DNA of 64,000 nucleotides, taken from Chitinophaga pinensis. GTDB taxonomy: Bacteria; Bacteroidota; Bacteroidia; Flavobacteriales_D; Crocinitomicaceae. Where the stretch lies: NCBI GenBank assembly GCA_945863605.1, contig CAMAZP010000005.1, positions 62,001-126,000 on the forward strand, read 5' to 3'. Below the pieces are notes generated by a model. The model worked only from the letters and a program-made list of their open reading frames with translations, did not search any database and was not told the origin of the DNA. How positions within the stretch are numbered: the stretch's first letter is position 1; each line of letters opens with the position of its first letter. A program made the translations under genes and the position numbers. Below are positions 1 to 64,000 of this stretch, piece by piece.

Positions 1-2119
1 ATCTGAATAAGATGGCCATTAATGTCCCTATAGATAGTATAGCAAATGCTAAACTTGAAAATAAATTATTGACCAAATATTGTGTCCCCTCTGATGCAAC
101 TACAGATGTACCTGTAAAGGTTACGTCAAAATACTCATTGTCGATTGCTTTTCTAAGTTTAGGTAAAAAATCTTTTTTTCCGTAATAAGATTTTACAAAC
201 TCTGGATCTGAATCAAATTTTACTTGTAGAGAGTTATTGTTTTTTGCCAGTATTTCAGTTAAACTATTATAAACATTTGAGTAGGAATAAAGAATAGAGT
301 CGACATATTTTTTATTATTCTCAGCCTTTTTAAAATATATTTCAATTTGCTTTTTATCTGGATTTAAAATATTATCCACTTTATTTTTCAGTAAAGCAAC
401 TTTATCAGCAACTTCATATGAACCCAAATCTTTCATTTGAGATCGAATACGAATGGTACATGTATTTGTATCCAGTAATTCTTTTAAAGAAAGTCCTCCA
501 CCATTTGCGTTTGTCATTGAGAAATTATCAATGTATTTTTTTAATCTTAGTTTGTCACGGCTAGAAATTAAAGTATACTTATCAGGATTATTTCCATAAT
601 AAGACATGTTAACAACTTTGACAAAATCAACTGGGGATATACTTCGTGAGAATAAAGTGTCTTTCTCAAATTCTTTTTGAACTAATTCTATTCTTTCTAA
701 AGTTGTGTTTTTGAAAAGTCTGCCAGGTTCTTTGTATGAAACCATAATTTCAAATGGAATTGAACCACCAAAGTGTTTTTCCATGAATTTTACATCCAAT
801 AATATTTGATCATTTTTTGGTAAGTCACCTGTAATATTCCCTGTTGCTTTAATTTTGGTCAAACCATATATACTTATCGCTATAATAACACCCGAAACAA
901 TAAAAATTGCTGGTCTATTGTACTGACTGATTTTGACAATAAAATTAATTAATCCGTTTGCAAATTTTCGATCTAAATGTTTTAAGTGTCTTTGTTTCGG
1001 TGGTTTTGAAAAAGAAGCGAAAATTGGCAAAATACACAATGATAATATGAAAACCATCATAATATTTACCGAAGCTGCTATTCCAAATTCCATTAATTTT
1101 TCGGAATTTGTGAATGCAAACGTAATAAAGCCGAGAGCAGTAGTGAAGTTGGTTAAAAAGGTTGCAGTTCCAATTTTTTGAATCACTCGTGAGAGTGCCT
1201 TTACTTTGTTTCCATGCTCCTTGACTTCTTGATGGAATTTTGTCATTAGGAAAATACAATTCGGAATGCCAATCACAATCATAAGTGGAGGGATTAATGC
1301 AATCAAAATTGTGAGTTTATAGCCTGCAAAGGCAATGCTACCCATCGCCCAAATTACTGCTACTATTACAACGGAATTACAAATCGCAACAACTCTAAAT
1401 GATCGAAAGAAGAAATAGAGTAGGAGTGAAGTGACCAATAAAGAGAAACCAATAAATAAGAACATTTCACTCTGAATCCTTTTAGCAATTACAACCCGTA
1501 GGTGAGGAAGACCTGCATAATGCATTTTACCTAATTTTTTTTCATAGGATGCAACGAGTTTCTCAATATCTAAAACAACTTTTGATTTTACTTTGTCGGT
1601 TAGAAACTTTTCATTTATTCCAATCATCATCAAGGAAACATCTCCTTTTTCGCTGTATAGTAAACCTTTGTAAATTGGATTATTCTTGATTTCTCGTTTT
1701 ATCGAATCAATGCTTTTTTCTTGAAAGGTAATATCTGAAAATACTCGGTGAATCTCAAACTTGTTTTCAACACGATTGTTTTTAATAGTAAAAAGTGTTG
1801 CTTCAGAAATGATTGATTCTACTCCATCAATTTGTAAAATTGAATCACCTAATTGTTTCCATAATAGGAAATTACGTTCAGTGTAAAGTGAGTCAGATTC
1901 AACACCTATAACTAGTGCACCTCCATCTTCACCAAAGAGTTTTTTGAACTTTTTATAATTTTCTGTTGTTGGGGAATCTTTGGGTAGAACAATACCGTAT
2001 TTGTTATCGAGATTTAGGGCTGTAATTGCATAATAGCCAAAAAAAACGGTCATTAATGTAATTATTCCAAGTATAAAGAATCTATTTCTTAGTATAAAAT
2101 TTGCTATTGCCTGCCACAT
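1..2119 (-). CDS. MMPL/RND-family exporter, 3' part outside the window
   Basis: An open frame of 706 codons runs without a stop from an ATG at 2119 off the left edge, so the C-terminus is missing. It begins with one membrane segment (FFILGIITLMTVFFGYY), then a long extracytoplasmic porter region. A block of membrane helices (about residues 215-370) has the SSD/MMPL pattern, including the TNFTTALGF stretch, and a further helix starts a second half. This is the two-fold repeat of RND exporters. Its periplasmic loops are shorter than those of AcrB, which fits the MMPL/hopanoid-lipid exporter branch. The substrate cannot be told. It lies downstream of the GLPGLI gene on the same strand, with a hairpin between them. 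It is distinct from the AcrB-type pump further right. Confidence 0.82.
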   Translation of the reverse strand, partial: MWQAIANFILRNRFFILGIITLMTVFFGYYAITALNLDNKYGIVLPKDSPTTENYKKFKKLFGEDGGALVIGVESDSLYTERNFLLWKQLGDSILQIDGVESIISEATLFTIKNNRVENKFEIHRVFSDITFQEKSIDSIKREIKNNPIYKGLLYSEKGDVSLMMIGINEKFLTDKVKSKVVLDIEKLVASYEKKLGKMHYAGLPHLRVVIAKRIQSEMFLFIGFSLLVTSLLLYFFFRSFRVVAICNSVVIVAVIWAMGSIAFAGYKLTILIALIPPLMIVIGIPNCIFLMTKFHQEVKEHGNKVKALSRVIQKIGTATFLTNFTTALGFITFAFTNSEKLMEFGIAASVNIMMVFILSLCILPIFASFSKPPKQRHLKHLDRKFANGLINFIVKISQYNRPAIFIVSGVIIAISIYGLTKIKATGNITGDLPKNDQILLDVKFMEKHFGGSIPFEIMVSYKEPGRLFKNTTLERIELVQKEFEKDTLFSRSISPVDFVKVVNMSYYGNNPDKYTLISSRDKLRLKKYIDNFSMTNANGGGLSLKELLDTNTCTIRIRSQMKDLGSYEVADKVALLKNKVDNILNPDKKQIEIYFKKAENNKKYVDSILYSYSNVYNSLTEILAKNNNSLQVKFDSDPEFVKSYYGKKDFLPKLRKAIDNEYFDVTFTGTSVVASEGTQYLVNNLFSSLAFAILSIGTLMAILFR

Positions 2120-2165
2120 ATTAAAAAATTACCTTTAGAGGTAGAATGCAAAAATAACGAAATAC

Positions 2166-2190
2166 CTCGTAAAAGAAAGTGTTTTACGAG
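2166..2190 (-). terminator. hairpin after the GLPGLI gene
   Basis: A perfect 9-bp stem (CTCGTAAAA with TTTTACGAG) and a 7-nt loop lie directly behind the stop codon of the GLPGLI gene. On the minus strand T-rich DNA follows, but there is no clean T run. It may be a terminator or an attenuating hairpin before the MMPL exporter. Confidence 0.45.
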
Positions 2191-2200
2191 CGAATGTAAA

Positions 2201-2935
2201 CTATAACCATCTGAATAAGTCATCAAAAATTCGTTTTCCCCATGGTGTATTCCCATATTCTTTCTCTAATTTTTGACGTAATTCAAGTAAAGTAAAGACT
2301 TTGTTTTTACCAATTTCTAAATTCAAATCTGAACTTGTTGGTTGGGAAATATCTACTTTTTTTGCGAAGTAAATTACACTTCCATCCTCAGAAGCGACTC
2401 CTAGAATTGTTCCTGGTAATCCACAAAAACCTTCCGGGCCAACAGATGGGATTAAAGCTGGAGAATACCAAGCGTAAATTCGCGTAGTGTCATTTTTTTG
2501 ATAAATTGCTTTTCGACATTCGTAACCTGCAATTGTTCTTTTGTTATCAGTCACTTTCCAATTTCGAGAGGGTAATGAATCATTTACGTAAACATCTTGA
2601 CCGAAAAGTGCTAAAATTGAAATTTGCCTTTTTGAATTAAGGTTTTGTAAGTACGAATTTTTAGTGGTCATCCAAGACATCATTCCGTCGGTTTTTTCGA
2701 CAGGAACTGGCTTGAAAATAGATATTGAATCATTGAAAGTCAGTGTGAAAGATTCATTTCTGATTTTGTTATCATCATTTATCATTCTTCGCATGCGTTG
2801 ATCTGTGTATCGTTTTTCTAAATTCGTTCTGCGCTCGTAAGTTATTTTTCCACTTGTTATATATTGCGCCGAAAAACTGCCACAAAGTAAAAGTGAAAAA
2901 ACAAAGAATAGTCTAGTGCCAGCCGTTAAAATCAT
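2201..2935 (-). CDS. GLPGLI family protein
   Basis: A 244-aa secreted protein with an N-terminal signal peptide (LFFVFSLLLCGSFSAQ). The family's namesake segment appears here as CGLPGTILGV near residue 170, preceded by the typical AWYSPALIPSVGPEGF stretch. GLPGLI proteins are known only as Bacteroidota envelope proteins of unknown biochemical role. They are often encoded beside TonB-receptor-like outer-membrane barrels, as here. The start overlaps the end of the upstream barrel gene by 23 nt, which indicates one transcript and probably translational coupling. The Ile in place of the usual Leu-Ile of the motif is a minor variation. Confidence 0.85.
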   Translation of the reverse strand: MILTAGTRLFFVFSLLLCGSFSAQYITSGKITYERRTNLEKRYTDQRMRRMINDDNKIRNESFTLTFNDSISIFKPVPVEKTDGMMSWMTTKNSYLQNLNSKRQISILALFGQDVYVNDSLPSRNWKVTDNKRTIAGYECRKAIYQKNDTTRIYAWYSPALIPSVGPEGFCGLPGTILGVASEDGSVIYFAKKVDISQPTSSDLNLEIGKNKVFTLLELRQKLEKEYGNTPWGKRIFDDLFRWL

Positions 2936-5651
2936 CTTCTTTGGTTTTATTGTTGTTGAATTTATAGGTCATTTTTAATAGAAAATAACGAGAAATAATT
3001 TGCGTGAAATTATCAGTAATAATATTTCCATTTACTTGTCTTTGGACATTTATATTTTGATTGAAAATATCGTTGGCATTAAAAGCAATAATTAAGTTTT
3101 CAGTTTGAAAAAATGCTTTACTAATTTCGGCATTTAAAACAAAAATATTTCGGTTGAATCCTTCTGCTCTTCTTGAATTAATTGTGTAATCTCCATTTAA
3201 TTTTAATTTAATGTGAAAAGGAAGTTGGTAGTCAATTCGTAAATTATAGTTTTGAGAAGTAAATGGAAGATTTGATACACTTGAAAGCGAACTTACGGGA
3301 TTTGTATAAGTGAAGTCATTTTCTAAACTAATTTCCAAAGAATCTAGGTTAAATTTTATTTCAAAACCACTACTAACAGAGGTGTTTTGTGTAACATTCA
3401 ATTCATTATTGATGTAGTTTTGGTATCTGAAATAGCTACCATTTGCTTTAGGAGAAATTTCTATTTTTCTGTTAAATAGTGGTATTCCACCACCAATCCA
3501 AAAGGATGTATTAAAGTTTCCATTTACGTTTATCGTTTTACTAATCGTTCTTCCAAATGAATCATATGTTGTTTGATTTGCAAAATCATTGTTGGTTAAT
3601 GATGCACTAACACCACTCCAAATATATCTTCCTGAAAGGGCTTGCCATGAGTTAAAATTCATTTCAAGTAAGTGAATGTAATTCGGTTTCAAATCGGGAT
3701 TTCCTTCTTGAATTCTATTCGGGTTAGTGTTATCAGGAATTGGTTGTAAATCATTTACAGAAGGGGGATTTGAATATGTCGAATAGTCGATATTCAATCT
3801 TTTACTCATACTAGGCTTATATTTGTATGAAAAATTAGGCAAGAAATTATTAATACTTTGATCTACATTTGTCCCTGTTACTAAGTTTTTATTTTCAATA
3901 GTAATGTTTCTGTAACCTAAACCACCCCTTAAGGTATTTTTTCCTTTTTCAAATATTAAGGAGGCTGTACCACGATTTTGGAAGCGTTTATTGTCGAAAT
4001 TATTGGTTAAAAGACTAACAATTTCTGTGTAACTTCCATCTCCACGATTAAACGTTTTTTTATCTTGATTTGAATTTCCACGTTCAAACAAGTATTCTAA
4101 TTCAATTTTAAAAAGCTTATGAATTGGCTCAGTGAAAGTTGCAATCCCATAATTGGTAACACTTGAGTTATCATTTCCTTTTAATTGGTTAATTGTATCA
4201 ATATTAATTCCAAAAGTGGAATAAGAATATAAGTTTCCGTTGGTTTTATTGTTGCTGTAATCAAGAATATATTTTAATTCTAATTCTCTCTTAGGTTTTT
4301 TGAACTTTCTTCGAATAATTGCCTCTGAGTTACTAGACATTCCTTTCGATTCATTTATATTTTGAATACTTGTAGTTAGATACTCCGAAAACTTTACGTC
4401 TCTAAAACTACTTGTGTTTAGATTATTTGTTGTAGCAGCATCGAATTTAATATTGGGTTTAATTTCTATGTATGTAAGGGAATCAATATTTGTTTTGTAA
4501 TTAAAATTCAAATTATGTGACTCGTTTTTTGAGTAGTTACTGGAAGAATCTTTTGTGTAATAAGAACTATCAGACAAGAAATATTGCGATTGACTGCTAG
4601 AATAAGCATCTAATTTATTGTTGTAATAGGAATAATTAAATCCAATTTTCCCTGTTTTCCCTATTTTATCTGAATAATAGATTCCAGCTTTCAATGTCTG
4701 AGGTATTCCACTTGTGTTCGTACCTTGATTTCTATCCCAAAAATTACCACCGCCTTCATTTTCTAGGCCAAATTTATTCATATCACCCCAGCCGAAATTT
4801 GAACGTGGTGTGTTTGAAGTAAGTAAGAAAACTGAAATCTTTTGTTTTTGATTGAATTTATTCACTAGTACTTCCCCTTCATAGAAAGGGGAAATTTGCA
4901 TTAATCCAAAATCACTAGCACCTGAAATTTTACCAAAATAACCTTTTTTTGCATCGGCTTTCAGTTTTAGATCTAAGACTTGAATTTTATCATCTTCACC
5001 TGCTCTAGCATCCTCGTTTGTTTTTTCATAAACCTGAACAGATTCAACGCCTTTTGCTGCAAGGTTTTTTGTTGCAATTGTTGGATCAGAACCAAAAAAT
5101 TCATCACCATCCACTAAAACTTGACTGATTTCTTTTCCTTGAGAGGTAATCTGACCATTTTCATCAATTTTAAGTCCAGGCAATTTTTTTAATAAATCTT
5201 CTACCACTGCATTTTGACCAACTTTGAAGGAATCAGCCACATAAACTAGGGTGTCACCTCTATAAAAAATTGGATTTTTATTCGCAAAAATGACAACTTC
5301 ATCTAAGTTTTTGGTTTTCATATTCATTTTTATTAAAGGAATATTTATTTCGTTGTTGCCTTCGTTTCCAAAAATGAAATAGGATTTTGGTTCTAATTCT
5401 GGGTGTTCGACGATTAAAGTAAAAGTATCCACTTTAAAATTGGTTAGAATAAAATCACCGTCAGTATTTGTACGAGTGTATTTTAAGAGAAGTGAATCCT
5501 TGATCCTAACTGCTAAAATAGAAACATTAGCTAAAGGTCTTTTCCAAGTTGTGTCGACTACATGACCTGATACTTTCATATTCTGAGCCGATACATTGGT
5601 CAGAAATAAAAGTGAAAAGAAGAGGAAAATAATTATATAATTTGGACGCAT
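2913..5651 (-). CDS. Outer-membrane beta-barrel protein with carboxypeptidase-regulatory-like N-domain
   Basis: A 912-aa protein with a signal peptide (FLFFSLLFLTNVSAQ), then a CarboxypepD_reg-like beta-sandwich (about residues 25-110, SGHVVDTTWKRPLANVSI). A plug-like region follows (about 125-230; LKKLPGLKIDENGQI, VLVDGDEFFGSD). The rest is a long barrel rich in alternating aromatic and polar strands. This is the TonB-dependent-receptor-like architecture of the Bacteroidota family often labelled outer-membrane beta-barrel protein. No SusD partner is nearby. Its partner is the overlapping GLPGLI gene. The ligand is unknown; transport or peptide/metal handling are both possible. Confidence 0.85.
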   Translation of the reverse strand: MRPNYIIIFLFFSLLFLTNVSAQNMKVSGHVVDTTWKRPLANVSILAVRIKDSLLLKYTRTNTDGDFILTNFKVDTFTLIVEHPELEPKSYFIFGNEGNNEINIPLIKMNMKTKNLDEVVIFANKNPIFYRGDTLVYVADSFKVGQNAVVEDLLKKLPGLKIDENGQITSQGKEISQVLVDGDEFFGSDPTIATKNLAAKGVESVQVYEKTNEDARAGEDDKIQVLDLKLKADAKKGYFGKISGASDFGLMQISPFYEGEVLVNKFNQKQKISVFLLTSNTPRSNFGWGDMNKFGLENEGGGNFWDRNQGTNTSGIPQTLKAGIYYSDKIGKTGKIGFNYSYYNNKLDAYSSSQSQYFLSDSSYYTKDSSSNYSKNESHNLNFNYKTNIDSLTYIEIKPNIKFDAATTNNLNTSSFRDVKFSEYLTTSIQNINESKGMSSNSEAIIRRKFKKPKRELELKYILDYSNNKTNGNLYSYSTFGINIDTINQLKGNDNSSVTNYGIATFTEPIHKLFKIELEYLFERGNSNQDKKTFNRGDGSYTEIVSLLTNNFDNKRFQNRGTASLIFEKGKNTLRGGLGYRNITIENKNLVTGTNVDQSINNFLPNFSYKYKPSMSKRLNIDYSTYSNPPSVNDLQPIPDNTNPNRIQEGNPDLKPNYIHLLEMNFNSWQALSGRYIWSGVSASLTNNDFANQTTYDSFGRTISKTINVNGNFNTSFWIGGGIPLFNRKIEISPKANGSYFRYQNYINNELNVTQNTSVSSGFEIKFNLDSLEISLENDFTYTNPVSSLSSVSNLPFTSQNYNLRIDYQLPFHIKLKLNGDYTINSRRAEGFNRNIFVLNAEISKAFFQTENLIIAFNANDIFNQNINVQRQVNGNIITDNFTQIISRYFLLKMTYKFNNNKTKEDDFNGWH

Positions 5652-5744
5652 AGTTTAACTTTTTTATTAAAATTAGATAATAGAATTAACTTCATTTTTT
5701 AAAATAGGTTGAATGGTAATATCGCTTTAAGGACGTTCAATTAG

Positions 5745-6530
5745 TTAAATTAATTTAATGTCTAGTAGAGCTTGATAGGAAAATCCATCTAATTCTGTTG
5801 CCTCTTTAAACTCGATTTTAAGAGCTTTATTTAAATAGTTACTTTCGTTATTTTTTATTGTTTTTAGAATTCCTCTATAGCCTGGAATCACAACGGTTGA
5901 ATTGTAATATTCAGTTCCAATTATTAGAAAAATTTTACCGCGTGATTCGTTGAAACCTAGAAAGTTTGTTTGAAATTTTCCTTTTTGGTTAATTATTTCT
6001 AATGCTTTGGATGGATCATGTAAACGTTTTTCAACTTTTGAATAAGCGGATTTGGTGATGTTATTTTCTCCAGCAGCTTTTCGTTCAGCAGTGTAAACAA
6101 CTTCATTTTGAGAGTTATAATACGTTTTAACTTCTCTTGAAAAAGAAGATTTTTCTGTGTAGCGTCTGATGGTTTGAACACTAGAAAATAGTTGATTTCC
6201 TTTAAAATAAAAATGAGTTTCTACTTGTCTACCGTCTGTTTCTGTTAAGTAATGAATCAACTTCGAGAATTGATATGTAGAGTCGATTAAAGCCGTAACA
6301 CTTTCAATATTTCCATCATTATCCATGTAACTTAAGCTTTTCGCTTCAAATAAATCTTTATCAGAATCAATCGTTTGAATTTGCTTTTCATAACTATCGG
6401 CCTTTGAATAAGCTGGAATTAATTGATCTAATCGTTCTCGTTTTTCTGTTTTTATACTAGCTTGTACTTCGTCTTTACAAGCTGTTAAAATCAATGAAAT
6501 ACAATAAATTGCAATTAGTAATCGATTCAT
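5745..6530 (-). CDS. Putative lipoprotein, unknown function
   Basis: A 261-aa protein with a lipoprotein signal (MNRLLIAIYCISLILTAC, then KDEVQ), so it is probably lipidated at Cys18 and membrane-anchored. The mature part is hydrophilic with predicted beta strands and repeated short sheets (for example ETHFYFKGNQLF), loosely like other Bacteroidota periplasmic proteins. I do not recognise a family. It stands alone between the terminator of the efflux operon and the outer-membrane barrel gene. A TAATTTTG promoter element precedes its start. Confidence 0.7.
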   Translation of the reverse strand: MNRLLIAIYCISLILTACKDEVQASIKTEKRERLDQLIPAYSKADSYEKQIQTIDSDKDLFEAKSLSYMDNDGNIESVTALIDSTYQFSKLIHYLTETDGRQVETHFYFKGNQLFSSVQTIRRYTEKSSFSREVKTYYNSQNEVVYTAERKAAGENNITKSAYSKVEKRLHDPSKALEIINQKGKFQTNFLGFNESRGKIFLIIGTEYYNSTVVIPGYRGILKTIKNNESNYLNKALKIEFKEATELDGFSYQALLDIKLI

Positions 6531-6549
6531 GCGGTTGTTTTAGCTATGG

Positions 6550-6557
6550 CAAAATTA
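6550..6557 (-). promoter_or_regulatory. TANNTTTG -7 element of the lipoprotein gene
   Basis: TAATTTTG on the minus strand, about 20 nt before the lipoprotein start. A TTG lies upstream at a spacing of 14 nt, slightly below the usual 17-23, so the -33 element is doubtful. Confidence 0.4.
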
Positions 6558-6606
6558 AAAGAACATAAAGACAATTCTATTTTTTTAAAAATTTAATAAC
6601 AAAAAA

Positions 6607-6643
6607 AGCAACTTATTCTTGTTAGTTATTAGTTTAAGTTGCT
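6607..6643 (-). terminator. Terminator of the RND efflux operon
   Basis: A perfect 9-bp stem (AGCAACTTA with TAAGTTGCT) is followed on the minus strand by seven T residues. It lies 25 nt behind the stop of the RND pump gene, with the right polarity for the four-gene operon. Confidence 0.75.
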
Positions 6644-6667
6644 CTTTGTTAATTAATTAGTTTTTTT

Positions 6668-9600
6668 TTAGAAATTACTTTTTACTTTCCAGTTGAATAG
6701 TCCATATAACCAAACTTTGAATTGGAAAATTAACAAGTAAAACGATGGAATGATTACCAATGTTAAGAAAGTTGCGAAAGTTAAACCGTAAATAATTGTC
6801 CATGACATTGGTCCAAAGAAACTATTGTTATCACCTCCAAAGTAAATATTTGCATCGTATTCGGAGAACAAAGTAAAGAAGTCAATATTGAAGCCAATTG
6901 CTAAAGGAAACAAACCAAGTACGGTTGTGATAGCTGTTAAAAGTACCGGACGTAAACGTGTTTTTCCACCTTTAACTGAAATTTGAATTAGTTCATCAAC
7001 TGATAATGTTTCATCTTCTTTCAAACCTAACTCTTCACGGCGTTCTTTTTGAAGCATATTGGTGTAGTCAATTAATACAATGGCATTATTTACTACAACA
7101 CCTGCTAGGGAAATGATTCCAATCATCGTCATAATGATTACGAAATTTTGCCCTGAAATTACCAAACCAAGGAAAACCCCGATTAAAGAAAGTACAACTG
7201 AGAACATAATTACCGCTGGAGCAGAGTAGGAGTTGAATTGCGCAACAATGATTAGCAAAACTAAAAACACTGCAACCAATAACGCGTTACTCAAGAAAGC
7301 CATTTCTTTTGCTTGTTCATCTTGTTGACCAGCGAAACGGTATTGAACTGCATCAGGAAGATTTCCCTCTTTTTCAAATTTCTCCATTTTTTTCTTCAAA
7401 ATTGCAACAACTTCATTAGCATTTGCTCCTTCTGTAATGTTTGAAGTAATGGCAACCAATGGAATTTGATCTTTACGGATTACAGCGGAATAAGAAGAAA
7501 TTTCCTCTGGGTTTTTAATTACCGAACGAATCGGAATATTCATCAATTGTCCTTTGTTATTTCTGAAAATCAAACGTTGCTCCAAGATTGCATCGATATT
7601 GTCACGGCTTTCTTCGTTGAAACGCACCACGATATCATACGATTCTTCATCTTTTGTGTAAGTTGAAATGTCTTGTCCTAGCAAGGATTTACGAATCGCC
7701 ATTCCGACTTGATAAGTAGAAGCATTTAGTTTTCTGATTTGGTCTCTATCCACTTGAATTGGAATTTCAGGACGATTTGATTCAACGTTTAATTTCAATT
7801 TTTCCAAGCCTGGAACATTTTGACGGTCAAGGTAGTTTTTGATTTTTTCAGCTTCAACCAATAAATCGCGGTATTCGCCTCTTCCTGTAACTTCAATATT
7901 AATTGGCGCACCTTGTGGTGGACCTTGTGAATTTTTCGCAACTGAAATTTCAACGTCAGCATTGTATTTCCCTTTCAATCCGTCTTGAATTTTCTTCATA
8001 ATTTCAGAAGTATTGTAGTCACCGCGGTATTGGAATTCAAGGAAATTAACCGTAATCCTCGCTTTATGTGGCGTGCTTCCCATCGTTACACCTTGCGCTG
8101 GATCGCTTGTTCCTTCTCCAACTTGCGAAATAATCGACTTGATGATACGCATATTTTCAGGAATTCCTGTGGTATCGTCTTCATCCATATATTCCGCCAA
8201 GATTTTATTGATGTCTTTCTCAACTTGAAGCGTTGTTTGGTTTGTTACTTTAATATCAGTTCCAATCGGGTGGGAAATGAAAATATTCACATACCCAGGG
8301 TCATTATCAGGGAAGAACTCAACTTTAGGAGGGAAAATACCCATTAATGCAATTGAAAAAAACAATAATCCTACAGTTCCAAGTAAGAATTTTATCGGTC
8401 TTCTTCCTGTTAAAGCATATGTTAAAAATCGTTCGTAAGCATTATCCAATCTTGGTAAGAATTTTTCTTGGAATGCCACTGTTCCTGGATAAAGGATGAA
8501 TAGATTCACTAAAACCATTATTCCGAAGAAAACAAGCAAGTTGCCAAAAGAAATAAAACCAAACAATAAGAATAAAGCACCAACAACCGATAATGCTATG
8601 GAAGCAATAAATGCGTTTCTTTTGATAGGTTTACTTTGTCCCATTTTCATATACGTAACCGCCAAAACTGGATTGATTACCAAAGCAACAAATAGGGAGG
8701 AGGCTAATACAATCATTAAGGTCAAAGGCAAGAATTTCATAAACTCACCGATGATTCCAGGCCATAAAGCTAGAGGAACGAATGCCGCAACAGTTGTAGC
8801 TGTCGAAGAAATAATCGGCCAAGCAACTTCACCAACTCCTTCAATTACAGCTTTTTTTGCACTGTATCCTTCATCCATTAAGCGATAAATATTTTCAACG
8901 ATTACGATTCCATTATCCACCAACATTCCCAATGCGAGAACCAAGGAGAATAATACCATTGTATTCAAGGTAACGCCCATTAAATTCAAAATCATAAAGG
9001 ACATTAACATTGAGAGAGGAATCGCTACACCAACGAAAAGAGCATTGCGCAATCCAAGGAAGAACAAAAGGACACCAACCACCAAGATAATCCCGAAAAT
9101 GATTGAGTTTTCCAAGTTGGAAACCATATCGCGCGTACTATTTGATTGGTCATTTGTTAAAGAAACTTCTACACTTTTTGGAATAGTTCCATCTTTTTTA
9201 GCGGTTTCAATCAACTCATTGATTTTATCAGAAGCAACTAAAAGGTTCTCTCCACCTTGTTTTTTTATGTCGAGCATAACGACTGATTGACCGAATTCAC
9301 GAGCGTAAGAAGTTGTATCTGCATTACCGAAGTAAACCTCAGCGACATCCTCTAAATATACCGGAAGAAATTCATCTTGTTTAACAATGATTCTTTTCAA
9401 TTCGTCAGCATCTTTAAATTCTCCTTCGATTCGTATCGTTTTACGCATCCCATCCATTAGAATTTCACCTCCAGGTATCGTTTGGTGTTCTGAATTTACA
9501 GCATTTTCGATGTCATCTAATGTAACGTTTACCGCTTGCGCTTTAATTGGATCAACTTCGATACGCATTTCTTGCTCTTGAATTCCGCGAATGTCAACCT

Positions 9601-10135
9601 CACTAATCTCAGGTAATTCTTCAAGGGATTTTTCAAGGGTTTCAGCAATTTCTTTCAATACAACCGAATTATCGCCTCTTAAGTTGATATTCAAAATTGG
9701 CATTTTAGAGGGATCGAGCTCAAAGATATTTGGTTCCACAGGAAGCTTCGGGAAGTCTGTTTTAGTTCGTGCTTTATCGACAGCATCTTTCACTTTTTGT
9801 AAAGCCTCATCTACTGGCATTTTAAAATCGAATTTCACGCGAATTGTAGTGTAACCGTGAACTGAATTGGAATTGATTTCGTCCACAAATTTGATTCCAC
9901 CAATTTCTTTTTCAATCGATTGCGTGATTTTTTTGGACATATATTCAGGTGAAGAACCTGGCTTTGCAATTCCAACATAAATTTCAGGAATTTTCAGCTC
10001 CGGAAAGTTTTCTTTAGGCATCGAAGTGTAGGCAATTAAACCGCCGACTAAAATGATGAAAGTAATAAGGAATATAGTTTTGGTATTATTAACCGAGAAG
10101 GTGGTTAGCCCAAAACTTTTTGAGTTGTTTTCCAT
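6668..10135 (-). CDS. Efflux RND transporter permease (AcrB/HAE-1 type)
   Basis: A proton-driven inner-membrane pump of a tripartite drug/metabolite efflux system, 1155 aa, slightly longer than AcrB. TM1 lies at about residues 18-36, followed by the first porter domain. A helix block starts near 345 and contains LGMLVDNGIVIVENIYRL. Asp407 in that block matches the proton-relay Asp407 of AcrB, but the second Asp is Asn408 here. The second half repeats the pattern (VAQFNSYSAPAVIMFSVVLS and GVVVNNAIVLIDY). About 20 residues before the C-terminal membrane segments, an insertion (FSEYDANIYFGGDNNSF) extends a periplasmic loop. It is the last gene of tetR-tolC-adaptor-pump, 10 nt behind the adaptor gene. 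The substrate is unknown; no heavy-metal (CusA-type) signature is evident. Confidence 0.93.
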   Translation of the reverse strand: MENNSKSFGLTTFSVNNTKTIFLITFIILVGGLIAYTSMPKENFPELKIPEIYVGIAKPGSSPEYMSKKITQSIEKEIGGIKFVDEINSNSVHGYTTIRVKFDFKMPVDEALQKVKDAVDKARTKTDFPKLPVEPNIFELDPSKMPILNINLRGDNSVVLKEIAETLEKSLEELPEISEVDIRGIQEQEMRIEVDPIKAQAVNVTLDDIENAVNSEHQTIPGGEILMDGMRKTIRIEGEFKDADELKRIIVKQDEFLPVYLEDVAEVYFGNADTTSYAREFGQSVVMLDIKKQGGENLLVASDKINELIETAKKDGTIPKSVEVSLTNDQSNSTRDMVSNLENSIIFGIILVVGVLLFFLGLRNALFVGVAIPLSMLMSFMILNLMGVTLNTMVLFSLVLALGMLVDNGIVIVENIYRLMDEGYSAKKAVIEGVGEVAWPIISSTATTVAAFVPLALWPGIIGEFMKFLPLTLMIVLASSLFVALVINPVLAVTYMKMGQSKPIKRNAFIASIALSVVGALFLLFGFISFGNLLVFFGIMVLVNLFILYPGTVAFQEKFLPRLDNAYERFLTYALTGRRPIKFLLGTVGLLFFSIALMGIFPPKVEFFPDNDPGYVNIFISHPIGTDIKVTNQTTLQVEKDINKILAEYMDEDDTTGIPENMRIIKSIISQVGEGTSDPAQGVTMGSTPHKARITVNFLEFQYRGDYNTSEIMKKIQDGLKGKYNADVEISVAKNSQGPPQGAPINIEVTGRGEYRDLLVEAEKIKNYLDRQNVPGLEKLKLNVESNRPEIPIQVDRDQIRKLNASTYQVGMAIRKSLLGQDISTYTKDEESYDIVVRFNEESRDNIDAILEQRLIFRNNKGQLMNIPIRSVIKNPEEISSYSAVIRKDQIPLVAITSNITEGANANEVVAILKKKMEKFEKEGNLPDAVQYRFAGQQDEQAKEMAFLSNALLVAVFLVLLIIVAQFNSYSAPAVIMFSVVLSLIGVFLGLVISGQNFVIIMTMIGIISLAGVVVNNAIVLIDYTNMLQKERREELGLKEDETLSVDELIQISVKGGKTRLRPVLLTAITTVLGLFPLAIGFNIDFFTLFSEYDANIYFGGDNNSFFGPMSWTIIYGLTFATFLTLVIIPSFYLLIFQFKVWLYGLFNWKVKSNF

Positions 10136-10145
10136 TCGTCTGTAA

Positions 10146-11201
10146 TTATTTAATTCTAACTAAATCTTTTTCTGTGATTCCTCTTGCTCCTTCGACGATG
10201 ATTTTTGTTCCGTCCACAATGTTTGCATTTTTCTCAATCAATGCTTTTCCATCTTGTTTTTCAATCAAAGTAACATTGACTTTTTTCACTGAATAGTTTC
10301 CCTTTGAACTTGGGGTTGCAATGAAAATATAGTCTTCGTTGTTTTGTGATTTCAAGATACTTTTAGACGGAATAACTAATCCATTTTCAACTTCCATATC
10401 TGTAATTCTAACTTCAGCCAACATATTTGGAAGCAAATCAGAATTGTTATTTACAGCTGCAGTAATTTTAAAGGTACGATTTGTTGATTCAATGTAATTT
10501 CCAACATTTGTGATTTTTAAGTTAAGTTCTTTTCCGCTAAAATTTGGGAAAGTAACATTGATTGGAGTTCCAATTTTAATCGCTTTTAAGTGTTTTTCGG
10601 AAATGTCTGCAACGATGTCAACCGAGTTATTATTCACCAATCGCATCAAAGGAGATGCAGGTCCAGCCATTTGTCCTTGTTTTGCCATCACAACATCAAT
10701 TGTACCTGAAAATGGAGCTTTGATGAAAGATTTACTTTTTTGGGTATTCAATGAATTCAAGCGCGATTTCAAAGATTTCACTTGATTTTTAGCGGTTTCA
10801 TAATCGAATTCAGAACCAACACCTCTTGTTTTAAGTTCTTCTTGTTTTTTCAACATATATTCAGCAAATTCCAATTGTGTTTGGATTTCTTCTGCATTTG
10901 AACTTAAAATCGCAACGTCCAAGGAAACTAAAGTTTGTCCAGTTGTAACTCGGTCGCCTGCTTTAACGTGCACTTTTGTGATTAAACCACCCATTTCGGC
11001 ATTAACCATCACATCTTGATCGGTTGTAACGTTTCCTTGAGCTGATATTTGGTGAGTGAATTTCATTACTGATGCCTCTTCTAGCTGAACCATTGGTAAT
11101 ACATTGACTTCTTTTTCTTTCTTGACTTCTTCTTTCGAGCCACAAGAGCTAATAAATAGACCTATGGAGGTCATTAAAAGGAACATTGAAATTGATTTCA
11201 T
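10146..11201 (-). CDS. RND efflux periplasmic adaptor (membrane-fusion protein), lipoprotein
   Basis: A 351-aa AcrA/MexA-type adaptor linking pump and outer-membrane channel. The signal ends in a lipobox (GLFISSC, then GSKEE), so the protein is probably acyl-anchored to the inner membrane. A barrel-sandwich hybrid half (VNAEMGGLITKVHVKAGDRVTTGQTL) and its partner (FIKAPFSGTIDVVMAKQGQMAGP) flank a short alpha-helical hairpin of about 70 residues. A beta-barrel and a membrane-proximal domain follow (AEVRITDMEVENGLVIPSKSI). Four nt separate it from the tolC-like gene, fitting a single operon. Confidence 0.93.
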   Translation of the reverse strand: MKSISMFLLMTSIGLFISSCGSKEEVKKEKEVNVLPMVQLEEASVMKFTHQISAQGNVTTDQDVMVNAEMGGLITKVHVKAGDRVTTGQTLVSLDVAILSSNAEEIQTQLEFAEYMLKKQEELKTRGVGSEFDYETAKNQVKSLKSRLNSLNTQKSKSFIKAPFSGTIDVVMAKQGQMAGPASPLMRLVNNNSVDIVADISEKHLKAIKIGTPINVTFPNFSGKELNLKITNVGNYIESTNRTFKITAAVNNNSDLLPNMLAEVRITDMEVENGLVIPSKSILKSQNNEDYIFIATPSSKGNYSVKKVNVTLIEKQDGKALIEKNANIVDGTKIIVEGARGITEKDLVRIK

Positions 11202-11205
11202 TTTA

Positions 11206-12534
11206 TTATTTGTTTAAGATTTGGTTATATAATTTATCGAGTGTTATTTTGGATTGAAAAACATCAACTAGTGATGCAACATATTGACTTTGCGCAATCA
11301 TCAGCTGATTGTATTTTTGAGTTACATTGATGCTATTTTCTTTACCAATTTGTTGTTTTAAAATTGAATTATCGTAGATTTTTCCTGCTAGAAGAATATT
11401 TTCTTGTTGCAATTGCATTTTTTGTTGAGCTCCCAACAAATTGTTTATGGCTTGGATTTCTTGCATTTTCAATGCATTTTCAGCGATTTTGTAGTTATTC
11501 TCATCTTGAAGCACAACAATTTTTGCCTGATCTACTTGTGCTTTTCGTTGGCCACTTGAGAAAACAGGAATACTTAATTGCAAACCCCAAACTGTTTGCG
11601 AGAACCAAGGTTTGTCACTAAAAAAATCAAACTCATTTCTGAACGCGTTATAGCTTTGTTGAAAATAACCTCCAAAACTTGGTAAGTAAGCAGATTTTTT
11701 ATTTTTAAGGTTCAAAGCATCAATTTCAATTTGTTGTTGTAACAAAATCAAATTAGTGTTTGCTGCAATGTTACCACTGTTTTTTAGAGAAGCTTTAGCC
11801 AATAAATCGGTAGCTGATTCTTTTAAATCAATCGGTTGATCCAATGGATAAAACATCGCCATTTTCAACAATGTTAATGCATTATTGAGTTGAATTGTTG
11901 CACTTGCTTGTGCGTTTTTAGCAGAAAGCAATGAATAATTGATTTGGTCGATATCCTCTTGGGTAATCATTCCTAATTCAAGGTAATTTTTTTGTTTTTC
12001 AACTAATTTTTCAGTGATGATAACCATTGAATCCACAAATAGTTGACTTTCTTTCGCTACAGCAGCTAAGTGATAAGCTTGTGTTACATCAAAAACAACA
12101 TCTTCTTTTGATTTTGAAACCAATGTTTCTTGTAACTTAACTAACAATTTAGAAGCTTCTAAACCAACGAAGTACGAACCATTGAAAATCAATTGATTCA
12201 CTTGAAGATTAGCGCTCGAGTTGTATTTTGTACCTGCGCGAAAAGAAATTGTTTCTCCATCAGCCGCTGCCGGGTTGAAGAATTTCGCATCCAAAACTTG
12301 AACTGGAAGATTTATGAAATTATTGAAAGTGCCATTAATAGAGGCTTGCGGTAAACCGATTGCAAGGTATTCTTTCTTTAAATGTTCCGCTTTGGTGACA
12401 TCTAAATTGGCATTTTTAACACTTAAATGGTTGTTCAAGGCATAATCCTGAGCTTCGAGCAAAGAATAGGAACTTGAAACTTGACCATAAGTTGCGCTTG
12501 AAACAAGCAACAGTAGGTAGACGATTTTATTCAT
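11206..12534 (-). CDS. TolC-family outer-membrane efflux channel
   Basis: A 442-aa outer-membrane factor with a signal peptide (MNKIVYLLLLVSSATYGQ). Two long alpha-helical repeats are rich in Ala, Gln and Leu (for example LLSAKNAQASATIQLNNALTL, split by the typical strand segments such as GLQLSIPVFSSGQRKAQVDQAK). This is the TolC/OprM fold that forms the exit duct for the pump encoded downstream. The start overlaps the end of the tetR-like gene by 8 nt, which suggests coupled translation. Confidence 0.92.
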   Translation of the reverse strand: MNKIVYLLLLVSSATYGQVSSSYSLLEAQDYALNNHLSVKNANLDVTKAEHLKKEYLAIGLPQASINGTFNNFINLPVQVLDAKFFNPAAADGETISFRAGTKYNSSANLQVNQLIFNGSYFVGLEASKLLVKLQETLVSKSKEDVVFDVTQAYHLAAVAKESQLFVDSMVIITEKLVEKQKNYLELGMITQEDIDQINYSLLSAKNAQASATIQLNNALTLLKMAMFYPLDQPIDLKESATDLLAKASLKNSGNIAANTNLILLQQQIEIDALNLKNKKSAYLPSFGGYFQQSYNAFRNEFDFFSDKPWFSQTVWGLQLSIPVFSSGQRKAQVDQAKIVVLQDENNYKIAENALKMQEIQAINNLLGAQQKMQLQQENILLAGKIYDNSILKQQIGKENSINVTQKYNQLMIAQSQYVASLVDVFQSKITLDKLYNQILNK

Positions 12535-13144
12535 TTGTTTCTCTTTTTATACGTTCTTTTAAATAGTTAATTCCTTCATCGCTTGCCATTCCGCGAATGT
12601 GAAAACGAAATGTTTCCAAAAAGACTTTTCCATATTCATATTCAGGCCAAGGATAAACCTCACCAGCCATTATCAAATCTGTTGATGCTACATACATGCG
12701 TGCAATGATTTCTGGATTCATATTTTCACGGTAAAGTCCTTCTTGTATACCACGTTTAATATTTTCTAAAAACATCTTGAAAACAAAATCCCATTTGTGA
12801 TTTGACATTTTTTGCCAAGCTTCTGGATAATGTTTTTTTAAATCAAAAAATACAGTTGGACTAACAGCTGAAAAGTTTTCAACTACAGATTTACTAATGA
12901 GAAACATAGAGTCAATTGCATTTTCTCCTTGTTCAATACCAATTTCACAAACCGTGCGGTCTTGTGCAAGTTTTTGATCTATAATTTGATTAATTAAATC
13001 TGATTTGTCTTGAAAATAAACATACAGCGTCTTTTTTGACACTCCGATTTCACGTGCTAAATCATCCATTGTTACACTTCTCACGCCAAGTCTTAAAAAA
13101 ACACCTGCACATCGCAACAACAATTCGTTCTTTTTATCTTCCAC
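12527..13144 (-). CDS. TetR/AcrR-family transcriptional regulator of the efflux operon
   Basis: A 205-aa repressor-type protein. The N-terminal helix-turn-helix is clear (VTMDDLAREIGVSKKTLYVYF, residues about 24-44). The C-terminal part is the helical ligand/dimer domain. As first gene of the efflux operon it probably represses its own promoter until a pump substrate binds; this is inferred from arrangement. The only usable start is the ATG at 13144, because the next Met (residue 26) falls inside the DNA-binding domain. A TAATTTTG promoter element ends only 5 nt before this ATG, so the mRNA is probably leaderless. Confidence 0.92.
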   Translation of the reverse strand: MEDKKNELLLRCAGVFLRLGVRSVTMDDLAREIGVSKKTLYVYFQDKSDLINQIIDQKLAQDRTVCEIGIEQGENAIDSMFLISKSVVENFSAVSPTVFFDLKKHYPEAWQKMSNHKWDFVFKMFLENIKRGIQEGLYRENMNPEIIARMYVASTDLIMAGEVYPWPEYEYGKVFLETFRFHIRGMASDEGINYLKERIKRETNE

Positions 13145-13148
13145 GCCG

Positions 13149-13156
13149 CAAAATTA
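13149..13156 (-). promoter_or_regulatory. TANNTTTG -7 element of the tetR efflux operon
   Basis: TAATTTTG on the minus strand, with TTTC instead of TTTG at the -33 position inside the right arm of the inverted repeat. Transcription would begin at or within a few nt of the start codon. Confidence 0.6.
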
Positions 13157-13170
13157 GTCACATTTTAAAC

Positions 13171-13204
13171 TTTGGAAACTATTTTTATTTAAAAAGTTTC
13201 CAAA
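13171..13204. promoter_or_regulatory. Probable TetR operator (inverted repeat)
   Basis: Two perfect 10-bp arms, TTTGGAAACT and AGTTTCCAAA, are separated by 14 nt. They lie 27-60 nt before the tetR-like gene, and one arm covers its -33 region. Arrangement and symmetry fit an autoregulatory operator. The 24-bp centre-to-centre distance would allow two dimers or one wide dimer. Confidence 0.6.
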
Positions 13205-13377
13205 TTATCATTATTTAACTTTTGTTAAGATTATACTAGTCGGAGAGTGTATAAAAAATATGATTTAAACCAGTCAAACTAGGTAATAGAGACTAATCCA
13301 TTTCATCTTTCAACTATTATTCAACTTTAATAACTATTATTTTGGTAATTTTAAACTCGTTTTTTAAAATAATAAAT

Positions 13378-15525
13378 ATGACACGATTTAAAAGTACACT
13401 GGTTGCCATCGCCTTATTTGTTGGCTTTTTCGTCCGAGCAGATGAAGGAATGTGGTTTTTAATGTTCATCGAACGTTTGAATCACCGCGACATGCAAAAA
13501 ATGGGTCTTCAGCTTACTACTGATGAAATTTACAGTATTAACAATTCAAGTTTAAAGGATGCAGTTGTGCAATTCAATGGTGGATGTACGGCTGAATTAA
13601 TTTCAAAAGAAGGTTTATTATTAACCAACCACCACTGTGGATACGATGCAATTGCTGAATTATCTACTCCAGAAAAAGATTATTTAACAAATGGTTTTTG
13701 GGCTGCAACGAAAAAAGATGAGTTAAAACCTAAATCTTTATATGTTCGTTTCTTTGTTCGCATGGACGATTGTACCAAACGAATTCTTGCAAAGTTAAAT
13801 GATGGAATGTCAGAAGCTGAACGCGATAAAGCGATTAAAGAAGAAACAACTGCTATTGAAAAGGAAAATAGCGATAATGGAAAATACACAGTTAGTGTAC
13901 GTTCATTTTTTCAAGGAAATGAATTTTACTACTTTGTTTATCAAGACTATAAAGATGTTCGACTAGTTGGTACACCTCCTGAAAATATTGGGAAATTCGG
14001 TGGAGATACCGATAACTGGGAATGGCCACGTCACACAGGAGATTTCTCAATGTTCCGTGTTTATGCTGATGCAAATGGAAATCCAGCAGAATATTCAACA
14101 AGTAATGTTCCTTTAAAACCAAAACATCACTTACCTGTGAACATAAAAGGAGTAAAAGAAGGTGATTTCGCAATGATTTTAGGATATCCAGGAAGAACAA
14201 ACCGTTGGTTGCCTGCTGGTGGAATTGAGCAAAATATAAAATTTGCTTATCCAGCTTGGGTAGAGGCTTCTAAAACAAGTATGGATGCAATGCAAAAATA
14301 CATGGACAAAGATGATGCTGTTCGTTTAAATTATGCGTCTAAATATGCAGGAATCGCTAATTATTGGAAAAACCGTCAAGGAATGATTGATGCGTTGACA
14401 AAATTTGGAACGTCAACTTCGAAAGCAGCAAACGAAGCAAAATTCAATACGTGGGCGAATAAAAAAGAAAACAAAGAGAAATATGGAACTGTGGTTGCTA
14501 CAATCAATAGTTATTACTCTGCGACAAATGATAAATCTCGCCATGATAACTATTTGCAAATTATGTTCAGAGGTTCTGAGTATGCAAAAATCGCAAGAAC
14601 TTTAGGACCACAATTAGAAGCTTATGCAAAAGCAGATGAAGCAACTAAAGCACAAATGTTACCAGATTTAAAAGTAGGAATTGAAGATTTTTTTGCTGGA
14701 ATCTATATTCCGGCCGAAAGAGATATCATGATTGACGGTTTAAATTTATATGCCAAAAAAGCAGGATACAAATTGGTTCCGTCTATAGAAAAGGCGTTCA
14801 AAAAAGGTAATGGCGACATGACAAGTTTGGTAAATGCCTTGTTTGAAATGAGTATTCTTACTTCAAAAGAGAAAATGATGGCATTTTTGGAGGTTCCTTC
14901 TGAAGGTTTAATTGCTAATGACCCATTGATGAAATTATCAAATGAAATGATTGCACATTTAAATACAAGAACTGACGAGTTAACAAAATTGCAAAATGAT
15001 TTTGGTAAGGCTTACCGTTTATTAGTGGATGGAATGCGTCAATCTAACCTAAGTCCCGTTAAGTATCCAGATGCAAATAGTACTTTACGTTTAACTTATG
15101 GTAAAGTAAGTGCTTTGCCTGCAGACAAACGAAATGATGCTAAAATCAATAACTACACAACGTTACAAGGTACTATCAACAAGTACAAACCAAATGACAA
15201 AGAATTCGATTTACCCAAAAGATTAATTGAATTGAATGACAAAAAAGATTTTGGAGAATACGCTGATAAAGCTGGTTATATGCCTGTAAACTTCTTGACA
15301 AATAACGATATCACAGGTGGAAACTCTGGTTCTCCAGTGTTAAATGGTAAAGGAGAATTAATCGGTTTGGCATTTGATGGAAATATCGAAGCGATGGCTG
15401 GTGATGTTATTTTTGATGCGAAATTGCAAAAAACAATCAACGTTGACATTCGTTATGTGTTGTTCATCATCGACAAATACGCTAGTGCAAAACACATTGT
15501 AAACGAAATGACAATTATCAGATAG
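13378..15525 (+). CDS. dpp7: S46-family dipeptidyl peptidase, DPP7 type
   Basis: A secreted or periplasmic serine exopeptidase that removes N-terminal dipeptides, 715 aa from the ATG chosen here. The longer frame begins with a TTG at 13342 and would bury the signal peptide. The signal (STLVAIALFVGFFVRA) ends just before DEGMW, the conserved N-terminus of mature S46 enzymes. The triad is visible: His86 (LLTNHHC), Asp222 (RHTGDFSMFRVY) and Ser650 (GGNSGSP). The residue 18 positions after Ser650 is Gly668 (FDGN). In this family Gly there marks DPP7 (hydrophobic P1) and Arg marks DPP11 (Asp/Glu P1), so DPP7-like specificity is inferred. It fits the peptide-using character of the region. Confidence 0.92.
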   Translation: MTRFKSTLVAIALFVGFFVRADEGMWFLMFIERLNHRDMQKMGLQLTTDEIYSINNSSLKDAVVQFNGGCTAELISKEGLLLTNHHCGYDAIAELSTPEKDYLTNGFWAATKKDELKPKSLYVRFFVRMDDCTKRILAKLNDGMSEAERDKAIKEETTAIEKENSDNGKYTVSVRSFFQGNEFYYFVYQDYKDVRLVGTPPENIGKFGGDTDNWEWPRHTGDFSMFRVYADANGNPAEYSTSNVPLKPKHHLPVNIKGVKEGDFAMILGYPGRTNRWLPAGGIEQNIKFAYPAWVEASKTSMDAMQKYMDKDDAVRLNYASKYAGIANYWKNRQGMIDALTKFGTSTSKAANEAKFNTWANKKENKEKYGTVVATINSYYSATNDKSRHDNYLQIMFRGSEYAKIARTLGPQLEAYAKADEATKAQMLPDLKVGIEDFFAGIYIPAERDIMIDGLNLYAKKAGYKLVPSIEKAFKKGNGDMTSLVNALFEMSILTSKEKMMAFLEVPSEGLIANDPLMKLSNEMIAHLNTRTDELTKLQNDFGKAYRLLVDGMRQSNLSPVKYPDANSTLRLTYGKVSALPADKRNDAKINNYTTLQGTINKYKPNDKEFDLPKRLIELNDKKDFGEYADKAGYMPVNFLTNNDITGGNSGSPVLNGKGELIGLAFDGNIEAMAGDVIFDAKLQKTINVDIRYVLFIIDKYASAKHIVNEMTIIR

Positions 15526-15544
15526 TATAATTAAAAATAAATTT

Positions 15545-15580
15545 AAAGCCTCAACTATAATTAATATAAGTTGGGGCTTT
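15545..15580 (+). terminator. Terminator after the S46 peptidase gene
   Basis: The stem AAAGCCTCAACTT/AAGTTGGGGCTTT contains one G-T pair and is followed by T-rich DNA. It is nearly symmetric and could also serve the convergent DUF1569 gene. Confidence 0.75.
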
Positions 15581-15628
15581 TATTTTAATCGGAATTATTT
15601 ATTAATCCAATTTCTTCAATCTTTTTTA

Positions 15629-16084
15629 TTAGATATCAAATTGAGAAAAATGATGATCTATATGCTTATAAAACATATTATTCCATCCCTCGGATGTAAG
15701 TACACCAAAGTTTAAATTTTCTTTGTTTTCAAAAAAAGTAGAACCTAACTCCTGCGTTTTGTCAAGATACGCAATTAATCGAGCTTTTTCTACATCAAAA
15801 TTTTTCTCACTATTAATTATAAAAGCAGGTGCTGTAGGTCCATTTTTGGAATAAACAGAATCGTCAATAATTTTTTTCTTAACGAAATTTTTTAAAACAA
15901 ACCTAAGTAAAAAATTAGGTTTCTTGTGATTACTTTCATATACCATTTCATAAGCCACATTTAAATGAGCTAACATTTGAGAGGAGTTCATTTTGCCCCA
16001 AAGTTGAGGAGTTGAAGGTGTCAGTTTTTCTAGTCTCACTAGTATTTCTTCAACAACTTGTTTATCATAAATGTTCTTAATCAT
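15629..16084 (-). CDS. DUF1569/DinB-like protein
   Basis: A 151-aa soluble protein. The segment WGKMNSSQMLAHLNVAYEM (about residues 29-47) and the C-terminal MFYKHIDHHFSQFDI carry the spaced His residues of the DinB/YfiT-like four-helix metal-binding fold, in the DUF1569 form common in Bacteroidota. The biochemical role is unknown; related folds act as thiol-dependent or metal-dependent enzymes. It is a single gene, convergent with the peptidase gene and divergent from fabG. Confidence 0.7.
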   Translation of the reverse strand: MIKNIYDKQVVEEILVRLEKLTPSTPQLWGKMNSSQMLAHLNVAYEMVYESNHKKPNFLLRFVLKNFVKKKIIDDSVYSKNGPTAPAFIINSEKNFDVEKARLIAYLDKTQELGSTFFENKENLNFGVLTSEGWNNMFYKHIDHHFSQFDI

Positions 16085-16205
16085 AAAAGTAGTGTTAAAA
16101 TTTTAGTCAAAAATACATCAAACTTTCTATCAAAATAATTCAGACATCAATATTTTATGTAATTCATCACATCGTATAAAATCCTGCTAATTAAAGAGTT
16201 ATTTT

Positions 16206-16213
16206 TAACTTTG
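16206..16213 (+). promoter_or_regulatory. TANNTTTG -7 element of fabG
   Basis: TAACTTTG lies 15 nt before the fabG ATG, with CTG 19 nt upstream as a weak -33 element. It covers the TTG at 16211 that would otherwise extend the gene, which supports the downstream ATG as the true start. Confidence 0.5.
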
Positions 16214-16228
16214 GGAAAAATTGAAAAT

Positions 16229-16975
16229 ATGGGATTGTTAACTAATAAAATTGTTTTAATAACAGGTGCTTCTCGTGGAATCGGGAAAGCAATTGCGGAA
16301 GAATGTGTCAACCAAGGAGCAACAGTAGCATTTACTTACCTTTCATCGGAAGAAAAAGCACGTGCATTGGAGGAAGAATTGACTGCAAATGGAGGAAAAG
16401 CTAAAGGCTTTCGTTCAGATGCATCTAAATTTGACGATGCTCAAAAATTAGTAGATGATGTTGTTGCAGAATTTGGAACAATTGACGTTTTAGTAAATAA
16501 TGCAGGAATTACACGCGATAATTTATTGATGCGTATGACGGAAGAAATGTGGGATGAAGTTATCAATACCAATTTAAAATCAGCATTTAACTTAACGAAA
16601 GCAGTTCAACGTCCTATGTTGAAAGCTCGTAAAGGTTCAATCATCAATATGTCTTCAGTAGTTGGTGTGAAAGGTAACGCAGGACAAGCAAATTACGCGG
16701 CTTCAAAAGCTGGTTTAATTGGTTTCACAAAATCTATCGCTGCTGAATTAGGTTCAAGAAACATTCGTTGCAACGCGATTGCACCAGGATTTATCGAAAC
16801 AGAAATGACCGAAGCCTTAGACCAAAAAGTTGTGGAAGAATGGAGAAATGGTATTCCCTTGAAACGTGGCGGTCAACCAATCGACGTGGCAAATGCTACC
16901 GTTTTCTTAGCATCAGATATGTCAGCTTACATTACAGGGCAAACACTACACGTGTGTGGTGGAATGTTGATGTAA
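16229..16975 (+). CDS. fabG: 3-oxoacyl-ACP reductase
   Basis: An NADPH-dependent reductase of 3-oxoacyl-ACP in the type II fatty-acid elongation cycle, 248 aa, the usual FabG length. The short-chain dehydrogenase features are TGASRGIG (residues 12-19, cofactor), NNAG (90-93), and the catalytic Ser142/143, Tyr156 and Lys160 (YAASK). The C-terminal end ITGQTLHVCGGMLM is typical of FabG. The ATG at 16229 was chosen because the upstream TTG at 16211 falls inside a promoter element. It is a single gene, followed by an inverted-repeat element rather than an operon partner. Other SDR roles are possible in principle, but similarity to FabG is strong. Confidence 0.9.
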   Translation: MGLLTNKIVLITGASRGIGKAIAEECVNQGATVAFTYLSSEEKARALEEELTANGGKAKGFRSDASKFDDAQKLVDDVVAEFGTIDVLVNNAGITRDNLLMRMTEEMWDEVINTNLKSAFNLTKAVQRPMLKARKGSIINMSSVVGVKGNAGQANYAASKAGLIGFTKSIAAELGSRNIRCNAIAPGFIETEMTEALDQKVVEEWRNGIPLKRGGQPIDVANATVFLASDMSAYITGQTLHVCGGMLM

Positions 16976-16998
16976 TGAAATATTACAGGTTATAAACA

Positions 16999-17123
16999 AA
17001 AAGATTCCTCACTTATGTTCGGAATGACTTTTTGAAGGGTTAGAATATGAAAATGCAAAGCATTTTCACTATGAATCCCCGGAATTAGTCATTTCGACTG
17101 AAAGGAGAAATCCTTTAGATTGC
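16999..17123. repeat. Decayed inverted-repeat intergenic element with central hairpin
   Basis: The left end (17001-17028, ending GGAATGAC) and right end (17088-17123, starting GTCATTTCGACTG) are imperfect inverted copies of each other. The right end has the look of the GTCATTTCGA...GAGAAATC repeat scattered between genes in many Flavobacteriales genomes. Between them lies a perfect 8-bp hairpin (17049-17067, GAAAATGC-AAA-GCATTTTC). No coding frame is present. The whole looks like a degenerate REP- or MITE-like unit. Confidence 0.5.
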
Positions 17124-17165
17124 TAAAACGAATAAAATAATTCAATTTAATAAAAAGCATAATTA

Positions 17166-18137
17166 ATGAATATTCGTCCGCGAAGAAATCGCAAGTCTGT
17201 TGCCATTCGTAATATGGTGGAAGAAACAAAATTGGGCGTTGAAAACCTGATTTATCCTATCTTTTTGAAAGATGGAAAAAATATTAAAGACGAAGTTTTA
17301 TCGCTTCCGAATAATTTCCGTTGGTCAGTTGATCGCCTTTTGCCAGAGATTGAAGAATGCATGAATCTAGGGATTTATACCTTTGATATTTTTCCAGCTG
17401 TGGATGAGGATTTGAAAGATAAAATCGCATCTTATAGTTACGCTGATGATAATTTTTACTTGGATGCTATTCGTCAAATCAAGGAACGGTTTCCAGAATC
17501 CGTTGTGATGAGTGACGTAGCGATGGATCCTTATTCTTCTGACGGACACGATGGTTATGTCGAAGATGGTAAAATCTTGAATGACGAAACATTACCAATT
17601 TTGGCTCGTATGGCAATCGCGCAAGCGCAAGCTGGTGTTGATATCATCGGACCTTCAGACATGATGGACGGTCGAGTAGGAGTTTTGCGTCAAGCTTTGG
17701 ACGAAGAAGGATTTACAGATGTGAGTATCATGTCGTATTCTGCTAAATATGCGAGCGCTTTTTACGGTCCTTTCCGTGATGCCTTGAATTCGGCACCGAA
17801 ATTAGGTGACAAGAAAACGTATCAGATGAATTCAGCAAATAAACGTGAAGCACTTTTGGAAGCACAATTAGACTTTGAAGAAGGTGCGGATATGTTGATG
17901 GTGAAGCCCGCTTTGTGTTATTTGGATGTCATTCATTTATTGCGTGAAAGTTTTTCAATTCCAATCACAGCTTACAATGTGAGTGGTGAATGTGCGATGG
18001 TGATTGCTGCAGCAAGAAATGGTTGGTTGGATTACGACCGAGCAGTTTTTGAAATGTTATTAAGTATCAAACGCGCTGGAGCTGATGGGATTTTGACGTA
18101 TTTCGCTAAAGATTTTGCTAAAATGGTGAAAAAATAA
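17166..18137 (+). CDS. hemB: Delta-aminolevulinic acid dehydratase (porphobilinogen synthase)
   Basis: Condenses two 5-aminolevulinate molecules to porphobilinogen in heme synthesis; 323 aa, normal length. Both Schiff-base lysines are visible: Lys194 (MSYSAKYASAFYG) and Lys247 (ADMLMVKPAL). The active-site metal loop reads DVAMDPYSSDGHDG (117-130). Where zinc enzymes have three Cys, this one has Ala119, Asp121 and Asp129, so it belongs to the magnesium/zinc-independent class. The only other heme link in the window is the H-NOX protein, which binds heme. hutH follows 10 nt downstream, so the two are probably co-transcribed. Confidence 0.96.
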   Translation: MNIRPRRNRKSVAIRNMVEETKLGVENLIYPIFLKDGKNIKDEVLSLPNNFRWSVDRLLPEIEECMNLGIYTFDIFPAVDEDLKDKIASYSYADDNFYLDAIRQIKERFPESVVMSDVAMDPYSSDGHDGYVEDGKILNDETLPILARMAIAQAQAGVDIIGPSDMMDGRVGVLRQALDEEGFTDVSIMSYSAKYASAFYGPFRDALNSAPKLGDKKTYQMNSANKREALLEAQLDFEEGADMLMVKPALCYLDVIHLLRESFSIPITAYNVSGECAMVIAAARNGWLDYDRAVFEMLLSIKRAGADGILTYFAKDFAKMVKK

Positions 18138-18147
18138 GATTTAAAGT

Positions 18148-19629
18148 ATGATTAATTATATAGTTGATAATCAACATATTTCATTTGAAGAATTAGAACA
18201 AATTCTAGTATTAGGTGCAAAAGTTGAATTAAGTGAATCAACCAGAAAGTCTATTTTACATTGCCGAGCTTATTTGGACAAGAAAGTAGAGCAATCGGAT
18301 GGTTTGATTTATGGAATCAATACTGGTTTTGGTTCGTTGTGTAACACAGCCATTTCGAAAGAAGATTTATCACAATTACAACGCAATTTGGTGCTTTCTC
18401 ATTCGTGTGGAATGGGGGAGGAAGTGCCTCAAGAAATTGTGAAACGCATGTTGTTGTTGAAAGTATTGGGTTTGTCAAAAGGAAATTCCGGAGTTCAATT
18501 AGAAACGATTGAACGGTTGTTATTTTACTACAACGAAAACATTTTTCCAGTGGTTTATCAACAAGGAAGTTTAGGCGCATCAGGAGATTTAGCCCCGTTG
18601 GCTCATTTGTGTTTACCGCTTTTAGGTGAAGGCGAAGTCGATTACAATGGAAATCGAATTTCTGGTAAAGAACTAAACGAAATTTTTGGTTTAGAAGCAA
18701 TAGTATTGCAATCAAAAGAAGGTTTGGCTTTGTTGAATGGAACGCAATTCATGAGTGCTTATGCGAGTTATTGTTTGTCTCACAGTCAAAAGCTTTGGAT
18801 GAAATTCAACGAGGTAGCGGCTTTGTCTTTAGAAGCTTACTATGGTAGAATCAATCCGTTTCAAGCAAACGTAAATGTAATTCGAAATCATCCTGGACAA
18901 ATAGAAACTGCTGAAATTTTTAGAAATTTATTGGTTGGAAGTGAGATCGTTGCACAAGAAAAAGCACACGTTCAAGATCCTTATTCGTTCCGTTGCATTC
19001 CACAAGTTCATGGTGCGACAAGAGATACATTAAACCATTGTCAAAACGTTATTGAGCGAGAAATCAATGCGGTTACTGACAATCCCACAATTTTTCCAGA
19101 TGAAGACGATGTTGTTTCTGCAGGGAATTTCCACGGACAACCTTTGGCTTTAATTTTGGATTTTATGGCAATTGCGATGGCAGAAATGGGAAGTATTTCT
19201 GAGCGTCGCATTTACAAATTGATTTCTGGAACGCGTGGATTACCTCCGTTTTTGGTGGCAAATCCTGGTTTAAACTCAGGATTGATGATTGCACAATATA
19301 CATGTGCATCAATTGTAAGTCAAAACAAACAATTATGTACACCAGCATCCGTTGACACCATCGATTCCAGCAATGGACAAGAAGATCACGTAAGTATGGG
19401 CGCCAATGCTGCAACGAAATTATATCGAGTGATACAAAATTGTTACTCAATCATTGGAATTGAATTATTGAACGCTGCGCAAGCATTTGACTTCAGAAGA
19501 CCTTTGAAAAGTTCAGAAAAAGTAGAAGCATTATATGAATCATTTAGAAAAGAAGTTAACTTTATCGAAACAGATTTGAATACGTCAGTGGAGATGAAGA
19601 AAGCGGTAGAGTTTGTGAAGAGAATGTAG
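18148..19629 (+). CDS. hutH: Histidine ammonia-lyase
   Basis: Removes ammonia from histidine to give urocanate, the first step of histidine degradation; 493 aa, close to the family norm. The MIO cofactor triad Ala144-Ser145-Gly146 lies in SLGASGDLAPLAHL. The selectivity pair is Ser84-His85 (LVLSHSCG), as in histidine rather than phenylalanine or tyrosine lyases. The other conserved segments (NGTQFMSAYA, QDPYSFRC, NPTIF) are intact. It is joined to hemB without a gap large enough for a promoter. The later genes hutU, hutI and hutG are not in the window, so the pathway is split in this genome or incomplete. Confidence 0.93.
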   Translation: MINYIVDNQHISFEELEQILVLGAKVELSESTRKSILHCRAYLDKKVEQSDGLIYGINTGFGSLCNTAISKEDLSQLQRNLVLSHSCGMGEEVPQEIVKRMLLLKVLGLSKGNSGVQLETIERLLFYYNENIFPVVYQQGSLGASGDLAPLAHLCLPLLGEGEVDYNGNRISGKELNEIFGLEAIVLQSKEGLALLNGTQFMSAYASYCLSHSQKLWMKFNEVAALSLEAYYGRINPFQANVNVIRNHPGQIETAEIFRNLLVGSEIVAQEKAHVQDPYSFRCIPQVHGATRDTLNHCQNVIEREINAVTDNPTIFPDEDDVVSAGNFHGQPLALILDFMAIAMAEMGSISERRIYKLISGTRGLPPFLVANPGLNSGLMIAQYTCASIVSQNKQLCTPASVDTIDSSNGQEDHVSMGANAATKLYRVIQNCYSIIGIELLNAAQAFDFRRPLKSSEKVEALYESFRKEVNFIETDLNTSVEMKKAVEFVKRM

Positions 19630-19732
19630 AATGAAAAATGAGATTACAGATTTGAAGATTACAATTTGCAAATTAAAATTTTTCATTCTCTTATTTTTCA
19701 TAAAGTCCTAATATCCTAAAGTCAAAAAAAAT

Positions 19733-20248
19733 ATGGAATACAATCAATTAGAAAACAATCAAGAGGTTGCTAAAAGACCTACCTTTTTATTAGTGCTTTG
19801 CATTTTAACTTTTGTAAATACTGGTTTTACAATATTAAGTGGACTCTCCGGAGTTTTTTCAGGGCCACCTTCTGCTCAGGACATCAAAGAGTCAAATGTT
19901 CAAATGGCAGAGTCAATTTCTCAGTTAGAGAAGGTAAATTTAGATTATTGGGTTGATGTAATTAAACGAATTCAACTCATGACTGAAGCTATTTACGCCA
20001 ATTTTATAGCATATAATGTAGTTTCAATTGTCGTGGCAATGGTAGGAGTTGCAGCTGCTGCGTTAATGTTAAAAGGAAAAAAAATAGGTTTTCACGTCTA
20101 TATTGGTTATAGTTTTTTATATGTTTTGCAAGGATATTTATTTATTTCTGCTGCTGTCATACCCTCTTTTATTGTGATAATTAATTTATTAATTGCAAGT
20201 TTATTTGTTTTGTTATATTCTCGTAATTTGAGTTGGATGAATAAGTAA
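19733..20248 (+). CDS. Membrane protein of unknown function
   Basis: A 171-aa protein with four predicted membrane segments, near residues 17-41, 88-112, 119-140 and 143-163. A hydrophilic loop of about 40 residues lies between the first and second. I recognise no family. It is convergent with the amidotransferase gene; only 3 nt separate the two stop codons, so transcripts must overlap. Confidence 0.65.
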   Translation: MEYNQLENNQEVAKRPTFLLVLCILTFVNTGFTILSGLSGVFSGPPSAQDIKESNVQMAESISQLEKVNLDYWVDVIKRIQLMTEAIYANFIAYNVVSIVVAMVGVAAAALMLKGKKIGFHVYIGYSFLYVLQGYLFISAAVIPSFIVIINLLIASLFVLLYSRNLSWMNK

Positions 20249-20251
20249 ATT

Positions 20252-20815
20252 TCATTTTTTTTCAATAGCGAGTTTTACAAAATTCTCAAACAATAAACTG
20301 CCATGATTTCCTGAAACTTCAGGATGAAATTGAACTCCAAAAAAAGGATTTTTTTTATGTTGCATCATTTCATTTACACATGCATCTGATGAGGCAATTA
20401 ACTCAAATCCAGGAGGAACAGAAATACTCTCACAATGGTCTTCCATCATCTTAAAAACCGGTGGAAATTTATCCAAAAGTGGAGAATCGATGTAGTTTTC
20501 AATTTCTTGCCAATCGCGGTCTTCTTTCATTCTTGATCCAAAAGCACCATAAACCAATCCAAGTAATTGATGTCCGAAGCAAATACCAAGAATTGGTTTT
20601 TCATAATCCTTTATCCAACTTACGTGATTCGTGAATTTTTCCATGTCGATTTCAGTGATCAATATAGGAGCTCCAGAGAAAATTATTCCACTGGCATCTT
20701 GAGCCATTTCAAGTGTTAAATCAAAAAAAGGTATTGTTTTAAAATCACAATATTCATCTACCATTTGCTCTATGTAGGGCACTTTTGAACTTCCACAATC
20801 GACAATTAAAATCAT
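20252..20815 (-). CDS. Class I glutamine amidotransferase, GuaAa-like
   Basis: A 187-aa protein that resembles the stand-alone glutaminase subunit of GMP synthase. The nucleophile Cys is in LGICFGHQLLG (about residue 78) and the His-Glu pair is in VQFHPEVSG (about 168-170), so the triad is complete. The synthetase half is absent and no ATP-pyrophosphatase gene is adjacent, so the acceptor of the ammonia is unknown. It could be a general Gln or gamma-glutamyl hydrolase. It is the last gene of the mutL operon, 1 nt behind the YciO-like gene. Confidence 0.8.
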   Translation of the reverse strand: MILIVDCGSSKVPYIEQMVDEYCDFKTIPFFDLTLEMAQDASGIIFSGAPILITEIDMEKFTNHVSWIKDYEKPILGICFGHQLLGLVYGAFGSRMKEDRDWQEIENYIDSPLLDKFPPVFKMMEDHCESISVPPGFELIASSDACVNEMMQHKKNPFFGVQFHPEVSGNHGSLLFENFVKLAIEKK

Positions 20816-20816
20816 A

Positions 20817-21434
20817 TCAAATTTCTAAAATTCCTAATCCTTGACGCACAATTTCAGGTGCTACTTGTGTACAATCTACTATCGTGGACACATCTAATTT
20901 TCCATAACCGCCATCAATAATCATTGCAACATCGTCTTGATAATTCTGATAAATTTCATATGGGTCAGCATAATATTCTTGAATATTACCTTTTTTGTTG
21001 TGCAACGATGTTGTTGCGATTGGATTTCCTAATTGACGTACTATTTCCAAAATGATTTCATTGTCGGGAATACGAATCCCTATCTCTTTTTTATTCGAAT
21101 CGAAGATTTTTGGAATGTCGTTGTTCGCAGGTAAGATAAAGGTAAATGGTCCGGGTAAATGATGTTTTAATAACTTGAAAGTCGACCGATCAATCTGCTT
21201 TGAATACAATGACAAATTTGATAAATCGTGACAGATTATTGCAAAATTGACTTTATTGAGTTTGTTTCCTTTTAATCTTGCCAATTCTAGTAATGCTTTT
21301 TTATTCATTAAATCGCACCCAATTGCATATACAGTATCGGTTGGAAAAATTACTATTCCTCCTTTTTTTAAACATTCAACAGTTTGTTTTATCAAGCGGA
21401 TATCAATATTGTATGGATTTATTTCAATAAACAT
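20817..21434 (-). CDS. Sua5/YciO/YrdC-family protein, YciO-like
   Basis: A 205-aa protein of the family that includes threonylcarbamoyl-AMP synthase. FPTDTVYAIGCD (about residues 31-42) and LPGPFTFILPA are clear. The ATP-binding KxR motif of TsaC (as in LKQRP) is replaced by LKGNKLNKVNFAIICHDLS. Together with the following LYSKQIDRSTFKLLKHHLPG this resembles E. coli YciO more than TsaC. A role in tRNA t6A synthesis is therefore uncertain, and another Sua5/TsaC may exist elsewhere. The ATG overlaps the stop of the upstream gene as TAATG, which indicates translational coupling. Confidence 0.82.
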   Translation of the reverse strand: MFIEINPYNIDIRLIKQTVECLKKGGIVIFPTDTVYAIGCDLMNKKALLELARLKGNKLNKVNFAIICHDLSNLSLYSKQIDRSTFKLLKHHLPGPFTFILPANNDIPKIFDSNKKEIGIRIPDNEIILEIVRQLGNPIATTSLHNKKGNIQEYYADPYEIYQNYQDDVAMIIDGGYGKLDVSTIVDCTQVAPEIVRQGLGILEI

Positions 21435-22546
21435 TATTTGGAAATTTTACAAGAAATAGCGCGGTGATCACTTAATTCTTCTTCTTGAATTTTAAATTCA
21501 TACGAGGATAGTTCAGGCGAATGAAAAATATAATCTATTCTACCTGCAGGTAATTTGCCTATATAAGTAGAACCGATTCCTATTGATGTATTTCTAAAAG
21601 CGTCGGTTAATGTGCGATTAAATTGATTGTAAGTGTATGAAAGTGGTGTATCGTTAAAATCTCCACAAATTATCGTAGGATAAGGTGATGTTCTTGCATG
21701 TTCAGAAACTCTTCGCGCTTGATCAGCTCTTTTTTGATAGGCAATATGTAATTTTTTGAACATATATTTTAATGTAGTTTCATCAGTAAGATTTTCAATT
21801 GGACTCCCTCTCTTCACTTGATAATAATCAGATTGTAGTTTAATTGATTGTAAATGAACATTGTAAAATCTAAAAGTGTCGGAATCTTTAACAATATCAG
21901 CATATATACAATAATTAAAATCTTCGCTACTTTGAGCATCAAACATTACATCACCTTTTGCAATCATTGGGTATTTTGAGAATAAAGCTATACCAAAATT
22001 TTGATGAGCATGTCTTTTGTATGCACTTCTTTCGTGGTAAATCGTTGTCCCCATAATTGAATAAATGGAATCAATTGTTGGGAAATTAGTTGGATGGTCT
22101 TGTCGATAAAATTCTTGAACGCATAATACATCAGGATTTTCACTTCTTATATAACTAAATATTTTATTTCTAGTAGCTTCTGCGCCTTCTCGAGAAGGAT
22201 TGTAAATGTCAAAAAGTCGAACGTTATAAGAAAGGACTTTCACTTCATTTTGTTTTTTGGCGTCTTCAAAAAGTGTAAATGCAAAAGCTCTGAAATGTAT
22301 TTTTCCTCCTACTAAGATTACCACCAATGAAACAAGTGCCCATTTAGAACGAAAAATTAACCAAACAATAAAAATTAGCACATTGATAACTAGAATTATA
22401 GGGTATGCTAGTCCTAAAAAGGGAAGTATAAAAATCGTGTCTGGGTGAATAAGAGGTGAAAGGTAACATGTCAATAAAGTCAAAAAACTTATAACTGAAC
22501 AAATTTTGAAAAGAAATGGAATTCCGAAAAAGTGAATTTTACCCAT
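21434..22546 (-). CDS. Membrane-anchored endonuclease/exonuclease/phosphatase family protein
   Basis: 370 aa. The N-terminal 95 residues hold three membrane segments (SVISFLTLLTCYL, ILPFLGLAYPIILVINVLIF, ALVSLVVILVGG). The EEP domain follows: SYNVRLF (metal/Asn), VQEF (Glu), YNVHL (His), CGDFNDTP (Asp/Asn), RIDYIF and SDH near the C-terminus. All key catalytic positions are present, so a divalent-metal phosphodiesterase or phosphatase is likely, facing the periplasm or cytoplasm depending on topology. Bacteroidota often carry this membrane form; its substrate is not known. The start overlaps the rhomboid gene upstream by 8 nt. Confidence 0.87.
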   Translation of the reverse strand: MGKIHFFGIPFLFKICSVISFLTLLTCYLSPLIHPDTIFILPFLGLAYPIILVINVLIFIVWLIFRSKWALVSLVVILVGGKIHFRAFAFTLFEDAKKQNEVKVLSYNVRLFDIYNPSREGAEATRNKIFSYIRSENPDVLCVQEFYRQDHPTNFPTIDSIYSIMGTTIYHERSAYKRHAHQNFGIALFSKYPMIAKGDVMFDAQSSEDFNYCIYADIVKDSDTFRFYNVHLQSIKLQSDYYQVKRGSPIENLTDETTLKYMFKKLHIAYQKRADQARRVSEHARTSPYPTIICGDFNDTPLSYTYNQFNRTLTDAFRNTSIGIGSTYIGKLPAGRIDYIFHSPELSSYEFKIQEEELSDHRAISCKISK

Positions 22547-23441
22547 TTTTACTTTGATTAAAAAGAAAATCTTTTTCCTCTTTTGTTAGCGATTCATAAC
22601 CTGCTTTCGAGATTTTATCAAGAATTGCATCTGTTTTCTCTTGGTGTTTTTTCTTTTCTACATTGTAATCTTCATCTTTTTTAAAACCTCCTCTAGTGGT
22701 AGTGAATTTTGTTGTTTTGGGTTTATTAAATGAAAAAACATTTTTAATACTTCCAAAAAATCGATACAAAACATTAATAATATTGTTCTTTGAATACATA
22801 TTTTGAATTGAAATTAAACCAAAGATTGCTCCACCTATATGTGCAAAATGTGCAATATTATCGTCACTCCCAAGTCCAATAAAATCTTTTAAAAGAAAGA
22901 AAATAGCGATAACATATAATCTTACGGGAAACAATCCAAACAAAAGTACTTTTGTATTTGGACTATAAAAAGCAAGTGCTGTAAAAATAGCCATTACTGA
23001 GCCAGAAGCGCCGACGACAATATTATGACTTTCTTGCAAAGCTGGAAAAATAAAATGAGATAAAATCTCTAGTAATCCACCAGCGATTCCTCCGAAAATA
23101 TAGGTGTAAAGTAATCGTTTACCATTAAAAATCGATTCAAAAAATTGACCTGCGAAATAAAGGAAAAGCATATTGAACAAGATATGAAAAAGCCCAAAAT
23201 GCGAGAAAATACTCGTAATGATGCCCCAAGGTTTTATTATAAATCCAAGAAAATTAGTGTCTAGTGTAAAAATAACTTCAGCAATAGACCAACTTGTATC
23301 TAAAAGCAAAAGCCGGTTAGTTACAATTATTAGCTGAATTATGATAAAAACGAAAACGTTTGCAACTATCAATTTCGTTGTTACGCTACCATGACGTAAT
23401 TGAAACTGTAATTCTTCAACAAGATTTCTTGAGTTATTCAT
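22539..23441 (-). CDS. Rhomboid-family intramembrane serine protease (copy 2 of the tandem)
   Basis: A 300-aa membrane protein with the rhomboid core: VGASGSVMAI (catalytic Ser) and HFAHIGGAIFG (catalytic His). It has about six membrane helices and the amphipathic AGQFFESIFNGKRLLYTY loop region. A hydrophilic C-terminal tail of about 65 residues contains a YES-LTKEEKDFLFNQSK motif, typical of Bacteroidota rhomboids. It follows a second rhomboid gene by 3 nt. The paired copies suggest a division of labour, but substrates are unknown. Confidence 0.92.
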   Translation of the reverse strand: MNNSRNLVEELQFQLRHGSVTTKLIVANVFVFIIIQLIIVTNRLLLLDTSWSIAEVIFTLDTNFLGFIIKPWGIITSIFSHFGLFHILFNMLFLYFAGQFFESIFNGKRLLYTYIFGGIAGGLLEILSHFIFPALQESHNIVVGASGSVMAIFTALAFYSPNTKVLLFGLFPVRLYVIAIFFLLKDFIGLGSDDNIAHFAHIGGAIFGLISIQNMYSKNNIINVLYRFFGSIKNVFSFNKPKTTKFTTTRGGFKKDEDYNVEKKKHQEKTDAILDKISKAGYESLTKEEKDFLFNQSKNG

Positions 23442-23444
23442 GGT

Positions 23445-24179
23445 TTACCAAAAATTAGTTTTATCTGTTTTTCTCCAAATTAATACAATAATTGCTCCGA
23501 CAATTGCACCACCTATGTGTGCTAAATGTGCTACATTATCTCCAGCCTTATCTTGATATGCTAAATACATTTCCAATAATAAGTAACCTCCAACCAAGAA
23601 TTTCGCTTTGATTGGAAACATAAAGTAGATCATAAATTCAGTATTGGGAAATAGAATTGCAAAGGCAGCTAATATTCCAAAAACAGCACCAGAAGCACCA
23701 ACCATTGGAGTGTAGGAGTTTACCACATAGTCATGATATACTTTGTTACTAGAAAAATAAACTCTATCGTATTCTCCATTTTGAATCATGTAATTAATTT
23801 CATTTAAGTCAAAACCTTGTCCAGTCAATTGATTTTTAAGATTTTCTAATTCATATACTCCAATTATATTGTATAAACCAAAAGCTCCTAAGGCTGCAGC
23901 AATGTAAAAAATAAAAAATCGTTTTGGACCCCATATTCTCTCTAAGTAGGAACCAAGCATAACGAATAACCACATATTGAAGAAAATATGAAGAATACTT
24001 CCATGCATAAAAAAATGAGTGACAATTTGGAAAGGTTGGAATAAGGTTGAATTAACATAATGTGCTCCAAATTGAGAAACAAGATCTATTTTCTGTGTTT
24101 CTAAAATAAAGGTAGCAACAAAAAACATGATATTTAAAATCAAGATGTTTTTGGTTACTTGCGGAATATTATTTAACAT
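23445..24179 (-). CDS. Rhomboid-family intramembrane serine protease (copy 1 of the tandem)
   Basis: 244 aa with the rhomboid signature GASGAVFGIL (Ser) and HLAHIGGAIVGA (His). The conserved loop region IFFNMWLFVMLGSYLERIWG corresponds to the WR/L1 region. Six membrane helices are predicted. An unusual 45-residue hydrophilic insert (LENLKNQLTGQ to VVNSYTP) lies between the second and fourth helices. The gene abuts mutL with 1 nt between and is followed by its paralogue. Confidence 0.92.
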   Translation of the reverse strand: MLNNIPQVTKNILILNIMFFVATFILETQKIDLVSQFGAHYVNSTLFQPFQIVTHFFMHGSILHIFFNMWLFVMLGSYLERIWGPKRFFIFYIAAALGAFGLYNIIGVYELENLKNQLTGQGFDLNEINYMIQNGEYDRVYFSSNKVYHDYVVNSYTPMVGASGAVFGILAAFAILFPNTEFMIYFMFPIKAKFLVGGYLLLEMYLAYQDKAGDNVAHLAHIGGAIVGAIIVLIWRKTDKTNFW

Positions 24180-24180
24180 A

Positions 24181-26034
24181 TTAAAATTTTTGTGCTATTT
24201 CTTCAAAGGTTAAAGTGCTTATTATTTTCTTTCCAGTTGGAGAAAAACTGTGGTTTTCACATTGGAATAGTTGGTCAATTATTTTCTTTCCGTGATCAAT
24301 TGTAGCTATTTTTAACGTTCTACTCGCTGATTTGGCAATATCTGAAATCAATTTATGTGCTAAATCCGATTTTTCAATTTCGCGATGCATAAGCGTTTCT
24401 AACATATTTTCTAATACGTCATTTATATGTTCATCAGAAAGAAAGGAAGGAATTGCATTAATTAGTAGATTCTCATTTTGTATTTCACCAATGAACCCCA
24501 ATTGATTAAACAAAGATGTATTATTCGACCATTGTAGTGCTTCTTGTTTACTGATATTTTTCTCATAAGGAAACAATAATTGTTGTGCTGCTATCGGTGA
24601 ATGAATAAAATTAGATTGCAATTCATCGTAAACGATCCGTTCATTCGCTCGTTTGTAGTCAATTACTAATAATCCTGATTTACAATTTGTTATAAGGTAC
24701 TTTCCGCGGATAAGTAAATTATCTGTTTGTTCAACGACCGTGTCTTCAATTGCTTCTTCAAAATCTAATTTTTGAGTTTCAACAGGCGTTTCTTCTTCCT
24801 TAATTTTATAGAAATTTTCCCAATCTAAAGTACTCGGTGCATCGTTTCCGAATCCTACATTTTTCATAGCTGTTGAAAACCCACTTGAACCTCCTTTAGA
24901 ATTAGAATTTGGGCTTGAACTAGTTAATTGAAACGGATTGAAATTTGGATTTACTTCAATATATGGTGCAACAGGATCTGATTTTCTAACCGAGTTCGGT
25001 ACATCAAAACTTGTTTCTTGTTCAAAATCAAGAGTAGGGTAGATGTTGTATTTTCCAAGCGCTTGTTTAACTGAACTTAATAGAATTGAATAGATAAACC
25101 GATCTTCTTCAAATTTAATTTCAGTTTTTGTTGGGTGAATATTGACATCAATTTTAGATGGATCAATTTCAAAAAAAATAAAATAGGTTGGGTAGGTTTT
25201 ATCAGCAATTAAACCTTCGTAGGCTTTTGTTATTGCGTGGTTAAAGTAACTATCCTTAAAAAATCGATTATTGACAAAAAGATATTGTTCTCCTCTTGAT
25301 TTCCTTGAAGCGTCAGGTTTTCCGATGTATCCGTGAATTTTTACAATATTCGTTTCTTCTTCAATTGGAACTAATTTTTCTTGAATTGATTTTCCAAAAA
25401 CATCCACAATTCTTTTTCTTAAAATCGCACTTTGAAGTTCATAAATTGCTTGTCCATTGTGGAATAAAGAAAATTGTACGTTAGGATGAGCAAAAATAAT
25501 TCGTTCCATTTCTTCACGAATATGGTTGAATTCAACTGCGTCTGATTTCAAGAAATTTCTTCTCGCAGGAACATTGTAAAACAAATTCTTTACTTCAAAC
25601 GAACTTCCTTTAGAACAAACAACTCGCTCATTAATTTTGATTGTACTTCCTTCAACCTCGATTTTAACACCGAGTTCCGCTTCGTCTTTGTGCTTTGTTT
25701 TTAGAGTAACATGAGCAATTGCAGCGATTGAAGCCAATGCCTCTCCTCTAAACCCTTTAGTTTGTATTTGAAATAAATCATCAGCTGTTTTTAGCTTACT
25801 TGTGGCGTGTCGTTCAAAACACAGAACAGCATCTTTTTCATTCATTCCATATCCATCGTCAATGATTTGAATGAGTGTTCTTCCTGCATCTTTAATAATT
25901 ACTTTTATACTTGTTGCTCCTGCATCAACTGCATTTTCAACCATTTCTTTAATAACAGAAGCAGGTCGTTGAATAACTTCTCCAGCAGCAATTTGATTGG
26001 CAATATGATCAGGCAATAATTGAATGATACTCAT
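24181..26034 (-). CDS. mutL: DNA mismatch repair protein MutL
   Basis: A mismatch-repair coordinator, 617 aa. The GHKL ATPase part is complete: MVENAVDAGA, IDDGYGM and TKGFRGEALASI. The N-terminal transducer follows, with INVHPTKTEIKF (about residue 310). A variable linker of about 100 residues leads to the C-terminal dimerisation domain. In the C-domain the endonuclease motif that reads DQH(R/A)AHER in most relatives appears as DYKRANER (about residues 450-457), with both His replaced. The late Cys motif is C-EN-H followed by SPTGKK. This suggests a weakened or lost nuclease site. It is the second gene of the seven-gene operon. Confidence 0.95.
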   Translation of the reverse strand: MSIIQLLPDHIANQIAAGEVIQRPASVIKEMVENAVDAGATSIKVIIKDAGRTLIQIIDDGYGMNEKDAVLCFERHATSKLKTADDLFQIQTKGFRGEALASIAAIAHVTLKTKHKDEAELGVKIEVEGSTIKINERVVCSKGSSFEVKNLFYNVPARRNFLKSDAVEFNHIREEMERIIFAHPNVQFSLFHNGQAIYELQSAILRKRIVDVFGKSIQEKLVPIEEETNIVKIHGYIGKPDASRKSRGEQYLFVNNRFFKDSYFNHAITKAYEGLIADKTYPTYFIFFEIDPSKIDVNIHPTKTEIKFEEDRFIYSILLSSVKQALGKYNIYPTLDFEQETSFDVPNSVRKSDPVAPYIEVNPNFNPFQLTSSSPNSNSKGGSSGFSTAMKNVGFGNDAPSTLDWENFYKIKEEETPVETQKLDFEEAIEDTVVEQTDNLLIRGKYLITNCKSGLLVIDYKRANERIVYDELQSNFIHSPIAAQQLLFPYEKNISKQEALQWSNNTSLFNQLGFIGEIQNENLLINAIPSFLSDEHINDVLENMLETLMHREIEKSDLAHKLISDIAKSASRTLKIATIDHGKKIIDQLFQCENHSFSPTGKKIISTLTFEEIAQKF

Positions 26035-26354
26035 TACTTCATGATTTTTTGAATCACTTGTTCGATATCGTCTAATCCATTGAAAATGAAATAACCAAGA
26101 AGGACAATAACACCAATTAAGATTAGAATTCTAAAATTCGCTTGATAATTAGCTTGTTGTCTAACCCTTCCGTGTGACCAATTATCTTTTAATTGTTCGC
26201 GCATTGCAGCAGTTCGTTCAGAATCGCTAAGGTTTTCATTTTCTTGATATTGTTTTCTTTTTAACTCCAAACGTTCTTTGCGCTCATCGTAATAACGAGG
26301 CATAAAATCGAAACGTTTGTGATGTATCTTAGTATTAAATAATTTTAGTGCCAT
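26034..26354 (-). CDS. Small membrane protein preceding mutL
   Basis: A 106-aa protein with a very basic and acidic N-terminal half (YDERKERLELKRK, a probable helical coiled segment) and one C-terminal membrane helix (FRILILIGVIVLLGYFIF). It is a known conserved companion of mutL in Bacteroidota, with no assigned function. Its last base is shared with the mutL start. The gene is the first of the operon, starting just beyond a strong terminator. Confidence 0.7.
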   Translation of the reverse strand: MALKLFNTKIHHKRFDFMPRYYDERKERLELKRKQYQENENLSDSERTAAMREQLKDNWSHGRVRQQANYQANFRILILIGVIVLLGYFIFNGLDDIEQVIQKIMK

Positions 26355-26373
26355 TTTTTACTGAATAAACAAA

Positions 26374-26407
26374 AATAGGGATTAATATTTTAAAATTAAT
26401 CCCTATT
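26374..26407 (-). terminator. Terminator of the sigma/anti-sigma pair
   Basis: A perfect 13-bp stem (AATAGGGATTAAT with its complement) and 8-nt loop, followed on the minus strand by a T5 run. It separates the anti-sigma-like gene from the mutL operon. Confidence 0.82.
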
Positions 26408-26442
26408 AACAAAACTTGTAAAAGCAAAAGGCAACAAGAAAA

Positions 26443-27723
26443 TTAGATTCTGGTTATCGTTCCTTTATATTCAGATTTTTCACCAACTTCAGGTGATTTG
26501 ATGGAAACTTTCCATATATAAACTTTGTTAGAATTTACTAATTTTCCATCTCTTCTATCAATACCATCCCAAGGTTGAGATGCATCTGAAGTTTCAAAAA
26601 CAATACCTCCATCAGTAGGATCTAAAATTATCATTTCAAAAGGGGATGTTCTGTTTTGAAGTGCAACAGGTAAAAATGTTGTTTTACGATTATCGTTTGA
26701 AAATGGGTCAAAAGCATTGTAAGCAAGTAAGTTATATTCATCTTTAACTTGAATTATTTTGCTTTCAGTTGATTTACAACCTTGCTCATTAGTTACTGTG
26801 ATACTAAGTTCATAAGCTCCTTTTTTGAAAGCATAAATTAAGGCATTTTTACCAGTAAAATCAAGAGTTTTGTTATTTAATATCCACTTAACTTTATTGT
26901 CATCGCTTTCTAAATTAGCTTTTAAAATAGGTAAACCATTTTCATAAGTTAATTCAGAATCAAAACTTAAAGAAATGGAAGGTGAGTTAATTACACTGAA
27001 AGTATTCAATTCAATTAAATATCCTTTTTCATCAATGGAATTAAGTGAGTAAGTCCCAATTTGATTTAAGTTAGTTTTTAGTACACTTTTAGATTGAATT
27101 ACTTCTAGTTTTCCTGAAGGAGATTTTAATACAATCGATTTCGAATTTTCATTTTCGAATTCAAGTGTTTCTCCTTGACATTTCGTGGAAACAGCTGGTA
27201 TTTTGAAGTTAGAGTTTGATTTCTTATTTTCAGCAGTCGAATTAACAATAGTGGTTTGGTCGTTTGTATTATTCTGAGTCACACCATTTTCTGTATCTTT
27301 AATAAATTGGTGAGCAGTATTTTCATAATTACTTCTTACTTGATTTTGTTCAATATTTATTGTTGAATTGAATGAGTTTCCTGATGATTTTTTTTGTAAT
27401 TGTTTATTATTTTTTATTTTTTCAGTTACAAATTCAGATTTTGTTGGGATTGTTTTTTTAGTTAAACGCGATTGCTTTTCAACATGATTCGGTTTATTAT
27501 TCTCTATTAAGTTTGTTTGTTTTTCCTCAGAATTTAGAACTACAAAAACAGAAATTGATAATGCAGCTACTGCGAATCCAATCAATCCCCACTTTGTAAA
27601 ATTAATAGATTTACCAATTCTAGCTTGAGGTAATTTAGATTCTAAATTTTTCCAAGCAGCGGCATCATAAGGTAACTCATGATTTTCTAAAGAATCTTTA
27701 AATAGTTTTTCTATATCTTTCAT
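26443..27723 (-). CDS. Putative membrane anti-sigma protein with extracellular C-terminal domains
   Basis: 426 aa. About 45 cytoplasmic residues (MKDIEKLFKDSLENHELPYDA) precede one membrane helix (WGLIGFAVAALSISVFVVL). A low-complexity Asn/Lys/Thr-rich stretch of about 110 residues follows. Then come beta-sandwich (PKD-like) domains, with VTNEQGCKST typical of such repeats. The end (FEMIILDPTDGG, SQPWDGIDRRDGK, YIWKVSI) matches the pattern of the gliding-motility-associated C-terminal domain. The gene abuts the ECF sigma gene (stop TAG directly followed by ATG). A role as membrane partner of that sigma factor is inferred from position and topology, not from a recognised anti-sigma domain. Confidence 0.65.
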   Translation of the reverse strand: MKDIEKLFKDSLENHELPYDAAAWKNLESKLPQARIGKSINFTKWGLIGFAVAALSISVFVVLNSEEKQTNLIENNKPNHVEKQSRLTKKTIPTKSEFVTEKIKNNKQLQKKSSGNSFNSTINIEQNQVRSNYENTAHQFIKDTENGVTQNNTNDQTTIVNSTAENKKSNSNFKIPAVSTKCQGETLEFENENSKSIVLKSPSGKLEVIQSKSVLKTNLNQIGTYSLNSIDEKGYLIELNTFSVINSPSISLSFDSELTYENGLPILKANLESDDNKVKWILNNKTLDFTGKNALIYAFKKGAYELSITVTNEQGCKSTESKIIQVKDEYNLLAYNAFDPFSNDNRKTTFLPVALQNRTSPFEMIILDPTDGGIVFETSDASQPWDGIDRRDGKLVNSNKVYIWKVSIKSPEVGEKSEYKGTITRI

Positions 27724-28293
27724 CTAATCGATGTTTTTATACTTTTCTTTTAATATGCGTTGCAAATTCATTTTTGCTTTTGCCAAATTGGATTTTGATG
27801 TTCCTTCATTGATACCTAAAATACCTGCAATTTCTTTGTGAGAGTAGTCTTCCATTACATAAAGATTAAATACAGTTCGATAAGCTGGAGAGAGTTTGGA
27901 TACCGCTTCTAATGCTACTTCAGCTTTTAAATTTATGGTATCAAAAATTTCTTTTTCAACCATTTCATCTACTGCATCTTGCTTAAAATCAGTATCTTTT
28001 TCACTTAAAAAAGGGCTTCGTTTGTTCTTCCGAATAGTATCTATTGCAGTATTAGCAATAATTCTACGTATCCAACCATCGAACGAACCTTTAAAATCAA
28101 AATGATCCAATTTGTCAAAGACCTTAATGAAACCTTCTTGAAGAACTTCTTGAGCTGTATCTCTATCAGAAATATATCTTAAGCAAACAGATAACATTTT
28201 TCCATAAAATTGTTTGAATAAAGCCTCTTGCGAACGTCTTTCACCTTTGAGGCAACCCTCAACAATTTCTTTTAAATTATCTTTTTTCTCCAA
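27724..28293 (-). CDS. ECF-type RNA polymerase sigma factor
   Basis: A 189-aa sigma factor with only regions 2 and 4. Region 2 contains LSVCLRYISDRDTAQEVLQEGFIKVF and FDGWIRRIIANTAIDTIRK. Region 4 contains AYRTVFNLYVMEDYSHKEIAGILGINEGTSKSNLAKAK, its helix-turn-helix. It is an alternative sigma factor that directs RNA polymerase to a small regulon, probably released by an envelope signal through the downstream partner. It is transcribed divergently from mdh, from a good TTTG-TATCTTTG promoter. Confidence 0.92.
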   Translation of the reverse strand: MEKKDNLKEIVEGCLKGERRSQEALFKQFYGKMLSVCLRYISDRDTAQEVLQEGFIKVFDKLDHFDFKGSFDGWIRRIIANTAIDTIRKNKRSPFLSEKDTDFKQDAVDEMVEKEIFDTINLKAEVALEAVSKLSPAYRTVFNLYVMEDYSHKEIAGILGINEGTSKSNLAKAKMNLQRILKEKYKNID

Positions 28294-28319
28294 TTTTTCA
28301 ACACGTTATTAACGACCTT

Positions 28320-28352
28320 CAAAGATAATAGTTGCCTTTTAAATTAAACAAA
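28320..28352 (-). promoter_or_regulatory. Bacteroidota-type promoter of the ECF sigma gene
   Basis: TTTG (28349-28352), a 21-nt spacer and TATCTTTG (28320-28327) match the housekeeping consensus fully. The leader before the ATG is about 20 nt. Confidence 0.72.
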
Positions 28353-28442
28353 TATTATTTTATTTTTCAAAAACACATTTTTTTGGTCAAATTACTTAAA
28401 TTCGCGACACTATAAATAGTACTAATTTAATAAGGTTCAAAT

Positions 28443-29381
28443 ATGAAAGTAACAGTAGTAGGAGCTGGAAATGTAGGCGCAACGTGTGCAGATGTTTTAG
28501 CTCATCGTGAAATTGCTAACGAAATTGTTTTGTTAGATATCAAAGAGGGATTTGCAGAAGGAAAAGCATTAGACATTTGGCAAACTTCACCAATTAATTT
28601 GTATGATTCAAGAACTATTGGATCTACGAATGATTATTCAAAAACAGCTGATTCTGACGTAGTTGTTATTACATCGGGTTTACCAAGAAAACCAGGAATG
28701 TCTCGTGACGATCTTATTGCTACCAATGCTGGTATCGTTAAGACAGTGACAGAGAACGTTGTAAAGTATTCTCCGAATGCAATTATCATTATCGTTTCGA
28801 ATCCATTAGATGTCATGACATACTGTGCTTACTTAAGTGCAAAAACTGATTCAAGAAAAGTTTTTGGTATGGCTGGGGTGTTAGATACTGCTCGTTACAG
28901 AGCGTTTTTAGCAACAGAGTTGAATGTTTCACCAAAAGATATTCAAGCTGTATTGATGGGTGGACATGGTGACACAATGGTTCCACTTCCTCGCTATACA
29001 ACAGTTGGTGGTATTCCTGTAACTGAATTGATTGAAGAGTCAAAATTGAATGAAATCATCGAAAGAACTAAATTCGGAGGAGGAGAAATTGTTAAGTTAC
29101 TAGGAACTTCAGCTTGGTATGCTCCAGGTGCTGCAGCCGCTCAAATGGTTGAAGCAATCGTTCGTGACCAAAAACGTATCTTCCCGGTTTGTGCTTGGTT
29201 GAATGGCGAATACGGAATGAAAGATATTTATTTAGGTGTACCTGTAGTTTTAGGTAAAAACGGTATTGAAAAAATCATAGAACTACAATTAAACGAAGAT
29301 GAAAAAGCACTTTTAGTAGAATCTGCTGAAGCAGTAAAAAGCGTTATGGATGTTCTTGATACAATGAATGCAAACGCATAA
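28443..29381 (+). CDS. mdh: Malate dehydrogenase, LDH-like type
   Basis: Oxidises malate to oxaloacetate with NAD in the citric acid cycle; 312 aa. The Rossmann motif is VVGAGNVGATCA (residues 4-15). The substrate loop LPRKPGMSRDDL carries the Arg-Lys-Pro-Gly-Met-Ser-Arg of malate rather than lactate dehydrogenases. The catalytic His is in LMGGHGDTMVPL (about residue 178) with the conserved VSNPLDVMT before it. It belongs to the MDH type 3 group common in Bacteroidota. It is a single gene ended by a bidirectional terminator. Confidence 0.96.
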   Translation: MKVTVVGAGNVGATCADVLAHREIANEIVLLDIKEGFAEGKALDIWQTSPINLYDSRTIGSTNDYSKTADSDVVVITSGLPRKPGMSRDDLIATNAGIVKTVTENVVKYSPNAIIIIVSNPLDVMTYCAYLSAKTDSRKVFGMAGVLDTARYRAFLATELNVSPKDIQAVLMGGHGDTMVPLPRYTTVGGIPVTELIEESKLNEIIERTKFGGGEIVKLLGTSAWYAPGAAAAQMVEAIVRDQKRIFPVCAWLNGEYGMKDIYLGVPVVLGKNGIEKIIELQLNEDEKALLVESAEAVKSVMDVLDTMNANA

Positions 29382-29399
29382 ATAGAAATTTTAAACACA

Positions 29400-29434
29400 A
29401 AAAAACCTTCATTCAATAAGAGTGAAGGTTTTTT
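29400..29434. terminator. Bidirectional terminator between mdh and lolA
   Basis: A stem of 14 pairs (AAAAAACCTTCATT against AGTGAAGGTTTTTT, with one G-T pair) and an A run on one side and T run on the other. It can stop both convergent transcripts. Confidence 0.88.
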
Positions 29435-29453
29435 ATTGCAAAAAACATTTACA

Positions 29454-30095
29454 TTAATCTTTTATTACTGGGTAACCAGGATATTTCTTTTTATCAAATA
29501 CAAATTTAGCATCATCCACATCTAGATTGGAAGTAAACTTACTTAAAGTATAAGTCATTGTAGTTCCATCTTTCGCTTTCATCGTTGCTTTTTTCAATTC
29601 ATTGTCTGATTTGGCAATGTATAAAATTATAGTGTGGAAATCACTTTTCGAAGGGTTTTTAGGAAATAAACTAATTACACTTACTGTTTCTCCACCTAAC
29701 TTATCTTCCTTGTCGAATTTACTTTTGAAACCTGTTTCCCAAATAGTCATTAATTTTTTTGGATTCATGCTTTCTTCGTCATCTTCTGATGCATCGGATT
29801 CGTAAACTGATTTTTCTTCTTTTACAACTGTCCAAGTTTTAACGCCGTTACTGATGATGGTGTTTTCACCATATGAAGCATAAAATTTATTACCTTTTAC
29901 CCAACCCTTTCCAGTTTCGTTATCATTTTGACCGCTGTCAGCATTTTTAATATTTGCACTGAATTCAATATAAAAAGATTTCATTCCTTTCATTTTTGAA
30001 GAAAGTTTATCTAAAATCCCCTGTGATTTGGCGTCTTGTCCTAAGGCAACTGTTGTTCCTAAAACTACAAGACAAATACTTAAAATTAATTTCAT
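29454..30095 (-). CDS. lolA: LolA-like outer-membrane lipoprotein carrier
   Basis: A 213-aa periplasmic protein with a signal peptide (MKLILSICLVVLGTTVALGQ). The mature part starts with a helix (GILDKLSSKMKGMKSFYIEFS) and continues as a half-barrel of strands (GWVKGNKFYASYGENTIISNGVKTWTV), the LolA fold. An acidic insert (SDASEDDEESMN) is present. LolA ferries lipoproteins across the periplasm. Bacteroidota homologues are diverged, so the assignment to exact LolA function is by fold. It is a single gene between mdh and lon. Confidence 0.8.
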   Translation of the reverse strand: MKLILSICLVVLGTTVALGQDAKSQGILDKLSSKMKGMKSFYIEFSANIKNADSGQNDNETGKGWVKGNKFYASYGENTIISNGVKTWTVVKEEKSVYESDASEDDEESMNPKKLMTIWETGFKSKFDKEDKLGGETVSVISLFPKNPSKSDFHTIILYIAKSDNELKKATMKAKDGTTMTYTLSKFTSNLDVDDAKFVFDKKKYPGYPVIKD

Positions 30096-30193
30096 TTGTT
30101 TTATTTTCTGTGCAAATATCTAAAATTATGCCAAAAGAGAAATGTATCTTCATTCAAATTTTACAAACAAGCCCAATTTTACTCCTTTGCTTT

Positions 30194-32638
30194 TTAATTA
30201 ACTACAATAGCATCACTCACTTTATCAGTCATCAATGCGATTTTCAGTACCTCTTTCATTTTGCTAACATAGTTGATTTTTAAACCTTTTAAATAGTCGG
30301 GATTTATTTCAGCTACATCTTGTTCGTTTTTATCACACAAAATCAATTCTTTAATACCTGCTCTTTTCGCTGCAAGAATTTTTTCCTTTATTCCACCAAC
30401 TGGTAGTACGTCACCACGTAAGGTAATTTCTCCTGTCATTGCTAGGTTATTTTTCACTTTTCTCTGAGTAAACAAGGATGCAATAGAAGTTAACATAGTG
30501 ATACCAGCACTAGGTCCGTCTTTTGGTGTTGCTCCCTCAGGAACGTGAATATGTACATTATGACTATCAAAAACAGATTGATCTAAATCTAACCAGGAGC
30601 TATGCGCTTTTAAAAACTCAAGTGCGATGATGGCTGACTCTTTCATTACATCACCTAAATTTCCAGTTAAAGTAAGTTTACCTTTTCCTTTAGTGATGCT
30701 TGATTCAATGAATAAAATATCACCTCCTACGCTTGTCCAAGCAAGTCCAGTTACAACGCCTGCAACCTCATTGTTATCGTATTTTGTACGTTTTCTACCC
30801 GCACCCAGAAAAGTAAATAAATCGTTTTCTGTGATTTTAACTTCAAAGCTTTCTTCCATTGCAATTTGACGTGCACGATTACGAACCAATTTTGCTGTTA
30901 ATTTATCCAATCCACGAACACCAGATTCATTGGAATATTCCTCAATTAACTTCTCCCAAATCTTTTTATCTACAGAAATATCTTTCTTTGTGATTCCGTG
31001 TTCAATTATTTGTTTCGGTAATAAATGACGTTTAGCGATTTCAATTTTTTCTTCAATTGTGTATCCATTAACTTCAATTATTTCCATTCGATCTCTTAAT
31101 GGTCCTTGAATTTCAGCTAAACTATTAGCTGTAGCAATAAACATAACACGAGAAAGGTCGAATTCAGTCTCAACATAATTGTCGTAAAAAGCACTGTTTT
31201 GTTCTGGATCTAAAACTTCCAAAAGGGCAGAGGAGGGGTCGCCATGATTACTTCTTCCCAATTTATCAATTTCATCTAAAACAAATACTGGATTTGCAGA
31301 TTCTCCTTTTTTCAGGTTTTGCATAATTCTTCCTGGCATGGCTCCAATATATGTTTTACGATGTCCTCGAATTTCAGATTCGTCATGTAAACCTCCTAGT
31401 GACATTCTTATGTATTTTCTTCCTAAGGCTTCTGCAATTGATTTTCCAAGAGAAGTTTTTCCAACTCCTGGAGGACCATAAAAGCAAAGAATAGGTGATT
31501 TCATATTGCCTTTAAGTTTCAGTACAGCTAAGTATTCTAAGATGCGTTCTTTTACTTTTTCCATTCCGAAATGATCGCGTTCAAGTATTTTTCGTGCTCG
31601 CTCCAAATCTAAATTGTCTTTCGTGTATTCTCCCCATGGAAGATCTAATAATAAATCCAAATAATTCATTTGAACCGTATATTCTGCACCTTGCGGATTC
31701 ATACGTTGCATTTTTTCTAATTCTTTGGTAAACAATTTTTCAACTGTTTTATTCCATTTCTTAGCTTTTGCACGTTCCTGAAAATCTCTAACATCTTGAA
31801 ATTGTGGGTTATCTCCTAGTTCATCTTGAATGGTGCGCATTTGTTGATGCAAGAAATATTCGCGTTGTTGTTTGTCTAAATCTTTGCGAACACGATTGTG
31901 GATTTCGTTTTGCATTTCTAACATTTGAACCTCCAAAGTCAAATGCTCTAAAACTTTAATAACGCGTTTTTCCATTTCCAATTCTTCTAACATTTCTTGT
32001 TTTTTAGAAACGTCAGCATTCATATTGGAAGAAATGAAATTTACTAGAAAAGTCGGACTATCAATATTTCCGATTGCAAATTGGGCTTCAGAAGGAATAT
32101 TTGGACTATCGCGAATAATTTGAAGAGCCAAATCTTTGATGGTTTTAAACATCATTTCTAGTTCCTTATTCTTTTTGTCAACTGTTTTTTCTTTCAATAC
32201 ATTGACAATTGCACGCATGTAAGGCTCATTTTGAAGTGGTTCAACAATTTCAAAGCGTCGCTTTCCTTGTATGATAACTGTTGAGCTTCCATCAGGCATT
32301 TTTAGCAAGCGGATGATTTGAGCAACTGTACCCATTTTATGTAAGTCATCAAAACCAGGTGTTTCTTCATCTTGATTTTTTTGAGAAACTACACCAATAA
32401 TTTTGTTTCCTTTATTTGCTTCTTGAATTAATTTAATGGATTTGTCGCGACCAACCGTAATTGGAATAACAACACCAGGAAATAATACGTTATTTCTTAA
32501 GGGTAAAATTGGTAAATCTTTTGGGAAAACTTGTTTATTAACGTTGTCTTCCTCCTCTGCGGTAATCAAGGGTATAAACTCCGCATCCGTATCCATTCCA
32601 GATAAACCAAAGAAATCATTTTCAAATAGTGTACTCAT
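30194..32638 (-). CDS. lon: ATP-dependent Lon protease
   Basis: A cytoplasmic AAA+ serine protease that degrades damaged and regulatory proteins; 814 aa. The N-terminal substrate domain runs to about residue 330. The Walker A is GPPGVGKTS (388-396) and the Walker B is VFVLDEIDK. The protease domain has Ser710 (KDGPSAG) and Lys753 (GGIKEK), the Ser-Lys dyad at the same 43-residue distance as in E. coli Lon. It is a single gene with its own upstream region of about 160 nt; no CIRCE or other repressor box was recognised there. Confidence 0.97.
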   Translation of the reverse strand: MSTLFENDFFGLSGMDTDAEFIPLITAEEEDNVNKQVFPKDLPILPLRNNVLFPGVVIPITVGRDKSIKLIQEANKGNKIIGVVSQKNQDEETPGFDDLHKMGTVAQIIRLLKMPDGSSTVIIQGKRRFEIVEPLQNEPYMRAIVNVLKEKTVDKKNKELEMMFKTIKDLALQIIRDSPNIPSEAQFAIGNIDSPTFLVNFISSNMNADVSKKQEMLEELEMEKRVIKVLEHLTLEVQMLEMQNEIHNRVRKDLDKQQREYFLHQQMRTIQDELGDNPQFQDVRDFQERAKAKKWNKTVEKLFTKELEKMQRMNPQGAEYTVQMNYLDLLLDLPWGEYTKDNLDLERARKILERDHFGMEKVKERILEYLAVLKLKGNMKSPILCFYGPPGVGKTSLGKSIAEALGRKYIRMSLGGLHDESEIRGHRKTYIGAMPGRIMQNLKKGESANPVFVLDEIDKLGRSNHGDPSSALLEVLDPEQNSAFYDNYVETEFDLSRVMFIATANSLAEIQGPLRDRMEIIEVNGYTIEEKIEIAKRHLLPKQIIEHGITKKDISVDKKIWEKLIEEYSNESGVRGLDKLTAKLVRNRARQIAMEESFEVKITENDLFTFLGAGRKRTKYDNNEVAGVVTGLAWTSVGGDILFIESSITKGKGKLTLTGNLGDVMKESAIIALEFLKAHSSWLDLDQSVFDSHNVHIHVPEGATPKDGPSAGITMLTSIASLFTQRKVKNNLAMTGEITLRGDVLPVGGIKEKILAAKRAGIKELILCDKNEQDVAEINPDYLKGLKINYVSKMKEVLKIALMTDKVSDAIVVN

Positions 32639-32799
32639 ATATTTTTTTAAAGCGACAGTTTGTCAGTTGTAATTATCAAAAATTCTATAATGCAAGCATT
32701 TCCAAAAGCTATGATGTTTGTCAATACCTATGCCAAATCGCGTTTAACTGAAAAAATGGCTTTGAAATTTATTTAAAATTTATTTATGTTCAACTTTTT

Positions 32800-33375
32800 C
32801 TAATTTAACAAAGTCAACATGGATAAACTTAATAAATCTAGTAATGCGTTTAAAATAAGTAAAAATGTTAGCGAATTTTGAGGTTTTTGGTAAAAAACAT
32901 AAATAGCAAATAAAGGAAAACTGATGTATGATAGCCAATAGTATGCCTCTAAAAACCCACCAAAATGTATTACTATTAAAACGAATGGAACAACAACTTT
33001 ATATTTTAGTTTTTCAACATAACTCCAAGAATAAAACGTAAATAAAATTAAAGAGAGATAGATTAACTTTAAACTATCTAATATCAATGTTTCATTGAAT
33101 ATTGCCAAATCTTTATCGTCAAGAATGATACTCCAAAGAATTTGATTAGTTGATAATTTAACTAAAATTGCAAGAAAATAAATATAGAAATACCACTTTC
33201 TTAAAGTCAATATATCTCTCCAATTCCATAATGAAAATTGAATTGAAACTATAAATAAAATGAAATCAAATATAGGAAAGGGAAGTATGAACGAACCATG
33301 GTCCATGAAAATTGAGAATCCATAAGCTGATAAAGTAAGAACTACGAGTAAAAGCGTTCTTTTTTCTCTAATCAT
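32800..33375 (-). CDS. Membrane protein of unknown function
   Basis: A 191-aa very hydrophobic protein with about six predicted membrane segments and short loops (for example LLLVVLTLSAYGFSIFM, FILFIVSIQFSLW, YIYFLAILVKLS). I recognise no family. Its ATG follows the stop codon of map directly (TAAATG), so it is translated from the same mRNA. Confidence 0.6.
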   Translation of the reverse strand: MIREKRTLLLVVLTLSAYGFSIFMDHGSFILPFPIFDFILFIVSIQFSLWNWRDILTLRKWYFYIYFLAILVKLSTNQILWSIILDDKDLAIFNETLILDSLKLIYLSLILFTFYSWSYVEKLKYKVVVPFVLIVIHFGGFLEAYYWLSYISFPLFAIYVFYQKPQNSLTFLLILNALLDLLSLSMLTLLN

Positions 33376-34149
33376 TTATAATTTTAGTGCCTCGTAAATA
33401 TAATCAAAAGTGGATAATATTTCGGGTTTTCCATCTATTACAGCTACATTATGCTCAAAATGTGCACTTGGCATGCCATCAGCTGTTGAAATCGTCCATT
33501 TATCCTCTAAAGTAATAACTTTTTCAGAACCCAAATTAATCATTGGTTCAATTGCAATTGTTAAACCATTTTGAATTCTTTTTCCTTTACCTCGTCTACC
33601 GAAATTTGGAACTTGTGGCTCCTCATGTAAGTTTTTTCCTAAACCATGCCCTACTAAATCTCTTACAACACCGTAGCCGTTTTTTTCAGCATGTTGTTGA
33701 ATTGCCCAACCAATATCCTCAATTCGATTTGCTGTGTTACACTGTTCAATACCTAAGTATAAACATTCCTTAGTAACTTCACATAATTTTTTCACTTCAG
33801 GTTTTACATCACCTATTTCAAAGGTATAAGCATGGTCACCATAATAACCTTTATAAAGTGACCCACAATCTACTGAAACAATATCTCCTTCTTTGAAGGG
33901 GCGATCTGTTGGTAAACCATGTACGACTTGCTCATTGACAGAAATTAAAAGTGTACTCGGACAACCATACAACCCTAAAAATCCGGGAACTGCATTTTGA
34001 GAACGAATGTATGCCTCAGCAATTACATCTAATTCTTTTGGAGTGGTGCCCGGATGCATTTTTTTTGCAACTAAACCTAATGTACGACTAACAATTTGTG
34101 CTGCTTCACGCATTACAGCAATTTCTTCTAATGTTTTATAACGAATCAT
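33376..34149 (-). CDS. map: Type I methionine aminopeptidase
   Basis: Removes the initiator Met from nascent proteins; 257 aa from the ATG chosen here. The metal ligands are visible: Asp in VDCGSLYKGYYGD, Asp in the same segment (GDHAYTF), His in VGHGLGKNLHEEP, Glu in AIEPMI and Glu in FEHNVAV. Longer frames begin at 34170 or 34179, but 34179 lies inside a TACTTTTG promoter element and 34170 would leave no leader. The start MIRYKTLEEIAVMREA also matches the usual N-terminus. An unknown membrane protein gene follows on the same transcript. Confidence 0.94.
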   Translation of the reverse strand: MIRYKTLEEIAVMREAAQIVSRTLGLVAKKMHPGTTPKELDVIAEAYIRSQNAVPGFLGLYGCPSTLLISVNEQVVHGLPTDRPFKEGDIVSVDCGSLYKGYYGDHAYTFEIGDVKPEVKKLCEVTKECLYLGIEQCNTANRIEDIGWAIQQHAEKNGYGVVRDLVGHGLGKNLHEEPQVPNFGRRGKGKRIQNGLTIAIEPMINLGSEKVITLEDKWTISTADGMPSAHFEHNVAVIDGKPEILSTFDYIYEALKL

Positions 34150-34176
34150 GAATTTTCCCAAAAGTGACATAGAAAG

Positions 34177-34184
34177 CAAAAGTA
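34177..34184 (-). promoter_or_regulatory. TANNTTTG -7 element of map
   Basis: TACTTTTG on the minus strand gives a leader of about 22 nt before the chosen ATG. No TTG is found at the -33 distance, so the element is supported by position only. Confidence 0.45.
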
Positions 34185-34260
34185 ATCATTCCAAATGAAT
34201 ATTACCGAAGGCAAATTCTTACTTGATTTTATTTGAAAATATTAAAACTATTTATTTTTT

Positions 34261-34290
34261 TTTGAATTTTTAACTTTTGTTCTATCTTTG
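34261..34290 (+). promoter_or_regulatory. Bacteroidota-type promoter of the small lipoprotein gene
   Basis: TTTG (34261-34264), 18 nt and TATCTTTG (34283-34290) match both consensus boxes. The leader before the ATG is about 11 nt. Confidence 0.78.
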
Positions 34291-34305
34291 AAAAAAATAT
34301 AAATA

Positions 34306-34590
34306 ATGAAGAAAATAGTAATGATGGTTGCAGCAGTTGCTTTTTTAGTAGCGTGTAACGGTAGTAAAAAAGGAGCTTGGTCTGAGGAAGACAAACAAAA
34401 AGCTAAAGATGAAGTGAAAAAAGTTGAAGCATCATTAGATGTTTTAGGTGATAAAAAACAAGATTATATTGATTGTTATTTAGAAAAAATAGAAGATAAT
34501 TACGATAATTTTGATGCAGCGAACAAAGATCAAAAAGGATGTGAAAAATATGCTATGGATTGCGTTCAAGATATTTTTAAAGGAAAATAA
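34306..34590 (+). CDS. Small secreted lipoprotein, unknown function
   Basis: A 94-aa protein with a lipoprotein signal (MKKIVMMVAAVAFLVAC, then NGSKKG). The mature part is highly charged (KKVEASLDVLGDKKQDY). Three further Cys residues lie at about 62, 84 and 92 (IDCYLEK, GCEKYAMDC), which could form disulfides. Similar short Cys-containing lipoproteins are frequent in Bacteroidota, but I know no function. It has its own strong promoter and terminator, so it is a free-standing and probably well-expressed gene. Confidence 0.75.
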   Translation: MKKIVMMVAAVAFLVACNGSKKGAWSEEDKQKAKDEVKKVEASLDVLGDKKQDYIDCYLEKIEDNYDNFDAANKDQKGCEKYAMDCVQDIFKGK

Positions 34591-34622
34591 TTCAAAAGGT
34601 TCCAAAACTCTTTAAATAATAG

Positions 34623-34653
34623 AAGACCGTTTCGTATGATTCGGTCTTTTTTA
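34623..34653 (+). terminator. Terminator of the small lipoprotein gene
   Basis: The stem AAGACCG/CGGTCTT with a 12-nt loop is followed by a T6 run. Confidence 0.82.
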
Positions 34654-34754
34654 TTTAAAAGTATTTTTAACCACTAACTCTAAAAGAAATATTTATATGT
34701 ATTGAAATTTTGCATATTTTGATTCAACCAAAGTTTTAGCTTCGTAATTTCTTT

Positions 34755-34762
34755 TAATTTTG
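34755..34762 (+). promoter_or_regulatory. TANNTTTG -7 element at the start of the 84-aa gene
   Basis: TAATTTTG ends 4 nt before the GTG start of the next gene. The start point of transcription would fall on or next to that codon. A TTT(A) lies at the -33 distance instead of TTTG. Confidence 0.5.
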
Positions 34763-34766
34763 TGAC

Positions 34767-35021
34767 GTGCGACTTATAAAACAAATTCCTCACGAACGTT
34801 ATTTAATTCAATTACATCAATATAATGGAAAATATATTGTAAAAATTGAGTTGGGACAATTTGAGCAATTATTTAAAATCAGCGAAACGGATATAACTAA
34901 TCTAGATGATTTAGAAAAAATGATACAAGGTGAATTTCTTTCCAATTGTTTAAAACGCTTTATTGAGATGCGTTCAGACTGGCAAGAAGTATTAAATAAA
35001 TTACAAAATCAAGGTCAATAA
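34767..35021 (+). CDS. Conserved small protein of unknown function (84 aa)
   Basis: A soluble 84-aa protein (YLIQLHQYNGKYIVKIELGQFEQLFKI) with predicted strand-strand-helix-helix structure and no signal or membrane segment. The start is a GTG. There is no in-frame ATG upstream before a stop (TAA at 34755), and the first internal Met comes at residue 51. It is followed after 1 nt by the OmpH-like gene and then the DUF4924 gene, forming a three-gene operon. The role is unknown. Confidence 0.6.
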   Translation: MRLIKQIPHERYLIQLHQYNGKYIVKIELGQFEQLFKISETDITNLDDLEKMIQGEFLSNCLKRFIEMRSDWQEVLNKLQNQGQ

Positions 35022-35022
35022 C

Positions 35023-35616
35023 ATGAAAAAAATGATTTCTTTACTATTGCTCCCAACAGCAATTTTATTTTCTTGTGGTTCAAAAGAAAAGGTAAAAAAA
35101 GACTCTACTCCAAAAGTTCAAGCTCGAGATATGAATGGGTTGGTAATTGCCTATTATAGTAACGATAGTATCAAAGAAAACTTTGAGTATTATAAAAGAG
35201 AGGATGCAGCAGTAACAAAAAAACAAAAAGCATTTCAGGCTGAAGTACAGCGTCGTACAACAGAATATCAAAACTTTTTACAGCGAAAAGACCAAGAGGC
35301 TAGAGGCGGTTTGTTGTCTCAAAATGAAATTGCTCAAGCTCAGCAAAAAGCACAACAAATGGAAGCTGCTATTATGCAATATCAACAAACTGAAGGTGCT
35401 CGTTTAGAGGAAGAAACTCTTAAAAAATTGGAAGATATCAGTAAAAAAATTGAAGCTTTAGGTAAAAAATACTGTGAAAAACATAAAATTGACATTTTGT
35501 TAATTCATGGTGAAGGAGGTCAGTTGAATTATATCAATCCTTCAATGGAAGTTACGACTGAATTCATCAACTTCTTAAATGAGAATCAAAATCAGATTGA
35601 AAAAGATTTAAAATAA
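35023..35616 (+). CDS. OmpH/Skp-like periplasmic chaperone, lipoprotein
   Basis: A 197-aa protein with a lipobox (LLLLPTAILFSC, then GSKEK) and an OmpH-like sequence. A first strand (GLVIAYYSNDSIKENF) leads to a long charged coiled coil rich in Gln, Glu and Lys (about residues 60-155). A C-terminal strand ends the protein (IDILLIHGEGGQLNYINPSMEVT). Skp/OmpH proteins hold unfolded outer-membrane proteins. Being lipid-anchored is a variation from E. coli Skp. It is the middle gene of the small operon, and its stop overlaps the next start (TAATG). Confidence 0.85.
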   Translation: MKKMISLLLLPTAILFSCGSKEKVKKDSTPKVQARDMNGLVIAYYSNDSIKENFEYYKREDAAVTKKQKAFQAEVQRRTTEYQNFLQRKDQEARGGLLSQNEIAQAQQKAQQMEAAIMQYQQTEGARLEEETLKKLEDISKKIEALGKKYCEKHKIDILLIHGEGGQLNYINPSMEVTTEFINFLNENQNQIEKDLK

Positions 35617-36167
35617 TGTTAATAGCCCTTCAAAAGCAAAAAGAAAATATTGCTGAGTATTTATTGTATATGTTTCAAATTGAAGACATTATACGCTCTT
35701 TTCAATTAGATTTAGATAAAATAATGTCTCATTTTGTTGAGCCAAACATACCAAACATTTCATATTTGAGTCAATATCGTGATTGGTATTCAATATTAAT
35801 AAATCAGATGAAAGTTCGCGGATTAGAAAAAGAAGGGCATACGGAAACTGTTAATGAAGTTATTGTAGAGTTAGCTTACTTACACAATACCTTACTAACA
35901 ATTGTAAAAAATGAAAAATATATAACTTTAGTTGAGCAAGCTGCTAATTATTTGAAAGAGTTTAAAGCAAAAGCAAATATGACTCAACGCAATGATATAG
36001 AAGTGCTTTTACATGCAATGTATATGAAATTACAATTGAAAATACGTAAACAAGATATTAGCGCTGAAACAGAGGAGGCGATGGACAAATTGCGCATTCA
36101 GTTAGCTTTTTTAGCACGTGAATACAGTAGAATGAAAAATGGAGAATGGAATTTAGAAGAGCATTAA
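35616..36167 (+). CDS. DUF4924 family protein
   Basis: A 183-aa soluble all-helical protein. The N-terminus (KENIAEYLLYMFQIEDIIRSF) and NEVIVELAYLHNTLL are the recognisable segments of DUF4924, a family restricted to Bacteroidota and without known function. The start shares one base with the stop of the OmpH-like gene, so it is translationally coupled. Confidence 0.75.
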   Translation: MLIALQKQKENIAEYLLYMFQIEDIIRSFQLDLDKIMSHFVEPNIPNISYLSQYRDWYSILINQMKVRGLEKEGHTETVNEVIVELAYLHNTLLTIVKNEKYITLVEQAANYLKEFKAKANMTQRNDIEVLLHAMYMKLQLKIRKQDISAETEEAMDKLRIQLAFLAREYSRMKNGEWNLEEH

Positions 36168-36189
36168 TTCCGATTGAACTACTTAATCA

Positions 36190-36218
36190 TTGACTTTTTC
36201 ATTTTTCTTATAATTTTA
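36190..36218 (+). promoter_or_regulatory. Promoter-like site before the SUFU gene
   Basis: TTG (36190-36192), 18 nt and TAATTTTA (36211-36218), seven of eight bases of the -7 consensus, lie 23 nt before the ATG. Confidence 0.4.
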
Positions 36219-36241
36219 TTTAGATTACATTTATTTACAAC

Positions 36242-36898
36242 ATGACTCTGGAAGATTTTAAAAATACCCACGAGAATGACGATACTCCTGGTTGGAAAGC
36301 GATTGACAATCAACTCTTTTCCGTTTATGGTGATTTAGAACCACGACATTATGGACCATTGTGTGGTTTACATTATGTTGCTGGAGGATCAGATCCAATT
36401 GACGGTGTTAGTATTTATGACTCTAATAATCAAATTTTTCACAGACATTTGATTAGTTATGGAATGTCTGAGTTATATTATAATGAAGATCGTGTTGGTA
36501 GTCATTTTAGTAAATGGGGATTTGAATTCACAATGCGACTTACCCCATTTCATGAAGATAAAGGTGATCCAATTTGGGCTATACAAGTTATGAATAACCT
36601 TGCGCGATATGTTTATTCCTCTGGAAATTGGTTTGAAGAAAATCATTTTGTATCTGCAAAAGGTCCGATTCGTTCAAATTCAGATACCGAAATTACAGCG
36701 TTAATTTTTACAATTGATCCAGAACTTGGAAAAATAATTACTCCCTATGGAGAGGTAACCTTTTTACAAATAGTTGGTATAAGTTCGGATGAAGAAAAAG
36801 CGTTAGGTAGTAATCCTACAATTGGGCAAATTGAAGATTTATTGAATAAAATGAGAAGAAACAATCCATTGCTTATCACCAATTTAAATAAAAAATAG
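36242..36898 (+). CDS. Suppressor-of-fused (SUFU) domain protein
   Basis: A 218-aa soluble protein made almost entirely of one SUFU domain. The signatures are GGSDPIDGVSIYDS (about 48-61), HRHLISYGMSELY, SKWGFEFTMRL (about 90-100), NNLARYVYSSGNWFEENH and TPYGEVTFLQIVGI. In animals SUFU restrains Gli factors in Hedgehog signalling. In bacteria the domain is found alone or as an immunity protein beside polymorphic toxins. No toxin gene is adjacent here. The neighbours are the DUF4924 operon and the H-NOX cluster, so the role is unknown. Confidence 0.9.
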   Translation: MTLEDFKNTHENDDTPGWKAIDNQLFSVYGDLEPRHYGPLCGLHYVAGGSDPIDGVSIYDSNNQIFHRHLISYGMSELYYNEDRVGSHFSKWGFEFTMRLTPFHEDKGDPIWAIQVMNNLARYVYSSGNWFEENHFVSAKGPIRSNSDTEITALIFTIDPELGKIITPYGEVTFLQIVGISSDEEKALGSNPTIGQIEDLLNKMRRNNPLLITNLNKK

Positions 36899-37096
36899 TA
36901 GTTAGTAATTTTCGAGGATCACAATTACTTATTTCTTCTTTAATTAATAATACAAACATAAACAAGAAGAGTAAAAAAATGTTATTATTGTATTTAAATA
37001 AATCCAATGATACCATTAAATTGAACAAAATTTTACAATTAAAAGAACAAACTTTATTAACCAAAATATTTATTTTTCAAACTAATTATTAATGAA

Positions 37097-37729
37097 ATGA
37101 ACAATAACGTTAAAATATTTCTTGCCGAAGATCATAAACTTGTTCGCGATGCTTGGAAAATGACAATCGAAAACAATCCTTCATTTACGATAGTTGGGGA
37201 ATCAGATTCTGGTATAGATGCTTTAAATTTTTGTTCTAAAAACAAAGTTGATGTCATAATTATGGACATCAACTTAAAAGATGGAACATCTATACAATTT
37301 ATAAAAAAAATGATAGATACTATACCAAATGTAAATATCGTTGTAGTCTCTATGTTGAATGTCTATTCAATAATTAAGGACTTGTACAATTCAGGTGTAA
37401 ATGCTTTTTTAACTAAAAACTCAAGTAAAGAGCAACTTATTGAAGCAATAAACAAAGCATATAACAATGAAAAATATTACAGCGAGGAAATATCTAAACT
37501 ATTATTGGAAAGAGATAATGAAACCATCAATACTTTAAATACTAAAGAAATAAAAGTTATACAGTTTATATGTGAAGGTTTATCAAACAGGGAAATCAGT
37601 ATGAATATGAAAATGTCTGAAAAAACAATTGAAGGCTATAAAACAAAAATTTTTAAAAAATTGAAAGTATTTAATAATCTTGGTATTTATAGTTTTGCAC
37701 AAAAAAATGGTTTAATAAATTCACAATGA
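37097..37729 (+). CDS. NarL/FixJ-type response regulator
   Basis: A 210-aa two-component regulator. The receiver domain has the acidic pair AEDHKL, the phospho-acceptor Asp57 (VIIMDINLKDG), Ser at about 85 (VVVSML) and Lys at about 107 (FLTKNSS). A short linker leads to a LuxR-type helix-turn-helix (about residues 145-205: LNTKEIKVIQFICEGLSNREI, KTIEGYKTKIFKKLKV). It should bind DNA as a dimer when phosphorylated. The nearest kinase is the HNOBA/PAS kinase two genes downstream, and its DHp type (HisKA_3) is the one normally paired with NarL-type regulators. The pairing is inferred. Confidence 0.93.
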   Translation: MNNNVKIFLAEDHKLVRDAWKMTIENNPSFTIVGESDSGIDALNFCSKNKVDVIIMDINLKDGTSIQFIKKMIDTIPNVNIVVVSMLNVYSIIKDLYNSGVNAFLTKNSSKEQLIEAINKAYNNEKYYSEEISKLLLERDNETINTLNTKEIKVIQFICEGLSNREISMNMKMSEKTIEGYKTKIFKKLKVFNNLGIYSFAQKNGLINSQ

Positions 37730-37840
37730 TTTCATGATAAATTAGATACACAACAATTAACTTTTAACAATTACAGTAGAAAAAACTTACAATTTATTTT
37801 AAAAACACACATACAATTATTTAATTTATAATGATTTATG

Positions 37841-37854
37841 TTATGTTGGAACAT
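37841..37854. promoter_or_regulatory. Palindrome 1 upstream of the H-NOX gene
   Basis: TATGTT-GG-AACATA is a perfect palindrome with a 2-nt centre, 71 nt upstream of the H-NOX start. It is a candidate site for the NarL-type regulator encoded just upstream. Confidence 0.35.
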
Positions 37855-37883
37855 ACATATTTAATAATCATTCAAAAATAATT

Positions 37884-37899
37884 TTTATTCAAGAATAAA
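37884..37899. promoter_or_regulatory. Palindrome 2 upstream of the H-NOX gene
   Basis: TTTATTC-AA-GAATAAA is a perfect palindrome with a 2-nt centre, 26 nt upstream of the H-NOX start. Its geometry is like that of palindrome 1, but the sequence is different and AT-rich, so chance cannot be excluded. Confidence 0.3.
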
Positions 37900-37924
37900 T
37901 AGTTTAAAACTAAATTTAAGTATT

Positions 37925-38467
37925 ATGTATGGACTTGTAAATAAGGCAATTAAAGATCTAATTGTTAACAATCATGGTGAAAATATTTGGAAACAAATAT
38001 GCAATATGTCCAATTTTCAAGATGAAGAATTTATTGGTATGAATTCATATCCTGATAGATTAACTTTTGATTTAGTTAAAAATGCATCAATTGTATTAAA
38101 AGAAGATTCTTCTAATATTCTGGAAGCTTTTGGTGAGTATTGGATACTCTATACAGCTGATGAAGGATATGGCGAATTAATGGACTTGACAGGATCAAAT
38201 TTTGTTGAATTTTTAAGTAATCTTGACATGCTTCATTATCGAATTAGTAATATCATGCCGCATTTAGCACCACCACAGTTTACTACCAAAAATGAAATGG
38301 AAAATTCAGTGGAATTAGAGTATAGATCAACAAGAGATGGACTTGTTCCAATGCTTTTTGGATTAATTAAAGGTTTAGGTAAACGTTTCAAATTACAATT
38401 AAGTATTGAGCAAATACAGGAGAAAAATGAAAATAGTGATTGTTATGTTTTTCTTATTAAGTGGTAA
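37925..38467 (+). CDS. H-NOX heme nitric-oxide-binding protein
   Basis: A 180-aa stand-alone H-NOX domain (HNOB), the gas sensor also found in animal soluble guanylate cyclase. The proximal heme ligand His104 is in LDMLHYRI. The propionate-binding motif YxSxR reads Tyr133-Arg-Ser135-Thr-Arg137, and Pro116/117 follow the His at the usual distance. The helix after the motif (DGLVPMLFGLIKG) has no Tyr where the oxygen-binding H-NOX of Thermoanaerobacter (Tyr140) has its distal ligand contact, so selectivity for NO is inferred. The kinase gene begins 8 nt downstream. Stand-alone H-NOX proteins in bacteria usually regulate a co-encoded kinase. Confidence 0.93.
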   Translation: MYGLVNKAIKDLIVNNHGENIWKQICNMSNFQDEEFIGMNSYPDRLTFDLVKNASIVLKEDSSNILEAFGEYWILYTADEGYGELMDLTGSNFVEFLSNLDMLHYRISNIMPHLAPPQFTTKNEMENSVELEYRSTRDGLVPMLFGLIKGLGKRFKLQLSIEQIQEKNENSDCYVFLIKW

Positions 38468-38475
38468 TTTTATAA

Positions 38476-40821
38476 ATGAATAATACATCATCAAACGAAA
38501 TATATCATCAAAAATCATTGAATAGTTATAAGTTATTCGACCCATTATTTGAAAAAGATTTTGATGGAATTACCTCATTAGCTGCTCAAATTTGTTGCTC
38601 TGAAATTGCAACTATTTGTATTAAAGATCAAAATAATTGGTTTGTTTCAAAAAATGATCTCGATTTATGGCAATTTCAATGGGTTTGGGATTTTTGTAAT
38701 TATTCATTAAAAAATACCGCTCATCCATTAATTATTGAAGATGCTCGTATTCATAATCAATTTAAAATTAATTCGTTTGAAAATGATAAATTGAATATTG
38801 TTTTTTTAGTTGGAATTCCATTAGTAACTGAAGAAGGCGATACTTTAGGTACACTTTGTGTTTATGATTCTAACCCAAAAAAAATGAGTGATGTTCAAAT
38901 AGCAGGTTTACAAACACTAGCAAAAAGTGCAATAAACCTGTTTGATTTGAGAAATAAAAAAATAGAATTAATTAATTATAACAAGAATTTATATGATTCT
39001 ATAGAGTTTAATAACCCATTTTTTCTTATAGTTTCAAAAGATGCAAATTTTATTAGAATAGGAGAAAAGTTAACTAAAGTTGAGCCACTTTTAAAGCCAG
39101 GAGTGTGTTTCTTTAGTTTTTTTGAATTTATTGTACCATTTGATTGGAATTATTGGATTACAAATGAAACTCCTGTACAAAATCGTGTTTTCTTTTTTCA
39201 GTCGATAGATGGAAATCAACGTTTTAAATTTTCAATAAAACAGCACGGACAACATTTAATTCTATCTGCTCTTCCTGTAATTAATGCTAATTTTAGTCTA
39301 AAAAATTATCGGTTATCCTTAAATGATTTTTCAAAGCATGACTATATAGCAGAATTTTTATTCCTTCAACAATCTACTAATCGATCGCTTGAGGACGCAA
39401 AAATATTAATTAATAAACTACAAGATAAAAATAATCAATTACTCATTAAACAGCATCAAATTGATGTACTTGCTCGTTTTCCAAGTGAAAATCCAAATCC
39501 AATAATTAGATTTAATAGGGATTTCTCCCTTTCATATGTGAACGATGCGGCAAAAAAATCTTTTATTTCTGATTTTCAAATTAATGAAAAGAACTTTTAC
39601 GATTCAGAGTTAAGTAATTATTTGGAAGATTTAATTGTTACTGAAAAAGAAGTCATAAATTTCATAACTAAAAGAAATAATAGTCATTACAATATTTTCA
39701 TTCGTAATGTAAAAGATCAAGAATATATCAATGTTTATGCTACAGATATTACAGATTTTATAAATGAAGTAAATAAAAAGGAACAAGAACTAATAGAGCT
39801 AACAAATAAGATTAGTGAACAAAAAGAATTTTATGAGTTTATATTGAACGAGATACCATCAGATATTGCTGTTTTTTCTTCTGATCAGAAATATTTATTT
39901 GTAAATCCTCAAGGAATTAAAGATACAGCGATTCGAAATTTTATGATTGGCAAAGATGATTATGATTACTGTCGATTGAAAGGTATTTCATACGATCTTG
40001 CTGATGGTAGAAAAAAAGTTTTTAATGAGGTCATGGAAACTGGTGAGTATAAAGCATGGATTGATGATTTTATTGATAAAAATGGGAATAGGAAAGTTAT
40101 TTATAGAAGAATGGGTCCATTAAATGACAAGAAGGGCGAAATAAAATATGTTGTTGGCTACGGTATTGAAATAACCGAAAGAAAAATAGCAGAGGAAAAA
40201 TCAGAAAAACGTAAAGAAATTGCTGAATTACTTGTTGAATCAAAAGAAAAAAGTAAAGAAGAATTATACAATGATCTGCATGATGGTGTAAATCAATTGT
40301 TGTTTATTTCTAAATTGAGCATTGAAAATGCAAACATAAAAGACAATAAATATCTTAATCAGGCATTGGAATATTTAAGTTCTGCTATTGAAGAAATTCG
40401 AAAAATTGCTCTTGAATCTACATCTCAATTCATTTTTAACGAATGCTTTGTTACAGCAATTACTGATTATTTTCTAAAAATGAATACGTTCACTAAAATC
40501 AAATTCTTAATTGATAATAAGGTTACGGAGGATTTGAATCTCTATCCAAATATTAGAAAAAATATCTTTCGTATTTGTCAAGAGCTAGCTCAAAATGCAA
40601 TTAAACATTCTCAAGGTTCAAAAATGACTTTTCGTTTTGTTCACAATAATGGATATTTTATAGTAATCGCAAAAGATAATGGAGTTGGCATTAATGTCAC
40701 AACTAAAGAGGGAATAGGTTTAAAAAGTATAAAGGATAGAGTTTATCTTTTAGATGGTAAAATACGAGTTTTTAACAACTTATTTCATGGACTAACAGTA
40801 TTTATTGAAGTTAAAATGTAA
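38476..40821 (+). CDS. Soluble sensor histidine kinase with GAF, HNOBA-like and PAS domains
   Basis: 781 aa without signal peptide or membrane helix. A GAF domain spans about 20-160 (LVGIPLVTEEGDTLGTLCVYD). An HNOBA-like domain spans about 165-320 (NPFFLIVSKDANFIRIGEKL, QHLILSALPV, LSLNDFSKHDYIAEFLFLQQS), ending in a helical segment. Two PAS domains lie at about 328-430 and 450-570 (QKYLFVNPQG, VVGYGIEITERK). The HisKA_3 dimerisation helix carries the phospho-His602 (DLHDGVNQ), and the HATPase has Asn707, DNGVGI (734-739) and GIGLKSI. It is a cytoplasmic kinase likely controlled by the co-encoded H-NOX protein and paired with the upstream NarL-type regulator. The HNOBA call is from pattern memory and is the least certain part. 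Confidence 0.88.
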   Translation: MNNTSSNEIYHQKSLNSYKLFDPLFEKDFDGITSLAAQICCSEIATICIKDQNNWFVSKNDLDLWQFQWVWDFCNYSLKNTAHPLIIEDARIHNQFKINSFENDKLNIVFLVGIPLVTEEGDTLGTLCVYDSNPKKMSDVQIAGLQTLAKSAINLFDLRNKKIELINYNKNLYDSIEFNNPFFLIVSKDANFIRIGEKLTKVEPLLKPGVCFFSFFEFIVPFDWNYWITNETPVQNRVFFFQSIDGNQRFKFSIKQHGQHLILSALPVINANFSLKNYRLSLNDFSKHDYIAEFLFLQQSTNRSLEDAKILINKLQDKNNQLLIKQHQIDVLARFPSENPNPIIRFNRDFSLSYVNDAAKKSFISDFQINEKNFYDSELSNYLEDLIVTEKEVINFITKRNNSHYNIFIRNVKDQEYINVYATDITDFINEVNKKEQELIELTNKISEQKEFYEFILNEIPSDIAVFSSDQKYLFVNPQGIKDTAIRNFMIGKDDYDYCRLKGISYDLADGRKKVFNEVMETGEYKAWIDDFIDKNGNRKVIYRRMGPLNDKKGEIKYVVGYGIEITERKIAEEKSEKRKEIAELLVESKEKSKEELYNDLHDGVNQLLFISKLSIENANIKDNKYLNQALEYLSSAIEEIRKIALESTSQFIFNECFVTAITDYFLKMNTFTKIKFLIDNKVTEDLNLYPNIRKNIFRICQELAQNAIKHSQGSKMTFRFVHNNGYFIVIAKDNGVGINVTTKEGIGLKSIKDRVYLLDGKIRVFNNLFHGLTVFIEVKM

Positions 40822-40843
40822 ATTTTAAATTATTGTTTAAAAT
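40822..40843. terminator. AT-only hairpin between convergent genes
   Basis: ATTTTAAA-TTATTG-TTTAAAAT forms an 8-bp stem in the 22 nt between the kinase and M1 peptidase stop codons. It is made of A-T pairs only, so termination is plausible but weakly supported. Confidence 0.35.
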
Positions 40844-42793
40844 CTAAAAATGCACTAATTTCAATAGCTTAATTCCTTTTTCAGAATGAATTTCAACCAA
40901 GTATGTACCATTGCCAAAAGCCCTTAAATCAATTTGTTCGCTTGGTGAAATGGTTCTCGAAAGTACTTTTTGACCATTCATTTGATATACTTCAACAAGT
41001 GATTTTTTCTCTAAATTTTCGATACTAAAAATCCCATTATTAGGATTTGGAACGATTTTAAGCTCATTAGTAGTCTGAATTTCATATAAGTTGATGGTGT
41101 TGTCTAAAGTGATTGATCCGACCTTGTTCACGACCCAATTTTTAGGATCTATTCCCATATTTCCTGCTACTATACCAAAGTTTGGTATTATAAATAATTC
41201 CTCATTATCTGCAATCTCAAATCGAATGGTAGTATCTGTTTGCCCTTGTCGGAAAATACGCACATCAATTGGATTAGTAAAAGTTGCTGTAACACTTGGT
41301 TTTGATGCTGTATGACTTATTTGCAACACTAAATCATTTGCAACTTGTTTGTAGCGAATCGAATAGGTAGGATAACCTTCACCAAAATACCATTGCTCGA
41401 AAAACGGTGTCAAATTCAAACCTGTTGTTTCCATAAATTTATTACGAACATCAATTCCAGCTGCAACACTATCTGCAAAATCAGTTTGGAAAGCTCTTAA
41501 AGTATTGAAAAATAGTGTGTCGTTGTTTACTAAGTAACGTAAACTGTGAATAATTGCAGCACCTTTGTCATACGTCAGTCTTCCACTAAATATTCGATTC
41601 GTATTTAGTGAATCAGCAAACCAAACACTTCCTCCAACTTGAGTCATTACGTTATTGTGAACATCTGTCATGTGTTGAATTTTCTCATTTGGATACAAAT
41701 CTTCTAGCATCAAATATTCGCTGTAAGAAGCAAATCCTTCGTTTACCCAAATATCTGACCATGAAGCACAAGTTACATTATTTCCCCACCATTGATGCCC
41801 AAGTTCATGAGCTGTTAATGTTTTCTCAAAGAATCCTTGTGTTGTCATTGTTTGGTGTTCCATACCTCCTGATAATGGCGCCATACAGTGACCATATTTC
41901 TCATCTTCAAAAGGATAAGGACCATACAATTCGTAGAAAAGTTCGATAAAATCAGCTGTTTCGTTTATTTCATCTAAGAAATTCGGTAAGGTTTGAGGAT
42001 TATCGTAAATATAGTTTTGAATTAATATGGGAGCCGGCGCGCCAACAGGATTAGCATATAAACTATGTTCAACGTATTTAGCTACAGCAACAGAAATCAA
42101 ATAATAATCAATTGGATGTCTGTGTTTCCATTCATAGCGCGTGAATCCATTTCCAAGATTTACAATATTTTCCAATATACCATTTGAGCCAGCTTTACAA
42201 GAATCAGGAACGGTAATTTTTACGGAGCAACTATCAATCTTATCGCGTAAACTTTGTTTCACAGGAAACCATTCGTAAGCAGAAAATGGCTCTGATAGCG
42301 ACCAAACAACATGATTTCCCCATGAAGGTGAAGTGTCATAAGTCATTCCACCACCACCTAAAGGATTTGTTGCTGCATCTGGTGGAGTTCCAGAATAGTC
42401 AGTTTCAATTAGAAAAACTTCGTTTGCACTTGCATTCACAGGAACTTTAATTGCAGAATTGGAACGCGAATAATTTACGGGTTGTCCATTTACACGAATT
42501 TCCGAAATAGTAAAAGTCGAAAAAAGTTCAAAAAGAGCTGAGTCTAAGGCAACTCTTGCTTTTGCTTGCATTTCAACTGTTCCCGCGAGATATGTGGAAG
42601 TGTTGGTCATCGAAATATCTAAACCATAATAGTTGACATCATATTTTTCACTTTCTGAAATTTGAGCAACAGATAAAGTTGCACTTTTCAACGAATGTTC
42701 GTGTTTTGTTCGTTTGGAACAGGTTGTGCTTGTTTCTTGCGCTTGGATAGAAAACGTTGTAAAACAAAGAAAAAAGAAGAGTTGTTTTAGCAT
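40844..42793 (-). CDS. M1-family metallopeptidase with T9SS sorting domain
   Basis: A 649-aa secreted aminopeptidase-like enzyme with a signal peptide (FFFLCFTTFSIQA). The zinc site is His329-Glu330-x-x-His333 (HELGHQWWGN) with Glu352 (VNEGFASY) 18 residues on. GGMEH (309-313) stands for the GAMEN exopeptidase motif. The end carries a type IX secretion sorting domain (KIVPNPNNGIFSIE, VEVYQMNGQKVLSR, GTYLVEIHSEKGIKLLKLVHF), so the enzyme is exported to the surface or medium. It is a single gene; the two peptide transporters lie upstream, and together they fit peptide use. Confidence 0.94.
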   Translation of the reverse strand: MLKQLFFFLCFTTFSIQAQETSTTCSKRTKHEHSLKSATLSVAQISESEKYDVNYYGLDISMTNTSTYLAGTVEMQAKARVALDSALFELFSTFTISEIRVNGQPVNYSRSNSAIKVPVNASANEVFLIETDYSGTPPDAATNPLGGGGMTYDTSPSWGNHVVWSLSEPFSAYEWFPVKQSLRDKIDSCSVKITVPDSCKAGSNGILENIVNLGNGFTRYEWKHRHPIDYYLISVAVAKYVEHSLYANPVGAPAPILIQNYIYDNPQTLPNFLDEINETADFIELFYELYGPYPFEDEKYGHCMAPLSGGMEHQTMTTQGFFEKTLTAHELGHQWWGNNVTCASWSDIWVNEGFASYSEYLMLEDLYPNEKIQHMTDVHNNVMTQVGGSVWFADSLNTNRIFSGRLTYDKGAAIIHSLRYLVNNDTLFFNTLRAFQTDFADSVAAGIDVRNKFMETTGLNLTPFFEQWYFGEGYPTYSIRYKQVANDLVLQISHTASKPSVTATFTNPIDVRIFRQGQTDTTIRFEIADNEELFIIPNFGIVAGNMGIDPKNWVVNKVGSITLDNTINLYEIQTTNELKIVPNPNNGIFSIENLEKKSLVEVYQMNGQKVLSRTISPSEQIDLRAFGNGTYLVEIHSEKGIKLLKLVHF

Positions 42794-42872
42794 TATAATA
42801 AGAGTTTATTGTTTTAATTTGAGACAGTTTTGGGGTTGTAGAAATAATTTAGACACAATTTGAATTATTATT

Positions 42873-44492
42873 CTATTTGTAATCTGCGAAAATTTTATTC
42901 AACCATTTTAGCATTAAAAACATAAGTAGAGAAGCTGCGCAAAGGAGTACTACATTGACATAGAAGAAATTAGCTTTGTCTTCGTAACCATCCCAAAGCG
43001 AACTTAGAACCCCTGACATTTTATTACCAATTGAAGTGGCCAAAAACCATCCTCCCATCATTAAAGAGGTTAAACGTGGTGGACTTAATTTTGAAACGAG
43101 TGAAAGTCCCATAGGGCTCAGGAAAAGTTCCCCAATTGTAATGACAGCATAGGAACTAATGAACCACCAAGCTGATGATTTAATTAAACCGTTATTGCTC
43201 GCATAAACAGCACCAACCATCACGAAGCAAGATAAACCAGAAATTAAAAGTCCAAAAGCGATTTTTGTTGGGGTGGAAGGTTCCAATCCTTTTCTGTTTA
43301 AAAATCCAAAAAAGGCAAGTACTAAAGGTGTAAGGGCTATTACCCAAAATGGATTAACGGATTGGAAAATATTAGTATTAAAAGCATAAATTGTTTCACC
43401 TTCATTTGGTAGTTTTTCTGCAGGCACATTTTTAAAATAAGCAGGATAATTCCATTCTTTCAACGTTTTGTCCTTTACACGAAATTGATCATCCATAACA
43501 ACAACGGAGTCTTTTGTGTATTTAATTTTTTCTGCAAGAAATAATCCAGACATCGCTGGTTGAATTGCTGTAGGAACTTCTCTATCTGTAAAGCGATCTG
43601 CCCACGTATTTAAAGTGGAACCGTTTTGTTTGAAAACAGCCCAAAAGGTTATAACAACTGCAAAAATTGCCAACATTGCAGCAATCGGTCGTTTTTCCTC
43701 AGCTGGAGATTTGTACAATAATCGTCCATAAAAGAAAATGACAGGAATACAGCCAAAAAGAAAGGCGTCGGTTGTTTTTGAGCCCACTAAAGGTTCAGGT
43801 AGCAACAAAGCTAATAAACCAAATCCTACAGCAGGTAAGAGAATTACACCAAAAATACTCAATAAGCTCATATCATTTTCAGATTTTGGTTTGATGACAT
43901 CCACGTGTTTGAAGTGTTTAGTTCCAAGCCAAAATATTACAATTCCAATAAACATTCCGACACCTGCAGCTAAAAAGGCTGCATACCAACCATAAATGTT
44001 ATAAAGAGCAGCACCAAAGAAATTACAAACAAACGCACCGATATTGATTCCCATGTAGAAGATATTGTAACCTGCGTCTTTTTTCGCTTTATATTTTTCT
44101 TCGTTGTAAACGTTACCAAGCAATGCTGAAATATTGGGTTTAAAGAAACCATTACCAAAAATAACAAGCAACATGGCAATGTAAAGTGCATTTTTATCGT
44201 GGACAGCCATCAAACAATAACCCAAGCCCATCATGATACCTCCAATGGTAATGGAACGACGATAACCTAAAATTCGGTCGGCTAAAAGTCCTCCTATAAA
44301 TGGAGTTAGGAATACAAACGCAATAAAAGTTCCATATAAGTCAGAAGCCTCTGTTTCGTTCATCCCAAAACCTTTCTCTGCATCTTTCAGGTAAAGCGTG
44401 AAAATTCCTATCATCAAATAATAACCGAATCGTTCCCACATTTCAGAGAAAAATAAATAGGGAAGAGCCTTCGGATGTTGTCTTTCTTTCAT
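42873..44492 (-). CDS. POT-family proton-coupled peptide transporter
   Basis: A 539-aa inner-membrane importer of di- and tripeptides. The POT signature ExxERFxYY reads SEMWERFGYYLM in the first helix; FxxFYxxINxG appears as NIFYMGINIGAF. About 14 membrane helices are predicted. The longer frame starts at 44525, which lies inside the terminator hairpin of the upstream gene, so MKERQHPKALPYLFF is taken as the start. A 70-residue hydrophilic loop (FTDREVPTAIQ to PNEGETI) lies in the second half. It is a paralogue of the gene that follows upstream. Confidence 0.9.
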   Translation of the reverse strand: MKERQHPKALPYLFFSEMWERFGYYLMIGIFTLYLKDAEKGFGMNETEASDLYGTFIAFVFLTPFIGGLLADRILGYRRSITIGGIMMGLGYCLMAVHDKNALYIAMLLVIFGNGFFKPNISALLGNVYNEEKYKAKKDAGYNIFYMGINIGAFVCNFFGAALYNIYGWYAAFLAAGVGMFIGIVIFWLGTKHFKHVDVIKPKSENDMSLLSIFGVILLPAVGFGLLALLLPEPLVGSKTTDAFLFGCIPVIFFYGRLLYKSPAEEKRPIAAMLAIFAVVITFWAVFKQNGSTLNTWADRFTDREVPTAIQPAMSGLFLAEKIKYTKDSVVVMDDQFRVKDKTLKEWNYPAYFKNVPAEKLPNEGETIYAFNTNIFQSVNPFWVIALTPLVLAFFGFLNRKGLEPSTPTKIAFGLLISGLSCFVMVGAVYASNNGLIKSSAWWFISSYAVITIGELFLSPMGLSLVSKLSPPRLTSLMMGGWFLATSIGNKMSGVLSSLWDGYEDKANFFYVNVVLLCAASLLMFLMLKWLNKIFADYK

Positions 44493-44513
44493 TGTTTGTT
44501 GTTTTAAAATAAA

Positions 44514-44543
44514 AAAGGCTATCAATCAATGTCGATAGCCTTT
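44514..44543 (-). terminator. Terminator between the two peptide transporter genes
   Basis: A perfect 10-bp stem (AAAGGCTATC with GATAGCCTTT) and 10-nt loop, followed on the minus strand by a T6 run. The two transporters are therefore separately terminated and not a simple operon. Confidence 0.83.
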
Positions 44544-44561
44544 AGATTTAGAATAAAATTA

Positions 44562-46463
44562 TTAATTTATACCATGCATCCATTTTTTAATGGGTTTACC
44601 TAAAGCAAATAATAGAATACCACAAGCTATTGCAACCCAACCAAGTAACCCAAAAACAGCAAGGCCTTTATTTAATGATTCATTTTTAACGACACTAACT
44701 ACTTTATTAGCAGGTGATTTATCCATTATTTTATTTAGCTCCGCAGCAGTTTCAACTGTATCAGTGATTTGCTCAGTAGAAATAAATGACACAGTTGCTT
44801 TTTTCATCATTTTCGCTTCTTTAGTTCCACTAAATTTCTTTGCTTCATTGATGAACTCATTAACTGTGATTTGCGAAACATAATAATTGGTATCTCCTTT
44901 TGTCAAGGTATTTAATTGAGACAAAAATGAAGAATCAATCATAACACTTTCAACAGAACCTTCTTCGAGTTGTGCTTTAAACTCTTTTTTAGATAAAAGA
45001 TTTATGAAGTTTTTATCAAGTTTTGAACTTTGAAAAGCACTACTTTCTACAATTGTTTTTTCATTAACTGTTGTCAATTTTGCAATGTGTTTTCCTCCTT
45101 GATGCGCAATGGAAGATGAAAGAAACCATATCCCCATTAAAAAGCCTACCATTTGTTTTGGTGATAATTTTGTCACTAAAGAGAGACCAACTGGTGATAG
45201 TGCTAATTCTCCAATTGTATGTAATAAATATAAAAGAACCATGAATATTGCAGGCACCATTCCCGCAGAAGAGGATGCGCCACCTAATTGTAAAGCTAAG
45301 AATCCTAATCCTAATAGTAAAAGGCCAAAACCAAATTTATAAGGAGCGGCTGGCTCTCTGTTTTTCTTTGCTAATGTGATCCAAATCCAAGAAAAAATTG
45401 GAGCTAATGCCATTATAAATAATGGATTGAAAGATTGGAAAAATGTTGTATTAATACTAACCCCAAATAATGTTCTGTCAACATTTCTTGCAGTAAATAA
45501 ACTTAAAGCTGAGCCTGCTAATTCAAAGAAAGTCCAGAAAATAGTTGTAAACAATAGTAAAATTACAATTACCCAAATTCGTTGTTTAGAAGAAACATCC
45601 ATTTTACTAGCTTGGAAAAGTAAATACCCGATTACAGCGAGTGCCAATATAACAAGTAAAATATCAACTATATCATTGTATGTAATAAGTAGCATAGCTA
45701 GACCAATTATTACTGCTGATGTGACATAAGGTAATAATGAATTAGGAATAAAGGAAATAACGTTTTTTTCAACCATGGAATCTGGACCTTTTCCAATTTC
45801 TTCATAAGTTCCTGTATATTCTCCCCATTTAAAAACTAAAAATCCAATTATCATTCCAATTCCTGCTGCTAAAAATCCATATTGCCAACCTTCATTTTCA
45901 CCAATTGCACCACAAGTTAAAGGAGCAAGGAAAGCACCCATGTTAATCCCCATGTAAAAAAGTGTAAATGCACCATCTCTCCTGTTATCGTCTTGTTTGT
46001 AGAATCTACCAACCATACTAGAAATATTTGGTTTGAAAAATCCATTTCCTACGACTAAAATTGCTAAACCTAAATAAAAAGTTACATCATTGTTTAAAAA
46101 TAGTGTGAACTGTCCCAAAGACATTAAGATTGCACCTATTGTAATTGCCTTTCTAAATCCAATTAATTTGTCTGCAAAATATCCACCAATTAACGGTGTA
46201 AGATAAACTAGAGCACCATAAGCTCCGTAAATTCCATAAGCTTCTGCATCAGTTAAGTTAAAGCCACCATCAATTATGTTAGAGGTCATATATAGAATTA
46301 ACAAAGCTCTCATTCCGTAGTAGCTGAATCTTTCCCACAATTCAACCATAAACAATGTAAACAAAGCCTTTGGATGAACTTTTCTATTTGATAAAATAAC
46401 AAAAGTTACCCATACAGCCACACCAATCCACGCATACAACATTATCTGATAATCAGGATTCAT
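44562..46463 (-). CDS. POT-family peptide transporter with large loop before the last helix
   Basis: 633 aa, about 100 longer than usual. The signature is VELWERFSYYGMRALLILYM near residue 45, and TLFYMGINMGAFLAPL carries the FYxxINxG motif. Helices continue to GIWFLSSSIAHQGG. Then a hydrophilic stretch of about 135 residues (roughly 465-600, KHIAKLTTVNEK to KNESLNKG) precedes the final helix (LAVFGLLGWVAIACGILLFAL). Standard topology would put this loop on the periplasmic side, where it could bind substrate or a partner. The loop is Ser/Lys/Thr-rich with a helical appearance. The transported peptides are unknown. Confidence 0.88.
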   Translation of the reverse strand: MNPDYQIMLYAWIGVAVWVTFVILSNRKVHPKALFTLFMVELWERFSYYGMRALLILYMTSNIIDGGFNLTDAEAYGIYGAYGALVYLTPLIGGYFADKLIGFRKAITIGAILMSLGQFTLFLNNDVTFYLGLAILVVGNGFFKPNISSMVGRFYKQDDNRRDGAFTLFYMGINMGAFLAPLTCGAIGENEGWQYGFLAAGIGMIIGFLVFKWGEYTGTYEEIGKGPDSMVEKNVISFIPNSLLPYVTSAVIIGLAMLLITYNDIVDILLVILALAVIGYLLFQASKMDVSSKQRIWVIVILLLFTTIFWTFFELAGSALSLFTARNVDRTLFGVSINTTFFQSFNPLFIMALAPIFSWIWITLAKKNREPAAPYKFGFGLLLLGLGFLALQLGGASSSAGMVPAIFMVLLYLLHTIGELALSPVGLSLVTKLSPKQMVGFLMGIWFLSSSIAHQGGKHIAKLTTVNEKTIVESSAFQSSKLDKNFINLLSKKEFKAQLEEGSVESVMIDSSFLSQLNTLTKGDTNYYVSQITVNEFINEAKKFSGTKEAKMMKKATVSFISTEQITDTVETAAELNKIMDKSPANKVVSVVKNESLNKGLAVFGLLGWVAIACGILLFALGKPIKKWMHGIN

Positions 46464-46717
46464 AATTAGATTTTTAAGTTAATTAATATATTTTTTCATG
46501 CCGAATTTAATAAAAAATGTTAACATAGACTTAATTTACACTGAACATAATCAAATATTATAAAATTCATTTGTGATTCAATCAAAATTGATAATTCTTT
46601 TGTTGGAATATTTTTTGAGAAAATGATAATTGATTTACACAATTGGTAAAAGAGTAAATGATTAAAAGAAATTAGAATAAGTTTGGTTCGAAAATATTGA
46701 AAAACAACTTAACAGAA

Positions 46718-47497
46718 TTAATTAATCAGCCTTTTTATAACATTCAATTTATGAGTCAACAATTTCATATCCTCGTTCCAAATTCCTTCCTCTTTAAGTT
46801 CGTCGATGCGTACGCGACCAGAAGCGTGAATGATTTCGGGGTTTTCACCAATGATACCAACGTGAATGATTTTACCCTCAACATTAGAAAAATAAGCCAA
46901 GTCACCTGATTGACAGTCTTTAAAATCGATAAGTTCACCAAGTAAAACTTGCTCCTTGGAATCACGAGGAAGATTGATGCCATGAAACCTAAAAACAGCT
47001 TGTGAAAAACCAGAACAGTCAATACCAAACATACTTTTTCCACCCCATAAATAGGAGGTATTCAAGTAATCTAAAGCACTTTCCCATAAGTTCGTTGAAG
47101 TAGGTAGGTGAGAAGCTTGTAGTTCAAAATCAAAATCACCAATTTTAAATTGCTCCATTTCACCAATCAAACTTCCTTTCGAGATCAGTTGTTTTCCCCA
47201 AGGTGTTTTTAAAAACGCCAAAGGAGCTGTCATGTAGATTTTATTTTCGATCCATTTTTTTAATTCTTTTGGTGTCAATGGCAAAATGTGCTTACCATCA
47301 ATGTAGCCCTCATATCCATCTAAATAGGATTGAATTTTCACCCATTGATTTTCAAAATTCTTAATTTCAATTGGTTCGCCGAAAATTAGCTGCGAAACAA
47401 TTTCAGATTTATCACTCGGTGTAATTCGAATAGGTGAAACTGCAACTAGGCAAAAACCATATCGATGCTTGGAAGTTATTAATTTTATTTTGTTCAT
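46718..47497 (-). CDS. NlpC/P60 (C40) peptidase with bacterial SH3 domain
   Basis: A 259-aa cell-wall-type peptidase, probably a gamma-D-Glu-diamino-acid hydrolase. An SH3-like domain occupies about residues 1-85 (VAVSPIRITPSDKSEIVSQLIFGE, WVKIQSYLDGYEGYI). The catalytic domain has Cys in GIDCSGFSQAVFR, His in IIHVGIIG and a third polar residue in IIHASGRVRID. No signal peptide is evident, so it is cytoplasmic or exported otherwise, as for many Bacteroidota homologues that recycle muropeptides. The longer frame begins with a TTG at 47509 inside a TAAATTTG promoter element, so the ATG at 47497 is used. It is divergent from surE. Confidence 0.88.
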   Translation of the reverse strand: MNKIKLITSKHRYGFCLVAVSPIRITPSDKSEIVSQLIFGEPIEIKNFENQWVKIQSYLDGYEGYIDGKHILPLTPKELKKWIENKIYMTAPLAFLKTPWGKQLISKGSLIGEMEQFKIGDFDFELQASHLPTSTNLWESALDYLNTSYLWGGKSMFGIDCSGFSQAVFRFHGINLPRDSKEQVLLGELIDFKDCQSGDLAYFSNVEGKIIHVGIIGENPEIIHASGRVRIDELKEEGIWNEDMKLLTHKLNVIKRLIN

Positions 47498-47506
47498 ATT
47501 AGTTTT

Positions 47507-47514
47507 CAAATTTA
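47507..47514 (-). promoter_or_regulatory. TANNTTTG -7 element of the NlpC/P60 gene
   Basis: TAAATTTG on the minus strand gives a leader of only about 5-8 nt before the chosen ATG. No clear -33 TTTG lies at the right distance. Confidence 0.45.
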
Positions 47515-47554
47515 ATAAATGAAAAACGGAATATAGTTATTTTAGCCACAAACT

Positions 47555-48328
47555 ATGAAAAAAGAACATTTAATTTTAGTTACAAACGACGATAGTGTCA
47601 ATGCAAAAGGTATTCATGCACTCGTTGAAGTTGCCAAACAATTTGGTGAAGTTGTGGTGGTTGCTCCTGATAAACCTCAGTCCGGAATGGGACATGCCAT
47701 TACTATCCACGATCCTTTACGCATAAAAAAAACTAATCTTTTCGAACATATTGTTGCTTATTCCTGTTCAGGAACACCCGTTGATTGTGTAAAGTTGGCT
47801 ATATATGAAATTATGCACCGTAAACCTGATTTGATACTTTCTGGCTTTAATCACGGAGAAAATTCATCCACCAATGTCCTATATTCTGGTACAATGTCTG
47901 CAGCGATAGAAGGAGCAATGGAAGGGATTCCATCGATTGGTTTTTCTCTTGCTGATTATTCAGCAGATGCAGATTTTGAACCAGCGAAATTTTTTGCAAC
48001 AAAAATCGTAATGCAAGTTTTAAAGTCAAAAATGGAGAAAGGAATTTGCTTGAATGTTAATATTCCGAAGCTTTCTATTTCAGCTATTAAAGGTATTAAA
48101 GTTTGTAGCCAGGCGCATGCATTTTGGGCAGATCGTTTTGAAAAAAGATTAGATCAATTTGGTCAACCATATTATTGGCTTACAGGAGAATTTTCGGATT
48201 CTGACAAACGTTCCGATACAGATTTACACGCTCTCAAGCACGGATTTGTGAGTGTAGTTCCAACTCAATATGACTTGACATGTTATAGTGCAATTGAAAA
48301 ATATAAATCATTAGAAAATGAGAATTAA
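47555..48328 (+). CDS. surE: 5'/3'-nucleotidase SurE
   Basis: A metal-dependent nucleoside monophosphate and exopolyphosphate phosphatase, 257 aa. The diagnostic N-terminus is LVTNDDSVNAKGIHAL (metal-binding Asp-Asp), followed by VAPDKPQSGMGHAIT, SGFNHGENSSTNVLYSGTMSAAIEGA and CLNVNIPK. All are conserved segments of the SurE fold. Its stop overlaps the next gene by 11 nt and lpxB follows, an arrangement seen in many Bacteroidota. Confidence 0.95.
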   Translation: MKKEHLILVTNDDSVNAKGIHALVEVAKQFGEVVVVAPDKPQSGMGHAITIHDPLRIKKTNLFEHIVAYSCSGTPVDCVKLAIYEIMHRKPDLILSGFNHGENSSTNVLYSGTMSAAIEGAMEGIPSIGFSLADYSADADFEPAKFFATKIVMQVLKSKMEKGICLNVNIPKLSISAIKGIKVCSQAHAFWADRFEKRLDQFGQPYYWLTGEFSDSDKRSDTDLHALKHGFVSVVPTQYDLTCYSAIEKYKSLENEN

Positions 48329-48623
48329 CATTTCAAAAGAAAATATTATAGGTTTTTTTATAGGGCTTATTTCACCGCTTATTTTTCTCCCAGTTGTCTT
48401 TTTATTTCTTTCGTTTGTTCAGGACACAAGTGCATATTATTTATGGGAACAATTCAAAATTTCAGATGTACATCGAAGTAAAGACCTTTCTTTAGGCTTG
48501 ATTTCCAATTTGATTTGGTTTTATTTATTTTTGAATACAGACAAGTATCCTTACGTGCGCGGTATATTATTAAGCATGTTTTTTTATGTTCCGTATATGA
48601 TTTACGTTAACATGATAAAATAA
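48318..48623 (+). CDS. Small membrane protein between surE and lpxB
   Basis: A 101-aa protein with three predicted membrane segments (IGFFIGLISPLIFLPVVFLFLSF, LGLISNLIWFYLFL, ILLSMFFYVPYMIYV). It overlaps surE by 11 nt and is followed by lpxB after 5 nt, so the three are translated from one message. It is often present between surE and lpxB in Bacteroidota, but I know no function. Confidence 0.65.
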   Translation: MRINISKENIIGFFIGLISPLIFLPVVFLFLSFVQDTSAYYLWEQFKISDVHRSKDLSLGLISNLIWFYLFLNTDKYPYVRGILLSMFFYVPYMIYVNMIK

Positions 48624-48628
48624 TTTAC

Positions 48629-49729
48629 GTGACAAAAAAGTTTTTCATTATTTCAGGAGAAGCATCTGGTGATTTACATGCAGCAAATTTGGTGCATGAA
48701 ATGAAGCGTATTCAACCAAAATTTGAGTTTCAGGGTTGGGGAGGAGATCGTCTGCAGAATGAAGGAGTAATTATTAAAAAACACATTCGTGAATTGGCAT
48801 TTATGGGTTTTTTGGAAGTTGTTATGAATTTGAAAACAATTCTTAAAAATTTTAAAATCTGTAAAAAAGAAATCCTTGATTTTGAACCAGATATTTTGAT
48901 ATTAGTTGATTATCCGGGTTTTAATTTGAGAATAGCTGAATGGGCAAAGCAGCATAACATTCGCGTATTTTATTATATTTCGCCTCAGATTTGGGCTTGG
49001 AAAAAGAACCGTGTGTTTAAAATCAAAAAGTCAGTTGAGCGCATGTATTGTATTCTTCCTTTTGAGAAAGATTTTTACAAACACTACGAGATTGATGTGA
49101 ATTACCTGGGGCATCCACTTTTAGATGAGGTTCAGCATTTTAGAACGCAACATCAAGAAGATTTGCCTACATATCAAAAACCCATTTTAGCTATTCTACC
49201 AGGAAGTCGCAAGCAAGAAATTGAGCGAAAATTACCAATAATGCTTGAAGCAGCAAAACACTTTTCTACCTACCATATATTGGTAGCTTGTGCGCCAAAT
49301 CTTGATCGCTCGTATTACGATAAGTTCAAAGTAGATGGTGTTGATTTTATTGAAAGTAAAACATATTCTATTCTCAATGTTGCAAATTTGGCTATAGTTA
49401 CTTCAGGAACTGCAACTTTAGAAACAGCATTATTTCGAATACCGCAAGTAGTTTGTTATAAAAGTTCGCCCGTTTCATATTGGATTGCTCGTAGTTTGAT
49501 TCATATTAAATATATCTCTTTAGTGAATTTAATTTTAGATAAATCGGCTGTAAAAGAATTGATTCAGGCTGATTGTACAGTTCAAAAAATTGTTTCAGAA
49601 TTAAATAAACTTGAAATAGGAACAGTGGGTAGATTGAAACTTATTGAAGATTATAACAGTTTGGTTCAACTTTTGGGTGATAAAGGAGCAAGCATTCGAA
49701 TTGCTGAAAATATTTTACAAAATTTATAG
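48629..49729 (+). CDS. lpxB: Lipid-A-disaccharide synthase
   Basis: A membrane-associated glycosyltransferase that joins UDP-2,3-diacylglucosamine and lipid X in lipid A synthesis; 366 aa. The N-terminal motif is ISGEASGDLHAANLVHEMK (residues 7-25). LVDYPGFNLRIA, YYISPQIWAWKKNR and LPGSRKQEIER are the other hallmarks. The start is a GTG at 48629; no in-frame ATG fits. It is in the surE operon. The presence of this gene indicates a lipid-A-bearing outer membrane. Confidence 0.95.
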   Translation: MTKKFFIISGEASGDLHAANLVHEMKRIQPKFEFQGWGGDRLQNEGVIIKKHIRELAFMGFLEVVMNLKTILKNFKICKKEILDFEPDILILVDYPGFNLRIAEWAKQHNIRVFYYISPQIWAWKKNRVFKIKKSVERMYCILPFEKDFYKHYEIDVNYLGHPLLDEVQHFRTQHQEDLPTYQKPILAILPGSRKQEIERKLPIMLEAAKHFSTYHILVACAPNLDRSYYDKFKVDGVDFIESKTYSILNVANLAIVTSGTATLETALFRIPQVVCYKSSPVSYWIARSLIHIKYISLVNLILDKSAVKELIQADCTVQKIVSELNKLEIGTVGRLKLIEDYNSLVQLLGDKGASIRIAENILQNL

Positions 49730-49738
49730 AATTTACAA

Positions 49739-50896
49739 ATGCGTTTTTTAATTGTTTTGATGTTTTTTTTATTGTATTTTAAAAGTTTTACACAATCTTT
49801 TCGAATCAGTATTTTTACAGAAAGCACGATCAAATCGATTACTCTACAACCTGGTTTAGGTACTTATTTTTTAATGAATGATACGGGTTTTGTGCGCAAA
49901 ATTGTTCCTTCTGATTTTATTACAGTAAACCTTGGGATTTCCAATAAACTCGATGTTAAATTGAATAATAATTATTTGTTTTCATCGATTAAAGTTTATC
50001 TTTTTCACGAAAAATCAGAAAATAATCTCAAGTTAAAACCTGTGACTCCTTCTTTTAAAGAACGAAGTTATGAAGGCGATTTTGAATTGTTAAATAAAGG
50101 TGGTAAAATTCAGATAATCAATTTAATAGATATTGATCAATACTTGGAGGGAGTCGTGGAATCAGAGTCAGGTTTAGGGCAAAACTTAGAATATTATAAA
50201 GTTCAAACTGTAATAAGTAGAACTTATGCTTTGAAGTATAAAAATAAACATTTAAGCGATGGTTTTAATCTTTGTGACCGTGTTCATTGTCAAGCATATC
50301 AGCATCGAAGACTAAGCGCAACTGTCATTGATTCTGCTGTGCGACAAACAAAAGATTTGATTATGTTGGATGAAAAAAAAAAATTGTATGCTACTTATTT
50401 TCATGCAAATTGTGGAGGACAAACCTGTCAACCTGATTACGTATGGAATGAAAAATTAGAAGGATTTGATAGTTTTAAAGATACTTTTTGTATTCGAACT
50501 AAACAGGCAAGATGGGAAAAGAGAATACCTATCAATGAGTGGAAAGCATTTATGGTAAATAAGTACGATTTTCCAATTTGGGATAGCTTGAGTAACTATC
50601 AACTTTATAATTTTCAACAATCAGAACGTCATGCATTTTTCATTCATCCATTTTATGGAATTCCATTGCGTGATTTACGTGAAACATTCCAATTAAAATC
50701 AACATTTTTTAGTTGTAGTATAGAGGGTGAGAGTGTTCTATTGAAAGGAAGAGGATTTGGACATGGTGTTGGATTGTGTCAAGAAGGCGCAATGAATATG
50801 TCTCGTAAAGGATATGATTACCAACAAATTTTACTCTTTTACTATCCCAAAATGCAGTTGTATATTCAAACCGATAGATTGAATAGAAAAATGTAG
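49739..50896 (+). CDS. SpoIID/LytB-domain protein
   Basis: A 385-aa secreted protein with a signal peptide (FLIVLMFFLLYFKSFTQS). The SpoIID core is intact. It has LEGVVESESGLGQNLEYYKVQTVISRTYALKYK (split here as a catalytic Glu region, about 140-170), then HANCGGQTCQPDYVW and near the end GRGFGHGVGLCQEGAMNMSRKG. Amidase enhancers and SpoIID lytic transglycosylases of this family cut peptidoglycan glycan chains. In a non-sporulating Bacteroidota a role in cell-wall turnover is likely. It follows lpxB by 9 nt. Confidence 0.9.
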   Translation: MRFLIVLMFFLLYFKSFTQSFRISIFTESTIKSITLQPGLGTYFLMNDTGFVRKIVPSDFITVNLGISNKLDVKLNNNYLFSSIKVYLFHEKSENNLKLKPVTPSFKERSYEGDFELLNKGGKIQIINLIDIDQYLEGVVESESGLGQNLEYYKVQTVISRTYALKYKNKHLSDGFNLCDRVHCQAYQHRRLSATVIDSAVRQTKDLIMLDEKKKLYATYFHANCGGQTCQPDYVWNEKLEGFDSFKDTFCIRTKQARWEKRIPINEWKAFMVNKYDFPIWDSLSNYQLYNFQQSERHAFFIHPFYGIPLRDLRETFQLKSTFFSCSIEGESVLLKGRGFGHGVGLCQEGAMNMSRKGYDYQQILLFYYPKMQLYIQTDRLNRKM

Positions 50897-51139
50897 TCAG
50901 GTTTTTTATAAAAGATTTTATTAAACATTAATTCAATACTATTTCTAGTTTGGATGGTAATCTTTTATTTATGATTTTAGTTCATCAGTAATTTAAAATG
51001 AATAATCGATAAATGTCAATGAATGTTCATTTAATTAATACAAATGTTCATTAGTATGAAACTTTTTTCATTTTATGCGTCTTTTAATGTAGTGTTGTTT
51101 ATTTGACAAATTAAATACTATTCTAAAAATCTATACACA

Positions 51140-52009
51140 ATGAGACAATTAAAAATTGCTAAACAGGTTACTAACCGCGAAACAGCTTCATTGGATAAAT
51201 ATCTTCAAGAAATTGGTAGAGTTGATTTAATTAGTGCCGATGAAGAAGTTGAATTAGCTAGAAGAATTAGAAATGGTGATAGAGTAGCATTAGAACGCCT
51301 AACAAAAGCAAATTTAAGATTTGTTGTTTCTGTCTCTAAACAATATCAAAATCAAGGGTTAGCTTTACCTGACTTAATTAATGAAGGTAATTTGGGGTTA
51401 ATTAAAGCGGCGGAACGATTTGATGAAACAAGAGGGTTTAAGTTTATATCTTATGCTGTTTGGTGGATTCGTCAATCAATACTTCAAGCATTGGCTGAAC
51501 AAGCTAGAATTGTACGTTTACCTTTAAATAAAATTGGGAATATTAATCGTATTAATAAAGCGTTTTCTGAGTTAGAACAACGTTTTGAACGACCACCCTC
51601 TGCTGATGAGTTAGCTGAATTTTTAGATTGTACTATTGAAGAAATAAAGCAGTCATTATCTCAAAATGGTAGACACGTTTCAATGGATGCACCTTTAATT
51701 GATGGTGATGAGTCATCATCAAGCATGTACGATGTTATTACTGGTGATTCATTACCAAATCCCGATTCAGGTTTGGTTTTAGAATCGTTGAGAAAAGATA
51801 TTCATACTTCCTTAAAATCATTAACACAACGAGAAAGTGAAATTATTTCAATGTTTTACGGTTTAGATGGTAAAATACCAATGTCGCTTGAAGAAATTGG
51901 ATCTAAATTTGATCTTACACGCGAAAGAGTAAGACAAATCAAAGAAAAAGCTATAAGAAGATTGAAACATACTTCAAAAAATAAAACTTTGAAAACATAT
52001 TTAGGATAA
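51140..52009 (+). CDS. rpoD: Primary RNA polymerase sigma factor (short Bacteroidota form)
   Basis: 289 aa, much shorter than E. coli RpoD because region 1.1 and the non-conserved insert are missing. Region 1.2 is [25 protein letters not shown]. Region 2 is [38 protein letters not shown] and [17 protein letters not shown]. Region 3 follows ([11 protein letters not shown]), and region 4 is [29 protein letters not shown]. It recognises the TTTG/TANNTTTG promoters seen through this window. It has a 243-nt upstream region with a spaced repeat and a strong palindromic terminator. Confidence 0.96.
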
Positions 52010-52073
52010 GTCAAAGTTGGTTGACATTACCACCACCACAAACCACATGTTAATCAATTTTGAGTTGTTTGCG

Positions 52074-52108
52074 AAAGTCAGAAAACCGATCGGTTTTCTG
52101 ACTTTTTT
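52074..52108 (+). terminator. Perfect-palindrome terminator of rpoD
   Basis: A 32-bp perfect palindrome (52074-52105, centre CCGATCGG) has 16-bp arms, no loop bases and a run of T residues after it. It lies 65 nt behind the rpoD stop. Confidence 0.88.
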
Positions 52109-52256
52109 AATTTTCATAATTACAACATTGTAAAATGGTTTTATTAAATAATTATTTGGTGCAAAAAAACACTTTTAATATTAAATTATGTTTTACATAT
52201 TGAGAAATTTAAATCGTTAATGATTAATTTAAAAATACAGTTCAATAAAAAAATAA

Positions 52257-52264
52257 TAAATTTG
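52257..52264 (+). promoter_or_regulatory. TANNTTTG -7 element of trhO
   Basis: TAAATTTG lies 28 nt before the trhO ATG, within a 180-nt AT-rich gap. No TTG is found at the -33 distance (only TTC nearby). Confidence 0.42.
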
Positions 52265-52292
52265 CTCAACTAATTATTTAATTCAACATAGT

Positions 52293-53360
52293 ATGCAACT
52301 GTGGAATACATTAAATAAGGAGGAATTAGAAGCTCATTTGCGATTAATAGGACATAAGTATGTCACTATATCATTTTATCAATATGCAAAAATTGCTCAT
52401 CCTCGCTTATTCAGAGATCATTTGTTTTTAATGTGGTCAAAGCTTGACATCGTTGGAAGAACTTACGTTGCTAAAGAAGGAATCAATGCTCAAATTGCAA
52501 TCCCAACAGAAAATTTAAGTCAATTTAGAGAAGAATTATATCAAATCGATTTTCTAAATGGAATTCGTCTCAATTTTGCTATTGATGACTCGGAAGCAGA
52601 ATTTCCTTTTTTGAAGTTGAAAATCAAAGTACGCGACAAAATTCTAGCGGATGGTTTAAACGACGAAACTTTTGATGTTACGAATAAAGGTAAGCATTTG
52701 AATGCTGAGGAATTTAATAAATTGACCGATCAACCTGATACCATACTTATTGATTTTAGAAATCATTATGAATCAGAAGTTGGATATTTTAAAGGTGCGA
52801 TTCTACCTGATGTAGATACTTTTAGAGAGTCTCTACCTTATATTGAGGAAGAATATTTGAAAGGAAACGAAGATAAAAACATAGTGATGTATTGTACTGG
52901 TGGTGTACGCTGTGAGAAAGCTTCAGCTTGGTTCAAACACCGAGGTTTCAAAAATGTACATCAATTAGAAGGTGGAATTATCAAATATGCTAATGATGTC
53001 AATGAAAAAGGCTTAGAAAATAAATTCATTGGAAAGAACTTTGTGTTTGATGAACGCCGCGGTGAGCGAATTTCTGAGGATATAATTGCTGTTTGTCATC
53101 AGTGTGGAGAATCAGCAGACACGCATACAAATTGTGTAAATGATGCTTGTCATTTATTATTTATTCAATGTGAAAGTTGTAAAATCAAAATGAAAAACAC
53201 TTGTTCAGATGAATGTTTACAGATAATTCAACTTTCTGCTGAAGAACAAAGAGAATTGAGAAAAGGTATAGAAAACAGCAATAAAATTTTCAAAAAAGGT
53301 CGTTCTGAAAAATTAAAATTTAAAGTTAATACAGAAAAACCTATTTCACTAAATAAATAG
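52293..53360 (+). CDS. trhO: tRNA uridine(34) hydroxylase, rhodanese type
   Basis: A 355-aa YceA/TrhO-type protein that hydroxylates U34 of tRNAs using oxygen. An N-terminal ferredoxin-like domain (ISFYQYAKIAHPRLFRDHLF) contains GRTYVAKEGINAQIAIP. The rhodanese domain (about residues 140-240) has the active Cys in MYCTGGVRCEKASAWF. The C-terminal region (about 270-315) is Cys-rich (CHQCGESADTHTNC, CESCKIKMKNTC), typical of the family and possibly metal-binding. It is a single gene ended by a hairpin that overlaps its last codons. Confidence 0.92.
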   Translation: MQLWNTLNKEELEAHLRLIGHKYVTISFYQYAKIAHPRLFRDHLFLMWSKLDIVGRTYVAKEGINAQIAIPTENLSQFREELYQIDFLNGIRLNFAIDDSEAEFPFLKLKIKVRDKILADGLNDETFDVTNKGKHLNAEEFNKLTDQPDTILIDFRNHYESEVGYFKGAILPDVDTFRESLPYIEEEYLKGNEDKNIVMYCTGGVRCEKASAWFKHRGFKNVHQLEGGIIKYANDVNEKGLENKFIGKNFVFDERRGERISEDIIAVCHQCGESADTHTNCVNDACHLLFIQCESCKIKMKNTCSDECLQIIQLSAEEQRELRKGIENSNKIFKKGRSEKLKFKVNTEKPISLNK

Positions 53361-53372
53361 TAAAATAGGTTT
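53337..53372 (+). terminator. Hairpin overlapping the trhO stop codon
   Basis: The 10-bp stem AAACCTATTT/AAATAGGTTT has a 16-nt loop that contains the stop codon. The T run is short, so termination is probable rather than certain. Confidence 0.5.
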
Positions 53373-53403
53373 GCTTATTAAATACAAAGTTTTCTTTTAG
53401 GTT

Positions 53404-55086
53404 TTATAGATTGATTTGTTTGTCTTTGTTGTGTTTTACTTTGAAATTATAATCAAATAATTTGGATTCTTTAGGTTTTAAAGTAAAACTCCATTCCATT
53501 AAACCAGTTGTCTCATCTAAGTTTCCGCCTTTACCTAAATCTGATTTTTCAATGGTGATATCTGCATTTTGAGTAATTGGAATTTGATCTTGAATCACGA
53601 TTTCAACCGGAATTGATTTCATATTTTTCACTTCAATTGAATAGGCAAAACTGCGTTCTCTCTTTTCGGCGATGATTTTATCTTTCGAGTCTTTTTTCAA
53701 AAGGGTGCGTTTTACCATAATGTTTGGATCTTTCCCTAGCGATAAATTCAAAGTATCATCCATGCTTGTAGGGTCTATGTAGGTCTCACCAATGTACGAA
53801 CCATCAAAGTAAATATTTGCTCTTGCGGGAACCAATTGTAATTCATCTAATTTTGTCATTTGAGCTACAAGATAAACGCCTTTATCCATCTTTGGAACAC
53901 TGTAATACTTGAATTTTGTGTCCAAATCGGTTTGTTTAATCAAAACCATATGTTGCTCGTTGTTTGACTTAATTGTGTAAGGCAAGTCAATTTTAAATTC
54001 TGCTGCAATCAATTGTTGAACAACCGTTGTGAATTGATTCGCTGTTAAAGCTACTTTATCTTCAAAAGCATTGGAACTAAACGTGTAACCCATATTAAAA
54101 GCTTCTGTTTGTACTGATGCTGGTTGGTTATAATCTAAGTTTCTTTTTCTAGTAGCTTCTACACGATAAGCTGTGTAATCAATATACCAAGGTTGTAATT
54201 CAGGTTTTGTTTTATTGGCATACGGATTATTGGTAGAAATATTCAATCTTACATCATTCCAATCTAAACCTGTGTTTTGATAAACTTGTGCTTTATAAGT
54301 AAGGTTTATTTTACCAGTTAAAGCTTCACTGCGCAAATCATAAAACGGTGTCCAGCCAGCATTTGAAACGAAGTAAGATAAATTCATTTTTCCTGAAACG
54401 GGTTCCGTTGACGAAACAGTCACAATAATTCGTGGAATAGGATTGTTGTTTTTTTGATTAAAACCACTTCCATTTTGGTAGTTTCTTAAGTTCACCAAAC
54501 GTTCTTCCATTTCTTTTCGCTTATCTATTTTATCATTTTTACGTTTATTAAGTGCCAAAATCTTTTTGTTGATTTCTGTTACTTTAAGAGTATAAAATTC
54601 AACTGCTTGTTTCAAGAAATTAAGTGAATCATTCACTCGTCCTTGACTTTTCATTGCCCCATTGTTCATTACAATAGATTTAGTTGTATTTAAAACATCT
54701 ATCTCATCTTGAATTTCTTGAATGTCGTAGCCCATATTTCTAATTGAATCTTCCAAAAGTGAGATGTCTTTTTTGATTTTTACTGGAATGCCATCTTCTG
54801 TCAATGGACCTGGTTGCGGGTAATAAAGCGAGTAACGACTATCTAAGATAACCACATTTCCTACTGCTTTCACTTGAATACTTTTTGCATCTATAAAAGA
54901 ACTAATTCCTTCAACAATGATTTCGGTTACTCCTGTTTTTACAGTATAATTAGCTTTATGATGTAATTGTGCACCTTGTGAGTAAACAGTTACTTCATTT
55001 AAAGTTGCTTTTACGATTTCTTTCTCTCCTGCTTGAACTCGGAAAATACTTCCAAGTAAAAAAGTCAATATAATTTTTTTAGTCAT
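53404..55086 (-). CDS. DUF4139/MuiA-family secreted protein
   Basis: A 560-aa protein with a signal peptide (ILTFLLGSIFRVQAG). An N-terminal DUF4140-like domain (LNEVTVYSQGAQLHHKANYTV) is followed by a coiled coil (about 110-200). The DUF4139 beta domain then runs to the end (SYFVSNAGWTPFYDLRSEAL, NTGLDWNDVRLNISTNNP, YSIEVKNMKSIPVEIVIQDQIPI). Members called mucoidy inhibitor A are known in proteobacteria, but no biochemical role is settled. It is a single gene convergent with trhO. Confidence 0.85.
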   Translation of the reverse strand: MTKKIILTFLLGSIFRVQAGEKEIVKATLNEVTVYSQGAQLHHKANYTVKTGVTEIIVEGISSFIDAKSIQVKAVGNVVILDSRYSLYYPQPGPLTEDGIPVKIKKDISLLEDSIRNMGYDIQEIQDEIDVLNTTKSIVMNNGAMKSQGRVNDSLNFLKQAVEFYTLKVTEINKKILALNKRKNDKIDKRKEMEERLVNLRNYQNGSGFNQKNNNPIPRIIVTVSSTEPVSGKMNLSYFVSNAGWTPFYDLRSEALTGKINLTYKAQVYQNTGLDWNDVRLNISTNNPYANKTKPELQPWYIDYTAYRVEATRKRNLDYNQPASVQTEAFNMGYTFSSNAFEDKVALTANQFTTVVQQLIAAEFKIDLPYTIKSNNEQHMVLIKQTDLDTKFKYYSVPKMDKGVYLVAQMTKLDELQLVPARANIYFDGSYIGETYIDPTSMDDTLNLSLGKDPNIMVKRTLLKKDSKDKIIAEKRERSFAYSIEVKNMKSIPVEIVIQDQIPITQNADITIEKSDLGKGGNLDETTGLMEWSFTLKPKESKLFDYNFKVKHNKDKQINL

Positions 55087-55237
55087 AGTTATTATTTTGA
55101 AGGATTACAACTTGTAAATAGATTGGTTCATTTTAAATTATTTATTACTATCTCAAAAATAAAATATGTTTATAATGTATTGATTATAAATTATTTAAAA
55201 TAATAAAAAAAAAAATAGTTAGTTTGAATATTGATAA

Positions 55238-57703
55238 TTACAAATTTGAATCATTAGAATACTCAATAAATTCTAATAATTTTCCTAACTCATCAGTACG
55301 ATTAATTTTTAATTCGATTATGTCTAATGCATAATAACTAACTGTTGGATTTGATTCTAACCATGAGGTTTTTAATAATTCTATTCGATTTAATTCTTGA
55401 ACTTGATTAAATTTTATTGTCTCAGGGCTGCTATTTTGTTTTTCTAATTCATCTATTATCAATTCTTTTGGTAATATTAATTCTATGAAAAGATAGCTGT
55501 AACAACTTGGAAGTATACTTAATATTTGACTTGGTAAAAAAACAAGTGGAGTTAAATCTGAATCGTTCTCCAGGCTGTTTTTTATTTTCAAATCAATAGT
55601 CCCATCTGTGATAATTTTAAACTTATTATTTTCTAAAAGTTGGAATAGTTCTGAATAATCGTATTCATTAATTCCGTTTAAGATAATAATTTTTCCTTTT
55701 TTATTTTCTTTGATAAATTTTTTACTTTTCTCAGCTAATTGGTGATTTATTATATGTTCTGAATATATTTTAATTAACCATTCATGTGGTTTAATCATTT
55801 TTGGAGCAATCTTTAGCGATACTTCAAATGCTTTTGATGCATCTTCATAATTGCAAATTTTGAAGAGGGTTTCACCTAAATGATAATGTGCTCTTGGAAA
55901 ATAGAAATTTGTTTCAATTGCTATTAAAAATTCTTCAATTGCCTCTTCAAATTTATTTTGTCTCAAAAAAGATAATCCTAAACCATGATGTGCATTTGTA
56001 TTTTGATCATCAATTGCAAGGCATTGAATGAAATATTTTTCTGCTGTACTATATTTCTTTCTTTCCAAATAGATTAATGCAATATTTAATAAAACATGAA
56101 AATTTATTGGGTTTTTTTCTAGGATTTTTTCTAAAATTGGTAGTGATTTTCGTAGTCTATTTATTGCTAAAAAATACAAACCCTCCAAGTATTCCAAATA
56201 CATTGGCTCTTCAATATTTACTGGATATTCTGCTTTATTCTCATATTTTGTTTTTTTCAAATCCTCAATTAACTCTTTACAATGTTGGTAGCGGCGTTTA
56301 CTAAGGTAACACATTGCTAAGCGTTGACCATAGCGATGAACTTTAGATTCGTTATAGATTTCCTCTAATATTTCAATTGCTTTTATAGTTTTACCCCCAT
56401 TGATTAAATTTCGAGCAATGTAATATTGACTTTCACGTTTAGAGTTGATTATTTGTTTTGAAATATCTTCTTTGGGTGCATCGATGTATCCAAGTTCAAC
56501 TAGTTGATTCATAGCTTCTTGTGCAGCCCAAGGGTCTTCTCTTAATAGCTCATTATGTTGCCCTGAATCTCCTGATTTATTTTCCCATGAATCAACAAAT
56601 TTAGCTTCGGTAGGGTTTTCAAAACATTGATACAGAATTTTACCTTCCATATCTTTTCCAACTTCTAGGCCAGAATAATAGAGTAGAGTAGGAGTAATAT
56701 CAATAACAGATGCACCTGAAATTCGTTGATTTTGTTTTATTCCTGGACCTGCCATAAGAAAAATACCATATGGACTATGTTCAACCGCCGGTCCTGATGG
56801 TTCATGTGGTATTGAAAGAGGGCGTTGATGGTCGGAATAAAAGCCATGGTCTGAAATTAAAAGAATAGTTGTATTATCATCAATTAGTTCAAGAATTCGA
56901 TGCAACATCAAATCATGAAAACGATAACCAGCTTCGACTATATCTTTAAAATCCCCAAATTCTTCCTTATTGACTTCATTTCTGTAAGGAGGATAAAATC
57001 GCATTCCAACATGACAAAAGTGATCGATAGCATCATGGTAAATAGCCATAAAATCCCATTCAGTTTCTTGCATCAAATAGGTTGATACTGCGTGAATAGA
57101 GGCTGCATTTGCAATAGTTTTGATGACATTTGCAGTTCTTTTATCGCTTCTTAATTCAATATTTGTATTTATATGAGGAATAAATGGGCTTACCATAGGA
57201 ACGGTAATCTCGTGTGGATGTACTCTAAATTCTTGTAAAGTTTCAATTAAACTTGTTGGGTGTATTGTCCCATTTGGCATAATCCATGGCTCAGATAGTG
57301 GTTTATTTGCAACTTGAAAAAAATTGGAAACCATTACACCATTGATAGGTTCGACTGGATTACTTGGCCACCAACCAACCACATTGCTTTTCCAACCTTC
57401 TTGGTTGTAAATATTCCAAATTGCTTTAACTTTTCGAGATGTCGATGTTACAGGTCTCAATCCATCACCAGTTGGTGTAGGTTCTATAAATCCTGTTATT
57501 CCATGCTTATCAGCTCGAAATCCTGTTGCAATACTTGTCCATAACATTGGTGAAAGGGGAGGATCAAGAGTTTTTAAATTACCTCGTACTCCTTTTTTAA
57601 TCAAACCCTGTAAAGAAGGCATTTTCCCCTCATTTATCAGTTTATCAATCACTTTCCAGTCTGCTGCATCCCAACCGAGTAAAAGAATTTTATTTTTTTT
57701 CAT
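55238..57703 (-). CDS. Alkaline-phosphatase-superfamily hydrolase with TPR domain
   Basis: An 821-aa protein without signal peptide or membrane helix. The N-terminal half is a type I phosphodiesterase/phosphomutase-like domain. It has LLGWDAADW (metal Asp12), PPLSPMLWTSIATG (about 48-61; the Ser/Thr nucleophile region), YHDAIDHFCHVG, LLISDHGFYSDH (about 283-294) and VEHSPYGIFL. TPR-type repeats follow from about 450 to 640 (LLNIALIYLERKKYSTAEKYF, AHHGLGLSFLRQNKFEEAIEEF). The last 170 residues have no recognised domain. It fits the uncharacterised COG3379-like group; the substrate is unknown. Its ATG lies inside a 52-aa gene that it overlaps by 14 nt. Confidence 0.82.
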   Translation of the reverse strand: MKKNKILLLGWDAADWKVIDKLINEGKMPSLQGLIKKGVRGNLKTLDPPLSPMLWTSIATGFRADKHGITGFIEPTPTGDGLRPVTSTSRKVKAIWNIYNQEGWKSNVVGWWPSNPVEPINGVMVSNFFQVANKPLSEPWIMPNGTIHPTSLIETLQEFRVHPHEITVPMVSPFIPHINTNIELRSDKRTANVIKTIANAASIHAVSTYLMQETEWDFMAIYHDAIDHFCHVGMRFYPPYRNEVNKEEFGDFKDIVEAGYRFHDLMLHRILELIDDNTTILLISDHGFYSDHQRPLSIPHEPSGPAVEHSPYGIFLMAGPGIKQNQRISGASVIDITPTLLYYSGLEVGKDMEGKILYQCFENPTEAKFVDSWENKSGDSGQHNELLREDPWAAQEAMNQLVELGYIDAPKEDISKQIINSKRESQYYIARNLINGGKTIKAIEILEEIYNESKVHRYGQRLAMCYLSKRRYQHCKELIEDLKKTKYENKAEYPVNIEEPMYLEYLEGLYFLAINRLRKSLPILEKILEKNPINFHVLLNIALIYLERKKYSTAEKYFIQCLAIDDQNTNAHHGLGLSFLRQNKFEEAIEEFLIAIETNFYFPRAHYHLGETLFKICNYEDASKAFEVSLKIAPKMIKPHEWLIKIYSEHIINHQLAEKSKKFIKENKKGKIIILNGINEYDYSELFQLLENNKFKIITDGTIDLKIKNSLENDSDLTPLVFLPSQILSILPSCYSYLFIELILPKELIIDELEKQNSSPETIKFNQVQELNRIELLKTSWLESNPTVSYYALDIIELKINRTDELGKLLEFIEYSNDSNL

Positions 57704-57848
57704 CCTTCTTTATACTTGCGTTGGTTTCTTTTGATTCTACCTTTTTTTTATTGTTAATAGCTTCTCGCCATTTTCTAACACCAATGTGCCCAAGTGCTAA
57801 AAGACCAAGTGAACCTTGAACTGTAACAATATATTCTTTTTTTTCCAT
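57690..57848 (-). CDS. 52-aa protein overlapping the phosphatase/TPR gene
   Basis: A short gene encoding MEKKEYIVTVQGSLGLLALG followed by HIGVRKWREAINNKKK and a Lys-rich tail ending KKDEKK. A central apolar stretch of about 14 residues could be a short amphipathic or membrane-associated helix. Its stop codon lies 14 nt inside the next gene, in another frame, so the two are probably translationally coupled. It is preceded by the T9SS gene's terminator region in divided space, and no other frame there is open. The function is unknown; a regulatory or partner peptide is possible. Confidence 0.6.
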   Translation of the reverse strand: MEKKEYIVTVQGSLGLLALGHIGVRKWREAINNKKKVESKETNASIKKDEKK

Positions 57849-57866
57849 AAATTAAAAATACAAAAA

Positions 57867-57891
57867 AAAAGCTGCCTAAAAGACAGCTTTT
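57867..57891 (-). terminator. Terminator of the T9SS protein gene
   Basis: The stem AAAAGCTG/CAGCTTTT with a 9-nt loop is followed by a T9 run on the minus strand, just behind the T9SS gene stop. Confidence 0.85.
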
Positions 57892-57911
57892 AAAAAGTTA
57901 AAAGTGAAAAA

Positions 57912-58754
57912 TTAGTTTTTCACGAAGTTTCCTTTAGCAACTTTTCCAGAAACACCTGTGATTGTATATAAATACATTCCTGTGTTTAACGCTGAAATAT
58001 TAATTGAAGTAGAATTTTCTGTAGCAACTGTTTTACCATCTAATGCAGTGATAACAACAGAAGCAACTTCTTCATTCATTTTAATGTTTAAAATATCTGA
58101 AGCTGGGTTAGGGTAAACAGAAGCAGAGATAACTTCATTTTCCTCAAGTCCAACAAATCCAGTTGTAATGTTATCTAACCATAAAGTTGTACCTGGTGTA
58201 GGTAGCGCATTGTTAGAAGAAACGGCAACAAAATAAAACTGATTAACAGTACCAGTAGCTCCAGATATAGCAGCAACAGGAATTGTCATGGTTCCCCAAG
58301 CACTTGTTGTAGCTGTAAATTCAGCAAAACCTTGATATAAAACTACGTCATCTGCATCTCCAGCTAATAGCGTATCATACAGATTTACAATAACTACTCC
58401 AGTATCTGAGGCAACCCGTGTGAATTTATATGCGAAAGAAATAGAAAGGTTTTGAGGATTAGTAATTGCACCATTTTTGACTTGGATTGCAAACCCAGGT
58501 ATTGTATCAGAAGGAGATTGAATTTGTCCAGCCACATTAGCGTTTACAATTGTTGATAATTTTAAAGATTGAGTACCAGCATATGCACCTGTAGTTTCCA
58601 TAGTGTATAAACCTGTTCCCCAACCTAAAGTTTGAGTTGCTATTCCAGGAATTAATGGAGTAGCTGCTGCTTCAAAATCACCATTAACGATAATTTGAGC
58701 ATTTGATACAAAAGATGCTGCTATTAAAGCAACTGAAAGTAAAAGTTTTTTCAT
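57912..58754 (-). CDS. Secreted protein with T9SS sorting domain, unknown function
   Basis: 280 aa from the ATG at 58754. A longer frame would start upstream of the promoter. A signal peptide (MKKLLLSVALIAASFVSNAQ) precedes a carbohydrate-binding-like beta-sandwich. It has IIVNGDFEAAATP, ATQTLGWGTGLYTMETTGAY, LKLSTIV and TTLWLDNI, the pattern of secreted NGDFE domains in Bacteroidota. A type IX sorting domain closes it (SASVYPNPASDILNIKM, TGMYLYTITGVSGKVAKGNFVKN). The protein is exported to the surface or medium; its ligand is unknown. Confidence 0.85.
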   Translation of the reverse strand: MKKLLLSVALIAASFVSNAQIIVNGDFEAAATPLIPGIATQTLGWGTGLYTMETTGAYAGTQSLKLSTIVNANVAGQIQSPSDTIPGFAIQVKNGAITNPQNLSISFAYKFTRVASDTGVVIVNLYDTLLAGDADDVVLYQGFAEFTATTSAWGTMTIPVAAISGATGTVNQFYFVAVSSNNALPTPGTTLWLDNITTGFVGLEENEVISASVYPNPASDILNIKMNEEVASVVITALDGKTVATENSTSINISALNTGMYLYTITGVSGKVAKGNFVKN

Positions 58755-58780
58755 AGTATTATTTTTTAAAAATTTTATTG

Positions 58781-58815
58781 CAAATATAGAATTATTATTC
58801 AACTTCATAATCAAA
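58781..58815 (-). promoter_or_regulatory. Bacteroidota-type promoter of the T9SS protein gene
   Basis: TTTG (58812-58815), 23 nt and TATATTTG (58781-58788), with a leader of about 22 nt to the ATG at 58754. Both boxes are exact, and the spacer is at the long end of the range. Confidence 0.68.
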
Positions 58816-58832
58816 TTAATAGCACTAAAAAA

Positions 58833-60404
58833 TTAAAGTTTAACAACTCTGTGCGATTCAACTTTACCTTCATTTGTTTTCACAAATAAGTAATATGTTC
58901 CAGCATACATTTTGTCTAAATCAACTTTTATCTCTTGAGAGTTATCAAATTTTTGGTTAAGTACTTCTTTTCCTAGTGCATTATAAACAATAATTTTTCC
59001 GCTGTTTGATGTTTTATCTAATTTAACTTTTACAAAATTCTTAGTTGGATTTGGTGAAACAGAGGAGAATGATATTGAATTTTCATTTAAACCATTGGTT
59101 TCATTTGCGATTACGATATTGTTTCCATTTGCTGGATTCCACAACACAACGTTTGATGGTAATTCTTTTCCTAAATCATCACTCGTATTTGCTGTTACGT
59201 TGTCAACATTATCAAATTTAACACACTGAATTGTTGTTTGATTTGAGTTTACACGAATGTAGAAGAAGTTATCGAATACTTCTTGATCACGAATGTAAGG
59301 CTTAGCGTTGTTTCCTGTAAAATCTAATGTTCTATGAGGTGCACCCCAGTTTCCTTCTCCAATGTATACAATTCCATCTGGATCTGGGACAAAGTCAGTT
59401 TCTGAAGAGTTTTTCTTACATGGTAAAGTCCATTTTGTAATGTGCGTATGTGATTCCATACATAATTTCACGCCATATTGCTCGAATAAATTTACCCAGC
59501 AACTCATTTGGTCAGAAACTAATCCGTAACCATTACCCATTGCAAAAGTTGGAATGTGGTATTGTACAAATTTCCATTTTGGAGGGTTTGCAGTATTCGT
59601 ATAATTTTGTAAATCTGTTGTAAACCAGTTTAATTGAGCTGTATTTGAACACGCATTTAATTCTGAGTTCAACATGTATAATCTTAATAATCCGTTATTT
59701 ACATTTATTGCATAATATTCTTCCATTGGGACATCAAATAAATTGTATACATCTTGATTATCTTCATGATTTCCTTGTGTAAACGTCATTGGATACATTC
59801 TACCATCAGATGATATTGTTAATTGCCAGTCATTCAACCATTCATTCCATTCAGCAGTAGTATTTGAAGTAACTTGATTCATAATGAAATCACCATTAAA
59901 TGCAATAAAATCAGGTCGGATTTTTGCGACTAATTTATTCCCTTTTCTTTTTTGCTCTAAGCAATTTCCACTTGGGCAACTTTCAACATACGAACCAAAA
60001 ACTTTAAATCCATCACGCGTATCACCACCAGAAATAAAAGCAATTGGATCGTTTGGATTATCAGATAAGGTTTTGAATTTGAAACGAGCACTTACTGCGC
60101 CTCCAGCATCTCTTACTACAAAATAATAAAGTGTGTTTGGAGTTAAACCTGATAATCTTGCAAATTTTCGATTAATACCATGAGCAGAGGCAGTTCTGTC
60201 TACTGTTTTTGAGTTTGGGTAAGAGCCAAATGCTGTTCCGAAATCCGTTGTTCCATAATGAACAGTTGCATTATCTCCACTCCATCCAACTACGATTGAA
60301 TTTGAAGGGTCATCTCTAAACGAAAGTGTGTACTGGCTAGTTGCAGCATTCAAGTTCAAACCTAATAATAAGGCAAAAACAAACATTAAATTGGTGATTT
60401 TCAT
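58833..60404 (-). CDS. Purple-acid-phosphatase-like metallophosphoesterase with T9SS sorting domain
   Basis: A 523-aa secreted enzyme. After the signal (MKITNLMFVFALLLGLNLNA) comes a fibronectin-like PAP N-domain (about 22-115; SGLTPNTLYYFVV). The two-metal phosphoesterase domain follows: SGGDTRDG, FNGDFI, TQGNHE, VQYHIP and ESHTHITKWT, which give the Asp, Asp, Asn-His, His and His-x-His ligands. A sorting domain closes it (SVSPNPTKNFVKVKL, NALGKEVLNQKF). It should hydrolyse phosphate esters outside the cell, with substrates unknown. The porin gene lies 11 nt upstream on the same strand. Confidence 0.88.
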   Translation of the reverse strand: MKITNLMFVFALLLGLNLNAATSQYTLSFRDDPSNSIVVGWSGDNATVHYGTTDFGTAFGSYPNSKTVDRTASAHGINRKFARLSGLTPNTLYYFVVRDAGGAVSARFKFKTLSDNPNDPIAFISGGDTRDGFKVFGSYVESCPSGNCLEQKRKGNKLVAKIRPDFIAFNGDFIMNQVTSNTTAEWNEWLNDWQLTISSDGRMYPMTFTQGNHEDNQDVYNLFDVPMEEYYAINVNNGLLRLYMLNSELNACSNTAQLNWFTTDLQNYTNTANPPKWKFVQYHIPTFAMGNGYGLVSDQMSCWVNLFEQYGVKLCMESHTHITKWTLPCKKNSSETDFVPDPDGIVYIGEGNWGAPHRTLDFTGNNAKPYIRDQEVFDNFFYIRVNSNQTTIQCVKFDNVDNVTANTSDDLGKELPSNVVLWNPANGNNIVIANETNGLNENSISFSSVSPNPTKNFVKVKLDKTSNSGKIIVYNALGKEVLNQKFDNSQEIKVDLDKMYAGTYYLFVKTNEGKVESHRVVKL

Positions 60405-60415
60405 TATATTGAAAT

Positions 60416-61960
60416 TTAAAATTTATATTGTAAGCGAATTAAAACGACTTCATCCTTCACATCAGTTAGAAATCCTGAGTGTGGGTATTTACCATTACCT
60501 ATTTGTGTACTATCTAGAGGATCTAATTTAGTTTTTTCATTAATAGGCTTCTCAAAAGAAACCATTAAACTTAGATTTTCATTGACTTCATATCTATAAG
60601 TAAACAAATGTGTGGTGAATGCCACATCAGCAACTGAAAGTCCGGAAGAACCAACAGGGTTTCCTGCTAAATCATACAGATTTAAAGTAATTTGATCGCC
60701 CTCCACATCAGTATTTGGATCATATACATCTATTCGATAAATTAGATAATGCTTACTTTTTCCTAGTTGTTTGTTCAAATATAAATACCAACCTCTAAAA
60801 TTGCGAACAAATGTATGAGATGGCTTTAGTTGTGTTGAAACTGTTGCTGGATTGTAAGGCTGTGGACTATCGTATTTTGGCCAGGTAACACTACTAAAAG
60901 GACCAGTAGGGCTTGTACTACTAAAAACATAAGGATTGCCTAATGTTCCCTCCAAAGAAACTTGTTGTCCAAATATATATTCCCCGCGAATAGTAGTATT
61001 CCCCCAATTTTTATTTTTTATTTTCCCATTCCAAGTAAATTCACCATGAAACGAATAGTAGTTGCGTTGTACGTTTTTGTTATAAGTAGCCCTAGCGATA
61101 GATGGATCACTCAGAATAACGGCTAAGTCAGAGGCTAAAATATCTTGATTCATAATTGTAAAACTTTGGTCAATTCCATTGATGTTTAATATGGTATCGA
61201 TTGTTCTCCAAATAGTTCTGTAATTCGCAGCACTTCCATCAATATCATAGCGATGATTTACAAGACCACGATAAATTGAACTAGCTAGTTTGAATTTGAT
61301 TTTTTCAGTTTTAAATGGATTGTCAATTACAATTCTACCTGTAATATCTTTAAAGTTATCAGCTTCTAAATTTCCACTTGTACCATGAAAAATTCCTGCA
61401 TCTAATTTTAAAAAGTGTAGTTTTTTGTTTTTGGGCATTCTAAATTCTAAATTCATTCCCAGATCTCTTATGCCAGGAAATAGATGTTGAATTACAGAAC
61501 TACGTTCAGGAACTTCGCGATCTTGAGAAGAAATTTCAATTTCCTGACCAAATTTTCTAGCAAAAACTCCTGTCGTCAATGTAAATGCGTTTAGTTTTGG
61601 ATCTTTCAGTGATATCCAAGAGTCTTTCATTCTGAAACCCGTTTCAGTCAAATCAAAAGAGAATTGAGAATTGACTAATTTTTTTTCGTATTGTAACTGA
61701 AAACGTCCACGTCTTATTGAGAATCGATTACTGCTGAAACGGTCAAATCTTCCACCATTAACTGAATTTAAAGATAAAGAATCTGCTTTATTAGTGTAGG
61801 AATATTGAAATTGAAAATACCCATCAATTTTAAAATCATCGTACCATTTATGCTCATTTACTTGCAATGTTTGAGCAAAAAATAATGAGTTTATTGAAAT
61901 CAATAAAAAAAGGAGTGTCTTTTTTAAATTTAAATGCCAATGGCGATAAAGTTTATGCAT
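60416..61960 (-). CDS. Porin of the O/P (phosphate-selective) family
   Basis: A 514-aa outer-membrane beta-barrel with a signal peptide (LLFLLISINSLFFAQ). The barrel begins DDFKIDGYFQFQYSY and includes NRFSIRRGRFQLQYEKKLV, SWISLKDPKLNAFTLTTGVFARKFG and QHLFPGIRDLGMNLEF. This is the pattern of the OprP/OprO family in Bacteroidota. It ends in a strand with a terminal aromatic residue (LIRLQYKF), as barrels do. Together with the adjacent phosphatase gene it suggests phosphate uptake, but the family also contains pores for other solutes. Confidence 0.85.
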   Translation of the reverse strand: MHKLYRHWHLNLKKTLLFLLISINSLFFAQTLQVNEHKWYDDFKIDGYFQFQYSYTNKADSLSLNSVNGGRFDRFSSNRFSIRRGRFQLQYEKKLVNSQFSFDLTETGFRMKDSWISLKDPKLNAFTLTTGVFARKFGQEIEISSQDREVPERSSVIQHLFPGIRDLGMNLEFRMPKNKKLHFLKLDAGIFHGTSGNLEADNFKDITGRIVIDNPFKTEKIKFKLASSIYRGLVNHRYDIDGSAANYRTIWRTIDTILNINGIDQSFTIMNQDILASDLAVILSDPSIARATYNKNVQRNYYSFHGEFTWNGKIKNKNWGNTTIRGEYIFGQQVSLEGTLGNPYVFSSTSPTGPFSSVTWPKYDSPQPYNPATVSTQLKPSHTFVRNFRGWYLYLNKQLGKSKHYLIYRIDVYDPNTDVEGDQITLNLYDLAGNPVGSSGLSVADVAFTTHLFTYRYEVNENLSLMVSFEKPINEKTKLDPLDSTQIGNGKYPHSGFLTDVKDEVVLIRLQYKF

Positions 61961-61977
61961 TGAATTTTATTGTTAAT

Positions 61978-61985
61978 CAAAAGTA
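61978..61985 (-). promoter_or_regulatory. TANNTTTG -7 element of the porin-phosphatase pair
   Basis: TACTTTTG on the minus strand, 17 nt before the porin ATG. No TTG at the -33 distance was found. Confidence 0.42.
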
Positions 61986-62082
61986 ATTGATACAAAATCG
62001 CTTAGAGTAAAATCAACTTTATTAAGATTTTAATTTTATTTAAAGTTAATATTAAGTTATACGATATTATTGAAGCTAATAT

Positions 62083-62484
62083 CTATTTTTTTACAACAGT
62101 CATTTTAATAATTTTTTCATTTTTAACTTCATAAATCATTATTAATTCAAGAATATCTTTAGAACCTTTTCTCCCAACAATGCTTTCGTGGTCGATTACT
62201 TTATTGTCAAAAACAATGCGCTTCAAAATGGTTGAATTTAAATTCGGAGATGCAGCAAATAACTCTTTGTATAATTTTTCAATTGCTGGTTTTCCACTTG
62301 CAATCAATTTCATTTCACTAAAACTATAAAGCTCAACATCTTCAGAAAACCAAGACATAAATTTTTCTATATCTCGATTATTGTATGCTTCTAAATTACT
62401 TTGAACTACTTGTTCTACAGTCAGGTTTTGAGCAAAATTCATCGTAATAAAATTAAGGAATAAAAAGAGGAGAATGTATTTCAT
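62083..62484 (-). CDS. NTF2-like (SnoaL-type) secreted protein
   Basis: 133 aa with an N-terminal signal (KYILLFLFLNFITMNFA). The body shows the NTF2-like cone: a helix with YNNRDIEKFMSWFSEDVELYSFSEMKLIASGKPAIEKLYKELF, strands (split here for length) and RIVFDNKVIDHESIVGRKGSK. Proteins with this fold bind small molecules or act as enzymes; nothing here fixes which. It is a single gene with about 120 nt before the porin gene and about 210 nt before the Fic gene. Confidence 0.72.
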   Translation of the reverse strand: MKYILLFLFLNFITMNFAQNLTVEQVVQSNLEAYNNRDIEKFMSWFSEDVELYSFSEMKLIASGKPAIEKLYKELFAASPNLNSTILKRIVFDNKVIDHESIVGRKGSKDILELIMIYEVKNEKIIKMTVVKK

Positions 62485-62696
62485 AGTTGGAAATTTAAAT
62501 CAAGAATGTTCAGTTTCGTTCATTAAAATTAAGCGTTTTTAGCGATTGCGATTGAAATAATTTATCGAGTAATTAAGGAATGGATTTATTCTTTTGTTTT
62601 CTAAAGTATCTCTGACAAGTTTTGAGCTAGAATTTCTTCTGGAGATGTTCGACTTTTTGTCAATTCAGCTGGATTTAAGTGCAAAGGGAAAAATTT

Positions 62697-63920
62697 TTAA
62701 ATATTACTATACATTTCAACCTCTTTATTTCCTGGGTAAAGACCAGGGAAAATCATTGGCGAGTATTTCACAGAATAATTAACGTAATACATCATCGATA
62801 TACTTTCTTTTTTAGAAGTAAGTAATCCCATTTCTGTTAATTTATCAATCGTAATTTTCAATGTTTTATCAGAGGTATTGGTGATTCGCATCGCTTCAAT
62901 CTTGCTTATTTTTCCCTTTAAGAAAAGATCACTCAATATAAATTCAGCCTCTGGACGTAAATCTCCTTTGTTTACCATCAATTTTGTAAAACTTTTAAGA
63001 TGAGCAAGGATGTTTCTAGTATCTATGATTTTAAACATAAATTCCGTTTGATCAATTGCAGTTTCCAGGAAGAATTTACAGAATTGCACCAATTTACTAT
63101 TCGACAAATTGCCTCTTCCATCGTAATCATTATACCGCGTTAAATCTGCTTGAGCGAGGTGTGATTTGTAGTCTTCGTTTTTTCTTGCTAATCCTCTTGA
63201 AATGGACCAAAGTCCTGAAGCATCTATGTTTTCAAACATAAAACACGCGTCGGAATAAAGTCTAACAACACGACCATTTCCATCTAGAAAAGGATGAATC
63301 CAAGCCAAACGGTGATGGGAAGCCGCTATGGAAATGATGCGCCTAACTTTAGATTTATTGGTTAAATGGTTCGGATTGTAAAATTCTTCAAATCTATCCG
63401 TAAAAAGATGAAGTTTTTCTGAAAATGGAGCAATATGCCTTCCAACCATAACTTCATAAACACGAAATTCTCCAGGAACGACGATTTTACTTAGACCATC
63501 TTTCGATTTTACTTCTTTAAAAGTTTCCGGTAAATGCTCATAAAACCTTCGGTGAATGGACTTTAAATAGTCAATTGAAGTTGGATTAATACTATTTTCT
63601 CCATTTCGAATTTCCTCTGAAATGATTGATTGCAATTTGATATGTGCATACGCTTCTAATTGCAAGTCGCGCTTTAACTTGTCAGATGAATATTCATTTT
63701 TCAATGCTTTATCAATATCAATTGGATGCGTGTCGTGACCTTCAATTAGGTTAGAATAGTAACTATTCATTGGACGTAGAAATGATGCAATTGCTTTTCG
63801 AGTGTCCTCGTTCATCGTTCCAGATAATCTGCTTGCTTTACTTATTAACTCCAAAGCAAGTGCTTCTAATTCACCTGAGTTGTCTTCAGGGAATAATGGT
63901 TCCATTGCATTCGGAGTCAT
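62697..63920 (-). CDS. Fic-family protein with wHTH-like C-terminal domain
   Basis: A 407-aa protein that would transfer AMP (or another nucleotide moiety) to a target. The Fic motif HPFLDGNGRVVR (209-220) is complete, with the catalytic His209. The autoinhibitory motif SNLIEG (56-61) sits N-terminally, so it is a class II Fic protein with built-in inhibition. The C-terminal region (about 325-395, DLFLKGKISKIEAMRITNTSDKTLKITIDKLTEMGLL) resembles a winged helix. There is no antitoxin partner. It may be a self-restrained regulator or toxin-like enzyme; the target is unknown. Confidence 0.93.
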   Translation of the reverse strand: MTPNAMEPLFPEDNSGELEALALELISKASRLSGTMNEDTRKAIASFLRPMNSYYSNLIEGHDTHPIDIDKALKNEYSSDKLKRDLQLEAYAHIKLQSIISEEIRNGENSINPTSIDYLKSIHRRFYEHLPETFKEVKSKDGLSKIVVPGEFRVYEVMVGRHIAPFSEKLHLFTDRFEEFYNPNHLTNKSKVRRIISIAASHHRLAWIHPFLDGNGRVVRLYSDACFMFENIDASGLWSISRGLARKNEDYKSHLAQADLTRYNDYDGRGNLSNSKLVQFCKFFLETAIDQTEFMFKIIDTRNILAHLKSFTKLMVNKGDLRPEAEFILSDLFLKGKISKIEAMRITNTSDKTLKITIDKLTEMGLLTSKKESISMMYYVNYSVKYSPMIFPGLYPGNKEVEMYSNI

Positions 63921-63950
63921 TTAATAGTTCATAATCTTTTTAACTGATCA

Positions 63951-63983
63951 CAAAATTACATAAAAAACTTCGATATTTTACAA
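63951..63983 (-). promoter_or_regulatory. Bacteroidota-type promoter of the Fic gene
   Basis: TTG (63981-63983), 22 nt and TAATTTTG (63951-63958) on the minus strand, with a leader of about 25 nt before the ATG at 63920. Confidence 0.65.
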
Positions 63984-64000
63984 TATATTCCGATGTTTAT

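Follow-up and report, generated by a model that had tools for sequence, protein, structure and literature searches.

Gene content of the locus

In the window (the whole stretch of 64,000 nucleotides that was analysed), which is from a member of the Flavobacteriales, a gene for a predicted haem NO sensor of the H-NOX (HNOB) type is flanked upstream by a gene for a response regulator and downstream by one for a large sensor histidine kinase, and a SUFU-domain gene lies ahead of all three. The features of the locus are as follows.

36242-36898, + strand: SUFU-domain gene (PF05076, 129.9 bits), part of the ancestral cassette that appears to have given the regulator and the kinase tail
37097-37729, + strand: NarL-type response regulator with REC (PF00072, 67.9 bits) and GerE (PF00196, 47.6 bits) domains
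37723-37910, no strand: putative left graft junction, in the space separating the regulator gene from the H-NOX gene
37925-38467, + strand: predicted H-NOX (HNOB) haem NO sensor, 180 aa (PF07700 and residue alignment)
38476-40821, + strand: 781-aa sensor histidine kinase, apparently a chimera, with the order GAF, HNOBA, PAS-like, PAS_4, coiled linker and NarX-like kinase
38956-39480, + strand: HNOBA domain and following signalling helix, kinase residues 161-335 (PF07701, AlphaFold2, Foldseek, VIA-align)
40168-40200, + strand: putative right graft junction, kinase residues 565-575 (EITERKIAEEK), after the last PAS domain
40201-40818, + strand: NarX/UhpB-like catalytic tail, with His602 (LHDGVNQ), an N box at 706 and G boxes at 734 and 746

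The H-NOX protein matches PF07700 over the whole profile (1-163; 158.8 bits, E 1.4e-46, Pfam cut-off 25.5), and His104, Tyr133, Ser135 and Arg137, the residues by which the sequence-only reading had recognized it, are indeed invariant across 14 aligned H-NOX proteins. His104 we take to be the proximal haem histidine. Trp73 and Met143, presumably residues of the distal pocket, are aligned with the tryptophan and methionine of Nostoc Alr2278. The distal pocket of NO-selective H-NOX proteins is without the tyrosine of the O2-binding members, and, if these are its pocket residues, the window's protein fits this type. It is single-copy in its own genome, and would be expected to bind haem and NO.

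The Pfam scan of the kinase placed a GAF domain at residues 80-151, PAS_4 at 458-570 and HATPase_c at 695-779. Between the GAF and PAS domains, residues 161-335 taken alone matched PF07701 (HNOBA) at 28.2 bits (E 1.6e-6), above the Pfam cut-off of 23.4, in a search of the kind that the sequence-only reading had proposed. The full-length kinase gave 19.7 bits (E 6.6e-4, residues 256-330), below that cut-off, while a six-frame search of the genome scored the domain at 22.7 bits, or 27 with its neighbours, and reported it as over the cut-off. PF07701 was also matched in 52 of 56 related segments at E ≤ 0.01, and an alignment profile of the domain (A2, see below) found the Nostoc punctiforme HNOBA kinase as its best PDB sequence match (E 2.2e-19). 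With the AlphaFold2 model of the segment (pLDDT 89.8), Foldseek gave 21 PDB matches at E ≤ 1e-3, all 21 of them to the HNOBA kinase of Nostoc or to guanylate cyclase. The top 11 rows of VIA-align, at Z 10.6-15.0, were likewise soluble guanylate cyclase (sGC) or the Nostoc protein, and the highest-scoring generic PAS domain came at Z 10.2. Since Z-scores of 8-10 are also seen for PAS domains of the generic kind, the fold alone does not decide between HNOBA and PAS; the sequence does. Residues 161-335 are therefore a true HNOBA domain, with the GAF before it, the PAS after it and the quoted stretches (PFFLIV at residue 181, LNDFSKHD at 282) all in place. A generic PAS domain at this position, which the same reading had named as the finding that would undo it, is ruled out by the PF07701 score, the PDB profile matches, Foldseek and VIA-align, so that this objection falls. 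Matches with E-values this low are not due to chance.

Pairing of H-NOX and HNOBA in related genomes

The two domains, reportedly named HNOB and HNOBA by Iyer, Anantharaman and Aravind (2003), are widespread in the lineage: HNOB was found in 104 of 399 genomes of the order and HNOBA in 72 of 240 genomes of the family. Among 64 loci fetched by H-NOX similarity from several phyla, 60 carry an HNOBA open reading frame and the other four end at or just after the H-NOX gene. This count is partly circular, since profile A2 draws on 55 of those loci as well as on the window; with the window HNOBA as sole query, 55 of the 64 match below E 1e-3. The pairing is not without exceptions, and these weigh against our preferred reading. 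Two genomes (G236 and G238) hold HNOBA with no H-NOX open reading frame beside it, and in the family as a whole 25 of 81 HNOBA matches had no listed H-NOX beside them and 23 of 80 H-NOX matches no HNOBA match within 2 kb, although both counts are rough because the HNOB and HNOBA surveys drew partly different genomes. Some of the 25 arise only from sampling or contig ends, and they include the HNOBA of G415, which does adjoin an H-NOX gene, and that of G210, whose H-NOX gene is on another contig.

An H-NOX gene followed by one for an HNOBA protein is thus the usual arrangement of the lineage, and a bacterial one rather than a split cyclase. The proposal that a 'split guanylate cyclase' would be unusual here is not supported, given the 60 of 64 paired loci and the existing crystal structure of a Nostoc HNOBA kinase. 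Among the literature titles and abstracts seen on H-NOX with HNOBA, Bacteroidetes and NarL regulators, none describes the system of this locus.

A NarX-like kinase behind an H-NOX-linked front

The catalytic half of the kinase belongs elsewhere. HATPase_c was matched at 27.2 bits, and HisKA_3 at 13.8 bits, below its 24-bit cut-off, with the H-box LHDGVNQ and the N and G boxes present; HisKA was not matched in the Pfam scan, and the core is unlike the HisKA plus HATPase_c of the Nostoc type. The NCBIfam models found were MctS, UhpB, LiaS and NarX for the tail and NarL, UvrY and UhpA for the regulator, all far below their equivalog cut-offs. In the regulator, Asp57 is presumably the phospho-acceptor, and Lys107 would have the role usual in the family.

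From residue 1 to ∼570 the kinase resembles H-NOX-linked kinases of its own genus (48% identity to G155 over residues 6-622, 60% to G210 over 131-575), whereas the tail is 71-73% identical to HK3 of G250, a NarX-like kinase (up to four candidates per genome scored) that sits in a SUFU/kinase/regulator cassette. The change is abrupt: across residues 565-575 identity to the front parent falls from 59-66% to 4%, while that to the G250 kinase climbs from 18% to 73%. On the left, the 3' end of the regulator gene aligned to G250 up to ∼37722, and from ∼37911 on the sequence resembles that preceding the H-NOX gene of G155. The regulator is 81% identical to its counterpart in G250, 80% in G316 and 67% in G351 (up to 12 candidates per genome scored), and the SUFU gene is 80.7% and 78.9% identical to those heading the G250 and G316 cassettes. 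The order in G250 is SUFU, glycosyltransferase-like, two histidine kinases, regulator, HK3, regulator; the outer flanks of both cassettes differ from those of the window. The three genes preceding the cassette (34767-36164) are conserved at every one of the 29 loci read in relatives, from a set of 54 genomes with a match, and none of the window's other genes lies within ∼1.4 kb of them in those 29. In three longer stretches the flank on the right proved not to be conserved, so that no clean empty site was found.

The kinase therefore appears to be a natural chimera of an H-NOX-linked front and the NarX-like half of an unrelated switch. The sequence-only reading had its parts right but missed both the chimeric nature and an output unlike that of relatives, for which the count of output types rested on narrow motifs. 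On balance we think it likely that the H-NOX gene and the GAF-HNOBA-PAS kinase front were recombined into a SUFU-linked NarX/NarL cassette, a sensor transplant; with the break placed where the last PAS domain closes in its conserved DIT-type sequence, one genome would thereby have brought a DNA-binding regulator under direct NO control. The chimera was not found in a second genome among those sampled, an absence that is not proof because scoring was limited to the first candidates of each genome (up to four for the tail, up to 12 for the regulator).

In all three other genomes found with this regulator, which lack H-NOX and HNOBA altogether, the regulator adjoins kinases with the same catalytic tail. 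On this ground we infer that the NarL-type regulator is the partner of the H-NOX-linked kinase, in keeping with the pairing first proposed.

Proposed signalling route and its alternatives

We consider it probable, and hold this with some confidence, that the locus encodes an NO-responsive two-component system formed by a natural domain graft and running from H-NOX through HNOBA and the NarX-type kinase to the NarL regulator. The H-NOX protein would carry haem and bind NO; in its NO-bound form it may dock on or near the kinase HNOBA and move the long signalling helix, by analogy with guanylate cyclase beta-1, where the H-NOX and HNOBA parts do so within a single chain. Relayed by the PAS domains behind HNOBA and by the coiled linker, this movement would reach the NarX-type core (His602) and alter phosphorylation of Asp57 on the regulator encoded upstream, and so transcription. 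The front (H-NOX plus GAF-HNOBA-PAS) would derive from the H-NOX/HNOBA systems common in the genus, and the kinase core, regulator and SUFU gene from a separate cassette. NO should then control genes directly through the grafted sensor. Against this, the linker from DIT to the histidine has 37 residues in the window kinase and 41 in G250 HK3, so that the coil register has shifted and the signal need not get through. The HisKA_3 score below its cut-off and the failure to find the chimera in a second sampled genome likewise count against it.

The abundance of HNOB in the order and HNOBA in the family, together with the 195 bp gap between the regulator and H-NOX genes, would suit an ordinary H-NOX/HNOBA kinase system whose kinase acts on another partner, the upstream regulator being unrelated. 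We regard this as unlikely, since past the break the tail retains only 4% identity to those of relatives, and tail and regulator come from one source cassette. The HNOBA domain might instead be a dimerizing PAS only, with H-NOX signalling elsewhere or idle: the G236 and G238 kinases, which stand without H-NOX, point that way, as does the listing of HNOBA among the sGC dimerization parts (PMC2828450). The adjacency at 60 of 64 loci in several phyla, and the fact that the graft brought in H-NOX and the front of the kinase as one, make this quite improbable.

Finally, the chimera could be an assembly artefact joining two loci, given that it is seen in one genome only (first four candidates at most scored per genome) and that the relatives' genomes are mostly metagenome assemblies. 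Yet the reading frame of 781 codons continues without a stop over the break, and two independent false joins would be needed because pieces of the same cassette flank the graft on both sides. The genome is 99.98% complete with 0.52% contamination, and holds no other tail copy above 26% identity and, in a six-frame search, no second HNOBA over the cut-off. An artefact is accordingly very improbable.

Copper nitrite reductase (TIGR02376) and the NorB cytochrome-c-like family (PF22085, whose control matched only one of 14 genomes) had no match in the window's own genome, so that these two families gave no sign of an NO source or sink inside the cell, which counts against the preferred NO-responsive system. 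Counts of the Bacteroidetes promoter consensus pattern were at or below chance, and Rfam had no match within 34000-43000.

The route from NO-bound H-NOX via HNOBA and the signalling helix to the output of guanylate cyclase is still debated. Here the same two parts occur on separate soluble bacterial proteins, with the output apparently swapped naturally at a known residue, and the window kinase and its relatives offer ready-made pairs, sharing a front and differing in the core, for locating the part that carries the signal. If the transplant is real, the HNOBA signalling helix is capable of driving a class of kinase unused by relatives, and the case shows a two-component switch gaining a new input by one graft.

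Among known systems, the Nostoc punctiforme HNOBA histidine kinase (PDB 2p04, 2p08) shares an HNOBA domain in a bacterial kinase, and in a Cylindrospermum relative (L086) an H-NOX gene is followed directly by one for HNOBA-HisKA-HATPase; compared with the Nostoc kinase, that of the window adds a GAF domain before HNOBA and two PAS-like regions after it, and has a NarX-like core instead of HisKA. Animal soluble guanylate cyclase (6jt0, 6pas) shares H-NOX, HNOBA and the following helix, and the model superposes on human sGC beta-1 (8hbh_B) with Z 15.0 and an rmsd of 4.4 over 164 residues (VIA-align), but the window has separate genes, a kinase output and no class III cyclase domain among the Pfam matches of the kinase and H-NOX proteins. 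In the proteobacterial HnoX-HnoK (Shewanella), HahK and HqsK systems a free-standing H-NOX controls a kinase, as is proposed here; their outputs, described as mostly c-di-GMP enzymes or LuxU (PMC8738867, PMC8846402), differ from the window's NarL-type regulator, although HnoC of S. oneidensis provides a precedent for a DNA-binding output (PMC8738867). The NarX/NarL and UhpB/UhpA systems resemble that of the window in kinase tail and regulator by NCBIfam matches, all far below the equivalog cut-offs, and a REC plus GerE regulator is encoded near the NarX-like kinase here too; unlike in those systems, the sensor part is replaced by H-NOX/HNOBA.

The H-NOX protein and its locus

ORF and domain scans delineate the following genes:

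36242-36898, + strand, SUFU-domain gene
37097-37729, + strand, NarL-type response regulator
37925-38467, + strand, H-NOX gene
38476-40821, + strand, histidine kinase of 781 residues

The kinase gene begins 8 bases past the H-NOX gene and is followed by an M1 peptidase gene on the opposite strand. Its closest named relatives belong to the Flavobacteriales, and several are Crocinitomicaceae. A search of the whole genome (3.09 Mb, 63 contigs, completeness 99.98%, contamination 0.52%) found a single H-NOX and a single HNOBA (PF07701) above cut-off.

The H-NOX Pfam profile is covered end to end (158.8 bits), and the His104, Tyr133, Ser135 and Arg137 named in the sequence-only reading are indeed present and invariant among 14 aligned relatives. 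Nostoc Alr2278 is the closest solved protein (E 1.4e-48); human sGC beta-1 is weaker (8e-29), and the Thermoanaerobacter and Shewanella types match at 1e-7 and weaker. Trp73 and Met143 align with a W and an M of Alr2278 that we take to be its distal pocket residues. Thermoanaerobacter H-NOX uses a tyrosine for O2, and in the alignment this ligating residue is missing from the window protein. From these two features, the ligand is probably NO and not O2.

HNOBA and its pairing with H-NOX

The adjoining kinase had been proposed to carry HNOBA, the partner domain of H-NOX in guanylate cyclase. PF07701 scores 19.7 bits in the full-length kinase, under the Pfam cut-off of 23.4, and 28.2 bits when residues 161-335 are scanned alone; 52 of 56 aligned segments match this family, with one stray match to another. 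The segment profile found nine PDB sequences at E<=1: eight (2e-19 to 0.003) are Nostoc STHK (a histidine kinase) or subunits of guanylate cyclase, and HIF-1-alpha (0.39) completes the list. A model of the segment (mean pLDDT 89.8) returned 21 Foldseek matches at E<=1e-3, every one an HNOBA domain, while in VIA-align human beta-1 topped the list (Z 15.0, rmsd 4.4, 164 residues) and the highest generic PAS domain reached Z 10.2. These results therefore show more than a generic PAS signal, the outcome that would have refuted the proposal, and the HNOBA assignment stands.

HNOB, the Pfam H-NOX family, is present in 104 of the 399 genomes sampled from the order (102 above cut-off), and HNOBA in 72 of 240 family genomes. 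Sixty of the 64 named loci retrieved through their similarity to H-NOX, a set that includes Flavobacteriales, Cyanobacteria, Planctomycetota, relatives of Bryobacter and Burkholderiales and a Gemmatimonadota bin, contain an HNOBA ORF; the remaining four (L035, L052, L081, L097) stop at or just past H-NOX. At locus L085 the HNOBA gene lies ahead of H-NOX. Within the family, HNOBA lies <=2 kb downstream of 57 of 80 H-NOX matches and H-NOX adjoins 56 of 81 HNOBA matches, the unpaired matches including other H-NOX kinds, contig ends, sampling gaps and HNOBA kinases without an adjoining H-NOX gene (genomes G236 and G238). Pairing is therefore a rule with exceptions, as most loci are paired, yet these last kinases stand without H-NOX. 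No H-NOX ORF adjoins the latter (loci L150 and L149 respectively), and both genomes fall outside the HNOB match set. Two HNOBA matches downstream of H-NOX lie on short or split frames (L082:1242-2306, L092:7562-7825), perhaps decayed genes or sequencing errors.

A kinase of two ancestries

When the whole kinase was searched against the 240 family genomes, the matches fell into two sets, which abut at a single point of the protein. The front set comprises H-NOX-linked kinases (G155 over residues 6-623, G210 over 131-625, and many others), and the end-only set G250 (565-781, 73%), G351 (558-780, 58%) and G316 (550-780, 45%); no row except the window's own covers 1-781. One front row, G375, extends to residue 675 at 41% identity, and the corresponding protein (L040) carries a HisKA-type H-box according to a motif test. 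From residue 401 to the break, the window kinase is 59% identical to G155, 66% to G210 and 18% to HK3, a kinase of the G250 cassette; past it, the values are 4%, 4% and 73%. These alignments place the break after residue 565-575, where the last PAS domain ends in a DIT-type motif that is common to both parents.

The tail bears an H-box (LHDGVNQ, His602), N box and G boxes and matches MctS, UhpB, LiaS and NarX models, with Pfam HisKA_3 under its cut-off. The relatives have different outputs: among 57 HNOBA-bearing ORFs, a narrow motif test found a HisKA-type H-box in 41 and a HisKA_3-type in none; Pfam assigns HisKA_2 to L050 and SpoIIE to L079, L080 and L093. The last three (L079:1812-3977, L080:5460-7133, L093:7547-9283), from two Flavobacteriales bins and Uabimicrobium (with an anti-sigma-type ATPase domain), are HNOBA-SpoIIE-type phosphatase fusions immediately after H-NOX, possibly NO-controlled phosphatases. 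Eight H-NOX-adjoining kinases (L034, L036, L042, L043, L048, L060, L069, L075) have a long insert between the two HisKA helices, which makes this region ~65 residues longer than that of the Cylindrospermum kinase L086 (8 of 9 aligned); in most insert-bearing kinases Pfam recognises the first helix only.

Across the 240 family genomes, the regulator was found in four, one of them the window's own, and profiles that match elsewhere found no H-NOX or HNOBA in the other three. G250 has the order SUFU, glycosyltransferase-like, kinase, kinase, regulator, HK3, regulator; G316 has SUFU, a glycosyltransferase-sized ORF, two kinases and two regulators; and G351, on a short contig, has a kinase and regulator without SUFU. 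The window SUFU protein is 80.7% identical to that of G250 and 78.9% to that of G316, and the window regulator is 81% identical to the first regulator in G250, 80% to that in G316 and 67% to that in G351. H-NOX and the kinase front occupy the position where HK3 begins in G250, after the same regulator, whose 3' end is alignable to G250; starting ~15 bases ahead of H-NOX, the sequence is similar to the G155 DNA upstream of its H-NOX gene. The genomes sampled represent relatives of the parents rather than the parents themselves.

A SUFU-domain gene heads a two-component cassette in three genomes (window 36242-36898; L128:759-1430; L130:7447-8178). Kinases of the latter two (L128:2572-4212, L130:4672-6300) have seemingly lost the H-box His (LKGAVEG, LKHKVEH) and adjoin a kinase that retains it, a possible pseudokinase pair judging from these motifs.

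Proposed signalling and known systems

The likeliest target of NO-bound H-NOX would be HNOBA together with its helix (44 residues, 131-174 of the model); the movement would then be relayed by the PAS regions and the coil to the NarX-type core. Between the DIT motif and His602 the window kinase has a 37-residue linker, versus 41 residues in HK3, a difference that may affect coupling. The best evidence that the NarL-type regulator is the probable partner of the kinase is the regulator found beside the tail's relatives.

The general kind of system is known, since published work records H-NOX in Bacteroidetes (PMC9510103), describes HNOBA and the signalling helix as parts common to kinases and cyclases (PMC1592074, PMC2828450), and offers HnoC as a precedent for a phosphorylated transcription factor under H-NOX control (PMC8738867). 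The H-NOX/HNOBA kinase system as such is thus already known; what is new is its graft onto a NarX/NarL cassette.
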